A stretch of DNA of 64,000 bases from Tubiluchus corallicola (lineage: Eukaryota > Priapulida > Priapulimorpha > Priapulimorphida > Tubiluchidae). Both the position numbers and the translations under genes were made by a program. This document shows, in pieces, positions 1 through 64,000 of the stretch. The notes beneath the pieces were generated by a model. The model searched no databases. It was not told where the DNA came from and saw only the letters and a list, made by a program, of their open reading frames with translations. The DNA lies in assembly GCA_030141605.1 (NCBI GenBank), contig JAQGDQ010000091.1, positions 124,001 through 188,000 on the forward strand, written 5' to 3'. How positions within the stretch are numbered: the first letter of the stretch is position 1; the number at the start of each line of letters is the position of its first letter.

Positions 1-2320
1 AAGCACCTGGATCATTAGTTTCAAAGATTGTCATAGCTTATGGTATAAACAGTGCCCTAAGAACCAGAAGTGCGGCGCTAACTTCCAGAACAGAACAGTT
101 TACTTCCAGTGAACACTGAATGACTGAGATGACAGAGCAATGGACCAGTAAAGAGGAATTATCCATATTTCATGACTGATATATGAATCGGTTACATAAT
201 CTGTCAAATTACCAGGCAATCACCACACAAGATGCAAGAATTAAGAATGCATCTCACGTTGGTTAAATTAGCTCAGAAAAACATGATCTTTTATGCTTAG
301 AATCAGGTGTCATGACAAATACAGCACTTTCGAAAAACCAAAAATCAACGAATCTAAAACTAATCCAGAAGAAAGAATCCTCCGGCAAGAGATCCCTATC
401 TGCACATCAAAATCGAAAACAGAAGTGTTGAGCCAAGCAATTTGACAAACTAATTTGACGGAGCAAAACTGAGAACTGACACCATCAACGATAAGCGAGA
501 AAAGGCCACATTTTGATTTTTGTGCCCCTTTCTGCAAAGATGTATGATGTTTCTGAAATAATTGCGACTCCTTAAATGTTTCAGTTCTCCTTCAGCGCCA
601 AACAAACGATGGAAAATACGGAAAATCAATGAGCGCACACAATACAGGCGTGAGTCCAGATCCTAAATAGATAAAGGACCAGAAATCGGAAAGCACAAAG
701 TCGGGATTTTGTAAATAATATGAAATAATGGGGAACTTGTATTTGATAATCGCTGGCGAACAATCAGTGTGCGCGCACCGAAGACAGGAAGCGAAAAGAG
801 TTTTACAAACAATCGGAGACCTGCAGAGAACCTAGCAACTAGTATATTTTCAATTTTGCAAATGCTAATTGTTTCCAGATCACTCTCACTGTCAGTCCTG
901 GACCGGGAGTCGGCGTGGACGACACCTCCTGTGAGATCAAAATTCGGGCATCCAGGTGCATGGCATAAATATTGCTCTCCCAAGATTCGGGCCATATTTG
1001 AATTCCAGGAAAAAATAAGGCGATGACGATTGAAATCTCAAAAAATATCAATTTTGAAGTTGAAAAAACCATTTTCTGAAAATATAAAGGGCAGTTCTGC
1101 CAGAGTTCGGCATCAATTTTGCCCGAATTTTTTGAAACCCAAAAATTTAGGGAGGTGCAGTCTAACCCGCCCCCCCCCCACCCCGTACGCCAATGCTTAA
1201 GATATGTGCAACTGTGCATGTCATTAAGGAACAGAGACCTTGCTTTCTAAATAAACACGACTTACGTTCTGCTGCTGAATCAAAATAGCTTCCAAAGCAC
1301 CAAAAATGTGAGCATTTAGCTGTGAGCATGAACATTTAGGTGTACAAGTTTAGCACATCCTTCTGTATGCAGCAAGCACAAAGTACATGAGAAATTATTG
1401 TGCACAGTAAAATATGTGCATTTTATTAAGTACTAGAAGTAATACTAATCAATACATTTTTAAGATTACCAACAAGATATGTGCATAGTTATAAAAAGTT
1501 ACATAAAGATATCTTTTAGTACTTTAGATAAATATAAATTACAGTACTTTATGACCCATTTGTACATACCAGTAATTTAAATGTTCTTTCTGCTATTAAA
1601 AGCTCAAAAGAAGAAGTTTTAGCAGTAACATCATGGTCGAATGTGAGTTATGCAGTATGCAAAGTATACGACCTGTGCCTTTCGATATTCAACAATCATC
1701 AATTTTACACTTTTACTACATAAAATGTGCAATGAGTTCACAGCTTTAATGAAATGATACACACACTTGACTACTTCGGGTGACTGAGAAAGATTATATG
1801 TAAGTCAGTGGCCTAAATACTTCCATATGCTAGTTTAAAGTTACACCATTAATTGATATCCGAAGCAATCTACATTCAGTGGGATGTCTAAACAATATGT
1901 TTACATATGATGATATGTAAAACAACATGTTATTCTTATTTGTAAAATCAACACAGACATTTAGCATCTCTTTAAAATATTGTACACTCGATTTGAAATG
2001 TACGAAGGTTTACTTGGCAGGACATACAGATGATTCAAATTTCTTTTGCATTTTTAAGCAAGGCATTTTACATGCATGCACATATTATGTGGTAATTTCA
2101 ATATTTTTAGTATATAACAAAATACAACGAATGTATTGGTTTTTCCTTTAAAGGCACTTGGAAAAGTCCCAGAAGTTAAAAATTATGTGAAAAATTTGGT
2201 GGTGGATATTGTGGACATGCATGTATTGTATTTATTCATTAAATTACCTTCATTTTCACTAAATTCAAAATTAATGAAAAAGTTTGCAAACTATCATTAT
2301 ATTTACATATTGATTTTTAG
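1..2320. other. AT-rich non-coding stretch, no gene recognised
   Basis: No open frame here looks coding on either strand. The only notable composition is a C-rich run at about 1168-1184. A short plus-strand segment from 2155 follows a pyrimidine-rich AG and stays open for about 25 codons, but it matches nothing I recognise. Confidence 0.5.
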
Positions 2321-2344
2321 CTACTAAGTACTATAGTACTAAAA

Positions 2345-2970
2345 TATCCTGTAAAAGCCTCTAGCTGTTGGGGCAGGAACAGTCTCATTCGTTGTGATTC
2401 TACATGCAACTGGACAGCTAAAAACTAAACTCAAAGCTATAATTTATAGTATAAAGACAAATTATCCAAACTCTCGAGAAAATAACGAAAACTAACTTAA
2501 AATCGGTTTATGGATATTTGTTTAAAATTTTGCCGGTTAAAACTTACGCATTTTCCTTCGCCACTCTCCCAAGTATCACTAAACGAATGAGTACTAAATA
2601 ACCCAAATAAAGTAGTTAAATAAATTTAGTGAACTGAGAATTGGAATGCAATTTAATTTTTGGCACAACTAGACAACTATAATCTGCTGTCAGTGATAAG
2701 TGACTTTCCAAATTCTTCTACAGTTAATTCCTAAAAACTATATCTAGTCTTTCTACTAAGAAAAGATTTTTACTAAAAAAAGCAGAAATCACTAAAGTCA
2801 ACGAAAAATACTAAAACACATTTACTGTAACAGAAATCGTTAATCAGAACACAACTACTTACATAACAGTGATCTAATCCAATTCGCCACTGACGCCGCG
2901 CGCTGTTGTGGTCGTCCATGTGAGTGAAATACGGTGCTGCAAACGCATCACTGAGACAAAAGAAGCACAT
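2345..2970 (-). other. Possible 5' exons of an unidentified minus-strand transcript
   Basis: At 2863-2970 the minus strand carries an ATG-led, locally CpG-rich segment (ATG at 2970 or, in better context, at about 2919) that ends at a consensus GTAAGT donor near 2862. A CRE-like TGACGTAA lies just upstream at about 2975-2982. To the left, about 2548-2578 on the minus strand ends at another strong donor (TGC/GTAAGT). A third open segment follows TTTTTAG at about 2420. The frames join cleanly only if a weak acceptor is used, so coding potential is doubtful and these may be untranslated exons. No family was recognised. Confidence 0.25.
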
Positions 2971-3026
2971 TCTTTGTGACGTAACACTGATTTAGTGATT
3001 GAAAATAATAATAATAAATGATTAAT

Positions 3027-3640
3027 GGGGTGAACATTCTCTATCAGAAAGTGAACTAGAATCGAAATTGTGACCTTCGAACTCGGATTAAACCGAATTT
3101 CAACACTTTCGAATCCAATTCATTTTTTGAAAAGATTTTCGAGCAGGAGAACTTTTTCAAGAATCATATAAATTATTACTTTCACTTTGTTCTGCAGTAA
3201 ATATACTAGTAATTTGTTTAAAAATTGTTCATAGAAATCGCAATCAAATTGAGCATTTGATGCTCATCCCTAAAGGCACCAAATAGCATGCTTGCAGAAT
3301 AGCAGTAATAGGCTAGCAGCAGTAGCAATTAGGGGGTGAGCAATTCGATTCGAACGAGTTTTAAGCTCGAATTTGATTCGAATCTAAAATTATAGATTCG
3401 AATAATTCAGCACTTCAGCCACACACGTTCTTTGTCATGAAAATGTTTGAAACAGTATGCAATTAACGCAATTTAGCTGCAGTTTCTGTAAAAAACTTTT
3501 AACAAACTAATGGTGGTTTTACTGCAGAACAAAATCAAGTAATATGCATGATCTTTGTGAGGCCACTTTTTACTAGTGATTCGAAAACTGGTTCGAAAAT
3601 CTTTCAAACTCAATTCGAATTCGATTCAAATTTGCTAGTA
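3027..3640. repeat. Pair of degenerate TTCGA-rich MITE-like elements
   Basis: Two adjacent segments, about 3027-3274 and 3332-3640, have ends of the form GGGRTGARCA and, in the second, repeated TTCGATTCGAA-like words near both termini in inverted orientation. This resembles non-autonomous hAT ends, but the termini are too degenerate to fix a target duplication. Confidence 0.3.
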
Positions 3641-4157
3641 GCAGTTGTAGTGATAGTTGTAGTGGTAGAGGTAGTAGCAGCAGCAGCACCTTGTCAAAAC
3701 AGTCTGTGTTCTAGCCAACAAAAATAAGCATTCTACATCGAAGCTGTACCGCTCTGTCCAGTTCATCTGTGAGCATAGTGGTAAATTCGAAATTTGAATT
3801 TTTATCTTAATACTAGCCTAGTTTTAATGCAACACGTTGAATATCTTACAGTAGCACTGTACTTCAATTTTCTCTTTCAAAAACACGTGCAACACGCTCA
3901 TGGAATATTTTTGCTGTTGAAAATTATGTTAATTTGTGATGTCATTAATAGCTGGGCTCGCCCACCATTAATTAAGTTTTTAATCTATAATTTAATTATC
4001 AGAAATACTTTTGCTATATTAATTGTGTTAAAATGCATACTTTTTATCGGATTTGAAAATGGGGTAGTATAATCATCCTGTCTTCTTTTAAAGCTAAATT
4101 TTGATAAAGGTTAAAGGGATTGAATTATGAGAATGAATTCAAAGACTAGCTGTTGTG

Positions 4158-4323
4158 CCCAGTTTGCTTGAAAGAAGATGATACATAGAACATCTACTTA
4201 TGTTCACAGAATACGGAGAATGGAAAAAATTTTAAACTCAGATATATTACTATCTGGTAAAAAGGAAGAATTAATGACAGTTAGCACCTTTGTGAATGAA
4301 TGTATAGAGTACAGGACAAGCTG
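4158..4323 (+). mobile_element. Degenerate LINE 3' relic
   Basis: With one stop and one frameshift, the plus strand reads CPVCLKEDDT, then about 35 residues beginning MEKILNSDILLSGKKEEL and ending at TGA. A Cys-x2-Cys-x-acid stretch followed by such a tail is typical of the region after reverse transcriptase in LINE ORF2. Decayed and non-functional. Confidence 0.35.
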
Positions 4324-5270
4324 AACCAACGTACAAAATTGGGAAAGAACAACTAAAAGATCCGCGTTTACTGAAAAGGAGACGTTGCACCTTATTGTAG
4401 GTATCCGCTAGGAGAGAGTGGAGAATCGGATTCGCAATAGTCACAAGACTGGAAAATGGAATTTTGTGGTGCGCCTGATTTTGGGAAGAAATTTTTCAAA
4501 AATGACAAATTGCACATGGACTACAGGGCTAGATCACAGCTAGATTGTGAGTGAGGGGTTTACTACTAGAATCTATCCAATGTTATAGTAATAGACATTC
4601 ATTTCATTTGTTCATGTGTTTGCAAATTTGCGGAGTTGTAGTGGTTTGTTATTATGGTGTAGGTATGTCTATGTAATGACTGTAACGTGTAATAACAGCT
4701 GATTTCTGAAGAAACTGCAAATACAGAAGGTAAGCATCTTAATCTGTCGTGCAATACAGGAAAGTTCTAGCTTTTATCACTCAGATTTTACAAAGACTAA
4801 ACTTAGAAGAATCAGAATTAATTTATTTATCGCATAGTGACACAAGAATTATCTAATCGTATATATCCAATCTAAATTATAGGAGAAAGGGTGTCGAATA
4901 AACGCAAGCTATCTAGTCAACGAAGTTACCAATTCAATGACAATGGTTTTTTTAACATAGCGAACTGCCTTTTCAAAACAAGCTATCACTTGCAATGAAT
5001 GGTCTAGTATGAATCATATTTGTGAATAGTGAGATATTGCCAAAATGAGTAATTTTATTTGCAGTAGCCTATAAGATTGAAGGATGACCTTTCTAGCAGA
5101 CAAATTGAATTTTTCAGTCACTGTATGTGAACATTTTAGCATTGGGCGATTTATCACAGAATGGGTTGGACAGAATAATTGATATAAGACTTTCTAAAAA
5201 AGGCTGTGATAATTTGATTGAACACCAGGCTAGAGAAAAGGGTTTACATTTATGGTAGAATAGCGGTAAA
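4324..5270. other. Non-coding stretch, no gene recognised
   Basis: AT-rich sequence with stops in all frames. I see nothing I can name in it. Confidence 0.45.
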
Positions 5271-5885
5271 AATGGCACAGGTAAAAATGACTAAAGAAAA
5301 AAATGGCGTGGTAAAAATAGCACAGGAAAAATGTCACAAATGGAAAAGTAGGTAAAAATGGTGCAGGAAAAATCTACATTTTTAGCTATTGATTTTGGCA
5401 ATGACAAATACATATACGTATTTAGGTATATACATATATATACATACCAAGTCATTTTATACGGCTACACACAAAGTTTCTAGACAGCATTACAAGCGAG
5501 AATTTCATGCATAGAACTGGAACTCTCATACTTGTTTGTCCAGTTGGAGATAACAGAAAAGAAGTACTAAACATTCCCTCTACGTCCTCCATGAAGTGCT
5601 TCATAAATGTTTTTGTACGTGGTGTTCGGTCAAGTTTCGCAAAAAAAGTTTCTTGGTAATCTATTAGATAGTTTTTGCACACATGTGCTGCCATAACATC
5701 TTACTGCCATAACAGACAAAAAACAACCAAACAAACAAAGTGTGTTGAAGCATAGCTACCTTGGCAGAATTAAAAATAACTAAAATAATTATCTCCCATT
5801 GTAACCCTTACTCTAGACACATATTTTATTAAGTATGCTACTTTCCCGAGCCATTTTTACTATGCCATTTTTTCATGTGCCATTT
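5270..5885 (-). repeat. AAAATGGC-word repeats flanking an open frame
   Basis: Left of the frame (5270-5375) the word AAAATGGCACAGGTA and variants recur about every 15-25 bases. To the right (5848-5885) the same word appears inverted as GCCATTTTTACTATGCCATT. Between them, on the minus strand at 5452-5694, an 80-codon frame starts with ATG and contains KLDRTPRTKTFMKHF. Inverted flanks around a frame suggest a decayed mobile element, but I do not recognise the protein. Confidence 0.25.
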
Positions 5886-5984
5886 TTAGATACATTTAGC
5901 AGAATAGGTTGTCAGAATGCTCTACTGTTAATAGGTGTAAAGGGAATAAATCAAAACCTTGTTATGAAACCTGGATGAATGATA

Positions 5985-6175
5985 TGTATGATTCAGAACA
6001 GTTGGTAAAAGCACGAATTGGTGCACTGGACGTCAATGAGAATTTCTAGTATAAATGTGGGATAAATGAGAATCAAAGGAAGTGTAAATGTGCTTCAGAG
6101 TTAGAAAGCTTAGAGCACTTTCTTTTGCAGTGCTCTCTCTATGAAAATGAAAGAGTGGTCTATTGGTATACACTG
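5985..6175 (+). mobile_element. LINE ORF2 C-terminal relic
   Basis: The plus strand reads EQLVKARIGALDVNENF, then after a stop YKCGINENQRKCKC, then ELESLEHFLLQCSLYENER. This pattern (K-x-R-x-G, a C-rich CxC cluster, E-x-x-E-H-F-L-L-x-C) is the zinc-knuckle-like region that follows reverse transcriptase in many LINEs. It is isolated from any RT domain and carries a stop, so it is a dead fragment. Confidence 0.6.
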
Positions 6176-6179
6176 TAGG

Positions 6180-7524
6180 TAGAAAATTACTAAGCAATAT
6201 AATTAGAAAGCTTCGCAAAGTTTGTATGCATTAAAGGTTTTTTCTTTTCAGCCAATTAGCGTTTTTTTGCTAATTGCTTACCTTGATACTAAAAGATTTG
6301 ACACAGTACTTAATTAGTCAACGGAGTTTGCGCTCTTGACAATTCATTTTATGTCCCAGTAATTTGGCACCCAAATACTTGTGTGCCTTTTAGCATTTAT
6401 AACTGCATCAGTTAACTTCTTACTTCATAGGATGGTATAACATAATATTAGGGACCCAGAAAAAAGTACTCTATAATCGAATTAGTCTATAAAGAATTAA
6501 GCATACGTGGCTAATCATGTGAATATTACTAAATCAGCAAGCATTTATTAGTAATATGTGTTTAGATCTATACTGTACAGTGTAGGGTTCATAGAAGGTG
6601 GGTTCATTGATAGAGGGTTCATAGGGTTCATTGATGGGTTCATAGAAGATGTAAAGATTTTTAGAAAATGTTGTCAAGTATCAGCTACTTTGCCGTATTA
6701 TTCAAATTCAATGAAATGTATTTTATGTGACTTCAGTAAAGTTTTGTTTAATGAACGTTTCATATTAAATTGAATGTACATGTAATCTGTTTGTACCTGT
6801 TCAGTTGCAAATTTACATGACACGTTCAGTACAGTAAGGTTCAAAAAGTCATTCAATTTTGTTTGTACAAAATGTTTGTCCCTTGTATAAAAAAGTTTTT
6901 GCAGCAGAATAAGTGCAATAGGTAAGGGTTGATCACTTGATGAAATACCTCAGTAGTATGCTGCCAATGTACTTATGTAAAACAGGTGGGTGCTAAATCT
7001 CTGAGCGACCCATTGTTTTTATACAGCTAGTAGTCAAAATTATCTTTCTACACGTCATGTTAACAACTCCACATGCTACATGCCCAACAACCTTTTTGCA
7101 GCACTAAGAACTAAGGGTTAAATTTAAGTGAATGCGCAAAAATAATTTAGAAATGGCTGACAAAGGCAAGGGAGTCAATAAAAACTTATAAATGCATAGC
7201 AGTGCAGGCAATGGGGACCGACAAAAAGTGTGCAATATGCAATAACTGAGTATGTTGTATTCAAAGTTATTATACTAGTTAAATAAATGACGAAGGTTTG
7301 TTCTTTTTTGTGAGTTAACATTATCGGTGTGTGTTCAGTGAACCATGTTCGCTATAATAGTGTTATACTGTATATAAAATGCTTGATAAGCTTTTGCAAT
7401 TGCCTTTGTATTGCCTGCATTATTACGATTAACATTTCAATGTACTTATTTTGAGATTCATTTTGAATGCTGTAGTAGTGTAATTGTATCTAATTTTTAT
7501 ATTTCTAGTTGCAGTGATACTAAA
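6180..7524. other. Non-coding stretch upstream of PPOX
   Basis: No coding frame. A short tandem run of the word GGTTCATAGA and variants lies at 6585-6645. The PPOX promoter and 5' UTR must lie here or in the unresolved upstream part. No clear TATA box or initiator can be assigned. Confidence 0.4.
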
Positions 7525-10500
7525 ATGGCAACTGTTGTCATACTTGGAGGTGGAATATCAGGGCTTTCAGCTGCTTATTATGCAACAAAATTGCAAAATC
7601 AGGTTTTCAAAAAGGTACTAGTTAGTGGTTAATGCCAACTGATGAATAACAAGATCTAATCATCTAGAAGCAGTTATTATAATAAAATAAACTCCATTTT
7701 GCTGTGAGCTTAGGTCTACCTGTAATACAGGTCTTGTCCTTTGCAGAATGGCCATGCTTTCTATTCAATCTTTATATTGATTTTAGCAGCCTAATTTGCG
7801 TACTTCGTTGAATATAAGAAGGGTAATTAGTTGGCATATTTTATAATTAATATGTGTATTATTTAGTATATAATCATACAAGTATTGACCAAGGTTCTGG
7901 TCCATCTATAACAGTTGATATTAATTATTTTCTGTTGTTTAGTGCTGGATCGCGCCTGTAGCATGCAGAGCTGCATAAAAAAGTATAGATATGGAACATA
8001 GATATATGATTGAACAAATACACAATTGTTAAATTTTTGAAACCAATATTGAACAAAAGGAGAGAATATGAAGTTGGGAATGAACTTAAATTTGACACAG
8101 AGACCTTGGTTTGTACATTTGCCATGCTCACTGGACGACACAGCTCTTAGTGTCCATTGCAGACTGAACTCAGCCGTATTATCTCAATTCCAACCAGCCT
8201 AGCATAGGACTGAATAACGCTTGTCATTGTAATAATTTTCCTGTTATAAAGCACATCTGAATTTAATGAATTATAAAACTGAAACATAGACGTAGTGCAA
8301 ACTATTGATATTTACTAGGCCCTAACCAAGCCAATGTTATATTCAAATAAAGAGAGCAACTGCTTAATATATATATATATTAATATTATATAATATATAT
8401 TACATGCCTTATATTACATGTAAGTCTACAATGTAAGTATTATTTACATTCGACAAACTGTCATCTTGAGGTAAGTGATTTCAGTGAACTCTTAGGCCTA
8501 AGCTTCAAATTTATTTCTAGACTTAACATGTTAAAACTGATAAATGAAACATAAGTAAGAATTTCTTAACATGTGATTTGTAATGCTATTTAGGATTTAA
8601 AATTTTGTTTTTGTCTTGGGCTTTTCATTTGTGGAGTTCTTTGCTGGTAGGTTGGTCTTCCTATTAACTGCAATCTGATCCCACCTGCTTTGAGTAGAAT
8701 AGCAGAGACCTGCTATCAATGGCAAATTAATTACATTACATTTTGCTGGTTCTCTGTTATGTAGATTATTCTTCTCGAGGCAACTTCCCATTTAGGAGGT
8801 TGGATAAAAAGCATTCGGCATGATGATGGCGCTGTTTATGAGCTTGGACCTCGTAGTATGCGCCCTGGTGGTGATTCAGGATTTAACTCGTTAGAGCTGG
8901 TAAGTTTTTAATAGTGATGAATGTTTACATTAATTGCCTCTAAACAACTTTTAACATTGTACTGTCATGAAATTAAGCTTCATCTTGAAACATAAATAAG
9001 TTGTGTGCACTGAAACTAATAACCAATTACTATTTTTAATTCATGGGAGTGGTGAAGGGGCTAGTTTGAAAACAGAAGAAAAGAAATTATGACTGCAGTC
9101 GTGAACAGATGAACCAAATAAATTAGTGGTAAAAAATAATGGGGTCTTGTACAAGATTAGTAATTTTCCATGTTCTGATTGTCTTTATTTGACTATTTGA
9201 AGTATTTTCATGTTTTTTTTTTGGTATTGAGTTTTGTTTAAAAATGAAACCTAATTTTTATTATGGTTTATTCATGGTGCAATGCATGTAAGATTTGTTT
9301 TTTAAGAATTGAAATTGAATATTTTATTTGCACCTATCATAGAGCTCAAGAATTTTTATCATGCTTAAATTGATAGCTTTAATATTGATTTTATCAAATT
9401 TGGCTGCATTGCTGTGGACACCTTAGAAACTAAAAAAAGTGCCAGTTATTTTATCCTTTTGTCAATGTTAACGTCACTTTCACACTGCTAGTTGCTACTG
9501 CTGGTGTTACTGTTATCAGGTGTCTACATCAGCTATAGTAAAACAAATGAGTTTATCATGCATGGTAATTTATGATCATTTGCACTTATCCTAGGTTGAG
9601 GCTATAGGCCTAGCTGACCAGGTAATTAAAGTGACCAGAGAACATTCAGTAGCTAAAAATCGATACATCTTTTTGGGCGGTGAATTAGTGACATTGCCAA
9701 ATGCGAGAACTTTATTTCGTAGGCAGCCGCCTTTGAAACAGTCATTGCTTGGTCTAGCATTTAAAGAATGGAGAACAAAAAGCATACCACTGCTGGATGA
9801 GTCCATTTATGATTTTGTTAATCGCCGATTTGGACCAGAGGTTTGTGCTACCATCATTCTTTGACGATTACAAATTTGTCTATTTTGAGGGGCAGAGTCA
9901 CTACAATCTCTACTTCAGAAATGTAGAAAAGGGGATGAAACGAACTGAAAAGCACTAATCAAATATTTTTTAGTTATTGTTACGTTTTAAGTGACTTAGC
10001 CTCCCGACATTTGCAATGTATATTTTGAGTTAAGCTAGGCAGGGTTAATTTTCAAACTTTGTATTAAACTTAGATAGTTTTTGTAATAGGCATTTAGTAA
10101 TTAATATAGTTAATTGATTCTTACTTTTAAAACTGTTGCAGACTTAATCACTTACTTCCTATTAAGTGTTTGAAATCAAATAAAGGTTTTATAAATAATA
10201 AAGACTTGCCAGTGTATCTTTGTGTACATAATAAATGTTTTAGGCTGCTATGTATTTAGCCGATCCACTTTGTCAAGGAGTATGGGGTGGAAAGGCATCT
10301 GAGCTGAGTATGAGATCTTGTTTCACTGATGCTTTCAATGCTGAACAAGACCACGGCTCCTTAATTAGGGGAATGCTTAAGGCTGAAAGTAAGCTTATTT
10401 AACTATTTTGCCACTTTATTATTTTGATTTCTTTGAGTGTACTGCATAGTAGCACTATACTTTTGAAATGATTAAATTTGTGCTCCTTTTTTAAACACAT

Positions 10501-12582
10501 TTTGAATTTAAAAGCTCAGTTATTAATGACTGTCAACACTTTGCTTAATTTTTTTATTCTACATTCTATCGCTTTTGTTGTTATTAATATGGAGCTTTTT
10601 TGGCAAGTGACCATAATGTAAACTTGCTTTTTAAATTACAGAGAAAAAAGTGCAGATAAGGAGTAAGCTTGGTCACATTTCACATGCACAAAAGTGGGCA
10701 ATATGGTCATTGAAAAGTGGTATGCAAACACTTCCTGATAGATTAGCTGAAGTAGTGGGATCATCTCCGGGTGTCTCAGTACTGCAAAATGAACCCTGCA
10801 AGATGATAGATTTTGAGAATGGCATTGCCAAGGTAATGTAATTTGCTAATTATTGTAGCAATAATGTTGCATCTATAGTATTAATGCCATTTTTGCACAG
10901 TTCTTCAGAATACAGACATTCAAAACTGTCACCTGTATCTGTACCTGATAGATTTGCATCAGTGTGATAATCAACGATCATAACAAGTTTATCAGTCACC
11001 AGGCTTGACGTTAACTACCTTATTTGTTATTTACAACAGTTGCTTTTTGGAGTGTGAATGTGCCGGGGATAAGGTGGCTTCAACACTTCATCATTAAGGT
11101 TTTTAAATGATCTTTAACAAATTTATTTATAAGCACTGATTTCTAGTAGTAAGTTTATTATTTTGTTGTTTTCTATATAGTAACACTAAATTACATGTAA
11201 AATGGCACAATAAACTTTTGCAGAGCAGTTGATTTATGAATTGTGGATAGCAATTTTTGCCAGTCGCATTGTAAACCTCTTTTCTTTATCTGAACTCCGA
11301 ATAATAATTAGAGGTAATCCGAGAAATTTGAGTTAATCACGCTCGACTAGTTTTTCTTGAAGTGGTTAGTTTTCCAGTGATACTCTAGGAATTTGGTACA
11401 AGAGCACTGAAAGGTCTTGCAAGTCACAGCTGTAAAAATGACGCCATAGCTTTCTTTTTGTTTGCTGTACATACTGTGAGTGAAATCAATTACAGTTAAA
11501 AATTTTGTTTCTCTACTGTAATTCAGACCCTGATCTTCTGCACTCTATGCTTGCTGTTACGTCCTGGTGAAACACTGATTTTCGAGTTCTGAAATTACTG
11601 TATAAACTGCTGCGCAAGAAAGAGAAAATTTTGGAAAAAATTGGTATCATAATTTCGATTTGCATGTTTTTAGCTATCATACTTTTTTTAATAACTGAAG
11701 TAACAAAAGTTGTTTTTGTGACAGTAGTATTTCAAATATTTGCTTTTTCTGCAGGTAAAGACCTCTGAAAAAGTCATAGAGGCAGACCATGTGTTTGCTG
11801 CTTTGCCGGCAAAAGGTACATTTTTGCTAGGTATATGAGAACAGACAGTAAATATTAGTGCTTGCCAAACAACCATTTGTTTGTTCTTTGACAATTTCAA
11901 TGTAATTTTGATAAATAACCGGCAATACCAATGAATTTTGTAACGTTTTTGTTAACTACAGAGCACTTAAGTCATAAAATCACTTGTTTTTTCTTTCTTC
12001 TCCTCCAAGCAATAGAAATTCCAGTTTGTTCACTGTAACTGCCAGTGTCAGTAACTAAACCGGCAATGTATCCCCTAATTATAGATACAAAAAGCAGTAA
12101 AAAGACTAATACTTTGTACAGCTTGCACAAAAAGCAAATGTGTTACCTCTACACTAAAGAATTGTGCATGTGAAATAATACTCCACTTTTTGCTATTGGT
12201 TTACTTGTTTCTTACTTGCCGCAATGATTACTGTTGCTGTGGAGGATGAGCGTCTTACTGTAGCTTGATCTGTTTTATCCTCATATTAAACATTAAGCGG
12301 TTATGTTGGTGTTCTAATGAAAGAAATTAGTAAATGCAATTAATAATATAGACTGTAGTTTGGTCTGAGCTTCATTAAATTTTGTTTTGATGCTATTTGT
12401 CTGCTATGAAAAAGCTCGAGCTTACAATTTAACTCAGTGTTTCTTCTGCTGTGCTTCTGTTTTTCTGTGTCTCTCTGTCTGCCTCGCTCTCTCCCTCTCC
12501 CTTTCAGCCCTCTCTGTTTTTTTGCTTTCTTGCTCCTCGTCTCTCTCTTTCTCTCTCTCTCTCTCTGTCTCTTTCTTTCTCT

Positions 12583-12638
<56 letters not shown>

Positions 12639-15631
12639 ACTTGTTGAAAAGAAGTACTACGTGAACATGACTATTAATGGGCAGTGGAAGCAGAATTTGA
12701 ATACTCTTTGTAATTAATAATGCTGTCATAAACACTGGCTCATGAAACTACAAAACAATATTATGTTCTTTACCACACTTTTTTCGATAAATATAAGAAT
12801 GTGCATTTAGGCGGTGGGTCACACGTGGTAGCTAATAACATCTAACGTCTCGTGGCTGACTTAACTGTCGAGAAATGTATGTCATTAACAATTTTTTTTT
12901 GTAGTTTTATCTACATTATTACCTGACAAACACCGAGTACTAAAAGAAGCATTGAGTAGAATTGAGTCAGCGAGTGTTGGTATTGTTAATCTTGAATACA
13001 AAGGAAATCCTCTTTCGGTTGAGGTATGAGACATTTAGTTAAATGGTGAATCCTTAGTTAACATTTTTACTATTACTACTGCAATGGACTTTTGCCTGCC
13101 AGAACTGGGTATTAATTGCTTTGATCGCAATGTGAGTAAAATACAAGGCAAATTTTTACACCACTGAGTTCACTGTCCAGTCCCAGTATAGAATATCTCT
13201 CCATTTTCAATGTATGAGAAAGGGCAAGCAAACAGTATTTTTACAGGGTGTGTTAGCACACTTTTTAATGTGCACATATACCTTTTCTTTTTGTATAAGC
13301 ATATTTTATTATTCTCAGAATTAACAATAAAGCATTACAATGCTTAACTAAAGTTTCTTCTGAGGTAATGAATTGAACTTGATATATGTAACATACTGTT
13401 TATTTTCCCCCAGAAAGTCTGATGAGAATAATGTAATGATGGTGTTATCAATAATAATAATCAATATGACAACCACGCTATTGTCATATTATCAACTAAA
13501 CCTGAAAACAAGTATTAAAAATGGTTCAGTTGCCCTTTAAACCCAAGATTTAGGAATTTAAGTTCTGCGGGTTGGTTTGTAGCATTCAATTTTGTGCGCG
13601 ATATGAAGCCATCTGATCAACTTGTGAATGCGGAGAGGTGACCCAGAAAACTCGTCACGATACAGGTGTACAAGGTAGAAAACAGTTGAGCTTTGGTATT
13701 GGACCTGAAAACATTACATAGGTCAGACTTTTCGTAATGGCAGTTTTGCTGAACTTTCGAACGAAAATGTTTGTCCATTTAACTACTTTTGATTGCTGCC
13801 GTCATAGTTGATGGGTGAGGATTTTGGACAGTTAATGGACCATTAAGTGTTATGGTGATAGTACTTGTGGCTGGAGGACTACCAGTCGAGCGATAGACGA
13901 GAAGGACACGACAGTTCTCTTGTTTATTTGAGGCCAGCAAGAGGTGTCTAGAGCTTCAGACTATTTCACGGGATCCCGATCTGTAAGTTGATTTATTCTT
14001 TGCCTTACTATGCAGCGTGTCATGGGTACAGATGGACTAATGGTTTTCACAATTGATAAATATTCAATATGAACGTGATCCTACACGAGTTGAAGTCATG
14101 CCAGACATTGAAATTGTGTATGAAGTTTAGCAACGAAATGTTTCCGGGATGCTGCTAATTTACACGTGCTGTCACAGCCCTGAATGCTACTCTTAACCAG
14201 TTAGCTTGCTAGCATTTCCCCAGGGGTGGCTGGTAGTTAGGATAAGCCCTTAGACGAACATTTGCTACGGTTAGTTTAGCTTATGTCCAATGGAAATGTT
14301 ACCAAGACATTATAATATGTTAGTTAAGAACACTGTTTATTTTTGGTGATGTTGCTTAATTTTGGTTTCAATTTTGCCCAATAACGTTTTCTGATATTTT
14401 TGCCAATATTTTGTTTTGATGTATTGTGTTTTAATGACATATTTCGTCGGTTTGATTTTCGTGCCTAATGTTTTGTCATTAAAAGTGATTACAGTATACT
14501 ATAATTATTATTGTTGCATCATTGTCCTGTTGCATTTAATTCGATTAACCGACAAGTGCTAATACAGAATCCCACAAGAACCAAGACCATCTTGAAGTGG
14601 TAGCGCCCCCCGTAGACTACCCTTGCTGCGAAGCCACTATCTGGAGTTTGTGGGCAGATCCCTCTTTAAAGTAAAATTTTATGTAAACTTAGTGCTCGGC
14701 CAAGGAATCTCCAGTGTCTACCTTACATCTAGTCAGGCCTGCCCCATCTGCACTAGTCGTAACAATATACACAGAAAAGAAATCACAAATATATCATAAT
14801 GATGCGGTAGACAAATTTTAATAGTTAAAGGTGAAATTACATAGGTAAACTATGGCATTTTACAAGTCATTATAACATAGAATATCAAAGTGGTTCCTTA
14901 GTTCCTGTAATAAATTTTTTTGTGTCCATCAGTAAAGCTTCATTAATAGATACTGGTAAGGCATCCAAACCGCATATAAGTAATTTCATTCTTTCCACAG
15001 CAGTTAAGCTATAAAAGTTTAAAAAAGGCTGAAGTAAAGAAAATACATGATCAATATAATTGTTTCTAAGATTGGCATAAGCAGAGCAATATAACAGGTA
15101 ATGAGTACGATTTTCAATACATAATTTGCAGTTATTGAAGACAGGTGAACGACATAAGTTATGTTCATATAGAGAATAGTTTAAAGCATTTTTATCAAGA
15201 CGTAATCTACATGTCAATGTTGCAGCATAACGTGGCCCTGTAGAGTAGTAGGATCAATATTTGGGGCGAAGACTACATATTAGAACTTGTTTAAAACTAT
15301 AGAATACCTTAAATCTCAATGCAACAAAGATATATTATAGCTATAACTGCTAATAAAAGTATCGCTCTAACATTTCTTTTTTTAAATATACTAAGAGTTC
15401 ACTCTTATCCCAGCCAGTACTTTTATTGATGTGCTCATGAAAAGGTCATTTGTTGTAAGGTCATACTATTCAGAATTTTGTTGCAATGTATTGCTGCTTT
15501 TTAAATGTTTCTTAACTTCCTCACAATACATTACTCTAGTCTTGTGACCAGGTATTAGAATAATTGTGTCATTTGTTAAGCAGAAAGTCCTATTAATCCA
15601 TTATGTCTTTATACATTTGTTGACATTTTGG

Positions 15632-15681
<50 letters not shown>

Positions 15682-18578
15682 TAGATTGATGTAGGGAGAT
15701 ACAAGCATACAACTTTTTACTATGATTAGTGATCTGGTACTGCTGCTTGTCAAAATGTTGAACGTGCTTTTCACTCTTGTGAATCTCTCCAAATGAACCG
15801 AAGGAGGGAAAGAGCGTTAGGTTAATAGCTGTTGGTAAGGTTTGGTCGTTTGCTACTACCGTTAATTTTTAGGGATTTGGTTATCTGGTTCCATCTAGTG
15901 AAAATGGCAGAATCATGGGAGCAGTCTTTGATTCTTGCGCTTTTCCCCAAATGGATAGGAAGGAGGAAAGAGCATCTCGTTTTACGGTAGTATTGTTTAT
16001 TATTTTTTCCTTTTTAGGAAATTGCTTTAAACAACTGGATAATTTTTAAAGTTTCTTTTGCCTAGCAGGAGCTTTATCAGTGTTTTGTTTGTTAATGTGT
16101 ACAAATAGTTTTTTCTGCCGGAAAATGACTGTACATTTCTGTCACTGTATTTATAATTAAATGTTGAAAACTCAGTATTTTGACGGACTTCGGTATTGGC
16201 GTGCAGAATTATCCATATTGATACAATTTTTGAATGAGTTTTAAAGAAATTCAACATGACTGTTTTCGCGGATTACGTAATTTTCTAGATCGTGCCAGTG
16301 TGTAACCATACTGTCATGCGTTGATGAACCTACTCACATATGTTAATAATGCATACTTATCTATATCATTTATATAAGATTTATAAAATGAAACACTTAG
16401 TTACTTTATTTTGCAATCAGATCTATGCAGAATTTTACTAAAGGTATGAGTAGGACAGTTTTCACTTTATATTAAAGACCTAGTTTACTACTGATGTCTT
16501 TTTATATTTGTATGCCAGAAGAATCCAACTACGGTTGTGTTATAGTGACAGCAATTGCTTGAAAAAATTATTTTGACCATGTAGTTCATGCTACTATAAA
16601 ATGATAGTACAGTGTTTATCACTACAAAAGTGCCACTGAATCATTGATTTTCCTAATTTTCTCTCACAGCTATCAAACTGAACAAATTCCAGTATTGGTG
16701 CAGTATTTAGACATCTGCCTAATGAATGGCAAAAGTACTCATAATAATATTTGTTATGCTTAAATGAATCATTGATTCTGTTGAAACATTCAACTAAAGC
16801 AGTAATTATCAAACTTTGAAATCTCGTGATTGCCTTTACCACACTAATTAATGTACAATATTAAAAGAATTTTTATCATAGTGTATGATGGGTGGTGCAT
16901 GGTTTAAAGAAAAGTTTGGTGATCCTGATCTGGTTAGTGAGGATGATCTCTTGAAAGCTGCTACAGAGTCTTTGCAAACTCATTTGGGAATATCGCAAGA
17001 CCCAATTCGGTCGCTAGTCACAGTAAATAAGGTAAAAGTCAGATGTAGTTTATTGTTGACTACACTTTTATTTTCTGTTACATACGATGCAATGTTTATC
17101 CCAATCAAGAGATTTTAGCTAGTGTTTATATTTGCATTTAAGAAAAAGAATTGGAATATGTGTATATAATTAAAACGTATGATGCATGTGGTGGCTTTCA
17201 TCAAAATTGCTTGGCAATTGTACTGTGTTATTACTTAGTCTAATTCACTTTCTATTTCTTTTTGCTTGAGCAGACTTTCTTGATAGTGAATTTGTCGGGC
17301 ATCTTTCCCCCATCTTGTCAGTATAGATTTACACAGCTTCTGTTTTTAGATATGAGGTGCTAATACTTTACTGTAATGCTAAGTAAGCTGCAGCAATGTA
17401 AATTGCAAATGATAAGTAAATGGGAAACAATTATTTTTAAAGTCTAACCAAATAAAGGTAGCAAATGACAAAAACATCAACATATCTGTAGAACTAGTTC
17501 AAGTGTGCCAGTTTGAAGCAAAGGAAAATTGTTGTGTTTGCTTATAGCAATATATAATTTTTTAATTGAACACTGATTTTAACTCGCTAGAATAAGATTT
17601 ATGATTATATTACGGTACTAAATGAATAATCGAAATGATACGACTAATAAATACCGTATTTTCCCGTGTATAAGAGACCCTTTTTTGCTCAGAATTTTCA
17701 CTTTAAAAATAGGGGGTCTCTTATACACGGGAGTAAGTCTTTTCAATCAGATGCATAAATTGTGACACTAATGATTTTAAAGAAATAAGTGCTCTACAAC
17801 TGTTTTATTTCGAATAATTATAGTTTCCTTTCAATAAATCTTCTCCATGGCTAAATTCTAATGATAAAATTATTAATATTAATCACGAAGTGGATGCAAG
17901 ATGCCGACTCCAATCTGACACCAACTGGCAAGATAAGAAAGCCAACCCTTGGAGAAGTCTGCAGCTGGGTCCTCAAGGCATGGAATGGTGTAAAGCTAGA
18001 GGTCATTATTAAATCTTTCAAGAAGTGTGGCATCTCCAATGCCATGGACGGCACAGAGGACAATGCCATTTTTGAGCAGAGTGACTCCTCTGATGATGAA
18101 CTGGCTGGAATTGCAGTTGATATTTTTGATGAGAGTGATGAGGAATTTAATGATTTCTATGATGAATAAAGTTATTCATTACCAAAAAACTTTTTTCCAG
18201 AATTTTTGCCTAAAAATTGAAGGGGTCTCTTATACACAAGGGTCTCTTATACACGGGAAAATACGGTACTTGGTTTCTATAAATTTGACGACACTGCTTA
18301 AATTGTCACTTAAAGCAATCTTGTTTTTGTGATTTTTTTATATACTTCTTGTTTCTTAGGAATGTATTCCACAGTACCGGATTGGACATTACAGCATACT
18401 GGAAGATTGTGTTTTACACATAAATGAACATAAACTCCCTCTCAGCCTTCTCGGGTCATCTTACACAGGTGTGAGTGTTAACGACTGCATTTACAACACT
18501 TGCAATGAAGTAATATCAGTAGGAGAGGGAATGTCTTCTAGAAAAGAAAAATCCACACAAGTTTCCTTTAAAATGTGA
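7525..18578 (+). CDS. PPOX: Protoporphyrinogen oxidase
   Basis: FAD enzyme that oxidises protoporphyrinogen IX to protoporphyrin IX, the penultimate step of haem synthesis, on the inner mitochondrial membrane. Exons: 7525-7614, 8765-8899, 9595-9840, 10244-10388, 10642-10832, 11755-11815, 12905-13023, 15873-15986, 16882-17031, 18360-18578. All junctions are GT-AG (the donor after 9840 is a weak GTTTGT) and all phases agree, giving 489 aa against about 477 in mammals. The N-terminal dinucleotide fold GGGISGL is at 8-14, the FAD-ribose Glu at 35, LGGW at 40-43, ELGPRSMRP at 56-64, and the C-terminal FAD motif GSSYTGVSVNDC at 449-460. The ATG follows AAA and falls exactly where family members begin. 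Introns hold a CT microsatellite, a LINE tail and a pogo element. No frame breaks, so likely functional. Confidence 0.95.
12465..12638. repeat. CT-rich microsatellite in PPOX intron
   Basis: Pyrimidine-only tract, nearly pure (TC)n from about 12590 to 12633 with interrupted CT/TTTC upstream. It sits between exons 6 and 7 of PPOX. Long frames on both strands here are products of the repeat. Confidence 0.9.
14170..14576. mobile_element. Possible solo or truncated LTR in PPOX intron 7
   Basis: The segment opens TGTCACAGCC and ends AATCCCACA, the TG...CA form of an LTR. A primer-binding-like TGGTAGCGCC follows at about 14599. No target duplication or second LTR is visible, so this is only a suggestion. 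Confidence 0.22.
14885..15250 (-). mobile_element. LINE ORF2 C-terminal fragment in PPOX intron 7
   Basis: The minus strand encodes about 120 residues, GPRYAATLTCRLRLDKNALN at the start, then CKLC and ENRTHYLLYCSAYANLR. This is the post-RT segment of CR1/L2-like LINEs (RLRL, C-x2-C, H-Y-L-L-x-C). It lies antisense to PPOX, is open to a TAA and has no RT upstream, so it looks like a 5'-truncated insertion. Confidence 0.65.
15635..15678. repeat. (AT)n microsatellite
   Basis: About 22 uninterrupted AT dinucleotides inside PPOX intron 7. Confidence 0.95.
17652..18268 (+). mobile_element. pogo-type DNA transposon, internally deleted
   Basis: Perfect terminal inverted repeats of at least 27 bp begin CCGTATTTTCCCGTGTATAA at 17654 and end with the reverse complement at 18266. 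TA target duplications lie at 17652-17653 and 18267-18268. Inside, an open frame at 17861-18168 encodes the C-terminal part of a pogo/Tigger transposase (SWVLKAWNGVKLEVIIKSFK, then CGISNAMDGTEDN and an acidic tail). The DDE core and DNA-binding domain are missing, so the copy is non-autonomous. The motif GGGTCTCTTATACACGGG also occurs inside the left end (17711-17731, inverted) and twice at the right end, so each end is partly duplicated. Confidence 0.85.
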
Positions 18579-18709
18579 TGTTGAGGGCACATTAAGCTTA
18601 CATAAATTTTGATCTAAGTCACATAGCTTTTAAGCTTAGCATGTAGCTGCTTATAAATGAGATTATTTTGTTTAGGCAGAGACTACTGGGAAATGTAGAT
18701 TGTGAAAAG

Positions 18710-18715
18710 AATAAA
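18710..18715 (+). terminator. Poly(A) signal AATAAA after PPOX
   Basis: AATAAA 132 bases past the PPOX stop codon. It is the first such hexamer downstream on the plus strand. Confidence 0.5.
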
Positions 18716-18719
18716 AAAA

Positions 18720-19956
18720 ATTATACTTCTATTATGTTGGCAAAAGACAACAGGAGGCAAACTGATGAGATCTGTCCAATGAAAATGGCCCTATGCTTAT
18801 GGATACAAGTGACATCCATGTTTTTGTTCCTTCTTGTTTTAAAAACCTTTTGTAAATTGGATGACCTGTTATCTATAATGTTAAGCAATGTTAATCATTG
18901 GTAGCAGAACACTGATGAGAATAAAGCGACAGATAACTTACTAACCACAGTGTGTGCATGGTTAAGAAGTAGTGCTGGGTTTGGTTAGTAAGTCAATGGT
19001 TGAATCAGAAAACTGCCATAACCGTTAGGTCTAGTTGGTGTGTGCTGAATTCCAGCTTCTGGTGTTTTAAACTATAAAAAATTGTAATGAGGTAAAAGTA
19101 TATTTATTTTTGTCTGTTGATAGGCAGACTGAACTAGCCTTTCTTAAAACAATTTCTGGGCATGTTTGAATGTACTGTGAAGTATTCACCATGATGTCAC
19201 CTTCATTATTGAAATCACTACAAAAAACTATAAACCAGGCTATTAAACCGGTAATCACCCACTTGGCCAGTGTTAAATATCGCCAGTCTGTTGTTTTGCC
19301 AGTCTATCATTTCACTAGTCTCATCTCACCTGTCTATTATCTTCGACAGTCTATCTTTTCGCCAGGCTATTATTTTGCCATTCTATCTGCCAAAATGATG
19401 TACTGGCAAAATTATGCACTGGCAAAGTGTGAACTGCAAAATGGCATGCAGTACATTAAATCGCAGTAAAGCTTTCCTTTCATTTAATGATAAGTTAGGA
19501 TTTTTCTTTGTAAATAGTTAGCTTTAAGGGTTTCTGTGATATTGATAATTGTGATGTTATCTGTCGTCGCATTTTTTCACATAAGTGGTGCTGGAGAAAA
19601 CTTAGATATTGATTTCATCTGATTTTGTTCGTAGCCAACTTTTTTGCAAACATATGGAAAATGTTTTGTAATAGAAACTTGTTATAAAGTAAAGGTACTT
19701 AAAATGGTTGAAATATATATGCCTGAAATGAGAAAAACTAGTTGGTGTTTTTGTGATACATTTTCTCATGGTAAGACTTTTCTAGTTATGTGCACTATTA
19801 AGTGTATAAAACTCTACCGAGAAATCATGATTAAGGATCTTTACAATTCTTTAATACCAGTGTTTAACAAGTTTGGTATTTCCTGAGACATGACATTTGA
19901 TAGTGTTCAGTGTATGCTGTAAACATACATTAAGTTCATGCTTTATAAATAATTAG
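18720..19956. other. Intergenic stretch between convergent PPOX and LicD-family gene
   Basis: No supported gene. Around 19270-19420 there is a degenerate array of the word GCCAGTCTATYATTTT with a period of roughly 20 bases. Frames at 19170-19469 and 19644-19886 show no family resemblance. Confidence 0.45.
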
Positions 19957-21442
19957 CTATAGATGTACTGCATGCTTTAGCTGAAATGAGAACGGACCAT
20001 TTGTTACAGCATCTACTGGCTCTGATACGAAGCAAGAGCGAAGTGTTTCATTTCGAAATTTGAGCATTTCAATGACTCCTCCCCATTCTGTATGTATTTC
20101 TCTTGTAACCACAGGGTAATCAGTCAGCAAATCTGTGCATTTAACATATTCACTTGCATTGCTGCTGTTCTTTGTACTCTTCCTACCACAGTGAAATGTC
20201 TCGTTGTTATTCAGATACAGCAGAAATTTCCTTGTATCTCGTGGTGCCGGTAAAAGCTGATTCCCCAGTGGACGGTCATGCAGCGGAAGCACAATGTTAA
20301 TTGGCCACATATGACCTTGTTCAGATTTATATCCATGTTCCCAGATGTGTGATGTATTTTGGCTGAAAAATGTTATATTTATATGAGGATATGGAACTTT
20401 TGTCTGTGTTGGATGTAGGAAAAATAGAAGGTAATTTTGTTCGCTGATGATTGCAAATTCGGGTCCAATGGTTTCTTTGAAGAAACTCTCTACAAACATC
20501 CTCTTTTCTTCTGATATCATTATTGCAAAGTTTTTAGTCCATGGTAGCAAGTCGTGCATCATGTATGACCCTAAAAATGTTAAAAAGGTGAACCAAAAGA
20601 AAATGAGCTTGTATAAGAAAGTTAAGTTGCACCTCTAAATGTACAGGTCTAGAAAAAATTAGTGACAGATTTCTTTATGTATAAAAACATAGTGTACCTT
20701 TCATGATGATATCTTTAACTAGTATTAATAATAGTATAACTTCATTACTGACCAGGTATGCATATCCATTTTCACTTGATTGAAAGAAATGAGATTAAAC
20801 TTTGAAGACTTTTGAAACGTTTACCTTTGTTGTAATTGTATTATTGTTTGTTTGGTGTGTTAAAGTAATTGTTATGTAAAAAAGCTTGACGAGCTCTACA
20901 CTGGATACTAGTGTGTTGATTTTTTGCTTGTGGGCTTTTCCAGTGACCTTTATATTCACACTGTATTACCATTTGACGATATGCAATGACTTGCCTAATA
21001 GTGTATCACCATGAATTAGAAAAGTGATACTTTTTGATTTGAGCAACAAATCGAGCATTTTCATCAATGCCAGCAATTTCCAATATTCATTCTGTTTCAT
21101 CAAGCGTGGCTGCTTTTCTGATGATTTCCACGGAACCACTGGACCGATGACACATGTCCCGGATTGCGTAAGAATATTTTGTGCTTGACCGGTACCATTA
21201 ATTAATGCTTGTGACACATGACTGTCACAGGGTGGCAATTCAGATAACTGTCGCTTCCAGGAGGCATTAATTTTCAAAGGAATTGCACGTATGTATTTCA
21301 CATAGTCGGAGTATGACAATCCAAGTCCATAAGTAAAAACGACACAGCCTGTCAATGTTGCAATTAATGTAATTATAATGATTACAATCACCCAATAATT
21401 ACAGTTTCTGTCCTTTTTAAGGTATATGCTAGTAATCATCAT
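19957..21442 (-). CDS. LicD-family type II membrane protein, aspartate motif degenerate
   Basis: Two exons: 20995-21442 and 19957-20570, 353 aa. ATG at 21442 (GAAATGATG); the frame is open slightly upstream but without an ATG. Residues 16-41 form one hydrophobic helix behind a short basic tail, so a Golgi/ER type II protein is likely. The C-terminal part carries several N-glycosylation sequons (for example NGT, NIT, NTS, NET, NSS). The LicD fold is marked by ITFLIHGDTLLG at 139-150, then SYMMHDLLPW at 151-160. The family's PWDDDxD becomes PWTKNFA, so the metal-binding aspartates are absent. LicD and fukutin-type proteins transfer phospho-sugars or phosphocholine; here catalysis is doubtful. 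The two exons join in frame only through a GC donor (TTAG/GCAAGT) and a TTTTTAG acceptor. Paralogue identity is not resolved. Confidence 0.7.
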
Positions 21443-23367
21443 TTCTATGGTAATTAAAATAGGTGTACTGCACTTCTCACGTATAAACTTGCTTGAAGTC
21501 CATGCCCACACTATAGAATTATGTAAACTGTGCTCTGTGCCTAACTGTAGCTCCTATGACAGAAATTGTTTGCCAGGGCAAAGTATAGTTTTGTTTGATC
21601 AAGCTGTGCTTGCAGAGTGTTTAATGTTCTGGCATAATGACATGAAAACAGCATTTACAACTGCACCCATCCTAATGAGGAATTTCTTTGTTAGGATGGA
21701 GAACAGGGACTAGTCTAGAATTTACATAGTACTATTTATGTTCACTAAATACAATTTGTCGATGAGTAGATGAAAAGGTATCAACGTAACACACATGCAA
21801 TAGCAAAATTGTGAAAAAGGTCACTGACATTACTGTGTCAATGAAGCACAAGAACTTGGCAAATTTTAATTTATTGTTTAGTGTAATGTGTGGCACCCAT
21901 GACTGGTTATGTAATCATCATAGTTCCTGTACTTTTATGCAACTTGTTTCTGAGATGTAACTGCTGCTGTGGCCTAAGTACTTGCCCTCCTAAAAATGTA
22001 TGGGTACAGCATCATTTTAAAGCATGATTTGAATTTGGATACTGTTATTTTCCAAAAAATATTTACTTTCTTAGTGTTAGCCAGTATGAGTACGAAAACT
22101 AATGCTGAAATGTGAGTTGTTAAACTGCTACAAAATTCTTCTGGTGGCAGAGCAAAAATAAATAAACTAATATACAGTTTTTACCAAATTTATTTAGAAT
22201 AAATATTGTTATTTACATTTAAACCACCTAGAAATTCACCATACAAAAAATCTGTTGCGAAAAAGCCGAATAATGAAAATGCCGTGGTTATAAAATTACT
22301 TCGGCTACATGCACTAGACAGTGTCATGTACATATTTTAATGCCCACATACTAACAAAAATACATGTGAATCTCGTTTTACAGATAAGGAAGAAGACAGA
22401 AAATTTTGAAAGTACTATACTTGTAATTTACACATTGCAAAACATATTATACTGGTTTTAGTAGCCAAGTGAAAACTACAATTTTTGAAAGTATCAAGAA
22501 TACAAAAATTATTAAAATCCTATACTCTACATAGAACATTTTTAATTAACATCTGCCATGTAGCAGTTATTTGCCATGCAAAGGCCGAGGAGTTCTATTT
22601 GCCATAACTTTAAGGATGACATGAAATATACTATTGAAGTAGTTGAACACACACAATCAAGCAGGCAGTTAAAAACTTGGATTCTTCATCATGCTTGCTC
22701 ATGCCATGTTGGGAAGCAATTAAAAAACGATTTCAGTGATTATCCTGATTGTAAACTGTAAACTTTATCTATGCCTTTCACTAATTTGTGCTGTTGCTTC
22801 ACGACATTACACAATTCATGCAAATCAATTTTACTACTTTGTTTAAAAAACTATGGAATTAGTCGTCTCTTTGTCTTACAAATACCTCTCATTAACATCA
22901 TAGCTGGGCAGACTCATAGGCCCAAACATACACATACATGATGGCACTCATATTGTGTCTCAAAATGCTAAATAATAACTTACTAAAAACAAATAACATA
23001 TATATTATCTCTACTTGGATGATTTCTTTCCTTGATGATGACCGGTGTCACTTCTTGTAGCATCCTGTTTAAGTGCAAGATAAATTAGTTATTTGCTTAA
23101 CTTTCAAGTCTATATTTTGACATATTTCCACAACACTATGTCATCCAAAAGTGTTTAATTTAATATAAGTGACTTAACCTGTGCAGGTTTGTTAAAAATA
23201 TTTCAGACATCTTACTATTTGGCTGCACAGCAATTATAACCAGCTATCATACCAAAGCCAAAAAAATAATAGAATGTTAATGGTACAGTTTGCACAGAAA
23301 TCATTATTGTCTACTGCCTGTAAATGAAATTTGCAACTTCAGATCAGTTTTGAAGAACAAAATGCTG
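21443..23367. other. Intergenic stretch, no gene recognised
   Basis: AT-rich, many stops. Open frames at 21426-21713 and 22576-22761 resemble nothing and lack splice context. Confidence 0.45.
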
Positions 23368-23375
23368 CACCAAAG

Positions 23376-23773
23376 CAGGGGCGGAGCGAGGGGGGGCGCC
23401 CCCCTGCAAAATCGGACAAATTTTTTTGCAGTGAAAATTGCAGTTCGCATGTAATCATTTTCAATATGAATTAGAATTAGGTAAAAAAATGTTTGGTAGC
23501 TTCAGTATATTATTTTCTTAAAACTTGTGTGTGATAAATTTCTGTAAATAACAATTTAGTTAGAGGCACATTAATAACGTTAGGTTAACTGAGAGTTAAT
23601 TTTCTCATTATTGCTTTGTCCGCTACGCCGTCCTACACACATGCTAATTATAGGCCTGCATGCAGTATAAAAGGGGTTTAAAATTGGCTTAACCATTATT
23701 TAACCACTTCGGATACCTCGCCCCCCAGAAAATTCTTGCGCCCCCCTGCTTGCCACATCTAGTTCCGCCCCTG
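23376..23773. mobile_element. hAT-type MITE with 8-bp target duplication
   Basis: The 398-bp element begins CAGGGGCGGA and ends TCCGCCCCTG (10-bp perfect inverted termini). It is flanked by the direct repeat CACCAAAG at 23368-23375 and 23774-23781. The CAGGGGCGGA terminus and the 8-bp duplication are characteristic of the hAT superfamily. No coding capacity. It also carries internal runs of G and C next to each end. Confidence 0.88.
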
Positions 23774-23853
23774 CACCAAAGTTCAGCATGGCTGTACTAC
23801 AAGTTACATACTAAACTGACATCAAATGCTAATGCAGCACTAAATTCATTTTC

Positions 23854-23859
23854 TTTATT
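23854..23859 (-). terminator. Poly(A) signal for IMPACT
   Basis: AATAAA on the minus strand (TTTATT on plus), about 26 bases past the IMPACT stop. Another AATAAA overlaps the stop region itself. Confidence 0.6.
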
Positions 23860-23884
23860 AAAGATTCATTAGTCACAATAGGTT

Positions 23885-26800
23885 TTATTTTACTAGTAAA
23901 GTTTGTTTAAAATTAATTTGACAGCATCTTTCTTGACGTACTTTATCAGTAGTGCTACAGTAACCACAGCTTTGCAACACATTTCGAGCACTGTTGTTGA
24001 TGTGCTTAAATCTGTCTGGACCCAGTTGTATACCACCATACCATCTAGACACTATCACTATCACATTTTTCACGTCTAGAATCTAAAAATAGATTACAAA
24101 GATGTTTGTGAAAATCCATATGAAATGCTACAATACAATGTCACGGCCATTTTACAGACATTACAATACAGAAGTTGTTCAGAAATGAGCCTGGTTAATA
24201 AAGCACTATGGCTCAGCAAGATGGTGTGACTAGATGATAGTCAATATAGTCTACAATCATGAACGATCTCCTAAATAGATCTACATGCACTGCAGCAAAT
24301 TCCTTTAATGAACGCCAGGTTCATACCACATTGAGGCAGACATGTGATATGTTTAAATATCTCCAAGTTGAATATATATGGTACTGTCTACACATTAACA
24401 TGATTACGGAAACTCTAAAAGAATATAAAAAATAAATCATTAGTGAAAAAGCTTGGTGCAAACTCGCATTGTATTTACAAATTGACATAATTAATAAGCT
24501 AAATACACCAAAAACAATATACATTTACATTTATAACTAGCACCAGCAAATCATTTCTTCCCATGTATCTTTAATTTACTAATGCAATTCGACTATAACA
24601 TTAGGTTGTTGAAAAGTGCGTCAGTTATCCTAAATCTCTTTATAGTTTTACAGTTATTAAATTTCAAGTTAAGAAATATTTATTTATAGGCTATCCAATA
24701 TGAACTGACTTGTAACAAATGTAGCAGTCGTCTACCAGCAGCTGTTTCGCCATCATCATCACAATCTTGCACAATATTTCCTTTTTCTTTATTGTATATT
24801 CTGGAAGGGAGAATTAAAGCTTACTGTTTTAATAACATTTGTTTTACATAATAATACGTTAGCAATGAAATCCGTAAGACAAATAAAAAATAAACAAAGA
24901 AGTAATAACAAATTGCAGAGTTCAGATTTAAAGTCACCACAGACAAAAATGTCATAGGTTGATGTTAATTGAAAGATAGACTGAAAACAATGCCATCTAA
25001 AAATAATTCAGTAACACGACAGTTCTACCACCTGATGAGTTCTATAAATTTTAATTTATATCTTTGGTCGTAGACGAAGTGAAATAAAGTAAACATTTAA
25101 AAACTGGAAATCAGTTTAAGAAATAACAGCACAAACAAAAATTTTAACAACTGCAAATGCTCTTGCCATGAATCATTCTAAGTGTAATAGAGTAAGTAAA
25201 AATGGCAGTACCTGTAGGCCATGATGTTATGGGTAGCATTTGATATTTTTCGATTTTCCAGTAACTTGTTGAAAACAGATTTCACCTGACAAATTTCTGT
25301 TACCTCTGCTAGATGGCCTTGAAATGTGCTCTTCCGATCCACAATTGTATCACCGTGGTAAATATTAGGAGCTAATTCTGCTTCTAAAACAAAGATAAAA
25401 ACTTTAATAAACAGGATAGCCTCGCTTCATACTTGTGATTATGCGATATGATACACAGCTTTTTATGCATGCAAAAACAATCATGCATGTATGCACACAT
25501 AGACACATTTTATTGCTGCAAATTAAGTGAAAACTCATTACTTGGTTTTGGGTGTTCTTGGTCATCTGCATGTAATTCATGATGGTGGGTTTTCTTCTGC
25601 TGAAGTGCTATAAAAACAAAAATGTTCGTTAAAACACAAATTTCAGAAAAACAAGGCTCTGAGAATGGAACAATATCAACTAATACTTAGTATCTGTGAA
25701 AACATCTCAAATTGACTTTTCAAGCTAATGATAGTTTACTAAAGCTAATCGTGTGTTTTTTGGTAAAAGAAATATAAACAACACGGTGATACTGAAAGCA
25801 CAGTATTTAGTTTCTTATAGAGCTACTTTATACTTGCTAGGCTGTTCTTGTTGCGAAACATAAGACGTGAGAAATTCACGGGCTTTCTCAATCATTTCAT
25901 ATAAAATGCTATTGCCAATATTTTGGAGGTATACATCTTCTAAGCAATCTTTCAGCTGTTGGACCTCTTCTCGCCTTAGCCATGGAGCACTGCAAGTAGA
26001 AATAGACAGAATATTAAATATTGAAAACCAATTTAACTTAGATGCATAGAAAGAACCCTTTTCAATGTCTTTAATGATGAACCAAAACTTTTAATGCTTA
26101 TCTAACAAGGTTCATGTAGTATGCAAAAACCATTCAAGATATTTGACATATATTTTTTGCAAAAAACTGAATTGTAGCACCACCCTTGCATGTGTCATTT
26201 GCGCTTACTGGCTGCAAAACAAAAATGTAAACAAGCAGAATGCACTGCTTCTGCACTTGTATTTGTTATGCTTGCTAGGTATACCTGTTAGCACAAGGTT
26301 TACAACATTATTCGTGTGTGTTTTGACACACGATGTGAAATCTTAATTGATTGTCTTTAAAGGGTACGAGTCAAGTGGTCTAAAGGTAAGTAGTCTTTAA
26401 CATTTCTCAATATGCATTTTACCTTAATTGGTAGTAAGGTGGAGCTAAAGATGGACACTCCACTGGCAAAACAAACTGCAAAACAAGAAAAATAAATGAT
26501 TTAATATTACACTATTAGTAAAAAATTTCGTAGTTTAAATTTAACGTAAGATTCTCACTAACAACTTAATTTTCAATTGCAAAAGTAAAAAAGAATGTTG
26601 CAGGTCACACAATATTAGCTAATCTTTATAAAATTAAATTTCATACTAAATTAAAATGTAAGATTCATTCACTGTATGACATATGTTTCTGCCAAAATAT
26701 TTCATGTAAATTAATATATTGCAGTGCCAGATGAACAGCAATGATACTTCACAGAAAAAGTTGGTACTTTTGTTCATTAAAGAACTGTAATTATGGAACC

Positions 26801-27858
26801 CAGTCATAATGTCTTTGCCAAACCATAGCAATATTTTAATTCAAATGTTTACACACATGCAATTCCAATTACTGATTTTATAGTCAATAGAAGGTAGTAT
26901 ACAGAATTATCACTGAAATGAGTGGGTATAGCAAGAATTTCAACATAAAATTATTTACTTAACAATTTTAACAATGAAAAAAAAACACACTGCAAATCTT
27001 ATAATATAGGTTTACCGTCAAGGTTATAGAACGGAGTTGATTATCATCAGTTATGAGTACAGAATAGCTTTGATCTGATACATTTTCGATGCTCCACTCT
27101 TTTCCATAAATGGACGCCAATGCTTCTACTTCTTCTGCCTTTTAACGAAATGGAATAAGCACTCAAAATTGCAAAATGAGTTGCATAAGACAATTACGAA
27201 CTTATTTTATTTATTATTTAGTTTTCCCAAAAAGCAATGTACATTCGATGACAACAATAATAAGAAAATGACATGCCAAAAAACTAATTGCTTACAATAA
27301 AATGCTTCAATGTGTGCTGAAAGAAAGTTTGTAAACACAACCCTGATAGTGAGAAAGGGTTAGGCAAGACAAGGAAGGGTATTAAATTAGGTTGTGTAGA
27401 GAGAAAAGTGGTTAGTTAAGGGAGGATAAGTAATGTAATACGTACACTATATAAAAGAAATCTTGTAAAGTAAAATACATTACATTATTTTTATATAGAT
27501 AATACTTGTCATAGATATAATAATGATATCTATAATTCTAATGACTTAACAAATATGCTCATCCAAAAAATATCAAAGAAAAATTACGTCTTTTTAAAAA
27601 GCTTTCTTGACTTAGAAATTTATGTAATGCAGCGTTTATAAACTAGCATTTATCCACGTTACTTCATTACTTGCATTATTTCGTAAATAACATTAATGAT
27701 TAATCTTGTAAAACCGATACGGCCGACTCTAGCTGTCTACAAAAGTTCAGAAAATGGATATCTCCCAGGTGACTTATTATTTAACTTAATGGTAATGATA
27801 ATTGTAAAGTAACTTGGGTTGATACCTGCTTTGTCAGGTTATCATAATCATCATTCAT
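23885..27858 (-). CDS. IMPACT: IMPACT, GCN2-inhibitor protein (RWD + UPF0029)
   Basis: Eight exons on the minus strand: 27826-27858, 27016-27138, 26423-26475, 25838-25989, 25542-25607, 25212-25383, 24710-24800, 23885-24082; 295 aa against about 320 in mammals. IMPACT competes with GCN2 for GCN1 and so dampens eIF2-alpha phosphorylation under amino-acid stress. The RWD domain covers about 10-115 (EEVEALASIYGKEW, then APPYYQLSAPW and DVYLQNIGNSILYEM). The IMPACT/UPF0029 domain covers about 145-270 (DRKSTFQGHLAEV, SNATHNIMAYR, QDCDDDGETAAG at 211-222, SRWYGGIQLGPDRF at 242-255). Exon 1 codes for MNDDYDNLTKQ in phase 0. The exon ending at 25838 keeps frame only with a GC donor (CCTA/GCAAGT). The linker between domains is His/Lys-rich. 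Complete and probably functional. Confidence 0.93.
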
Positions 27859-27859
27859 G

Positions 27860-29190
27860 TCCTCTTTCGCCTGTCTTTAGCTCACAGTCTTTTATATTTA
27901 AAGGCTAAAACAATAAAGAAGACCTAAAATTTATAAATTAAAGGTACCTTACTTGAGATTTGACAGGTGTTTATATGTTTTAGAATTCACACACCTCTAC
28001 CTCAAAGTCTCAAACACATAACATGATGGTAGGACTATGTGTAAGAATAACACTTGCATTTCTTTGTTGAGGTATAAGTGCATGATTTAAATTACTTACC
28101 AAGTGTATACTTTCATTTACACAATAGTTTCTTTTTGTATCAATTGTTTCTGCTTAGAATTGCTTAGGCTTTTCAAATGTGCATAGTATTTTCAGTGCCA
28201 ACAGACTACCAGCTAACTGTCGACCAGCATGTGTAAATACAGACTATGATTACAAGAGCAAAAGAGCTGTTGACCTATTCAGAAAAATCAAAAACGTTAC
28301 ATAAATGTGCAAAATGCACTAATACATATCCACAATAAAAAGTCTACAACCTCTATGAATCAAGTTTGTTAACAGAAGTTACGACCCCCTCACCCAAATG
28401 GGATTTGAAGACATTTTCTAGGAAGAGTTTTATGAAATAACTTCCCCAATGTATATTTTTTCAAACATTGCACAAAACGAGTCTTTGATTTTTATTTAAA
28501 AAAATCCAGTGATTACAGATCCACTCAATGTAACAAATGTGGCAAGTGAATCAGTGATAAAAAGCATATTGATGAAAATTTCAAGGTTTTTTGAAAATTT
28601 CTCTCAGTTCCAGAGAGTTTCAGCATAGCTTTTTTTGCCTCAGTTCTAGTTTTTTCAGTGAATTAGGAAAGGCCTAATATGCATTACAAAAATAATATAA
28701 AATTGGTGTTGTGATTATAATAAGTTACTGTGTTGCTTTTTCTTTCTGTCATATCTGCAACTTCAGCCTATTCTTCTTCAAAATTTTAATAATAATGCTC
28801 TTCTGCTATGCCAGACAATAAATAACCATTAAAACAATTAGCGAACATAAAAGTTCAAAGGAATATAAAGTTTTAAATACAACTGATTCATGTGCTTGAA
28901 AATCTTAGGCACAGTCACACTAGCACAGTCGCACCTAAAGAGGTTACACATTAACACATATTAACCGGTATCTCTGATAATGCCAATTAGTAGCCACAGC
29001 AACAACCTGATAAATAGTGTGTAAACAGATTATAAGAATTTAAATATTCATAGGAGATCAGAAAGGAGAGGCTCCAGCTCTTGAAAGATTAACAGAAAAT
29101 GATAAAAAATGTAAAAAAAAACAAAATGGCTACAAAGTTTTTACAGAGACAATGTAAATCAAAACAAGTTCCCTGAAAATTAAAATTATT
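27860..29190. other. Upstream of IMPACT, no gene recognised
   Basis: AT-rich stretch that must contain the IMPACT promoter. No other coding signal is seen. Confidence 0.4.
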
Positions 29191-31100
29191 AAGCGATTAT
29201 GACATCTGCTTCAGAGCCTTTGCAATCTATTTCTACTACTTTTGTTACAAAAATGGTTGCGGTTTTCAAAATGGCTGCGACACAAAAAAAATTATGCCGA
29301 TGAATTATATTACCTATTCATCTAAAGATTTATTATAAAAACAAAAAGCAGGTCATTTTTATTAATTTGACCTTGTTGACTCTATATACTGCCACACTAA
29401 CAACTAATAATAAGAAATAAACAAAAAAGAAAATCGCTACCAGGTCCTGACGTATAGTCCAGCAGAATCGCATTTCGTCTGAAAGTTATGAAATTTAGCA
29501 CAATGCTAGAACCCATCAAGATGATTAATTTTGGACAAAAAGGTTATCCAATACGGAAGCCATTTTCAAGGTGACCTATAAGACGGCTCGCTAGCATATA
29601 AAGGTTATATCTTAACTATTAGAACAGATACGATGATGATTTTGCAGTCTAAATATAGGTTTTTTTAAAGATCAAATTACTAATAACTAATGCTAAAAAG
29701 CACTTATGTGTTCTAACAGCTAAGATACAGCTTTAGAAAACTAGCAACAGCCTTCCATCTTCTAGACCACTCTGAAAAGGCGGCAATGTTGAAAGATTTT
29801 GTTTGGCCTCATATCCCAAATTAATCATTTTGATGGGTTTTAGCTTTGTCTACAAGACTAATATTTTGGGAATTTCAAGGTGTCAAGATGGCTGCTTCAG
29901 CATACATTAGCTATATATTGCATGTTCTAAGGCAGACAGGACGATAATTTTAGTATCTAGATATAAGGCTTTAAAAGTAAAAGCTATAGATTAGTGTCCA
30001 ATGAGGCTGCCACTTTTAAGATTGCCATCCTAGCTTCAGATAAAAGCGACATCATAGTTATCAGAACAGATAAAATGATGATTTTGGTGTGTAAATGTAG
30101 TTTTTTTCAGTGATCAATGCCCCGACCAACAGTACCTACCTGATATACCACTCCTCTGGTGTGCCCCCGACTGTTGGACAGGTGGTATATGTTGGAGAAA
30201 TTGTCACCAAAAAACCTTTCCTTCCTAGTGAACAAGCCTTTACTGGCTTTGTGAACTGACGCCTATGTGCTAGCTTTGTGATACACGAATACAAAACATT
30301 CCAGCACAGGCATGAGTTTAGTCAATAGTTCCGTTCTGGTAGTGTTTCCTAAAAATACATTGTTTCTGTTATGTGGGCCAAGCGATCTTTTTTCTGTAAA
30401 AACTGAAGTCTGGTTGCAAACAGTATTGGCATGGATTGCTCAAAGAGCTGATTTTTTCCAGGATCAATAGCATTCACATTTTCATATGGCGTAAGATATA
30501 GTTTTTATAAATCAGCAACAGCTACCATTCTGAAAATGTTGGTCATATAGGTACTACCCTAAATCCTTAACCTTTAAAGCCTACATATAGAAATGAATAT
30601 TATAGTCCTATTAACCTTAGGTTGGGCAATATAGCTAATATATGATACAAGCGGCTACATGTATTATGGCAGCCATTTTGAAATCCTAACTGAGGTGATG
30701 TCATAGGTGTTTCTGGGCATCAGAAATTGATTCCTTGAAACTGAAACCCCTAAACGTTCCTTCCAAATTCAATAAGCTCCAGTTGTTTTGTTTTTTGTTT
30801 GAGTAATGAATCTTATGATTTAACTGCATATTCAGCATTATTTCGTTAACGCATAGTGGCCATTTTGAAAATGTTATGAAATAAAAATCACAGAAATGGG
30901 CCCTGCAGGTCCAACTACCCTGGAATAGATGTCATATTGGCTTCTTAATGTTAATTATCAGAAAATTTCTATTGACTTACACTGTTTGTGCAAAAACTTG
31001 CCGGCCATTTTGTTTTTTGCATATTTAGCGCCTTTTCGCTAATTTTTCGAGTAGGCAACAGCTTTTTTTCGGATTCAGGATAGTCGAATTAATAAGACTG
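29190..31100. repeat. Degenerate modular repeat region (GCCATTTT words)
   Basis: The word GCCATTTTGAAAATG or its complement recurs about eight times. A longer module containing AACAGATAMRATGATGATTTT followed by CTAAATRTAG and a T-run occurs at about 29622-29690 and 30063-30118, with a weaker copy near 29935. The arrangement looks like an old non-coding transposon family duplicated in tandem. Stops occur in all frames. Confidence 0.4.
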
Positions 31101-31517
31101 GTTATGTTGCCCACTTTTAGAAAAAAATGCCTCTAGATGTCCACTTTTCTGAAAATGGGACTATAGACTACTGCAGAGTGCCTATTATAAAAAGAAAAAC
31201 TTTAATTTATTGTGCTCAATTCAATTTAAGTTCAAATCATTATGTACTCCCAGTTCTCCCAAGTTCCATTTCATTGAGCTGTGCAGTAAGATTATACTTA
31301 AATTATTACGTAGACCTGCTAACTAAAAGACCGTTGTTTTACTACTAGAATCGGCATGCAAAAAGCAAGCCAGCCAGTTTTATGAAATCTTAGTTAACTT
31401 CAATTTTTGACCAGTGCTAATTACAGGCCTTTTTTCTAAGCGTTGTTTGTTCCTGATATTTGACTGAAACGAACATTATGAACGAATATCCATTACGCCT
31501 GTTACGGACAATGAGCA

Positions 31518-32190
31518 CTAGACAGAACTGGCAATTTGAGCAATTACAAACAATTCTTCTTCATCTTCTTTTCTTCTAAATCTCATTCCACCTGTTGTAG
31601 GCATTGATATATGAACATTTATCAGAGTATTCCACCCACTTCTATCTGCAGCTAACAGTGTAAGTACTTCTACTCCTAAAGATAGATTTGGTTGAAGTTG
31701 TGGAACATCTTTATTTGTCTTAGCTTTCCAAGTTGCTTTAGGTTTACCAGGTGGTATTTTACAAGGTTTTAATGCTTCATTTAAGGCGATTCTTAGTGGT
31801 GCTTCACTTTGTAATCTCATTTAATCTTCAGATCTTGACTTTTGAACTGCAATAAATTTCTTTTGTATAAATCTTCATTTTTTTATTATGTATGGCCATC
31901 TTATCTTTAAAACTTTCCTAAGAAGACTTCTATGAAATGTGTCAGTCCGCTTTTCTTGAGTAATTGTTAAACCGCAAGTTTGAAGTTTTATCAATGATAA
32001 TAATTAATAATAAAACTTCCAAACTTCGCTGGTGTACATGTAAATATGCTGGTAACGTAAGCATTAAATGATGGAAGTCTTACGTTAAGACTTAATTTCT
32101 TGCTAGTTAATACATTCTTGTGCTGAAGAAAAGCCTGCATTGCTTGTTGCTTTCTGCTTTTACGAACAATTCCATCTCGTTTTGCCAAAA
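31518..32190 (-). mobile_element. LINE reverse-transcriptase C-terminal fragment
   Basis: From right to left the minus strand reads GIVRKSRKQQAMQAFLQHKN, then LSLNVRLPSFNAYVTSIF (31991-32188), and after a gap ALKPCKIPPGKPKATWKA and LAADRSGWNTLINVHIS (31518-31820). These match the RT thumb and the DRxxW tail of a non-LTR element with a section lost in between. The fragment ends about 250 bp before APEX1. It belongs with the pieces near 39.9 and 42.9 kb. Confidence 0.7.
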
Positions 32191-32438
32191 CGTTTTACCA
32201 GCAATACGGGAAATTAGAGTTTAGAAACAACTGTTCAACGATTTTGGTTTTCGCAAAAGATTTCTTTTATTAGGTCTTTTAGATATTTGGCGCCATTCGC
32301 TTTGGTGTTTCTTCTTGTTTTGAAAGTGTAATTTGTAGTCGATGTTTAGCACTTTTTCTCTCGTCTTGCTAGTTTTTACGTTGTAAGTGTACGTTGTGAC
32401 CTGCAAATTGAAGGTCAAAAGAACTCTTTTACTTTCTT

Positions 32439-33569
32439 ATGCTGTTTCATTATTTTAGCAGGATATTACGTTTTTCACGATATAATATTGTAGATCCTGC
32501 TAGTGCTAGTCTACTGAGAAAATTCTGCAACCACAACAAATCTTTTTTAACGTTTAACGCGTGGAACCTATTGCCTCTTGAGAACACCTCGGTTCTGATC
32601 ATTTCTACTAGAAGCAGCATTAAGCTAAATAAGGAAATCATGACAGATTCAAAACGAAAAAGTGGTGAAAAATCAAAAGAAAGTGGACCAGCAAAGAAGT
32701 CTAAAAAATTCATAGATGAAACTGGCGATGGTGTAGCAACTACCTCTTTAGTAGGATTGGATTTCTCAGCAGGAGATTCCATGACAGCAGATGGTAAAGC
32801 CTGGAATATGAAAATCTCCTCATGGAATGTCAATGGTTTAAGAGCATGGATGCAGAAAGGGGGTATCGAGTATATTATTAAAGAAAACCCAGATATTGTT
32901 TGTTTACAGGAGACAAAATGCAGTGAAAAGGCTATTCCTGCAGAAGCATCAATTAGTGGTTACCATGTGTACTGGCTTTCTGGAGATACAGAAGGGTATT
33001 CGGGTGTAGGACTGTTTAGTAAAGCAGAACCAATTTCTGTTAAATTTGGCATAGGTGTAGATAAACATGATAAAGAAGGCAGAGTGATTACAGCAGAATA
33101 TGAAAAGTTCTATCTGGTAGGAGCATATGTACCAAATGCAGGGAAAAAATTAGTGCGTTTGGATTACAGGCAAACTTGGGATGAAGATTTCAGAAAGTAT
33201 TTGAAAAATCTCGATGGTAAAAAGCCAGTTGTGTTATGTGGTGATTTGAATGTGTCTCACAAAGAAATTGATTTGGCTCGACCAAAGAACAACCATCGTA
33301 ATGCTGGTTTTACTGATGAAGAAAGAGAGGGCTTCACAGAGTTACTTGACTCTGGTTTTACTGATGCTTATCGCCATTTTTATCCTGATAAAACTAATGC
33401 TTACACTTTCTGGACATTTATGATGAACGCAAGAGCAAAAGATGTTGGCTGGCGGCTTGACTATTTCGTTGTTTCCAACAAACTAGTTAAAAATTTATGT
33501 GATTCCATGATTCGCAAATCTGTCATGGGTAGTGACCATTGCCCCATTGTACTTCTTTTGTGTGTGTAA
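32439..33569 (+). CDS. APEX1: AP endonuclease (exonuclease III family)
   Basis: Cuts DNA 5' of abasic sites in base-excision repair, in the nucleus and perhaps mitochondria. One uninterrupted frame of 376 aa. The catalytic EEP domain starts near 124 (WNVNGLRAW) with all key residues: N132, E158 (QETK), Y230, D269/N271 (CGDLNVSH), D341, D366/H367 (GSDHCP). The mammalian redox cysteine before SWNV is serine here (KISSWNVNG), so Ref-1-type activity is not expected. Two starts are possible: ATG 32439 gives a basic, Arg-rich, acid-poor 67-residue leader resembling a mitochondrial presequence; ATG 32640 gives a 309-aa form starting MTDSKRK with a Lys-rich nuclear signal (71-90). A splice-acceptor-like TTCATTATTTTAG at 32447-32459 lies in the leader, so the long form may be spliced away. 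Confidence 0.95.
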
Positions 33570-33725
33570 GCTAACACAAAAGCATAGCGTTCAAAAACTC
33601 ATGATTATTGATAGGGTTTTTGGTTCTTCTCATAAGCCCGTCTTTGACATTTTAAGTTAATTGTCAAACGTTAAATATTAAAATATTTTGTTTCATTTTA
33701 AATTGTTGAGTTCCCTAAAATGGTG

Positions 33726-33731
33726 AATAAA
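33726..33731 (+). terminator. Poly(A) signal AATAAA after APEX1
   Basis: AATAAA 157 bases past the stop, followed by a TTTATTATTTCTAG stretch. Confidence 0.55.
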
Positions 33732-33914
33732 TAGGATGTTTATTATTTCTAGTTTAAAATGTAGTTTCAGCAACAGGTTTTGACAGTTCCTATGTATTTG
33801 TAATGTTCTAATAGAAAGTTTATTGTGAAACACAGGTAACGTGTCAGTTTTATTATACTATTTTGGTACAATAATAAATATACATTTTTTTGTATTTTTC
33901 ATAGTTTGATTAAC

Positions 33915-34165
33915 AAGTTTTGTGTGTTTAAGGACATGTAACAACAAGTAGAGCCAAAGTTCTTTTAATGATGGCGAGCTTTGCTAATTTATTCTTACTT
34001 AAGTGCAGTCAAACCTTATAATGCCCCCTTTGTAATGCCCAAGTTTTGTGTGTTTAAGGACATGTAACAACAAGTAGAGCCAAAGTTCTTTTAATAATGG
34101 CGAACTTTGCTAATTTGTTCTTACTTAAGTGCAGTCAAACCTTATAATGCCCCCTTGTAATGCCA
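33915..34165. repeat. Tandem duplication, 126-bp unit x2
   Basis: The block starting AAGTTTTGTGTGTTTAAGGA at 33915 is repeated from 34041 with a few substitutions and a one-base difference in a T run. Both copies end with the ATAATGCCCCC motif. Confidence 0.9.
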
Positions 34166-34295
34166 ACCTCACTTAATCGCTAAATTTTTGACAAAATAAA
34201 ATGTCTATATTTGCATAGATATGTATCTACACTTTGCAATAATGCCAACTTTCTGGAGTCCCAAACTGGGTGGTATAAGGAGGTTTGATGGTGTA
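34008..34295. mobile_element. Possible pogo/Tigger-like MITE end pair
   Basis: CAGTCAAACCTTATAATGCC (twice, at about 34008 and 34134) faces TATAAGGAGGTTTGATGG at about 34273-34290, an imperfect inverted pair of the CAGTCAAACC type seen in Tigger-like elements. The duplication above overlaps its left end. No clean TA duplication. Confidence 0.35.
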
Positions 34296-34299
34296 TTTC

Positions 34300-35165
34300 T
34301 CTCTGTAGACAAAGTGTTGGCCTTAATATAAGCACTGAAACTTTATTTATTGAGTTGACACCTTATGAAAAAGCTACCATTAAGCACTAAGCTTGTTACT
34401 ATATCTACAAATCACTGTGTGCCAATACGTGTGGTACTAATTATATTGTGAAACAAATGCTGGTACACTTGCCTTCTAATTATTGCTGTGTTTACTTGCC
34501 TGTTTAGAGGTAAATTTGCCTTGTCTGGTAAGGTCACTGTATGTTAGATGTACATGTAAAGTATCAACAGCCGATTTCATTTGCATTTATGCTAATGGAA
34601 ACAATGCAGTATTCATTTCTTACTGATCACAGTTTGTTAGCACAAAATGTCAAATAAGTCCATAATATCAGAAATGAAATTGGAGATTCTAAAGTACTGT
34701 ACAAACCGTATTTGTATTGTAGTGATATTCAGTGAACTGAAAATAAGTCAAATTCAACTTAGTTTGTGTGACGGTTAACCATCTAGAAAAGACCAAGTCA
34801 ATTGACTGCAAGAAGAAAGTTTTGGCATTTTCCAATGCACTATATATGTCTCATTAAACTGCATTTATATTATATGCTCTGACTGAGTCTGACATCCTTG
34901 CAAAAGCAAAACTAATGATTTCTAGACATAAATTGCTTTATTATTGCAGAGGTAGATGATATTAAACACACAATGGCAGACAAGCAAAATGACCCAAAAG
35001 TAAGTTGGGAAACTCTCAAGTAATCTATATATTCTGTGCTTGAACCAGCGGAAAATGCACAACTCGTTTTTTTTAATATAGGGATTATCTTTTGGGGGTT
35101 TGCAGAGAATCAAATTACGTGTACATGTAATTATTGGGCTAACTACTATTGTAAACAGTAAACAA
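34300..35165. other. Non-coding stretch, no gene recognised
   Basis: AT-rich with scattered short frames, none with recognisable content. Confidence 0.4.
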
Positions 35166-35541
35166 GTTTAAATCTAGCTCAGTGAATACACATACATGTA
35201 TATTGTTAGGATAAAACAGAAGAGAAAATATATTATATTAGAAATGAGGCTGGGATGTTCTGAAATAATTTGATGCTGCAGAAAGAGAGCAGTGCTTTCA
35301 ACATAGGGAGGAGGGTCCAGTCAAAGGCAAAAACAATTAAAAAAAATGATTTAGAGTTTAAATCTAGCTCAGTGAATACACAAACATGTATATTGTTTGG
35401 ATAAAACAGAAGAGGAAATATATTGTATTAGAAATGAGGTTGGGATGTTCTGAAATAATTTGATGCTGGAGAAAGAAAGCAGTGGGAGTTGCAGTGGGGA
35501 GGAGGGTCCAGTCAAAGGCAAAAACAATTAAAAAAATGTAA
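35166..35541. repeat. Tandem duplication, about 190-bp unit x2
   Basis: Both copies begin GTTTAAATCTAGCTCAGTGA (35166 and 35356) and end GTCAAAGGCAAAAACAATTA, with about a dozen scattered differences. Confidence 0.9.
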
Positions 35542-35827
35542 TACAGAAAAATAAAAATAAGCAAAAATGTGCAACACCAAGTCACCAACAGGTGATGCTA
35601 GAATTGATCAGAGCAAGAAGTAATGCAATGGAAAAGGTGTAGTGGAGAGTATATGGAGTAACCTGTTGCCCAATTTAAAACTTTTATATAAACATACACA
35701 CAGGTATTGTACCGATGTTACTAAGATTTTAAAAGCATGATATTTATTTCCTAACATTGTCTCAGTCTAATAAGAACATGCTTTTTAGGCAATGATTAGG
35801 CATAAATCTAATCTAATATATATATAC

Positions 35828-35875
35828 ACGAGGATGCCCATAGATAGATACAGTAAAAACTGTGGGCATCCTCGT
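35828..35875. repeat. Hairpin, 13-bp perfect arms
   Basis: ACGAGGATGCCCA at 35828-35840 faces its exact complement TGGGCATCCTCGT at 35863-35875 across a 22-base loop. It sits about 40 bp before the large TIR element. Confidence 0.7.
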
Positions 35876-35914
35876 CTACTGCCTGCCCTGATTACCATGT
35901 AGCATTTAAAACAC

Positions 35915-38616
35915 TTAAGAAGGAGTCCGCGAGAGCACCATGCAGAGGGTGGCACATGAGGGGTGACGAATTTATATCATTTTTTTCTAACATGAAGGGC
36001 GACCCCCCAAAACCATGTAACCAAGATATCAAATCGATCGAGCTACTATTAGCAGAAAAATGACCACATCAAGAAATTGACCTCAAAAGAGGCAAAAAAT
36101 CGCTATTTTGGGGGGTTATTTTAACTTTTTCTCCTGTAGAAACTATTATAGATGGGTCGATGTAAGTTAGCTGGTACATAGACCCAGACATTGTCTTCTG
36201 ATATCCTAACTTTTTCTGACATACTATTAATAGTATCAGAGAACGGGATTTTTCAAATTCGGCTCTTTGTTGTTAAGAGTCCAGGGAGAGGTTAAGTTGT
36301 AAGGCTCATAACTCGCCCACTGCAGGGCTACAGAACTTCTGGTTTTCATGTATGTGTTAACCATCATCCTCACTAATAATATAAAAAAGAAAATTCGCTG
36401 GAGCCTGTTTCAGTGTTTAGTACTGGCACTTTAAAATTTCACAAAAATCAGCAAAATTCGCCTTTTTTGTAGTTAATCAATATTTTTTCTATCTATGTGC
36501 TGGATTATAAGTGACAAATCTGTATTCTAAATTTCATGAAAACGCACGAGCTAAGGTAATATCATGAATGACATTATATAGAGGGGGCACTGTTAGAAAA
36601 AATTACCATATCAACACACTTTTTTACTTTCCATAGTAATTCCGTCCATGTGTAAAAAGTAGACATACTTGGCTCAGGTCGTTATATGACAGTAGACAAT
36701 AGATTCCTTTGCCATGGAAATTACTAGACATTTGCGAATTTCATCTTAAATTGGTTTAGTTATGTCGGAATTTTCATATGACTACAAATATATTGACTCT
36801 TCTGATGGATTTCTGGACAGGACATCATGCATGCCCCTAGTACCGAGTCCGACCCTGATTCAGGGCATTCTCTACACACTGAATCGCTAGTGGATACCAG
36901 GAAAGACTAAACAATAAGCCCTCTAATAGAAAAGAAGTACCGATTGTTAAGATTGAGAGTCATTGCTAGCGAATGAATCTGACAACACTTGGTATATATA
37001 TATATATAAAATAGAAATCCGTTCATTTTTATACATCCGTTTATTTTTTATACTTTTTATATGAATAAGCTTCATGGCTATACATAGAAGATTATGAATG
37101 TCAGTACAAAAATGAAAAAACTACAAAACTCAGTCAGAATTAATTTCTCTAAGTCCAAAATACTGTTCCTATTGTAGCAGCATAATCCTATCACTGAAGA
37201 GTAGTACAAGTAATCAAAACCATAATATCTAAATAATAGAGAAAGAATTATCGATGCAGGTAGATTAGCACTAGAAGATAGATACAGAAATATAGACAAA
37301 TATATCATGGGGAAAGTGATAAAGTGAAAATCTTACAGTCTAAACATGAGACAATATAAGCGTATGGGTCGCTTCTAGGGGGATGGCGGTGATATTTAGC
37401 TCAGAAAATTTATTTGTGGCACAAAATCGATACTTCTGACAAAAAATATTAATAGTGTGATTGAATGATTGCGCCAATGGCACAAAAATTTTCGATGTTT
37501 TACAGTCTAAAAATCACCGGACAAATGATATCAAGTCTGTCCCATATTTTTTGGGCTTTCGCTCAGATTTAGGGCAATTTTCTTTGTGTCCTGGCTTGTA
37601 CGCATATGTAAGACAATGAGTAATAACTAGGTAATAACCTGTACATAACATTTACAAAGCATAGAAAATAAACAGTACATAAAACATTTTCCAGTCCTTG
37701 CAAGAAGCAATTTCCATTCCGTAGATATTTCATTTTTTTAAGATTGGAAGCGCTCTAAATGCGGTCCAGTGTCTTTAGTACAGTCACTATACAGGCAATA
37801 GAGTCACAATATTCGTTTCGTGCAGATAACTAGTCACAATGCCGCATTTAACGCTGGTAAACAGTCAAGAAAACGAACATTTTAGTTCAGCAGTGGCCGC
37901 CATCTTGAATGCTGGAGTCCAATCCTGTCGGTAGTTTAACCAATGTGCTGGCCAGGCCCCTAGTTGCCAAAGATGAATATTTATGATGTTTTGACGTATT
38001 TTGACAAGATTTGACAACTCATGTTTACCTACACGAAGCTTTTTGATGAACGTTGTTAGCTATATTTTCACCCTGATATATGCCTCTTTCGGGGGTCTTT
38101 TACAATAGGGTGGAAATTCGCTCCATCGAAATTGTCACTGCAGCATAGTGGGATGGGATGCTCTATTCACATACATATCGATATTTTTGTCCCCGCCCCC
38201 GCAGTGGGTGAGATATAAGACTTTGAAATGACTGAGTATTTGCATCTTGCACGTAATGTGAGCTTAAAGACCCCCAGTAGAGCCGAAAGAGGTGGGTTTG
38301 GGACAAAAGTCGAAAAGTCATTTTGGAGAACATAACAAGATCCAATACTGTGCAGAGTCAGATCTATTCAAACTCAGTGGTTGCTGCATGGCTAATCCTT
38401 CAAATATGAGTAAAAAATAGAGAAAAATAGGTATTTTTTCATGAAAATCGGCCTATGCCGTACCTCTGCTACCATGAGGAGTTGGGCCAAGCGGATTCAC
38501 ATAGTGAATACTAGTGACTAGTGGACCTCATACCCGAACTTTGGTCCGAATCGGTTACCTAGCCTTGTGCCGGGATTTTTCGATTTTGCATGGTCTTCTC
38601 GCGGACGCGCTCTTAA
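35915..38616. mobile_element. Large non-coding TIR-bounded element (about 2.7 kb)
   Basis: The left end, TTAAGAAGGAGTCCGCGAGA then GCACCATGCA (from 35915), and the right end, whose complement reads TTAAGAGCGCGTCCGCGAGA then AGACCATGCA, form an imperfect inverted repeat of about 30 bp. Both begin at a TTAA, which could be part of the repeat or a target duplication. The interior has no long frame and is interspersed with GC-richer, stop-rich text. Probably a non-autonomous DNA transposon of unassigned superfamily. Confidence 0.5.
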
Positions 38617-38619
38617 ATT

Positions 38620-39143
38620 TTTTGTAAGAAAAGAATTAATACAATCGTGTGATTAAAACTGGAAGTAACTATAACTCACTTAGCCTGTTATACCAATTGA
38701 CCAGAATTCCATACGAAAGTTTCGTGTCCTCTGGAAGCCATACAGAGTGAAGGGCACGTATATACGTTGTGATTGTAGCCTGAATAAACCAATAATTATG
38801 TTACATGCAGGCAAGCCTAAATTTAGCATTTACTGGTAGGCTAAAATTGATGTGCATACTGGATAATGTGTGGCTGTGGCTTGCATGACCTACTCATGAT
38901 CATTAACGACTAACGAGGCAAAATTAACAAGGGCTGTAGTATTCTTAGGTCTTTAGTGGCACACTTGAATTATCTATTTAAAAAAACTATGCTACAAACT
39001 GACAAGTCTTGCTATAATAACTATTTTCGTGCACAATGCATCATAACAATTTCGAATACGTTCACATTAAGCGGTCGTAAACAACGCTAGCTTAACGATA
39101 CCTTATTGAAGAACTCCTGCGCATGAGCGCAAAAACGACCAGA
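38620..39143. other. Non-coding stretch, no gene recognised
   Basis: Nothing identifiable between the two TIR elements. Confidence 0.4.
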
Positions 39144-39848
39144 CCGAGTAACGCACTAGCCGAAGTAGGACACTTCTGGTAAAACGTATGTGCTAAATTT
39201 GCGGAAAAGCAGCCCATGGGCAGCCCAAGTGAGGCACTTGCGATTTGTGTCGAGAATCGAGATTTATGACATAATAAAACATAAAACTAAATTTCTTTTA
39301 GAAAAAACCAACTTTATAACAATGTTGGATAGTCCTTGACAAGTTACAAATGTATTTTTTACAACAATATCATCATTATTATTAGCTCCATTAATATCAT
39401 CATAACATTAAACTAAGTATCTAATGCTTTAAAAAGAGAAACTATGTAGGGCACATAATTCGCTAACCCGTTTACTTAGTAGAAAGCAATTATTTGTTTA
39501 TAAGGGAGTGAAAAGGATCACCTGTCTGTGAAGCAAGGCAAAATAAAAAATGATATACCTTATGTAAATGTTGGAATCGCCTAAAAAGTGCGCTTATTTC
39601 ACTTCAAAGAAGATTAATATTGGCAAATATTAATTATACTAGCTCAGAATAAAATTATTGTATTTTAACAGATGTACAATAAATTATTCAACGTATATTG
39701 ACGTTTTTAATTATTATTATTATTACATAAACAAGTACAACTCACGGTGCCAGTACGCTTAACGACTCAATTCGCAAATTGTCTCCAGTGTCTTACTTGG
39801 GCAGCCCATGTACGCCAATTGTCCTACTTCGGCTAACGGATTACTCGG
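39144..39848. mobile_element. Non-autonomous TIR element (CCGAGTAAC family)
   Basis: CCGAGTAACGCACTAGCCGA then AGTAGGAC (39144-39171) is mirrored by GTCCTACTTCGGCTAACGGA then TTACTCGG (39821-39848), 28-bp inverted ends with few mismatches. A subterminal GCAGCCCATG also occurs near both ends in inverted setting. The interior is AT-rich and non-coding. The 21-mer ACGCTTAACGACTCAATTCGC is present both inside the right end (39755-39775) and just outside it (39857-39877). Confidence 0.6.
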
Positions 39849-39921
39849 CGCCCAACACGCTTAACGACTCAATTCGCGACAGTCTCTAGTCGTTGCGTTT
39901 CAAAGGCGAAATCACAGAAAC

Positions 39922-40125
39922 ATTTTGGGTATTAGATGGCCAAAGAAAATTTCAAACAAAGATCTATATGAAAAAATAAAAGAAGAACCTTGGACAAGAA
40001 AAATAAAAAGACGCCGTTTAAGATGGATTGGGCATATGCTTAGACTACCTGTTCCAGTGAAGATAGCTCTTCAATAAGCCATAGAACCAGCTAAAAAACC
40101 TGCAGGAGGACAAATGTTAACATAC
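39922..40125 (+). mobile_element. LINE reverse-transcriptase C-terminal fragment
   Basis: The plus strand reads ILGIRWPKKISNKDLYEKIK, then KRRRLRWIGHMLRLP, a stop, and AIEPAKKPAGGQ. The RRRLRWIGHxLRLP block is diagnostic of the region just after RT in non-LTR elements. It is probably the same family as the piece at 31518-32190, supplying the section missing there. Confidence 0.65.
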
Positions 40126-40144
40126 TTAGATTTTGTACAGAAAG

Positions 40145-41560
40145 ATTAAACACTTCAGCACAAAGTATACACAATAAAGTAGGGAAAGTCCTTCTGCGCA
40201 GTAGTTCGCGCAGTTAGTGTCGCCCTAGCGGCTATTCAGTACGGCCTGTTGTTGTCAGGTACGCAACAGCGCAGGCTGTGGGTACTGTAGCAGATGAATT
40301 GATGAGACCATCAAAACCAGCCCGGTTAAAAGGCGCTCATAAATTGCTCAGCAGTGAGTTGCAAAAACACAAAAAAATATCTTTTTAAATTTCGCAAGGA
40401 TGCAGCCAGGTAATTATAATAAAATGTTAATTATAACACAGTTTTGAAACTTTTGTTACTAGTTAAATATTTTGTACGCTAAGCAAAGACTGCAAGGCCT
40501 ACATCTCTCCTTGGCGATTTATAGCAGCTGTTATCTTTTTGAATATTATTTAAAGCAAGCATAAGACATTAAGAATAATTTGTAGTTAAAATAAAAATTA
40601 TTATAATCATATCTCAGAAAAATTAATAGGCTTATTTACAAAAGAAGTTAAGAAAGTTGATCAAAAGAAAGAACACCTGGCTCATGTAGTATTCGATTTC
40701 TGGAGAAATATTTTTTCTAAAAAACATTTCTATTTCATATGTTCTTATCAGGAAATATAACTTGAAGAAATATTAGGCATGACTTTCATGTGTAATACCT
40801 TTCATAGAAAAAAATCGATTTTTTCAGAAGAGCAAATAATTTTCCAGAACATAACTTAATCTAAGCATCTGCATGTTTTGTTAATTCCAAGTTAAAAAAT
40901 GTTTAAAAAGCATATAATCATACATTGGCCTTTGTTATGAGTTGGAGTTAGTTATAAAATTACGTTGAACAAGCAGAGATGCATTTACGACATTGCTCCT
41001 CTTTTTTATTATCAGTGAACAAAAAATAACTGAAGGAAACATCAGAGCTGTCATCCTAAGCAGCCGACATAACTTCCACCTCTATAACAACCAACTAACT
41101 ATGTCAAAACCTAGTTAAAGAATTCAGGCGAGAAGCATAAATTAGAATCTGCACGCGTGTCATAATACCTTATAATATCATGTGCAGACATTACTTATAT
41201 TTGGCCTAATTTTTTAAGATTCAGTTAGGCTTACATCAAAATAAATGTTCATTAAATACAGTTTGCTTATGTGTAAAAAATGCACTTGTATAATGTTCTT
41301 TTGTTTTGTTTATTAATTAGACTCTTTAGTATTATTTTAATGCATGTAATTTGCAGCTTGATTCAGTTCCCTATTTGAATCATTTACTTTATTTCAAAAT
41401 TATTTCAATATTTATATCAAAATCGTAATTACATATTATGTTTTTCTTACGTTTCCTTGCTATTATTACATCATTTACTTTATTACATCAATTTCATTGA
41501 GTCATCTACAAAAGCACGCATATCTTTAATAATTTTTTCATTTGCATTTAAGTAAGGTGA
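40145..41560. other. Non-coding AT-rich stretch, no gene recognised
   Basis: No coding signal; a GC-richer patch at about 40185-40330 is without recognisable frames. Confidence 0.4.
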
Positions 41561-41564
41561 GTGT

Positions 41565-41594
41565 GTTAATGACCGTATGGTCGTACACTCACCT
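41565..41594. repeat. Short cruciform-capable palindrome
   Basis: AGGTGAGTGT faces ACACTCACCT (10 bp), with an inner GACC/GGTC pair around GTAT. A CT tract followed by a GA tract at about 41693-41737 could also fold on itself. Confidence 0.6.
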
Positions 41595-42261
41595 CACACT
41601 ACTCAAATCATTTTATTTATTGTTTATTTATGTGTACAATATTGTATTTTGATGTGTGAAATAAAATTCATAGTTCTGTCTTCCTTTTAACTCTCTCTCT
41701 CTCCCTCTCTTTCTCTCTAAGAGAGGGAGGGAGAGAAAAATCAATAAATCAATGAAAAATGCAGAGGCAGCCCATCACGCAGTCAGCTAGCCTCTTTCCT
41801 CAGGAAAAACAATGAAATTTTACTTACAAGAAAACTGAACAGGCATTTGCAAGTACATAATGCTTATTGCTACAATTTTTTTCTTTTCATGAAATGTTTT
41901 CAGTTTTTTAAACTAATAATTGCTTTTAATTGAGATATACTTCTTTTATTAAAAACGCAAAAGTGATTTTGGCTTATCAAAATTGCACGTATGCCAACAC
42001 TACTGGTGAACTTAATAATATTATTATTACAGTCAATGCGGCGCTCCAAATTTTTTACTGAATCGCCGTTTGATGCCGCCAGCATAGCCGCTAATCGCAA
42101 AAATGAAATACGTAACAATATTTCGTCACTTCCTCTTTATACACTTTGCTTCAGCATTGATCCTTAGAAATAAATCCACTTGGGGCATTGCAGCGTGTAG
42201 GGAGTCCTGGCATAGAGAGGTAAGCAGAATCATGTTCCTCGTATCCATTAATGATGATGAT

Positions 42262-42360
42262 GTCTCTAGTGTCCTACTTGGGCCCATGTAGACGGCTAGA
42301 CGCGTCCTGCTTGGGCTACGCCAATAGTCCTACTTCGGTTAGTGGGTTACTCGGCGCCCA
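42262..42360. mobile_element. Second right end of the CCGAGTAAC TIR family
   Basis: GTCCTACTTCGGTTAGTGGG then TTACTCGGCGCCCA at 42327-42360 repeats 39821-39854 with a few changes, and the upstream TAGTGTCCTACTTGGGCCCA also matches. I could not find a matching left end nearby, so it is a truncated copy. Confidence 0.55.
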
Positions 42361-42879
42361 ACACAGGAAGATATTGCTCATTGCCAAACCACTTGTCTTA
42401 GTGTCAATATGGGAAGTTAAGAAGTGTTAAGCCTATATTAGGCCTAAATCCTAAAATTCGTTAGATGTTGTTTTGGATCAGTCGATTAGGCTTAACCAAA
42501 AATATTTATTTCCATTTGGTATTGACCTGTCTTGTTAAATTTGTTGTCTATAATTTTTATTATAAGTTGGCGATTGTTTCTGCAAGGCGGGTTTTTTTGC
42601 TAGCTGCTAGATGCATTTAGTTAATTAATTCAATTTTTTAATTCAATTCATTTTCTTAGATGTCTCAAAAAATCTGGTGAGTGCAGTGCACGCTATGGCG
42701 TAGTGGCTATGCTAACTACAATCTGACATCAAGGGATTGCAGAAAATTCAACAATTAAGAAAAAAGTAAAAGTGAAAGATCTCAGTAAAAAAAAGAGATT
42801 TAAAAATTTTAATTCAGTGTATTCAAGTTGCCGATGACTTAATAATAAATTAGAGTCATTGTTAATAATAAATTAGAGT

Positions 42880-43904
42880 CATTGCATGGAGTGATAAGGG
42901 AAAAAAGCCTAGTGTTATAGGAATTGTGGAAACCAATTAGGGGGAAGGAGAATTAGTGAAAATTGAGGGTTATAAAGTGTTCCAGCTGAATAGAAATAAA
43001 TATGGGGGCGGGCGGTTGTTATTATTGGTAATTAATAATGACTTAAAAAATGTAACAATAAAGGCAGGCCAGTATAATAAAGTAGGAGAACAATTATGGA
43101 TTGTAATGGATAATTCAAAAGTAAAATTATTGTAAAAGTAAAGTAGGATTATTGTATGCACCTCAGGAAAGTAGTACAGATAAAAAAGAAATGAAGAAAA
43201 TGTATGCACAAATATGAAAGCAAGTACAAAAAGCAAAAAATGAAAACCAGAAGTGCTTGCTTACAGGTGACTTTAATGCAAAAGTGGGAAATATTATCAA
43301 AGGTAATAATGATGAAACAACGTGGGCAGGAAAAATGTTACTAAATTTGATTAAAAAACAGAGTCTAGTAATAATAAATGCAACTGAAGAATGCTCAAGA
43401 ATTTGGACAAAAGAAGAAGCAGGGAAAAAATCTGTTATTGATTATATTATAATAAGTGCAAATGATGTAAATGCACGTAAGTTTACACTTGTTGACGAAC
43501 AAAAACTGTATGGAATGTACAGAGTGACTGGTAGTGGTGGGAAAAAAATTATATACACAGACAACAATACATTATATAGTGAATTTGATTGGTTTGAGAT
43601 TAACAAAATGAAAAGAGATAAAAGTGATGAGACAAAAAAGTTAGTAGTGTCTAATAAAAATACAATGAACAGATACAAAAATGAAACTGATGATCAAATA
43701 TTTAGCAAAGTCTGGAGCAGTAACAGATCCATTCAGAGCAAATACGATGGGTTAATTAATCAAGTTGCGGCAGTAGGAGACGGGTGCCTTTCTCTTACAG
43801 ATGACAGTAATAGAGGACAGCAACTGTTTCATTTTAGTAGCCTGATTTGTGAAGTGTGCCTGGCATGTGCAGGTGTCATTGCTACTGGCACACGTGCCAG
43901 TTAA
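42880..43904 (+). mobile_element. LINE endonuclease-domain fragment
   Basis: With small frameshifts the plus strand reads IGIVETN, KIEGYKVFQLNRNKYGGG, KVGEQLWIVMDNSKVKLL (42905-43135), then an open run with LLTGDFNAKVGN (43257 on), NLIKKQSLVIINATEEC, WTKEE and VIDYIIIS. These are the E-T, G-D-F-N and I-D-Y/F motifs of the endonuclease/exonuclease/phosphatase domain at the N-terminus of LINE ORF2. The frame runs into the EN-RT linker and ends at 43904 without RT. Stops upstream show it is inactive. Confidence 0.7.
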
Positions 43905-44200
43905 TTTGTGCATTAATCACTATGTTACAGTTTCGTCATACAGGTCAGTCACAACAGTATTTTCTGGATCGGATATGGATATTCTCATCATACAGGCAGT
44001 GAAGTGTTTAATGTATGAATTTCAAGTAAAACAATGAAATTCATGAGCAATTTTAAATTAATTTTAAAGTAAAACAGCAGACACACCTTTTTGCAACAGG
44101 TGGTTGTTGAAATACACTTTGTCATTGCATGTCCTTGTCTAGTAAAGTAGTATGTATAATAACATTAATGTCACAATGGAAACTTTATGCGATACAATAG

Positions 44201-45609
44201 TGTAACGATCTGACGTCTGGGGGTAGTTTGTTTGATCGAAGGTAGTCGCTGGGGTAACAATTTGACTGGCCTGACCGAGCTAAAGAAAGGGGCGACCAAT
44301 CATCTACCCGTTAGCTCCAGACAGTGGCGAGCTTATAGGCAGTCTACGGGGGGCCTGTCTATTGAGCAGAGTGGTTCGGGTGTGGGATGTGCAGTTTACT
44401 TTGCTTGGAGTAATCTGTTGTACTCACTGTGATAATGCAAACGACGATGTATAGGCAACTAATGCACAAACAATCAATTGTATAAATATTCTAGAAATAA
44501 TTATTTGAGCAAACAAACAAAAAAAATGTATGAAAAAACACAGTCATTAGTCAAACACTAATTTAACTAAGTTTGAATGTGCTAAATATTACGGTATCTA
44601 CTTACGGTAGACCTACACTGTCAAGTCAATAAACAAACAAATAAATTGGCAAATAATGCTCAACAACTAAACCTAACTAAAAGGGTACCTATTTGCCTAA
44701 CTACATGCCACCCCAAATGGTGTAGTCCTCGCTAGCGCTATGATGATCGTCCAGTATTATCACACTTAGAAAATACACCATGGAGGTTGCGTAGTACTAC
44801 TAAGTTTAACGTAGGGCGCCTCTATGATGAGGTTGCAGCTCAGCGTCTATTAGTATCACTACCAATTTCTTGAATACCCAGGATGTTAAGTCCAGCTTCC
44901 ACGCAACTGCTAACATCAGATAAGCAAAAACTAAATTGTGCAACTTACAGTCTCTGGGTTGTTACCGTACTGGGGGTGCCTCGTCACCTCAAACATGGAT
45001 CCGCCTCTAACGGTTTGTCGGTACACCAATAGCACTTCCCAACAATACGAACACAGCAATGAGACAAAGTCTTAATTGTCACCGAACTTTGTGGAAATCG
45101 CTACCACCAAAAACATCTGTCCACTCAGTTGTCCAATGGTTTCAGACCTCATGAACAAAGTCACCATACGTTATAACTGACTACGTGGACAATACTACTT
45201 GCACGTCATATCAGTCTACGTGCCGTACCTGGAGTCAAGTTGCTGACCTCTTTTTGATACCTGCGAGAGTAGTCGCATAGGTATACGCTGGCTTCCTACA
45301 GCTATCATTATAAGCGATTAAACTGGCCCTCCCGCAGTACTTACTAACCTTGGCTAATGGCTATAGGCTATAGAAACGATCTTTTTAATGCTAATGTTAT
45401 TTTACTTCCACATTTGAATAAAAAAGTAGAATACGTAATGATATGCACAGCATAGAAGAGTCAAAAATGAGTAGAGTTTGTGTTTTCTTTCCAAACTCTG
45501 CAATTGGGATGACCAACCAACTGACAGACCAACTGAACAAACACCACACTCACATGACGCGAGCCACTGCACAAGTCCATTTATGTGGGAAGATGAAATG
45601 GACGTTACA
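44201..45609 (-). repeat. 3' LTR of the gypsy element
   Basis: 1409 bp, with inverted tips TGTAACG and CGTTACA. It is offset from its partner by exactly 6405 bp throughout. Short frames inside (for example 44232-44432) recur in the other LTR and are not genes. Confidence 0.95.
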
Positions 45610-45630
45610 TCAGCATCCCCCTTATTGAGC
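45610..45630 (-). promoter_or_regulatory. Polypurine tract before the 3' LTR
   Basis: On the minus strand AATAAGGGGGATGCTGA directly precedes the LTR, the expected place for plus-strand priming. Confidence 0.55.
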
Positions 45631-45791
45631 GCTAAAATACCGGAGCGCTGCTTGCGAGCAAAGGGTTTTAGTGCTTAAAAAAGGTCATTTGTCATAAGGC
45701 ATCATACTTGACACCGTCATTCAAAACAATATCAAATCAAAATTTTCCTGATTTTCTTAATGTGATTATTATTGTACTCGCATAGTACTAT

Positions 45792-48700
45792 TTACAGTGC
45801 CTTTTGTGTTAAGGCAAACAGGGGTGCAGCAGTTTGGCTAAAGTGAGGAATAAATCTGCGGTAGAAACCTACCATTCCCAGGAAAGAACGCACCTGTGTT
45901 TTGGTGACCAGACGAGAAAATTGCTGTATGGCTTGGATCTTTTGTGGTTGTGGGCGTAGACGGTTACGACCTACCACATATGTTAGAAAATCGGCTTCCT
46001 TGCGAGCAAAGAAGCATTTCTTTGGCTTTACCGTGAGACCGACAGCCCTAAGACAATAGAGTACCATGTCAATATGTGTTAGGTGTGCATCCCAGCTTGG
46101 TGACTTTATGCGTATGTCATCGATAAATCCACGAGCACAATGTATGACTTCCTCAAGGATTATGTCTATTAACTGCTGTGAAGTTTGGGCGGCATTCTGT
46201 AGCCCAAATGGCATTACTTTAAATTCCCATTTGCCGAAGTCGGTGATAAAGGCAGATACTGGTCTAGACTCCTTGGCCAGAGGAATCTGCCAGTATGCCT
46301 TTGTCATATCTAGACTGGTAAGCCATTCTGATCCGTGAAGTTCATCAAGGATCTCGTCCATCCTTGGGATAGGATATTGCATAAAATGAGTTTGTTTGTT
46401 GACGGCTCGGAAGTCAATGCAGAATCTAATTGAGCTGTCTTTCTTGATCAAAATGACAGCAGGAGACGACCAAGGAGAGTCTGATTTTTGGATAACATCC
46501 AATCTTTCCATTTCTAGGAGCTCCTTCCTCACTGCTTCTTTCCTAGATTGGGGTATCCGATATGTACGTTGGCGTACAGGTGTGGTATCCGACAGCAGGA
46601 TACGATGCTCGATTATGTCTGTTTTCCCGGGTATATCTGTGAACATGTCTGCAAACTTGTTCAGCAGAGTACATAACTGCTGCTTTTGAACATTGGTAAG
46701 ATGATCAGGGATGTGTATGTCACTTACAAACTGCTGTTGCTCTGCACCAGGAGGAAATGCGTAGTCCGGTAACTCTGCTAATTTTATGGGCGAGGGTTGT
46801 AGGCTACCCTGCCAGTCATCATCAACTGTACTCAGATCATCCACTCCTGGAAAGGGTATTTCACTCTCTGAGCACTTGGCATACAAAGCGAAGCTTTCAG
46901 ATCTGCGCACAAAAGGCTTTAGTAAATTGACATGAAACGTCTTCGTATAAGGTTTTGCACCTTTCTTAGCAATTGAAACCTTATATGTGTGATCAGACAG
47001 TTTATCAATGACCTCAAATGGGCCTTGCCACAATTTTGAGAGCTTCTTCTTCGACTCAGGCAATAAAACAAGTACCTCCTGGCCCACTTCCAGTGACCTA
47101 GTGGACGACATCCTGTCGTACCACTTTTTCTGAGCAATTTTCGCTTGCCGTAGGGATTCATGAGCTTCTTCGGTACTGTTCTCCAGTTCACTGATAATTC
47201 GATCAACATAATCATCAACTTGTTCGAAAACAGGTGGCTCTAAGCAACCCCACCTTCTGCGCAAAGCAGCCATGGGTCCTCTAACGGGGAAACCATACAC
47301 CAATTCAAATGGAGAATACTTTAGAGACTCCTGAGGGACTTCTCTATAAGCAAAGAGAACGAACTGAAGTAACTCATCCCAGGGTAAAGACCTTTGGGTT
47401 TGTGCAAGCTTCCTCAAAGAACTCTTTAGGGAACTGTTAAACTTTTCTGTAACTCCCTGTGTCATCGGGTGATAGGGTGTCGCAAAGATACCTTTGATTC
47501 CCAGGGCTTCCTCTAAGTTGGCAATCAAAGTTGAAGTAAATTGTGTACCCCTATCGGAGAGGATTTCTCTCGGAATTCCGTGACGGCAAATGAATTGTAG
47601 TAAAGCACGAGCTACTGCTGAGGCAGTTTCTGATTCTAAAGCATAGGCATCTGGGTACCTCGTGGCCTGGTCCACAATGACAAGTGCATATTTACTTCCA
47701 GATCTGGTACGGGGCAAAGGACCAATTAAATCGATGCAGATTTGTGCAAAGGGTTCCTTTGTAATAGGCAATGGCTTAAGTGGGGCTCGATCTGCTTTGT
47801 GAAGTCTAGATGCTTTTTGGCAAGCAGGACAAGAACGAACATAGTTTTTAATGCATGTCAAAATCTTGGGCCAATAGTAATGTGCCAAGACCCTGTCAAT
47901 GGTCTTCCGCATACCCTGATGGGCAGAAGGCAACTTATCATGGGCCAACACCAACACTTGTTGCCTTCGAGGCTTTGGTACCACCAGCAAATCAGTCGGC
48001 ATACCACGTGAACTTCGACGCATTGTGTGCAACACGTTGTCACGCAAAAAGTATCCATTTCCTTGCTCCTGGCACTCTGCTTCAGGTTTCACCTGGTCAA
48101 ACAGATTTCTCAGGGTAATATCATCCCTTTGTTCTCTTGCCAAATCTGCACGGTTCATTAAGTTGATTAACATTTGTTGTTTTTGTGCTTGGGCAAATCT
48201 TTTTCGAGGTAATGGAATGTCAGAAGCTTTCAACTGCTGAGCTTCTTGTTCTTCCTTTTCTCGTGTTGCTTCAGCTTTCGCAGCTGAGCGAGTCATCACG
48301 GGCAAGCTGACAGTTTTTAACTGTCCATCCTGCTTCTGTTGCTTGCAAAGTTGTGTCTCACCATTTGGTGTAGAAGGAAAGGCCTCGTTCTTTTGCTTGG
48401 ACTTCTCTGGCAGAAATGGACTGATTTCTGTGATGAAGTCGTTTCCTAACAAAAGAGGGACTGGGCTGCCCACAGACACTGCAACAGTCAAATACCCAGT
48501 GGCATATGGTGACTCCAGTTCTACAACTGCTACCGGGCAAGATTTATCACAACTGTGAATACATAGTAAGTCATGGCTAACTCCATCGACATACTGTTCG
48601 GAGCGTACAAATCTAGGATTAACAACACTGTGTGTCGCACCAGTGTCTCTGAGTCCGACAATTTCCTGACCATTCAACTTGGCAGAAAAATAAGGCTCAC

Positions 48701-50231
48701 CAGATACGTACTTCTCAGGACAGCTTGCAGCTGTAGTAGCATCAGGAGATGAGTGCACAGCTATCAGCTGCTTAGATGACTTGCCTAGCTCTTGAGGCAG
48801 AATTTGCTTATTCCTATCAGATGTGACCATTGTTTTACGAGGGCACATTGCAGCATAATGACCCTGTTGTCCACAACGATAGCAACGCATACGTAATGTT
48901 GGGGGACCTGACTTCAGTTGTTCACGTGAATTTACACTAGGCTTTGGTTCCTTAAGCCGCTGTCCAGGGAGTCTACCAAAACTCACTCGTGGTCCCTGAG
49001 CAGAAAGGTAGGCGTCAGCTTTCTCTGCTACTTCGTCTACATCATAGATAGCATTCTTTTTCAGCCATAACGTCACCTCATTTGGCAAAACCGTCATAAG
49101 GTGCTCATATACGACTAAGTCCAATGCCTCTTGTTTAGTTTTTACTGACATAGCTGTAGCCCAATTATTTACTGCTTGACGCAGACGAACTATGGTCTGT
49201 TTACACGTTTCATCACGCCGTTTAATCATTTCACGAAAGACTAGTCTGTAACTCTCTGGAGTTATCATGTAGGCATCCAAAATGGCCGCTTTTACTTTAG
49301 GATAAGACCTTATATCTTCGTCGCTGATAAGTTGAAAAGCATAGCTGGCTTTCCCTGAAAGGTGAGGTGCTAGGTACCCAGACATGCGCTCTTCTGGAAT
49401 ACCATTCACTTTGCAGGATTTCTCATAATACATCAACCACTCAAGAATGGACTCTCCTTCTCCTTCTTTAAAAGGACGCACTTTCCAGATCTTGGACGAC
49501 GGGAAACCTAGAGAAGACTGCTCACCAACTGAAGACACATTAGCACCTGGATTAGAGTGTTCCATTCTCTGTAATTCCAAGTCACGTCGCTTCTGTTCTT
49601 CTTGGGCTTTCCATTCTCTTTCTCTTTCCTTTTCTTGTCTATCCGCCTCACGCTCATGTCGACGATCTTGCAATTCAAGTTCTCTTATCTGCCATTCTCG
49701 CTCGCTTTCTCTCAGCCTGTCTTTGTATCTCATTTCTGCTTCAACCATCCGGTTTCTTTCCAACTCCCGGATTAACTGTATTTTCTCATTAGGTGGAAGG
49801 CCTGTTAAATCATACCCTCTCGATTGATTGGCTTCATCTGTAACAGGGGTTGCAAATGATTGATGCATTGATAACTCTGGTATACTGAAACTCGGGGATG
49901 GTTGGGCTAGAGTTGTTGAGTCTGATATAGCTCCACTCGCAGCTCCGCCCACATTTATTGTATCTAGTAAAACATTGCCAGCTGTTTCACCTACATTGTT
50001 ATTATTTAGCTGTACAGGTGAAAATGTGTGTGTGTGCTCGATATGCGATTCAGGAGCTTCAACTCCTGACTCTTTTTGTAATTCTTCTTGTTTTTGCAGT
50101 ATTGCATTAGTTAACAAATCACGCCTTTTAGGCAAACCCTTCATGCCTAACTGCACTGTAGCGAATGCACGTAAGTCTGCGAACTGCATTTCATCAAGCT
50201 GTGCGGGGTTTTTCGTTGATATATCATCCAT
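45792..50231 (-). CDS. Gag-Pol polyprotein (Gag, PR, INT, RT; no RNase H)
   Basis: A single frame of 1479 aa from ATG 50231 (AGCATGG context; ATG 50249 also possible). Numbering below counts from the extended frame at 50270. Gag has an Arg/Glu-rich coiled-coil at about 170-235 and a CCHC knuckle CYRCGQQGHYAAMC at 463-476. Protease DTGATHS is at 542-548. Integrase follows: H777/H784/C814/C817 zinc site and D847, D906, E942, a D,D-35-E triad. Reverse transcriptase comes after it: DMTKAYWQIP at about 1321 and FIDD at 1382-1385. The order PR-INT-RT is that of GMR1-type gypsy elements, not of ordinary gypsy. The frame stops after FLGMVGFYRRFIPHFSQTAA plus 12 residues, just before RNase H would start. 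There is no stop or frameshift between gag and pol. Confidence 0.93.
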   Translation of the reverse strand: MDDISTKNPAQLDEMQFADLRAFATVQLGMKGLPKRRDLLTNAILQKQEELQKESGVEAPESHIEHTHTFSPVQLNNNNVGETAGNVLLDTINVGGAASGAISDSTTLAQPSPSFSIPELSMHQSFATPVTDEANQSRGYDLTGLPPNEKIQLIRELERNRMVEAEMRYKDRLRESEREWQIRELELQDRRHEREADRQEKEREREWKAQEEQKRRDLELQRMEHSNPGANVSSVGEQSSLGFPSSKIWKVRPFKEGEGESILEWLMYYEKSCKVNGIPEERMSGYLAPHLSGKASYAFQLISDEDIRSYPKVKAAILDAYMITPESYRLVFREMIKRRDETCKQTIVRLRQAVNNWATAMSVKTKQEALDLVVYEHLMTVLPNEVTLWLKKNAIYDVDEVAEKADAYLSAQGPRVSFGRLPGQRLKEPKPSVNSREQLKSGPPTLRMRCYRCGQQGHYAAMCPRKTMVTSDRNKQILPQELGKSSKQLIAVHSSPDATTAASCPEKYVSGEPYFSAKLNGQEIVGLRDTGATHSVVNPRFVRSEQYVDGVSHDLLCIHSCDKSCPVAVVELESPYATGYLTVAVSVGSPVPLLLGNDFITEISPFLPEKSKQKNEAFPSTPNGETQLCKQQKQDGQLKTVSLPVMTRSAAKAEATREKEEQEAQQLKASDIPLPRKRFAQAQKQQMLINLMNRADLAREQRDDITLRNLFDQVKPEAECQEQGNGYFLRDNVLHTMRRSSRGMPTDLLVVPKPRRQQVLVLAHDKLPSAHQGMRKTIDRVLAHYYWPKILTCIKNYVRSCPACQKASRLHKADRAPLKPLPITKEPFAQICIDLIGPLPRTRSGSKYALVIVDQATRYPDAYALESETASAVARALLQFICRHGIPREILSDRGTQFTSTLIANLEEALGIKGIFATPYHPMTQGVTEKFNSSLKSSLRKLAQTQRSLPWDELLQFVLFAYREVPQESLKYSPFELVYGFPVRGPMAALRRRWGCLEPPVFEQVDDYVDRIISELENSTEEAHESLRQAKIAQKKWYDRMSSTRSLEVGQEVLVLLPESKKKLSKLWQGPFEVIDKLSDHTYKVSIAKKGAKPYTKTFHVNLLKPFVRRSESFALYAKCSESEIPFPGVDDLSTVDDDWQGSLQPSPIKLAELPDYAFPPGAEQQQFVSDIHIPDHLTNVQKQQLCTLLNKFADMFTDIPGKTDIIEHRILLSDTTPVRQRTYRIPQSRKEAVRKELLEMERLDVIQKSDSPWSSPAVILIKKDSSIRFCIDFRAVNKQTHFMQYPIPRMDEILDELHGSEWLTSLDMTKAYWQIPLAKESRPVSAFITDFGKWEFKVMPFGLQNAAQTSQQLIDIILEEVIHCARGFIDDIRIKSPSWDAHLTHIDMVLYCLRAVGLTVKPKKCFFARKEADFLTYVVGRNRLRPQPQKIQAIQQFSRLVTKTQVRSFLGMVGFYRRFIPHFSQTAAPLFALTQKAL

Positions 50232-50586
50232 GCTAACCCTGAACTGCATAATACTACAAATCAAAATCACACACTGTCACAACCAAAACTCACTACCCTT
50301 TCACTACACGTAAACTATCACCATATCTGAACAAACCTGTCAACTCACTTCACCACCAAAACTCCAGACTCGGTAACAAAGTGGTAACACCACGAAATAG
50401 CTGATATCACACAGGGCTAAAACTATCGCTGCACACAATCAACTATTCACACAAATTTATCCCAATGACAATGTTGTAATAATTACTGCAAGACCGAGGA
50501 AGATTACTGTACCAATCTCAAGTACTGTCTCAAATATTTCCAATGTTAATAAAATGAATACTAACTGAACAAAATTAAACTAACAC

Positions 50587-50604
50587 ATCCCACCGCTGCC
50601 ACCA
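50587..50604 (-). promoter_or_regulatory. Primer-binding site
   Basis: On the minus strand TGGTGGCAGCGGTGGGAT starts one base inside the 5' LTR and would pair with a tRNA ending CCGCTGCCACCA. The tRNA type was not identified. Confidence 0.7.
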
Positions 50605-50605
50605 T

Positions 50606-52014
50606 TGTAACGATCTGACGTCTGGGGGTAGTTTGTTTGATCGAAGGTAGTCGCTGGGGTAACAATTTGACTGGCCTGACCGAGCTAAAGAAAGGGGCGA
50701 CCAATCATCTACCCGTTAGCTCCAGACAGTGGCGAGCTTATAGGCAGTCTACGGGGGGCCTGTCTATTGAGCAGAGTGGTTCGGGTGTGGGATGTGCAGT
50801 TTACTTTGCTTGGAGTAATCTGTTGTACTCACTGTGATAATGCAAACGACGATGTATAGGCAACTAATGCACAAACAATCAATTGTATAAATATTCTAGA
50901 AATAATTATTTGAGCAAACAAACAAAAAAAATGTATGAAAAAACACAGTCATTAGTCAAACACTAATTTAACTAAGTTTGAATGTGCTAAATATTACGGT
51001 ATCTACTTACGGTAGACCTACACTGTCAAGTCAATAAACAAACAAATAAATTGGCAAATAATGCTCAACAACTAAACCTAACTAAAAGGGTACCTATTTG
51101 CCTAACTACATGCCACCCCAAATGGTGTAGTCCTCGCTAGCGCTATGATGATCGTCCAGTATTATCACACTTAGAAAATACACCATGGAGGTTGCGTAGT
51201 ACTACTAAGTTTAACGTAGGGCGCCTCTATGATGAGGTTGCAGCTCAGCGTCTATTAGTATCACTACCAATTTCTTGAATACCCAGGATGTTAAGTCCAG
51301 CTTCCACGCAACTGCTAACATCAGATAAGCAAAAACTAAATTGTGCAACTTACAGTCTCTGGGTTGTTACCGTACTGGGGGTGCCTCGTCACCTCAAACA
51401 TGGATCCGCCTCTAACGGTTTGTCGGTACACCAATAGCACTTCCCAACAATACGAACACAGCAATGAGACAAAGTCTTAATTGTCACCGAACTTTGTGGA
51501 AATCGCTACCACCAAAAACATCTGTCCACTCAGTTGTCCAATGGTTTCAGACCTCATGAACAAAGTCACCATACGTTATAACTGACTACGTGGACAATAC
51601 TACTTGCACGTCATATCAGTCTACGTGCCGTACCTGGAGTCAAGTTGCTGACCTCTTTTTGATACCTGCGAGAGTAGTCGCATAGGTATACGCTGGCTTC
51701 CTACAGCTATCATTATAAGCGATTAAACTGGCCCTCCCGCAGTACTTACTAACCTTGGCTAATGGCTATAGGCTATAGAAACGATCTTTTTAATGCTGAT
51801 GTTATTTTACTTCCACATTTGAATAAAAAAGTAGAATACGTAATGATATGCACAGCATAGAAGAGTCAAAAATGAGTAGAGTTTGTGTTTTCTTTCCAAA
51901 CTCTGCAATTGGGATGACCAACCAACTGACAGACCAACTGAACAAACACCACACTCACATGACGCAAGCCACTGCACAAGTCCATTTATGTGGGAAGATG
52001 AAATGGACGTTACA
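50606..52014 (-). repeat. 5' LTR of the gypsy element
   Basis: 1409 bp. It differs from the left LTR at two sites that I found: A/G in AATGCTRATG and G/A in GACGCRAGCC. Confidence 0.95.
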
Positions 52015-52629
52015 AATAGATATCGTTTATTAGAGTTACGATTAATAGAGTCAGATGACTTAAGTGACTCAAAAATGACTGGTACCGGCCACTTCTATTC
52101 AAATGTTTATAAAAACTGCCTATAATAGGGTCAAATAACTCCCAAATAATTGACTTGATATTTTTGCCTCATATGCTTCAATAAACACTTTTATGGAATC
52201 AATAAGCATTTATGACTTTTATGCTATCTTAATTCTCTTTTCTGCTCTAATATATGTAAAAGCAATCATGTTAAGTACCATTTTGTTTGCAAGCAGGAAC
52301 TTTTATCATACGTTAATATCCAAGTGTGGCGGTTTACTTTGACCCATGTGTCCACTGTAATTAACCTCGTTACCCAAGAATTTCTGGAAGTTAGACATTT
52401 AGTCACTTGTCTAGCGATTTGCTTTTGAAGCTCTCGCACCCTTTCTCAGCTGTTTCTGTTATAAAGTGTTGCAAGGTTACTGGTAGATTATCGTGCCTTG
52501 ATTGTTTGGATGAAAACTGTTTAGTTTAACGAATAGTTAGTGAACTGGGATGCAAACTTAAAGTGAAACATCATTTTACTGATAAACAACTGCACTGCCC
52601 ATGTATTCAATGCATCATTAAAACACGGT

Positions 52630-53195
52630 AACGCAGCAAACACCACATCACTCATTCAGCCGTGTGATCAAGGCATTATTCAAACACGGAAGGTTTACTA
52701 CAGAAAAGAAATGCAGAAGAGTTTTAGAACTGATGGATTCTAAAGACATAACTGCTCAATTAAGCACAAATGACGTGGCTTAAAAAACACCCCCTGAATG
52801 TCCTGCAGTTATTGGCTTTGTCCTGGTGTAATTTTTTTATATTGAACACACTCACTGAACACAATTCAGAACTACTTCACTCACATTAGATTCACTTGTG
52901 AATAAAACTGACAACGAAATTCCTATGTTGCAAGATATAAGCCTAACTGTATCATCTGATATGAACAACAAGGAGTTTGAGTGGATGAAATTGATTTGGC
53001 TACACAGGTCACTTCGCAATTAACCGAGGATGAAATCGCCACGATTGCAAGTGGGAGCTTAGACAAAATTACAGAGGTCGATGACCAGGAAGTCACTTGC
53101 GGGATTAACATGGGCACTGCCACTAGGTGTTTTCGAGAATTTGTGCATCGTTGCATCGAAATTTTCAACATTTTTATCATTATGAGAACATTTTG
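52630..53195 (+). mobile_element. pogo/Tigger transposase relic
   Basis: The plus strand reads ANTTSLIQPCDQGIIQTRKV and YYRKEMQK at about 52637-52715, the DDE-domain segment N-T-T-S-x-x-Q-P-x-D-Q-G-x-I of pogo-like transposases. At 52981-53100 follows VDEIDLATQVTSQLTEDEIA, their acidic C-terminal tail. Stops and shifts lie between. It is a different copy from the pogo element in PPOX and is not obviously the same family. Confidence 0.6.
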
Positions 53196-53199
53196 ACCC

Positions 53200-54170
53200 A
53201 ATTTCTTCGCCAAAAAATGAAGCTGACGACCGTGAATGAATTTTTGTAAATAAACGGGGCAAAAACCAATACATTATCTTTGATTGTAGGCATTTGAAGG
53301 CTTTAATGGCTGAAGGAAAAAGATCTATTAAGTAAATGTTTTTTCAACTGTTTTTTGCCATCAAAGATACAAAATTTAGGTTATAAACAAACTCTTAATT
53401 CAATTGCTTTTTAATCAGTGAATTAATTAGTTTTCGTCAGCTAGCTATACATTTTCCGGTGTATATCTTGGCATATTCCAGCAAACAAAGTCCAGCAAGG
53501 TGCACTAGCTCCAATTTACATGTTGACATACTTCTGCCAAAGATAATCCCGCCAATTATTGTACCGCAGTGCACCTCTTTATGTGCAGTGTGTTGGCCTA
53601 ATCTGTATTGCTTGTGTCAGGTTGCTACTGCACACAATGCTAGATATCTGCTCTGTCATGTGCCAAATTCATATAATTTTTATTGAAAGAAATATTTTGA
53701 AGTTGTAATAATTTGCTTATTTAATAAATAATCATCTAAGTTTATATAAATTATAAAGTATATGTCTGGAAATTTGTACTTAGTAATACTTTAAGATGAA
53801 ACTGTATCTTTGCATGATACTTAAATGGGCAAACAAGACCACTTTTCATAAGTATACGTAGAAGTGGGGACTGTATAGTTATACTTATAAAAGTGTTAAG
53901 TTCTACGCATCAGAAACATATTGTGTAAAGTATGTGCGTGCCATTCTATAACTCGCGTATTAGACTCATGCATTGAAAGCAGGATGCAAAAATCCTGCCA
54001 ATCATATAGGTGAGATTAGGTCACTTGTTCACTACAAAAAATGAAAAGAACAGTGTTAATAGAATGGTATCCTTTGTAATCTTGCAACAGCTACATTAAT
54101 TAGACACTATCGGATTGTGGGATTTAACTTTATTAACTGCTGAAGTTTTCTTGTTTCTATTAAATCATTC
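53200..54170. other. Non-coding stretch, no gene recognised
   Basis: No identifiable feature between the pogo and Harbinger relics. Confidence 0.4.
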
Positions 54171-54175
54171 AAATC

Positions 54176-54400
54176 AGGGAAGACCAGTTTCATCGAAAAA
54201 CCGAAGGGCTATGACTAACGTTATACAGCAGATATTATCTTCCTCATATTGATAGAAAAGCGATGAATTAATGCTTTTAAAAAGTTCTTGGAAAGTTTCC
54301 TTATCCATCCGTACAAAGTTCTGTAGCTTTCGATATCTTTCACTTCCAATTCCTTCTGCAATGCATTATATGCATCAAGTTTGTTTCTCACCTGAATTCA
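54176..54400 (-). mobile_element. PIF/Harbinger transposase N-terminal relic
   Basis: With one frameshift the minus strand reads LDAYNALQKELEVKDIESYR, then NFVRMDKETFQELFKSINSS and ITLVIALRFFDETG. The LxxELxxxDxxSYRNFxRMxxExFxEL block and the following LAxxLRFLATG-like stretch are characteristic of HARBI1-type transposases. The DDE core is missing. Confidence 0.6.
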
Positions 54401-54462
54401 TTCCTTTGGCAGAGGTTTGCAATTCCCTGCACACAAGAAATTAATTGTGAAGCGAATTAGCA

Positions 54463-54510
54463 TTAGGGTTAGGATTAGGGTAGGGTTAGTGTTGGGTTAG
54501 GGTTAGGGTA
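54463..54510 (+). repeat. Degenerate interstitial TTAGGG tract
   Basis: About eight TTAGGG or one-off units (TTAGGA, TAGGGT, TTAGTG) in a row. The TTAGGG type is the usual metazoan telomere repeat. A short internal tract of this kind is a scar rather than a chromosome end. Confidence 0.8.
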
Positions 54511-54861
54511 TTTAAATTGTGTGGGGAATTGTAAACTCATTCCGTTTCTTTTTTGTGAAATATGTTCTTTATTAAAACCCGCTTCAGGAGTGCCACTTTG
54601 AGCTGACCCCATGGCAGCTTGCTGTAAAATGAGTCACTATGTCCAGGATGCCCGACCAAGATGCATTGTGAAAACAGATTCACGCTTGCATCTAAGACGC
54701 ATACAAAAACACATGCTTCTTAGACACATGTCTAGAATGCACCATGCAAGTAGGCCTTTAGTAAGCCCAGTCACTTGGCTAATGACAGCTAGTTTTCACT
54801 ATGGTGTTTGCTTATTTTTCAGAAGGCTATTCATTTATTAGTAAAGACCTTGCCAGGAGAG

Positions 54862-57800
54862 ATGGAGCGAGCTACATTTGCGATGGGATGATTTTGGCAT
54901 CCTGAAGCACAGTTCGGTTGTGTTTCAGGAGTAATGAGTACTCGTGTTGGCTACTGTGGTGGTACTAGTGTCAATCCTAATTATAACAAAATGTAAGTAT
55001 ATTTTTTTCATTTTTGCTGTACAACTCTATGTTACCATGTAATTACAGCAAATCCTCAATGTAAAGGATCTATCAACTAGGTTATACATATAGACTATAG
55101 CACACCGTATTGAAAAAAATGACTAATAAGCATTCTGGACAAAATCAGCACTATAGAGATATACATAATGTGGGGAATTGCTACATAAAGTTGCACTCTG
55201 ACCATTAGTTAATGAGCAGCTTATCACGTTATCACTTTGAAAGTATGCCTTAGTAATAAACTGAGTAGCAGCCCCTATATAATATAATATATACATAATA
55301 TATATATAATATATAAAATTATGTAGTATATATCTATCTGCAAAACTGGTAGGTGTATTAGGTTGCGCTTTTTTTTAAATTGTTTTTTATTGTTATGGCA
55401 TTATATTGATCATGTTGTCATATTTTGTGTTGAGAGCCACTTTTGATCTGTAGACAAAGCAGACCGAACGTATGCACTTGCCCAGCCAGTAATGATGTCG
55501 TCTGGCCAATACCTATGTGCCCAATGCAATTGGAGCTTTCTCACAGCAAAATCCTGCATAAAATCCAAATAGCTCTATCAGAAATTGGAATGAAATGATA
55601 TTTTAGGGTCCTTTGAGGCATGTTAATATGCAAAAATTCTGCACTACTTTGTACAACAGTAACAGGCTAGGTTGCACTTCTATATGCCATGTGCAATGTG
55701 TAGGTAGTAATTATCTCATACTGTCTTATTACCTAATTTCACATCATACACCATACTGCACCATATTACCTTATCACAGTGCATCCTATCTTATCATATG
55801 CCATATTTTACAGTAATGAATGTTATCCTTCGGCAGCGATTTATGAAGAATCTTGTTAATGCCGTCAATGGCACTGAGGGAATTTTTGACACCTAATGAT
55901 TGTAAATACATCATGCAATAGCATTAATATCCTTTTGGGAAAAGTATTGTGACTTCCGTGGACTTACCACAGATCAACATTTAATTTTCTCTGCTGGTTT
56001 ACAGTACTTTAAATAATTACTGATAAGAATTGTCAGGCTTGGGTAATAAACAGCGGTGGGTCCTTCGAACTTCATAAGGCTATTAGAAGCACTAGACGTT
56101 ATTTCAACAAGGTATGTGTGCTTTTCCAGAAGTGCAATGAACTTTGCATGTCTTTGATGCAAGGTGTTTTATTACTTTAAATAATCTTTGATGAAATTTC
56201 CCAAGAGTCTTTGAATGTGAAAATGCTAACTATACTGTATGCAAATCTATGTACTATGCAGCTGTTTACCAAGCAGATAATGCCCAAGATTTGCTGATGT
56301 CACATGCTGGGTGGAGTAGTCAGAGGTTAGACCAAGAGGTTAAATCCTCTTACGTGAAGCTTAAAAGATTCTTCTTGAAATCTTATACAACTTACATACT
56401 GCCTTACGATATACACATAAAATTGCTTTATAAAGTAATATAATTTTTTAAGGTGATTTTTCTGCAAGTACTCCTTTTCTTGTCCTTTAATCATAGCTGC
56501 AGCAGTTTTTTGCAACCAGTTTACCAAAATTCTTTACTGTCAACAGTAATTTAGTTGTTGATTTTGAATTATTTTGTTTCAACGAATTTGTACCATGTGC
56601 AAATTGCTATATTAATTTTTTCCACTTATTATTGTGTTTTTATAGAGGAGACCACAGTGAAAGCATCGAGATTTCATTCGACCCAAACCTTACCTCTTAT
56701 GACACACTGTTGAACCTATTTTGGCAAAATCATGACCCACATACGCAGAAAAAGAATCAATATATGTCTGCCATTTTTTACCATGACAAAAAACAGCAAG
56801 AAGTAGCTACAGCTCAGCTTCAAAAACTGAAAGCAACAAAGAACAGGCCAGTTGTCACCAAAATTATGCCAATGGACAAATTTTATCAAGCTGAAGAGTA
56901 AGAGAGATTTTTTTCATATTAAATAATTACTGTTGAAGAAGACATTTACAGACATTGAAAGGATTTTAGTATTGAACTGTAGTTACTGCATGCATGTGTT
57001 GTAGTATTTTTAGTATTATGCAGATAATGTCTCTGAGATTTAGCCATGGGCAACTTGAAGTATGCCTACAGTGAAGACTATGAATATGAATCTAGAACTC
57101 TGGAATTCTTATTACTGATTTCTTAGTGATAGAGTATCTGTTGATGTTATTCTTGAAATAGGTGATGCTGTAATGAATGGGAAAAATAGTATCTGGTAAA
57201 AAATTCTACAGTTAAAATACCCAAAGAAAAAGGTGGCTGTACAAGCATTTGTCTTGAATCTAATGAAAGTTTATGAGAAATAGCAGCATCCTGATTACTG
57301 TGGGCAAACTGGCAGAGATTAGGAAGCAATAAAGAGAGATCCTGTGTTTGCTTTTTCCATAACTATCAATAAAAATGGCTCAAACAAGATAATTAAATTT
57401 GGCATGCAATATGTTCCCCCTCAATTTTGAGTTTGCTAAAAAAATGGTAAATTACAAGTGTGCTTCATAGTATTTAAACTAATTAATTATATATCCGTCT
57501 TTGATTTTGCAGATTGTGCACAAAATCCTGCATTTGTATTGAATGCAGATATCTGCAGTAGTTTTCTCATTAGTTATAGATGCATAAGATTTAGAGCCTT
57601 GAAAATAATCAATTTTAGGGCAATGCGCTTGCTTAGCTACAAATTAAAAAGGGGAAAGGCATTTTTAGGCGATAATAACTGGTTCTAGTGTTTTTTGTTT
57701 TCTTATAGTTATCATCAGAAGTATCTGTTACGTCGTCATCTAGACCTGATATCCATGTTACACTTCTCGGATTCAGAACTTGTTACTTCACATGTGGCAA

Positions 57801-57919
57801 CACGTCTTATGGGCTATTTGAATGGGTACGGAAATCGTCCTGATTTTCTAGCAGAAGCGGAAAAATTGAAATTATCTAGAAACATCATTGACTATGTTTT
57901 AGATCAAATGGGATGGTAG
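54862..57919 (+). CDS. MSRA: Peptide methionine sulfoxide reductase A, selenocysteine form
   Basis: Reduces methionine-S-sulfoxide in proteins. Exons 54862-54992, 56646-56897, 57709-57919, all GT-AG and in phase, 197 aa. The catalytic motif GCFW appears as G-TGA-F-W: the TGA at 54889-54891 replaces the active-site Cys codon (residue 10, ATFAMG-U-FWHPEAQFGC), while the rest of the frame is intact. Conserved blocks follow: STRVGYCGG (24-32), NPNYNKIGDHSESIEISFDP, NLFWQNHDP, QYMSAIFYHD, MDKFYQAEDYHQKYLLRR. A SECIS hairpin lies in the 3' UTR, so TGA is read as selenocysteine. The frame is also open for 13 codons upstream of this ATG to an acceptor at 54822, so an N-terminal targeting exon may exist. 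Secondary Cys at 19 and 29 could resolve the selenenic intermediate. Confidence 0.92.
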
Positions 57920-57994
57920 AACGTTTCTTGCTAAAACGTATTATTTTTTATTTGAATTAATTAAATGGTTTCACACTTGGAAACACATTATATA

Positions 57995-58062
57995 TATGTA
58001 TGTTTTGTATGATGCCAACAAGATAAATAGTGTCTTGTTAGCTGATTTTTATAAACAACATT
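57995..58062 (+). ncRNA. SECIS element in MSRA 3' UTR
   Basis: The core has TGAT at 58010-58013 and TGAT at 58043-58046, which form the tandem G.A quartet flanked by U.U. Between them GCCAACAAGA (58014-58023) pairs with TCTTGTTAGC (58033-58042), 10 positions with one C.A mismatch. The apical loop holds unpaired A's at 58025-58027, 12 bases after ATGA. Below the quartet TGTTT can pair with AAACA. This fits the eukaryotic form-1 SECIS consensus and begins about 90 bases after the stop. Confidence 0.85.
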
Positions 58063-58133
58063 GTATTAACTGTTTTTGCAAGTCTGGAAGTATTTTTGTT
58101 TTGCAAGACAAGACTCCAAGGTGCTATGAAAAT

Positions 58134-58139
58134 AATAAA
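58134..58139 (+). terminator. Poly(A) signal AATAAA after MSRA
   Basis: AATAAA about 90 bases past the SECIS core, so the element would be included in the mRNA. Confidence 0.6.
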
Positions 58140-58261
58140 GTATGTTTGCTATCTTGTGTAATTCAAAATTTGTTGTCATTTTGTTGTGAAACTTTATTTT
58201 GAAATCCCTCTCCCTAATTTAGCCACATAGTCTTGCTGTAACAAAGATAAAAAAGTTGAAA

Positions 58262-58325
58262 GGAAGAGTGGAGAGAGAGAGAGGGGGGGAGGGGGAGAGA
58301 GAGATGGAAGAGAGAGGGAGGGAGA
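58262..58325. repeat. GA/G-rich microsatellite
   Basis: Purine-only tract of GA dinucleotides with runs of G, on the plus strand. Confidence 0.9.
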
Positions 58326-58329
58326 CTTT

Positions 58330-59398
58330 ATTGAAAAGAAATATTTACGTAATTAAAGATCCTTCTATTTGCAAGGTGGTGGTTTACGACTACAAAAAGT
58401 TGGTTGATTTACAAGACTATTCATATGATGCGTAAAATACCAAATCAAAAATCAATTAGGTAAACATTATTATGCTAAAAGGGTTATTTTGCTAAAATAT
58501 GTTGCAGTCCTAAAATAAAATCATCTTTACTTTATTTACAAAGCTTTTCACCATGTAAATGGGAGAGGGGGAGTTTATCGGTGTAGTTTATCATTAAAAA
58601 CTTGGATAAAGCTGGATTTGCTACAAAGAGTCATGGTAATAAATAGTAATAAAAATAAGACACTACATACAATCACAATAGTCAATATCATTTATTTTTT
58701 ACGTGTGAGAGAGAGAGCCTATAGTCAATTAGGCTGCTTAACTGCTTGTGTATTCGTGTGTAATGCTTGCCCCTATTCGTTATGTAGCGCTTATATAGAA
58801 GCTGCTCTTTGTAACTGCATGTGGTGTATTTTAAAGAAGCGCCCTTTACATGAATATAAAGTATACACAAATTACACATTTTCCGAGGAGAATAAGATTT
58901 TTTTCTAAAACGTGATGCACCTCAAACTTTGACGCCTTAGGCTATAGCCTAGCCTATTGGTTAATACGCCCCTGAAATGACGGAAAATCAATGACGAATT
59001 TTGTGATTTGTTGCTTTATGCAGCTTTTTATGTTACATAATTTTACATTGTTATAATTATATAATGGCACTTTGTCAACTACTGTACCTGAACAATTCTT
59101 GTGATGCATGTACTGCAGTAACTGCCTATAGTTATACGATTTTTGTTTGCCATTCTATTCATTTCTTTATGAATTTGGCTGCGTTTGTTTTGCGGGAATA
59201 ATACTTTCCAGGTCTGCATCTTGCACGTTTCCTCAGTCATTGTGAGAATGCACCGATAAAATTAAGGGCTCAAAATCCTAGTAGTGACATTTTGTTTTAT
59301 AGATGCTTGAGGACACATAAGTAATAAATCTATACTCTTATATTTTAATATAATATATATATTAAAATATTCTTGGTATCTTAATATATATATAAGAT
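58330..59398. other. Non-coding stretch, no gene recognised
   Basis: No supported gene. An AT palindrome lies at about 59340-59371 (ATATTTTAATAT facing ATATTAAAATAT). Confidence 0.4.
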
Positions 59399-59399
59399 T

Positions 59400-59860
59400 C
59401 GAGGCTACAGCCCGGACGAGGGCACCATTTGCGGCGATCTATACATCAAACGAAAGGTCTCGATCTAGTGTCGTCTCATTGGGGGCTTATTTTTCGAGGA
59501 ACGGGGGGCGAAAAACCTCCAAAAATGGCCATTTTTCGGCCGTTTTTTGCAAAAGTTATACGGCTGAGATGTAGAGAACGGGAATGGGCCGAGGGGGTAC
59601 TGGGTATGGATTAATAGCCCGTTCAGCGGTGGGTGTAGTAGGCATATTTAGAATTCCCGAGAGGGCCAGGGCGCCCCGCAACGGGCGTTTTCCCCGACCC
59701 AACTCGCGATTTTTTCGAAATTTTGACCAAACAGCCTGCGGGAAAAACGTTCTAGCGGCGCCCGGTGGGACTCTCGGAAGGAGATATATAGCTCTTTACA
59801 AAGAGGAAGGACAGGGCTACACGATGATGTGGGTTATATTTTAGGGCAGGTCCACCGAGA
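59400..59860. other. GC-rich island of unknown origin
   Basis: About 460 bp of clearly higher GC content than the AT-rich surroundings, with words such as CCATTTTTCGGCCGTTTTTT and GGACGAGGGCACC. Two overlapping open frames (59429-59614 and 59584-59844) are present, but their translations are Arg/Gly/Pro-rich and match nothing I know. It is bounded on the left by a TATATA stretch. Possibly the non-coding part of a transposon. Confidence 0.4.
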
Positions 59861-60281
59861 GGAGTATTGGCGAGTTAACTAGGAGTTCTATTTTCGGCAA
59901 TTTTCACTTAGAAAATTGCTGACGCAAAGCCATTGTTGTGACGTCATCCATTGTATTCTGGCTATAATCTTATAGCTTTAATTCAGCAAAAAGCTGCTAC
60001 AACAAACAGTAGGCAGGATGTTACGGGCTTTGTGTTATAAATGAGGACTAGGTAGGATGTTCGCGTATTATTGATTACACGTGGTTTTTTACGCAAAATC
60101 TTTTGCGGGGCCTTTGCTATTTATTATATTATAGCACATAGTTTCAACTTTGTGAAAAATGTTTGGAATGGTTTTGTTGTAATGCTGTGCTGTTGGTGCT
60201 TGTGCTATAGGTGTCGTCATCATTGCCACCATCATCATCATCAACATCATGATCACCACGTGAGGTGGTGGATTTGATGTG

Positions 60282-60990
60282 GTGTGGTGGTGGTGTGCTT
60301 TGTGTGTTGTGCTATGGATGGTGTGGTGGTGTGATAGGGTGTGTGGGGTGTGGTGTGGGTAGTGTGGTATGGAGTGGATGGCGTGGTGTGTGGGTGGGTG
60401 TTGTGGTGCAGTGTGGTGTTATGGTGTGGTGCAGTGCGGTGTGATGTGGTGGAGTATTATGGTGTGGGTGGTGTGGTGTGGTGTGTGGGTGGTGCAGTGT
60501 GGTGTGGTGCAGTGGTATGGTGTGGTGCAGTGTGATGTGGTGGAGTATTATGGTGTGGGTGGTGTGGTGTGGTGTGTGGGTGGTGCAGTGGTATGGTGTG
60601 GTGCAGTGTGGTGTGATGTGGTGGAGTGGTATGGTGTGGGTGGTGTGGTGTGTAGGTGGTATGGTGTGGTGCAGTGTGGTGTGATGTGGTGGAGTGGTAT
60701 GGTGTGGGTGGTGTGGTGCAGTGTGGTGTTATGGTGTGGTGCTGTGCGGTGTGATGTGGTGGAGTATTATGGTGTGGGTGGTGTGGTGTGTGGGTGGTGC
60801 AATGGTATGGTGTGGTGCAGTGTGGTGTGATGTGATGTGGTGGAGTGGTATGGTGTGGGTGGTGTGGTGTGTAGGTGGTATGGTGTGGTGCCGTGCGGTG
60901 TGGTGCAGTGTGGTGCGATGAGGTGGAGTGGTATGGTGTGGTGCAGTGTGGTGTCATGAGGTGGAGTGGTGTGGTGTGGGTTGTGTGTTG
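60282..60990. repeat. GT-rich minisatellite with higher-order units
   Basis: The plus strand is almost only G and T. Units beginning ATGGTGTGGTGC start at 60421, 60517, 60593, 60661, 60731, 60807, 60880 and 60933, so the period is about 53-96 bases, mostly 68-76. Each contains GATGTGGTGGAGT and GGTGTGGGTGGTGTGG. An (ATC)n stretch precedes it at 60216-60252. Long frames on both strands are products of composition. Confidence 0.9.
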
Positions 60991-61467
60991 ATTTGTGCAC
61001 AAAATTCTTTTTGTGGGGTTTGGCTTAAGAAAATATTTTTATTCAGGATAACTTGAATGAGCAAAGCTCGTTTAGAACAAGGTCTTGGTTGGTGCACAGT
61101 TTGCAAACAATATTCAGAATAATACCAAAAAAAACATTTTGAACAAAAACAAATAAAGTCAAAATTTAAAAGCAGCTCAAAAAGACGAAATTTAAAAAAA
61201 TACAATACAATTAATTAGAAAAACTTGATAAAAAGCTTCAAGGTGACCCTAAAGCAATGATAATGTACAGTGTACAGGTGTACAGTGATAATGTACATTG
61301 TATTCGCGTGGGTCACATTTTGAAATAATTCGTGCAGCCGTATTATGTATGACCTGTAATCTGCTCAGTAATGTAGTTCCAGCCGATGAATAAACCATAT
61401 CTCAGTAGTCAAAATTTTGTAGTATTAAACAGTTATAAATCAGCATTGCAGCACGTGGAGTGAGACT

Positions 61468-62150
61468 TTAACGAATTCTGCAAAAATAACCAATCTTTTT
61501 GTTTATCTTACTTATCATGAAATCTATATGGGGTATAAATTTTAAACTAGAATCAACTATTACACCTAAGTATTTTGTGGTTGTTACGGAATTTGGAAGC
61601 TTATTATCGTAAGCCATTTGAATGTTAGGATCTTCAACAGATGCAACTTTTTGAACAGTGCCAAACAACATTACATTAGTTTTTATCTAAATTTAAAACT
61701 AATTTATTTCTGAAGAGCCAATCTGATGCTTTTCCAAGTTCATGCGATAGGACTTCGGTTATTGCCTGAAATGATTTATGCTGATAGATCAGTACTGTGT
61801 CATCAGCATGCATAAAACAACCAGCATTTTTGCAATTTTGAGAAAGATCATTGATGTACAGAATAAATAAGAGGACCAATACCAATCACTGAGGAACCCC
61901 ACTTTCAATATTACTAGACTGTGATACTATGCCTTGATATGGCACATGCTGGTCTTTGTGAAACCAACTGTAAGCTTGTTCAGAAACACCTGTACCAACT
62001 AATTTATTCATCATTATGCTCAAATTTAGAGCGTCAAAAGCTTTGCGAAGATCTAGGAAAACAGCACCAGTTAGTAAGCTTTTATCCATGCCATTATATA
62101 TATGTTCAGCAAAATTCATATGATCAGGGGACCTACGCCATTGTCAAATG
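61468..62150 (-). mobile_element. LINE reverse-transcriptase fragment
   Basis: Right to left the minus strand reads FAEHIYNGMDKSLLTGAVFL, DLRKAFDALNLSIMMNKL, NIESGVPQ, then after a frame break LVLVLLFILYINDLSQNC and MHADDTVL (catalytic A-D-D), SDWLFRNKLVLNLDKN, and LPNSVTTTKYLGVIVDSSLK. These are the ordered RT motifs of a LINE ORF2. Stops at two places make it inactive. Confidence 0.85.
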
Positions 62151-63352
62151 ATTGAAATTCTTTCAAAGTTTACCCGAATACAATTTAAACCAAATAACAA
62201 ATATGTAAATTAGAAACATAGTCAGGTAACACGACATAATGCACTGAATACGCCAGCTAGAAGTATTTTAGTATATTGGACCTTTCAGAATACGCTATAC
62301 TACAGTTCATAAAGGTTTTGACTGAACTCTGTATAAATAAGAGTGTTCCAAATTTTGCAAGGGCAAATTTGGATACCGCTCAGCTAAACGAAGTTGTGTA
62401 TGTTTGAAAAAATTTTAAAGTCAAATTGTTCTGTGCGAGCTAAATTAACTATGACGAGTTTCATCAAAATTTAATCGTTCTAGTAGAAAATATACTACAA
62501 ACCTCGTTGGTCTTACAAAACGTCAAGCGTACTGAAAAACAGAAATACTGAAAATTATGGAAAAGTGCTAATGTTATCAAACAATCTAATAAATGCTTAC
62601 AGCACCCCCGGCATTTCTAGTACCTTGACTTTTAAAGATTGCAGGCTTCATCTATTAGGCGGTAGACTGTCAAAAGCTGAAAAATGTAAGTAATTAACTG
62701 GAACATATATCCGCAGTAAAAACAGAGTTCATTTAAATTTTGATCACAAAAAACAAAACATTGGGCAAAGTGCCATTAGATAAACCTGCAAAAATAAAAA
62801 TAGTTCTTTATGACCGTGTATTTCGGCACTACTTTGATTGCAAGGAAATTGGGGGGGGGGAGGGGGAGGGGGAGGCCTGTTAGCTTTTACAATCAAATAA
62901 TCAAACAACACAATCATTAACAAGTCACGAGGAATTATATTATATTACTATACAAGCATGTACAATCACAGAATCAAATAACACAATTATTAACAATACT
63001 AAAATACCACTATACTAAAACACAGCGGAACAATTAGTCTGGCTAGTCTACAGTTCAAGGTAGACCTGTCTTACACAGTTTAAATACAGAAAACTAAACA
63101 CTATTAATGTAAAAGGTCATTAAGAGCAGATACGTACATGAAGATTAGAGGGAAGTTTAAGCTATTTCAATGTTATAACAAGCCTAAAACGGAGTAAATG
63201 AGATGAAAAAACTATGAAAGAGAGATTAACAAGAAGACAAACGATGTAATATTTAATTAAAGGGGAAATTAATACCAGATGTATTAAAGTTCTTGCACAC
63301 TACAAATCAAGTTAAATTTAAGTTTATGTTAAGGCTGTCAAACGGTAAGCAA
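62151..63352. other. Non-coding gap inside the LINE, with a G-rich tract
   Basis: About 1.2 kb separates the RT part from the upstream linker part of the same LINE, more than the missing RT N-terminus should need. No frames are recognised. A G-rich run at about 62850-62875 is of the form that can fold into a quadruplex. Confidence 0.45.
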
Positions 63353-64000
63353 TTATGAAACGGACTTCGCGACATTAGCTTTTGAGCCATTCAATTCGAT
63401 TTTATCAAGATAGTACGATTCTCTCGTTTTACGAATCACAGACGTTACAATATTCCGTAAGAGTCTGAACTGCATCCAGTAGTAGGGAGTTCCATTAGTT
63501 CTGGCCTTATTATGGTGATAGTCTCTCATTTTCATAAAAGAAATAATGTCATTAGTGATCCAAGGTTGATGTGCTCCTTTAAGTTTTCTTGTAATAAGCA
63601 AGGCATATTTGTTGAGGAAAAATGCCTTTAAAATTAGCCCAGCATTCGTGAACATTGTCACATAAAAGAAAATTTTTCTAGTTTGCTTTTCGTATATCAC
63701 TGAGGAAAGCGTTTTCATCAAAATTTTTATCGCAGCGGAAAGTTCTGATAACCGGCATAGCTTTAGATACAGAGATTTGTTTCTTATGCCATGACCCTCA
63801 TGGTGATCACTGAGCCCTATTGAAATGACACTAGACTTACAAATACGATCTTGATACTAACATATAGTCAATTAGGGTGTTTGTTTTAGATGTTTTACGA
63901 GGTGTGTCTGAAATGGACTTGGACTGTTCTAGAAATTTTGCTAGCAACATCTGGTTTCTTGCGATCAAAATTTAAATCACCAATAATAATTAGCTCACTA
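63353..64000 (-). mobile_element. LINE endonuclease end and EN-RT linker, runs off the window
   Basis: The minus strand at the window edge reads ELIIIGDLNFDRKKPD (G-D-L-N endonuclease motif), then in another frame TNTLIDYMLVSRSY. The linker follows: KGAHQPWITNDIISFMKMRD, YYWMQFRLLRNIVTSVIRKT, RESYYLDKIELNG. It has the same orientation as the RT fragment at 61468-62150 and is probably the 5' part of the same insertion, continuing beyond 64000. Confidence 0.75.

Follow-up and report, generated by a model that had tools for sequence, protein, structure and literature searches.

The window analysed here, a stretch of 64,000 nucleotides lying within a contig of 670 kb and holding few long open reading frames (ORFs), contains on its forward strand a three-exon gene for methionine sulfoxide reductase A (MsrA). 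Its coding exons, at 54862–54992, 56646–56897 and 57709–57919, join into 594 bases, or 198 codons with a TAG (57917–57919) as the last, and encode a protein of 197 residues; both introns are of the GT-AG type, and the reading frame is kept across all three exons. Exon 1, recognized by its match to the PF01625 profile and followed by GTAAGT, encodes residues 1–43, including a putative selenocysteine (Sec) at position 10, Trp12 and Tyr41, whilst exon 2 contributes the active-site residues Glu49, Gln82 and Tyr83, and exon 3 His130, Tyr133 and a helical domain. Downstream of the hairpin described below lies an AATAAA polyadenylation signal (58134–58139, +). An earlier reading, made from the sequence only, had claimed that the splice junctions and the 197-residue frame are intact, and rejoining the exons showed its coordinates and length to be correct; no further disabling change of the kind that marks pseudogenes was seen across the 197 codons and four splice sites. 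Translation presumably starts at the ATG at 54862, and no second Met codon is found between this ATG and the nearest in-frame stop upstream. The TTTTTCAG at 54815–54822 could act as a splice acceptor, in which case the gene may have an extra exon upstream. A promoter scan 5' of exon 1 returned two sites against 1.0 expected, the patterns being of bacterial type and thus meaningless for an animal gene. A short, degenerate run of TTAGGG-like repeats is present at 54466–54511, upstream of exon 1.

Elsewhere in the window, a 385-codon open frame at 32412–33569 (+) carries an Exo_endo_phos domain (PF03372, E 6.2e-33) and is presumably an AP endonuclease of the APEX1 type, and a second open frame of 1494 codons at 45792–50276 (−) resembles the polyprotein of a Ty3-type retroelement. 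A GTGTGG-rich tandem array with overlapping periods of 5, 23, 68, 91 and 219 occupies 60264–60987.

The sole internal stop of the MsrA frame is a TGA at codon 10 (54889–54891, +), in the context M-G-TGA-F-W, and alignment both with relatives and with the best PDB match places it at the catalytic position of the G-C-F-W motif, where it is read here as Sec. In the PDB match it falls on residue 16, the catalytic residue of Clostridium oremlandii MsrA in the excerpted text of PMC4333827. All 14 relatives aligned, namely ten prokaryotic loci (L015–L024) and four further copies from the assembly (L001–L004, with L003 and L004 near-copies of one another), have Cys at this position, which bears out the sequence-only reading in its claim that the TGA sits exactly on the catalytic Cys codon. 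Its companion claim, that a random nonsense mutation would seldom strike this codon, also holds: in a Cys version of the gene, 91 single substitutions spread over 69 codons would make a stop and one of them lies at the catalytic codon, giving a chance of about 1 in 91 if all such changes are equally likely.

Profile and structure searches were performed with the protein in which the TGA was taken as Cys. The catalytic domain, PF01625 (PMSR), matched residues 4–137 with an E value of 9.7e-44 and 149.7 bits against a curated cut-off of 23.7, and TIGR00401 scored 130.7 bits against a cut-off of 108.1. At the C-terminus, residues 148–191 matched PF20939 (MsrA_helical; E 4e-8, 33.3 bits, cut-off 23.7), whose title in Pfam is 'Selenoprotein methionine sulfoxide reductase A, helical domain'. 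The best PDB matches (7c13, 4u66 and 4lwj, all MsrA chains; E about 1e-47) extend over residues 4–183 and so cover most of the helical domain; on our reading, which is based on the alignment and on the fitting residue numbers in the excerpt of PMC4333827, these chains represent the C. oremlandii selenoprotein. Of the active-site positions listed in that excerpt (C16, W18, Y47, E55, Q89, Y90, H137 and Y140), all eight are conserved, with Sec replacing Cys at one, the offsets having been placed by hand from the alignment to the best PDB match. The GCFWG motif appears as GUFWH in the protein studied here, and His as the fifth residue is shared by the ten prokaryotic relatives, one of the search patterns having required it. 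These relatives are about 39–44% identical to this MsrA over the aligned part; they are Cys-type MsrA proteins that share the catalytic domain (PF01625) and differ in having a catalytic Cys instead of Sec. The only Cys residues of the protein are Cys20 and Cys32.

Bacterial SECIS elements sit inside the coding region, whereas the candidate found here lies in the 3'UTR, starting 90 nt past the MsrA stop and ahead of the AATAAA. The predicted hairpin (57990–58066, +) consists of helix I, an internal loop, a non-Watson-Crick quartet, helix II with 11 pairs, and an apical loop, the outer helix spanning 57990 to 58066. A spacing scan places the 5' side of the quartet, AUGA, at 58009–58012 and its 3' side, UGAU, at 58043–58046, and the unpaired adenines of the apical loop lie at 58025–58027, 12 nt past the quartet. 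As a prediction, the hairpin satisfies the published spacing rules (quartet to AA, 10–13; AA to GA, 15–39), as given in the excerpt of PMC2375036. In a first, looser scan, two other sites of the window, near 43214 and 11835, were lower in helix-II energy; once helix-I energy was added, the MsrA hairpin came first among the 19 sites listed (15 on the forward and four on the reverse strand), and it also ranked top across the two strands of the window in a filtered scan, whose filter, on how near helix II lies to the quartet, was introduced after a first look at the results. When the segment 57920–58160 was shuffled with its dinucleotides preserved, none of 1000 shuffles equalled the score of the hairpin and five yielded any match at all. 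Over 234,812 strand-bases, made up of the window and six more, partly overlapping stretches of the assembly, it ranked third, after one site downstream of a selenophosphate synthetase (SPS) gene (−21.0) and another upstream of a glutathione peroxidase (GPx) exon (−18.6). In ordinary folding the hairpin stands out modestly from its shuffled versions (z-score −2.23), of which 4 in 200 were as good. The Rfam model SECIS_1 (RF00031), a match to which is no strict requirement, found nothing in the window or in the MsrA 3'UTR, nor anywhere in the genome; the genome search, which scored 150 out of 6565 candidates and gave no signal in any control, carries little weight.

The Sec machinery appears to be encoded in the same genome as the MsrA gene, judging from searches of the 343.5-Mb assembly (2344 contigs) that rested on tRNA-Sec, SepSecS, eEFSec and SPS. 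Two tRNA-Sec genes, both with the anticodon TCA, scored above the cut-off. One of them (L007) is of animal type, located on a 3.0-Mb contig with no ORF of at least 80 codons in the surrounding 3.1 kb. The other (L008, on C151) lies in a stretch that is 78% covered by such ORFs, and for that reason it is taken as bacterial; this second, bacterial-type gene on a bacterial-like stretch suggests that the sample may include a microbe that likewise uses Sec. SepSecS is represented by two partial exon matches on C615 (profile positions 1–40 and 30–70 of 389), the first of which contains a TGA in the frame read, and eEFSec by a partial domain match on C177 (profile positions 12–70 of 119).

A first alternative to Sec is that a Cys-MsrA gene was killed by a nonsense change at its catalytic codon and is now a young pseudogene, for which a single change from TGC or TGT to TGA would suffice and with which the presence of additional MsrA copies in the assembly would agree. 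PF01625 matched six places in the genome, a second query returned the identical six, and two of these are exons of the gene studied here. The remaining four copies (on C1761, C1191, C188 and C279) are intronless, have Cys at the catalytic position and are taken as bacterial, because the stretches around them are 94–96% covered by ORFs of at least 80 codons. An intact second Cys-MsrA beside a decaying copy, the finding that the sequence-only reading had named as speaking against its interpretation, was thus sought, and these four were all that turned up; the two genome searches revealed no other animal-like MsrA, Cys-type included, although a copy with very short exons could escape them. Were the gene a pseudogene, no MsrA would be known for the animal, and a dead gene would be expected neither to keep its 197 codons and four splice sites otherwise undamaged, nor to have been hit at precisely the catalytic codon, nor to carry a SECIS-like hairpin in its 3'UTR, all of which makes this explanation very improbable. 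Bacterial-like stretches were recorded on C1761, C1191, C188, C279 and C151 (L001–L004 and L008), and the nearly identical L003 and L004 represent an MsrB-MsrA fusion on such stretches. No stretch in a viral collection matched the query patterns.

Two further genes have a TGA where Sec would be expected. For SPS, four exon matches were found on C2218, each under the whole-protein cut-off, and the upstream part reads G-TGA-GCKVP, that is, the Sec form; SPS2 is described as a marker for Sec use in eukaryotes in the excerpt of PMC4561486. A strong SECIS-like hairpin (−21.0; L047, minus strand, C2218 at about 254623) lies 2158 nt past the assigned SPS stop and is perhaps the SPS SECIS, though it may have arisen by chance. 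A GPx exon on C4 reads NVASK-TGA-GFT; past the GPx stop, the filtered scan leaves a single hairpin, a weak one (−8.9) at 234 nt, and the hairpin of −18.6, located 5' of the Sec exon, is likely a false positive. The last exons of both genes were picked out by eye. Another GPx-like frame (L026), 255 codons long and free of internal stops, was noted at C1714:179870–180208. PF10262, the SelW/SelT type, matched nothing in the genome, for which short exons may be the reason. A search for COX1 (PF00115), a route to the mitochondrial code, also came back empty.

These genes bear on the idea that TGA encodes another amino acid or is generally read through, owing to a changed code or programmed readthrough, an idea to which the open frame beyond the MsrA TGA lends itself. 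It would call for no SECIS-like hairpin, and in the exons read for MsrA, SPS and GPx, TGA falls at known Sec positions whilst the assigned stops are TAG, TAA and TAG, respectively. Moreover, in-frame TGA is absent, stop to stop, from the window frames of 385 and 1494 codons, so TGA does not seem to be a general sense codon in this genome, and the idea is less credible still than decay. That the TGA is an assembly or base-calling error, or the gene a contaminant, deserves hardly any credence: bacterial-like contigs do exist in the assembly, but the GT-AG introns, the 670-kb contig and the few long ORFs of the window do not suit one, and an error precisely at the Sec position of a gene with a SECIS-like hairpin is implausible.

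Taken together, the 3'UTR hairpin, the Sec machinery, the two further genes with TGA at Sec positions and the helical domain support the reading that codon 10 of this MsrA inserts Sec at the active site, and we infer with high confidence that such recoding takes place. The proposal of Sec in the sequence-only reading is upheld by the same lines of evidence, with the silence of Rfam SECIS_1 against it. UGA codon 10 would be decoded through the host tRNA-Sec and eEFSec under the direction of the hairpin about 90 nt beyond the stop; the Sec selenolate would then attack the sulfoxide of an oxidised methionine, methionine would be released, and Sec would be re-reduced, probably by glutaredoxin, thioredoxin or glutathione. 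A close described parallel, the selenoprotein MsrA of C. oremlandii, shares the catalytic and C-terminal helical domains, the Sec position and the eight active-site positions, and differs in its GCFWG motif (GUFWH here) and in having one catalytic Sec and no Cys, as against the additional Cys20 and Cys32 here (PMC4333827, in excerpt). According to the same excerpt, the C. oremlandii enzyme almost loses its activity without the helical domain, is 20-fold more active than its own Cys form, and is recycled by glutaredoxin and not by thioredoxin. A much more tentative suggestion, and one that we consider rather doubtful, is that the Sec-MsrA is the only MsrA of the animal and that Cys20 or Cys32 is its resolving residue, forming a selenenylsulfide that would be recycled by thioredoxin.

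In the published counts of selenoprotein MsrA referred to below, we take the abbreviations Aq, Ta, Nv, Ct and Bf to denote Amphimedon, Trichoplax, Nematostella, Capitella and amphioxus. The excerpt of PMC3473315 gives one such gene for Aq, one for Ta, two for Nv, two for Ct, one of them incomplete and without a SECIS, one for Bf and none for Lottia, whilst Strigamia, Daphnia, Ixodes and amphioxus have a Sec-MsrA according to that of PMC4244043, which argues for an ancestral Sec form and independent conversion to Cys in insects and vertebrates. Sec-MsrA is, in these excerpts, already published for a sponge, a placozoan, a cnidarian, an annelid, amphioxus, a centipede, Daphnia and a tick (PMC3473315, PMC4244043), as the sequence-only reading had stated for some marine invertebrates, and the present case is less notable because the protein is known from several invertebrate phyla. 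As far as their descriptions in these sources allow comparison, the forms from marine invertebrates and non-insect arthropods resemble the one found here in combining a catalytic Sec with the Sec machinery. One more animal would thus join the record of Sec-MsrA, and automatic annotation may truncate or mislabel MsrA genes of this type. Should this MsrA be the only one of the animal, repair of methionine-S-sulfoxide would depend on the supply of selenium.
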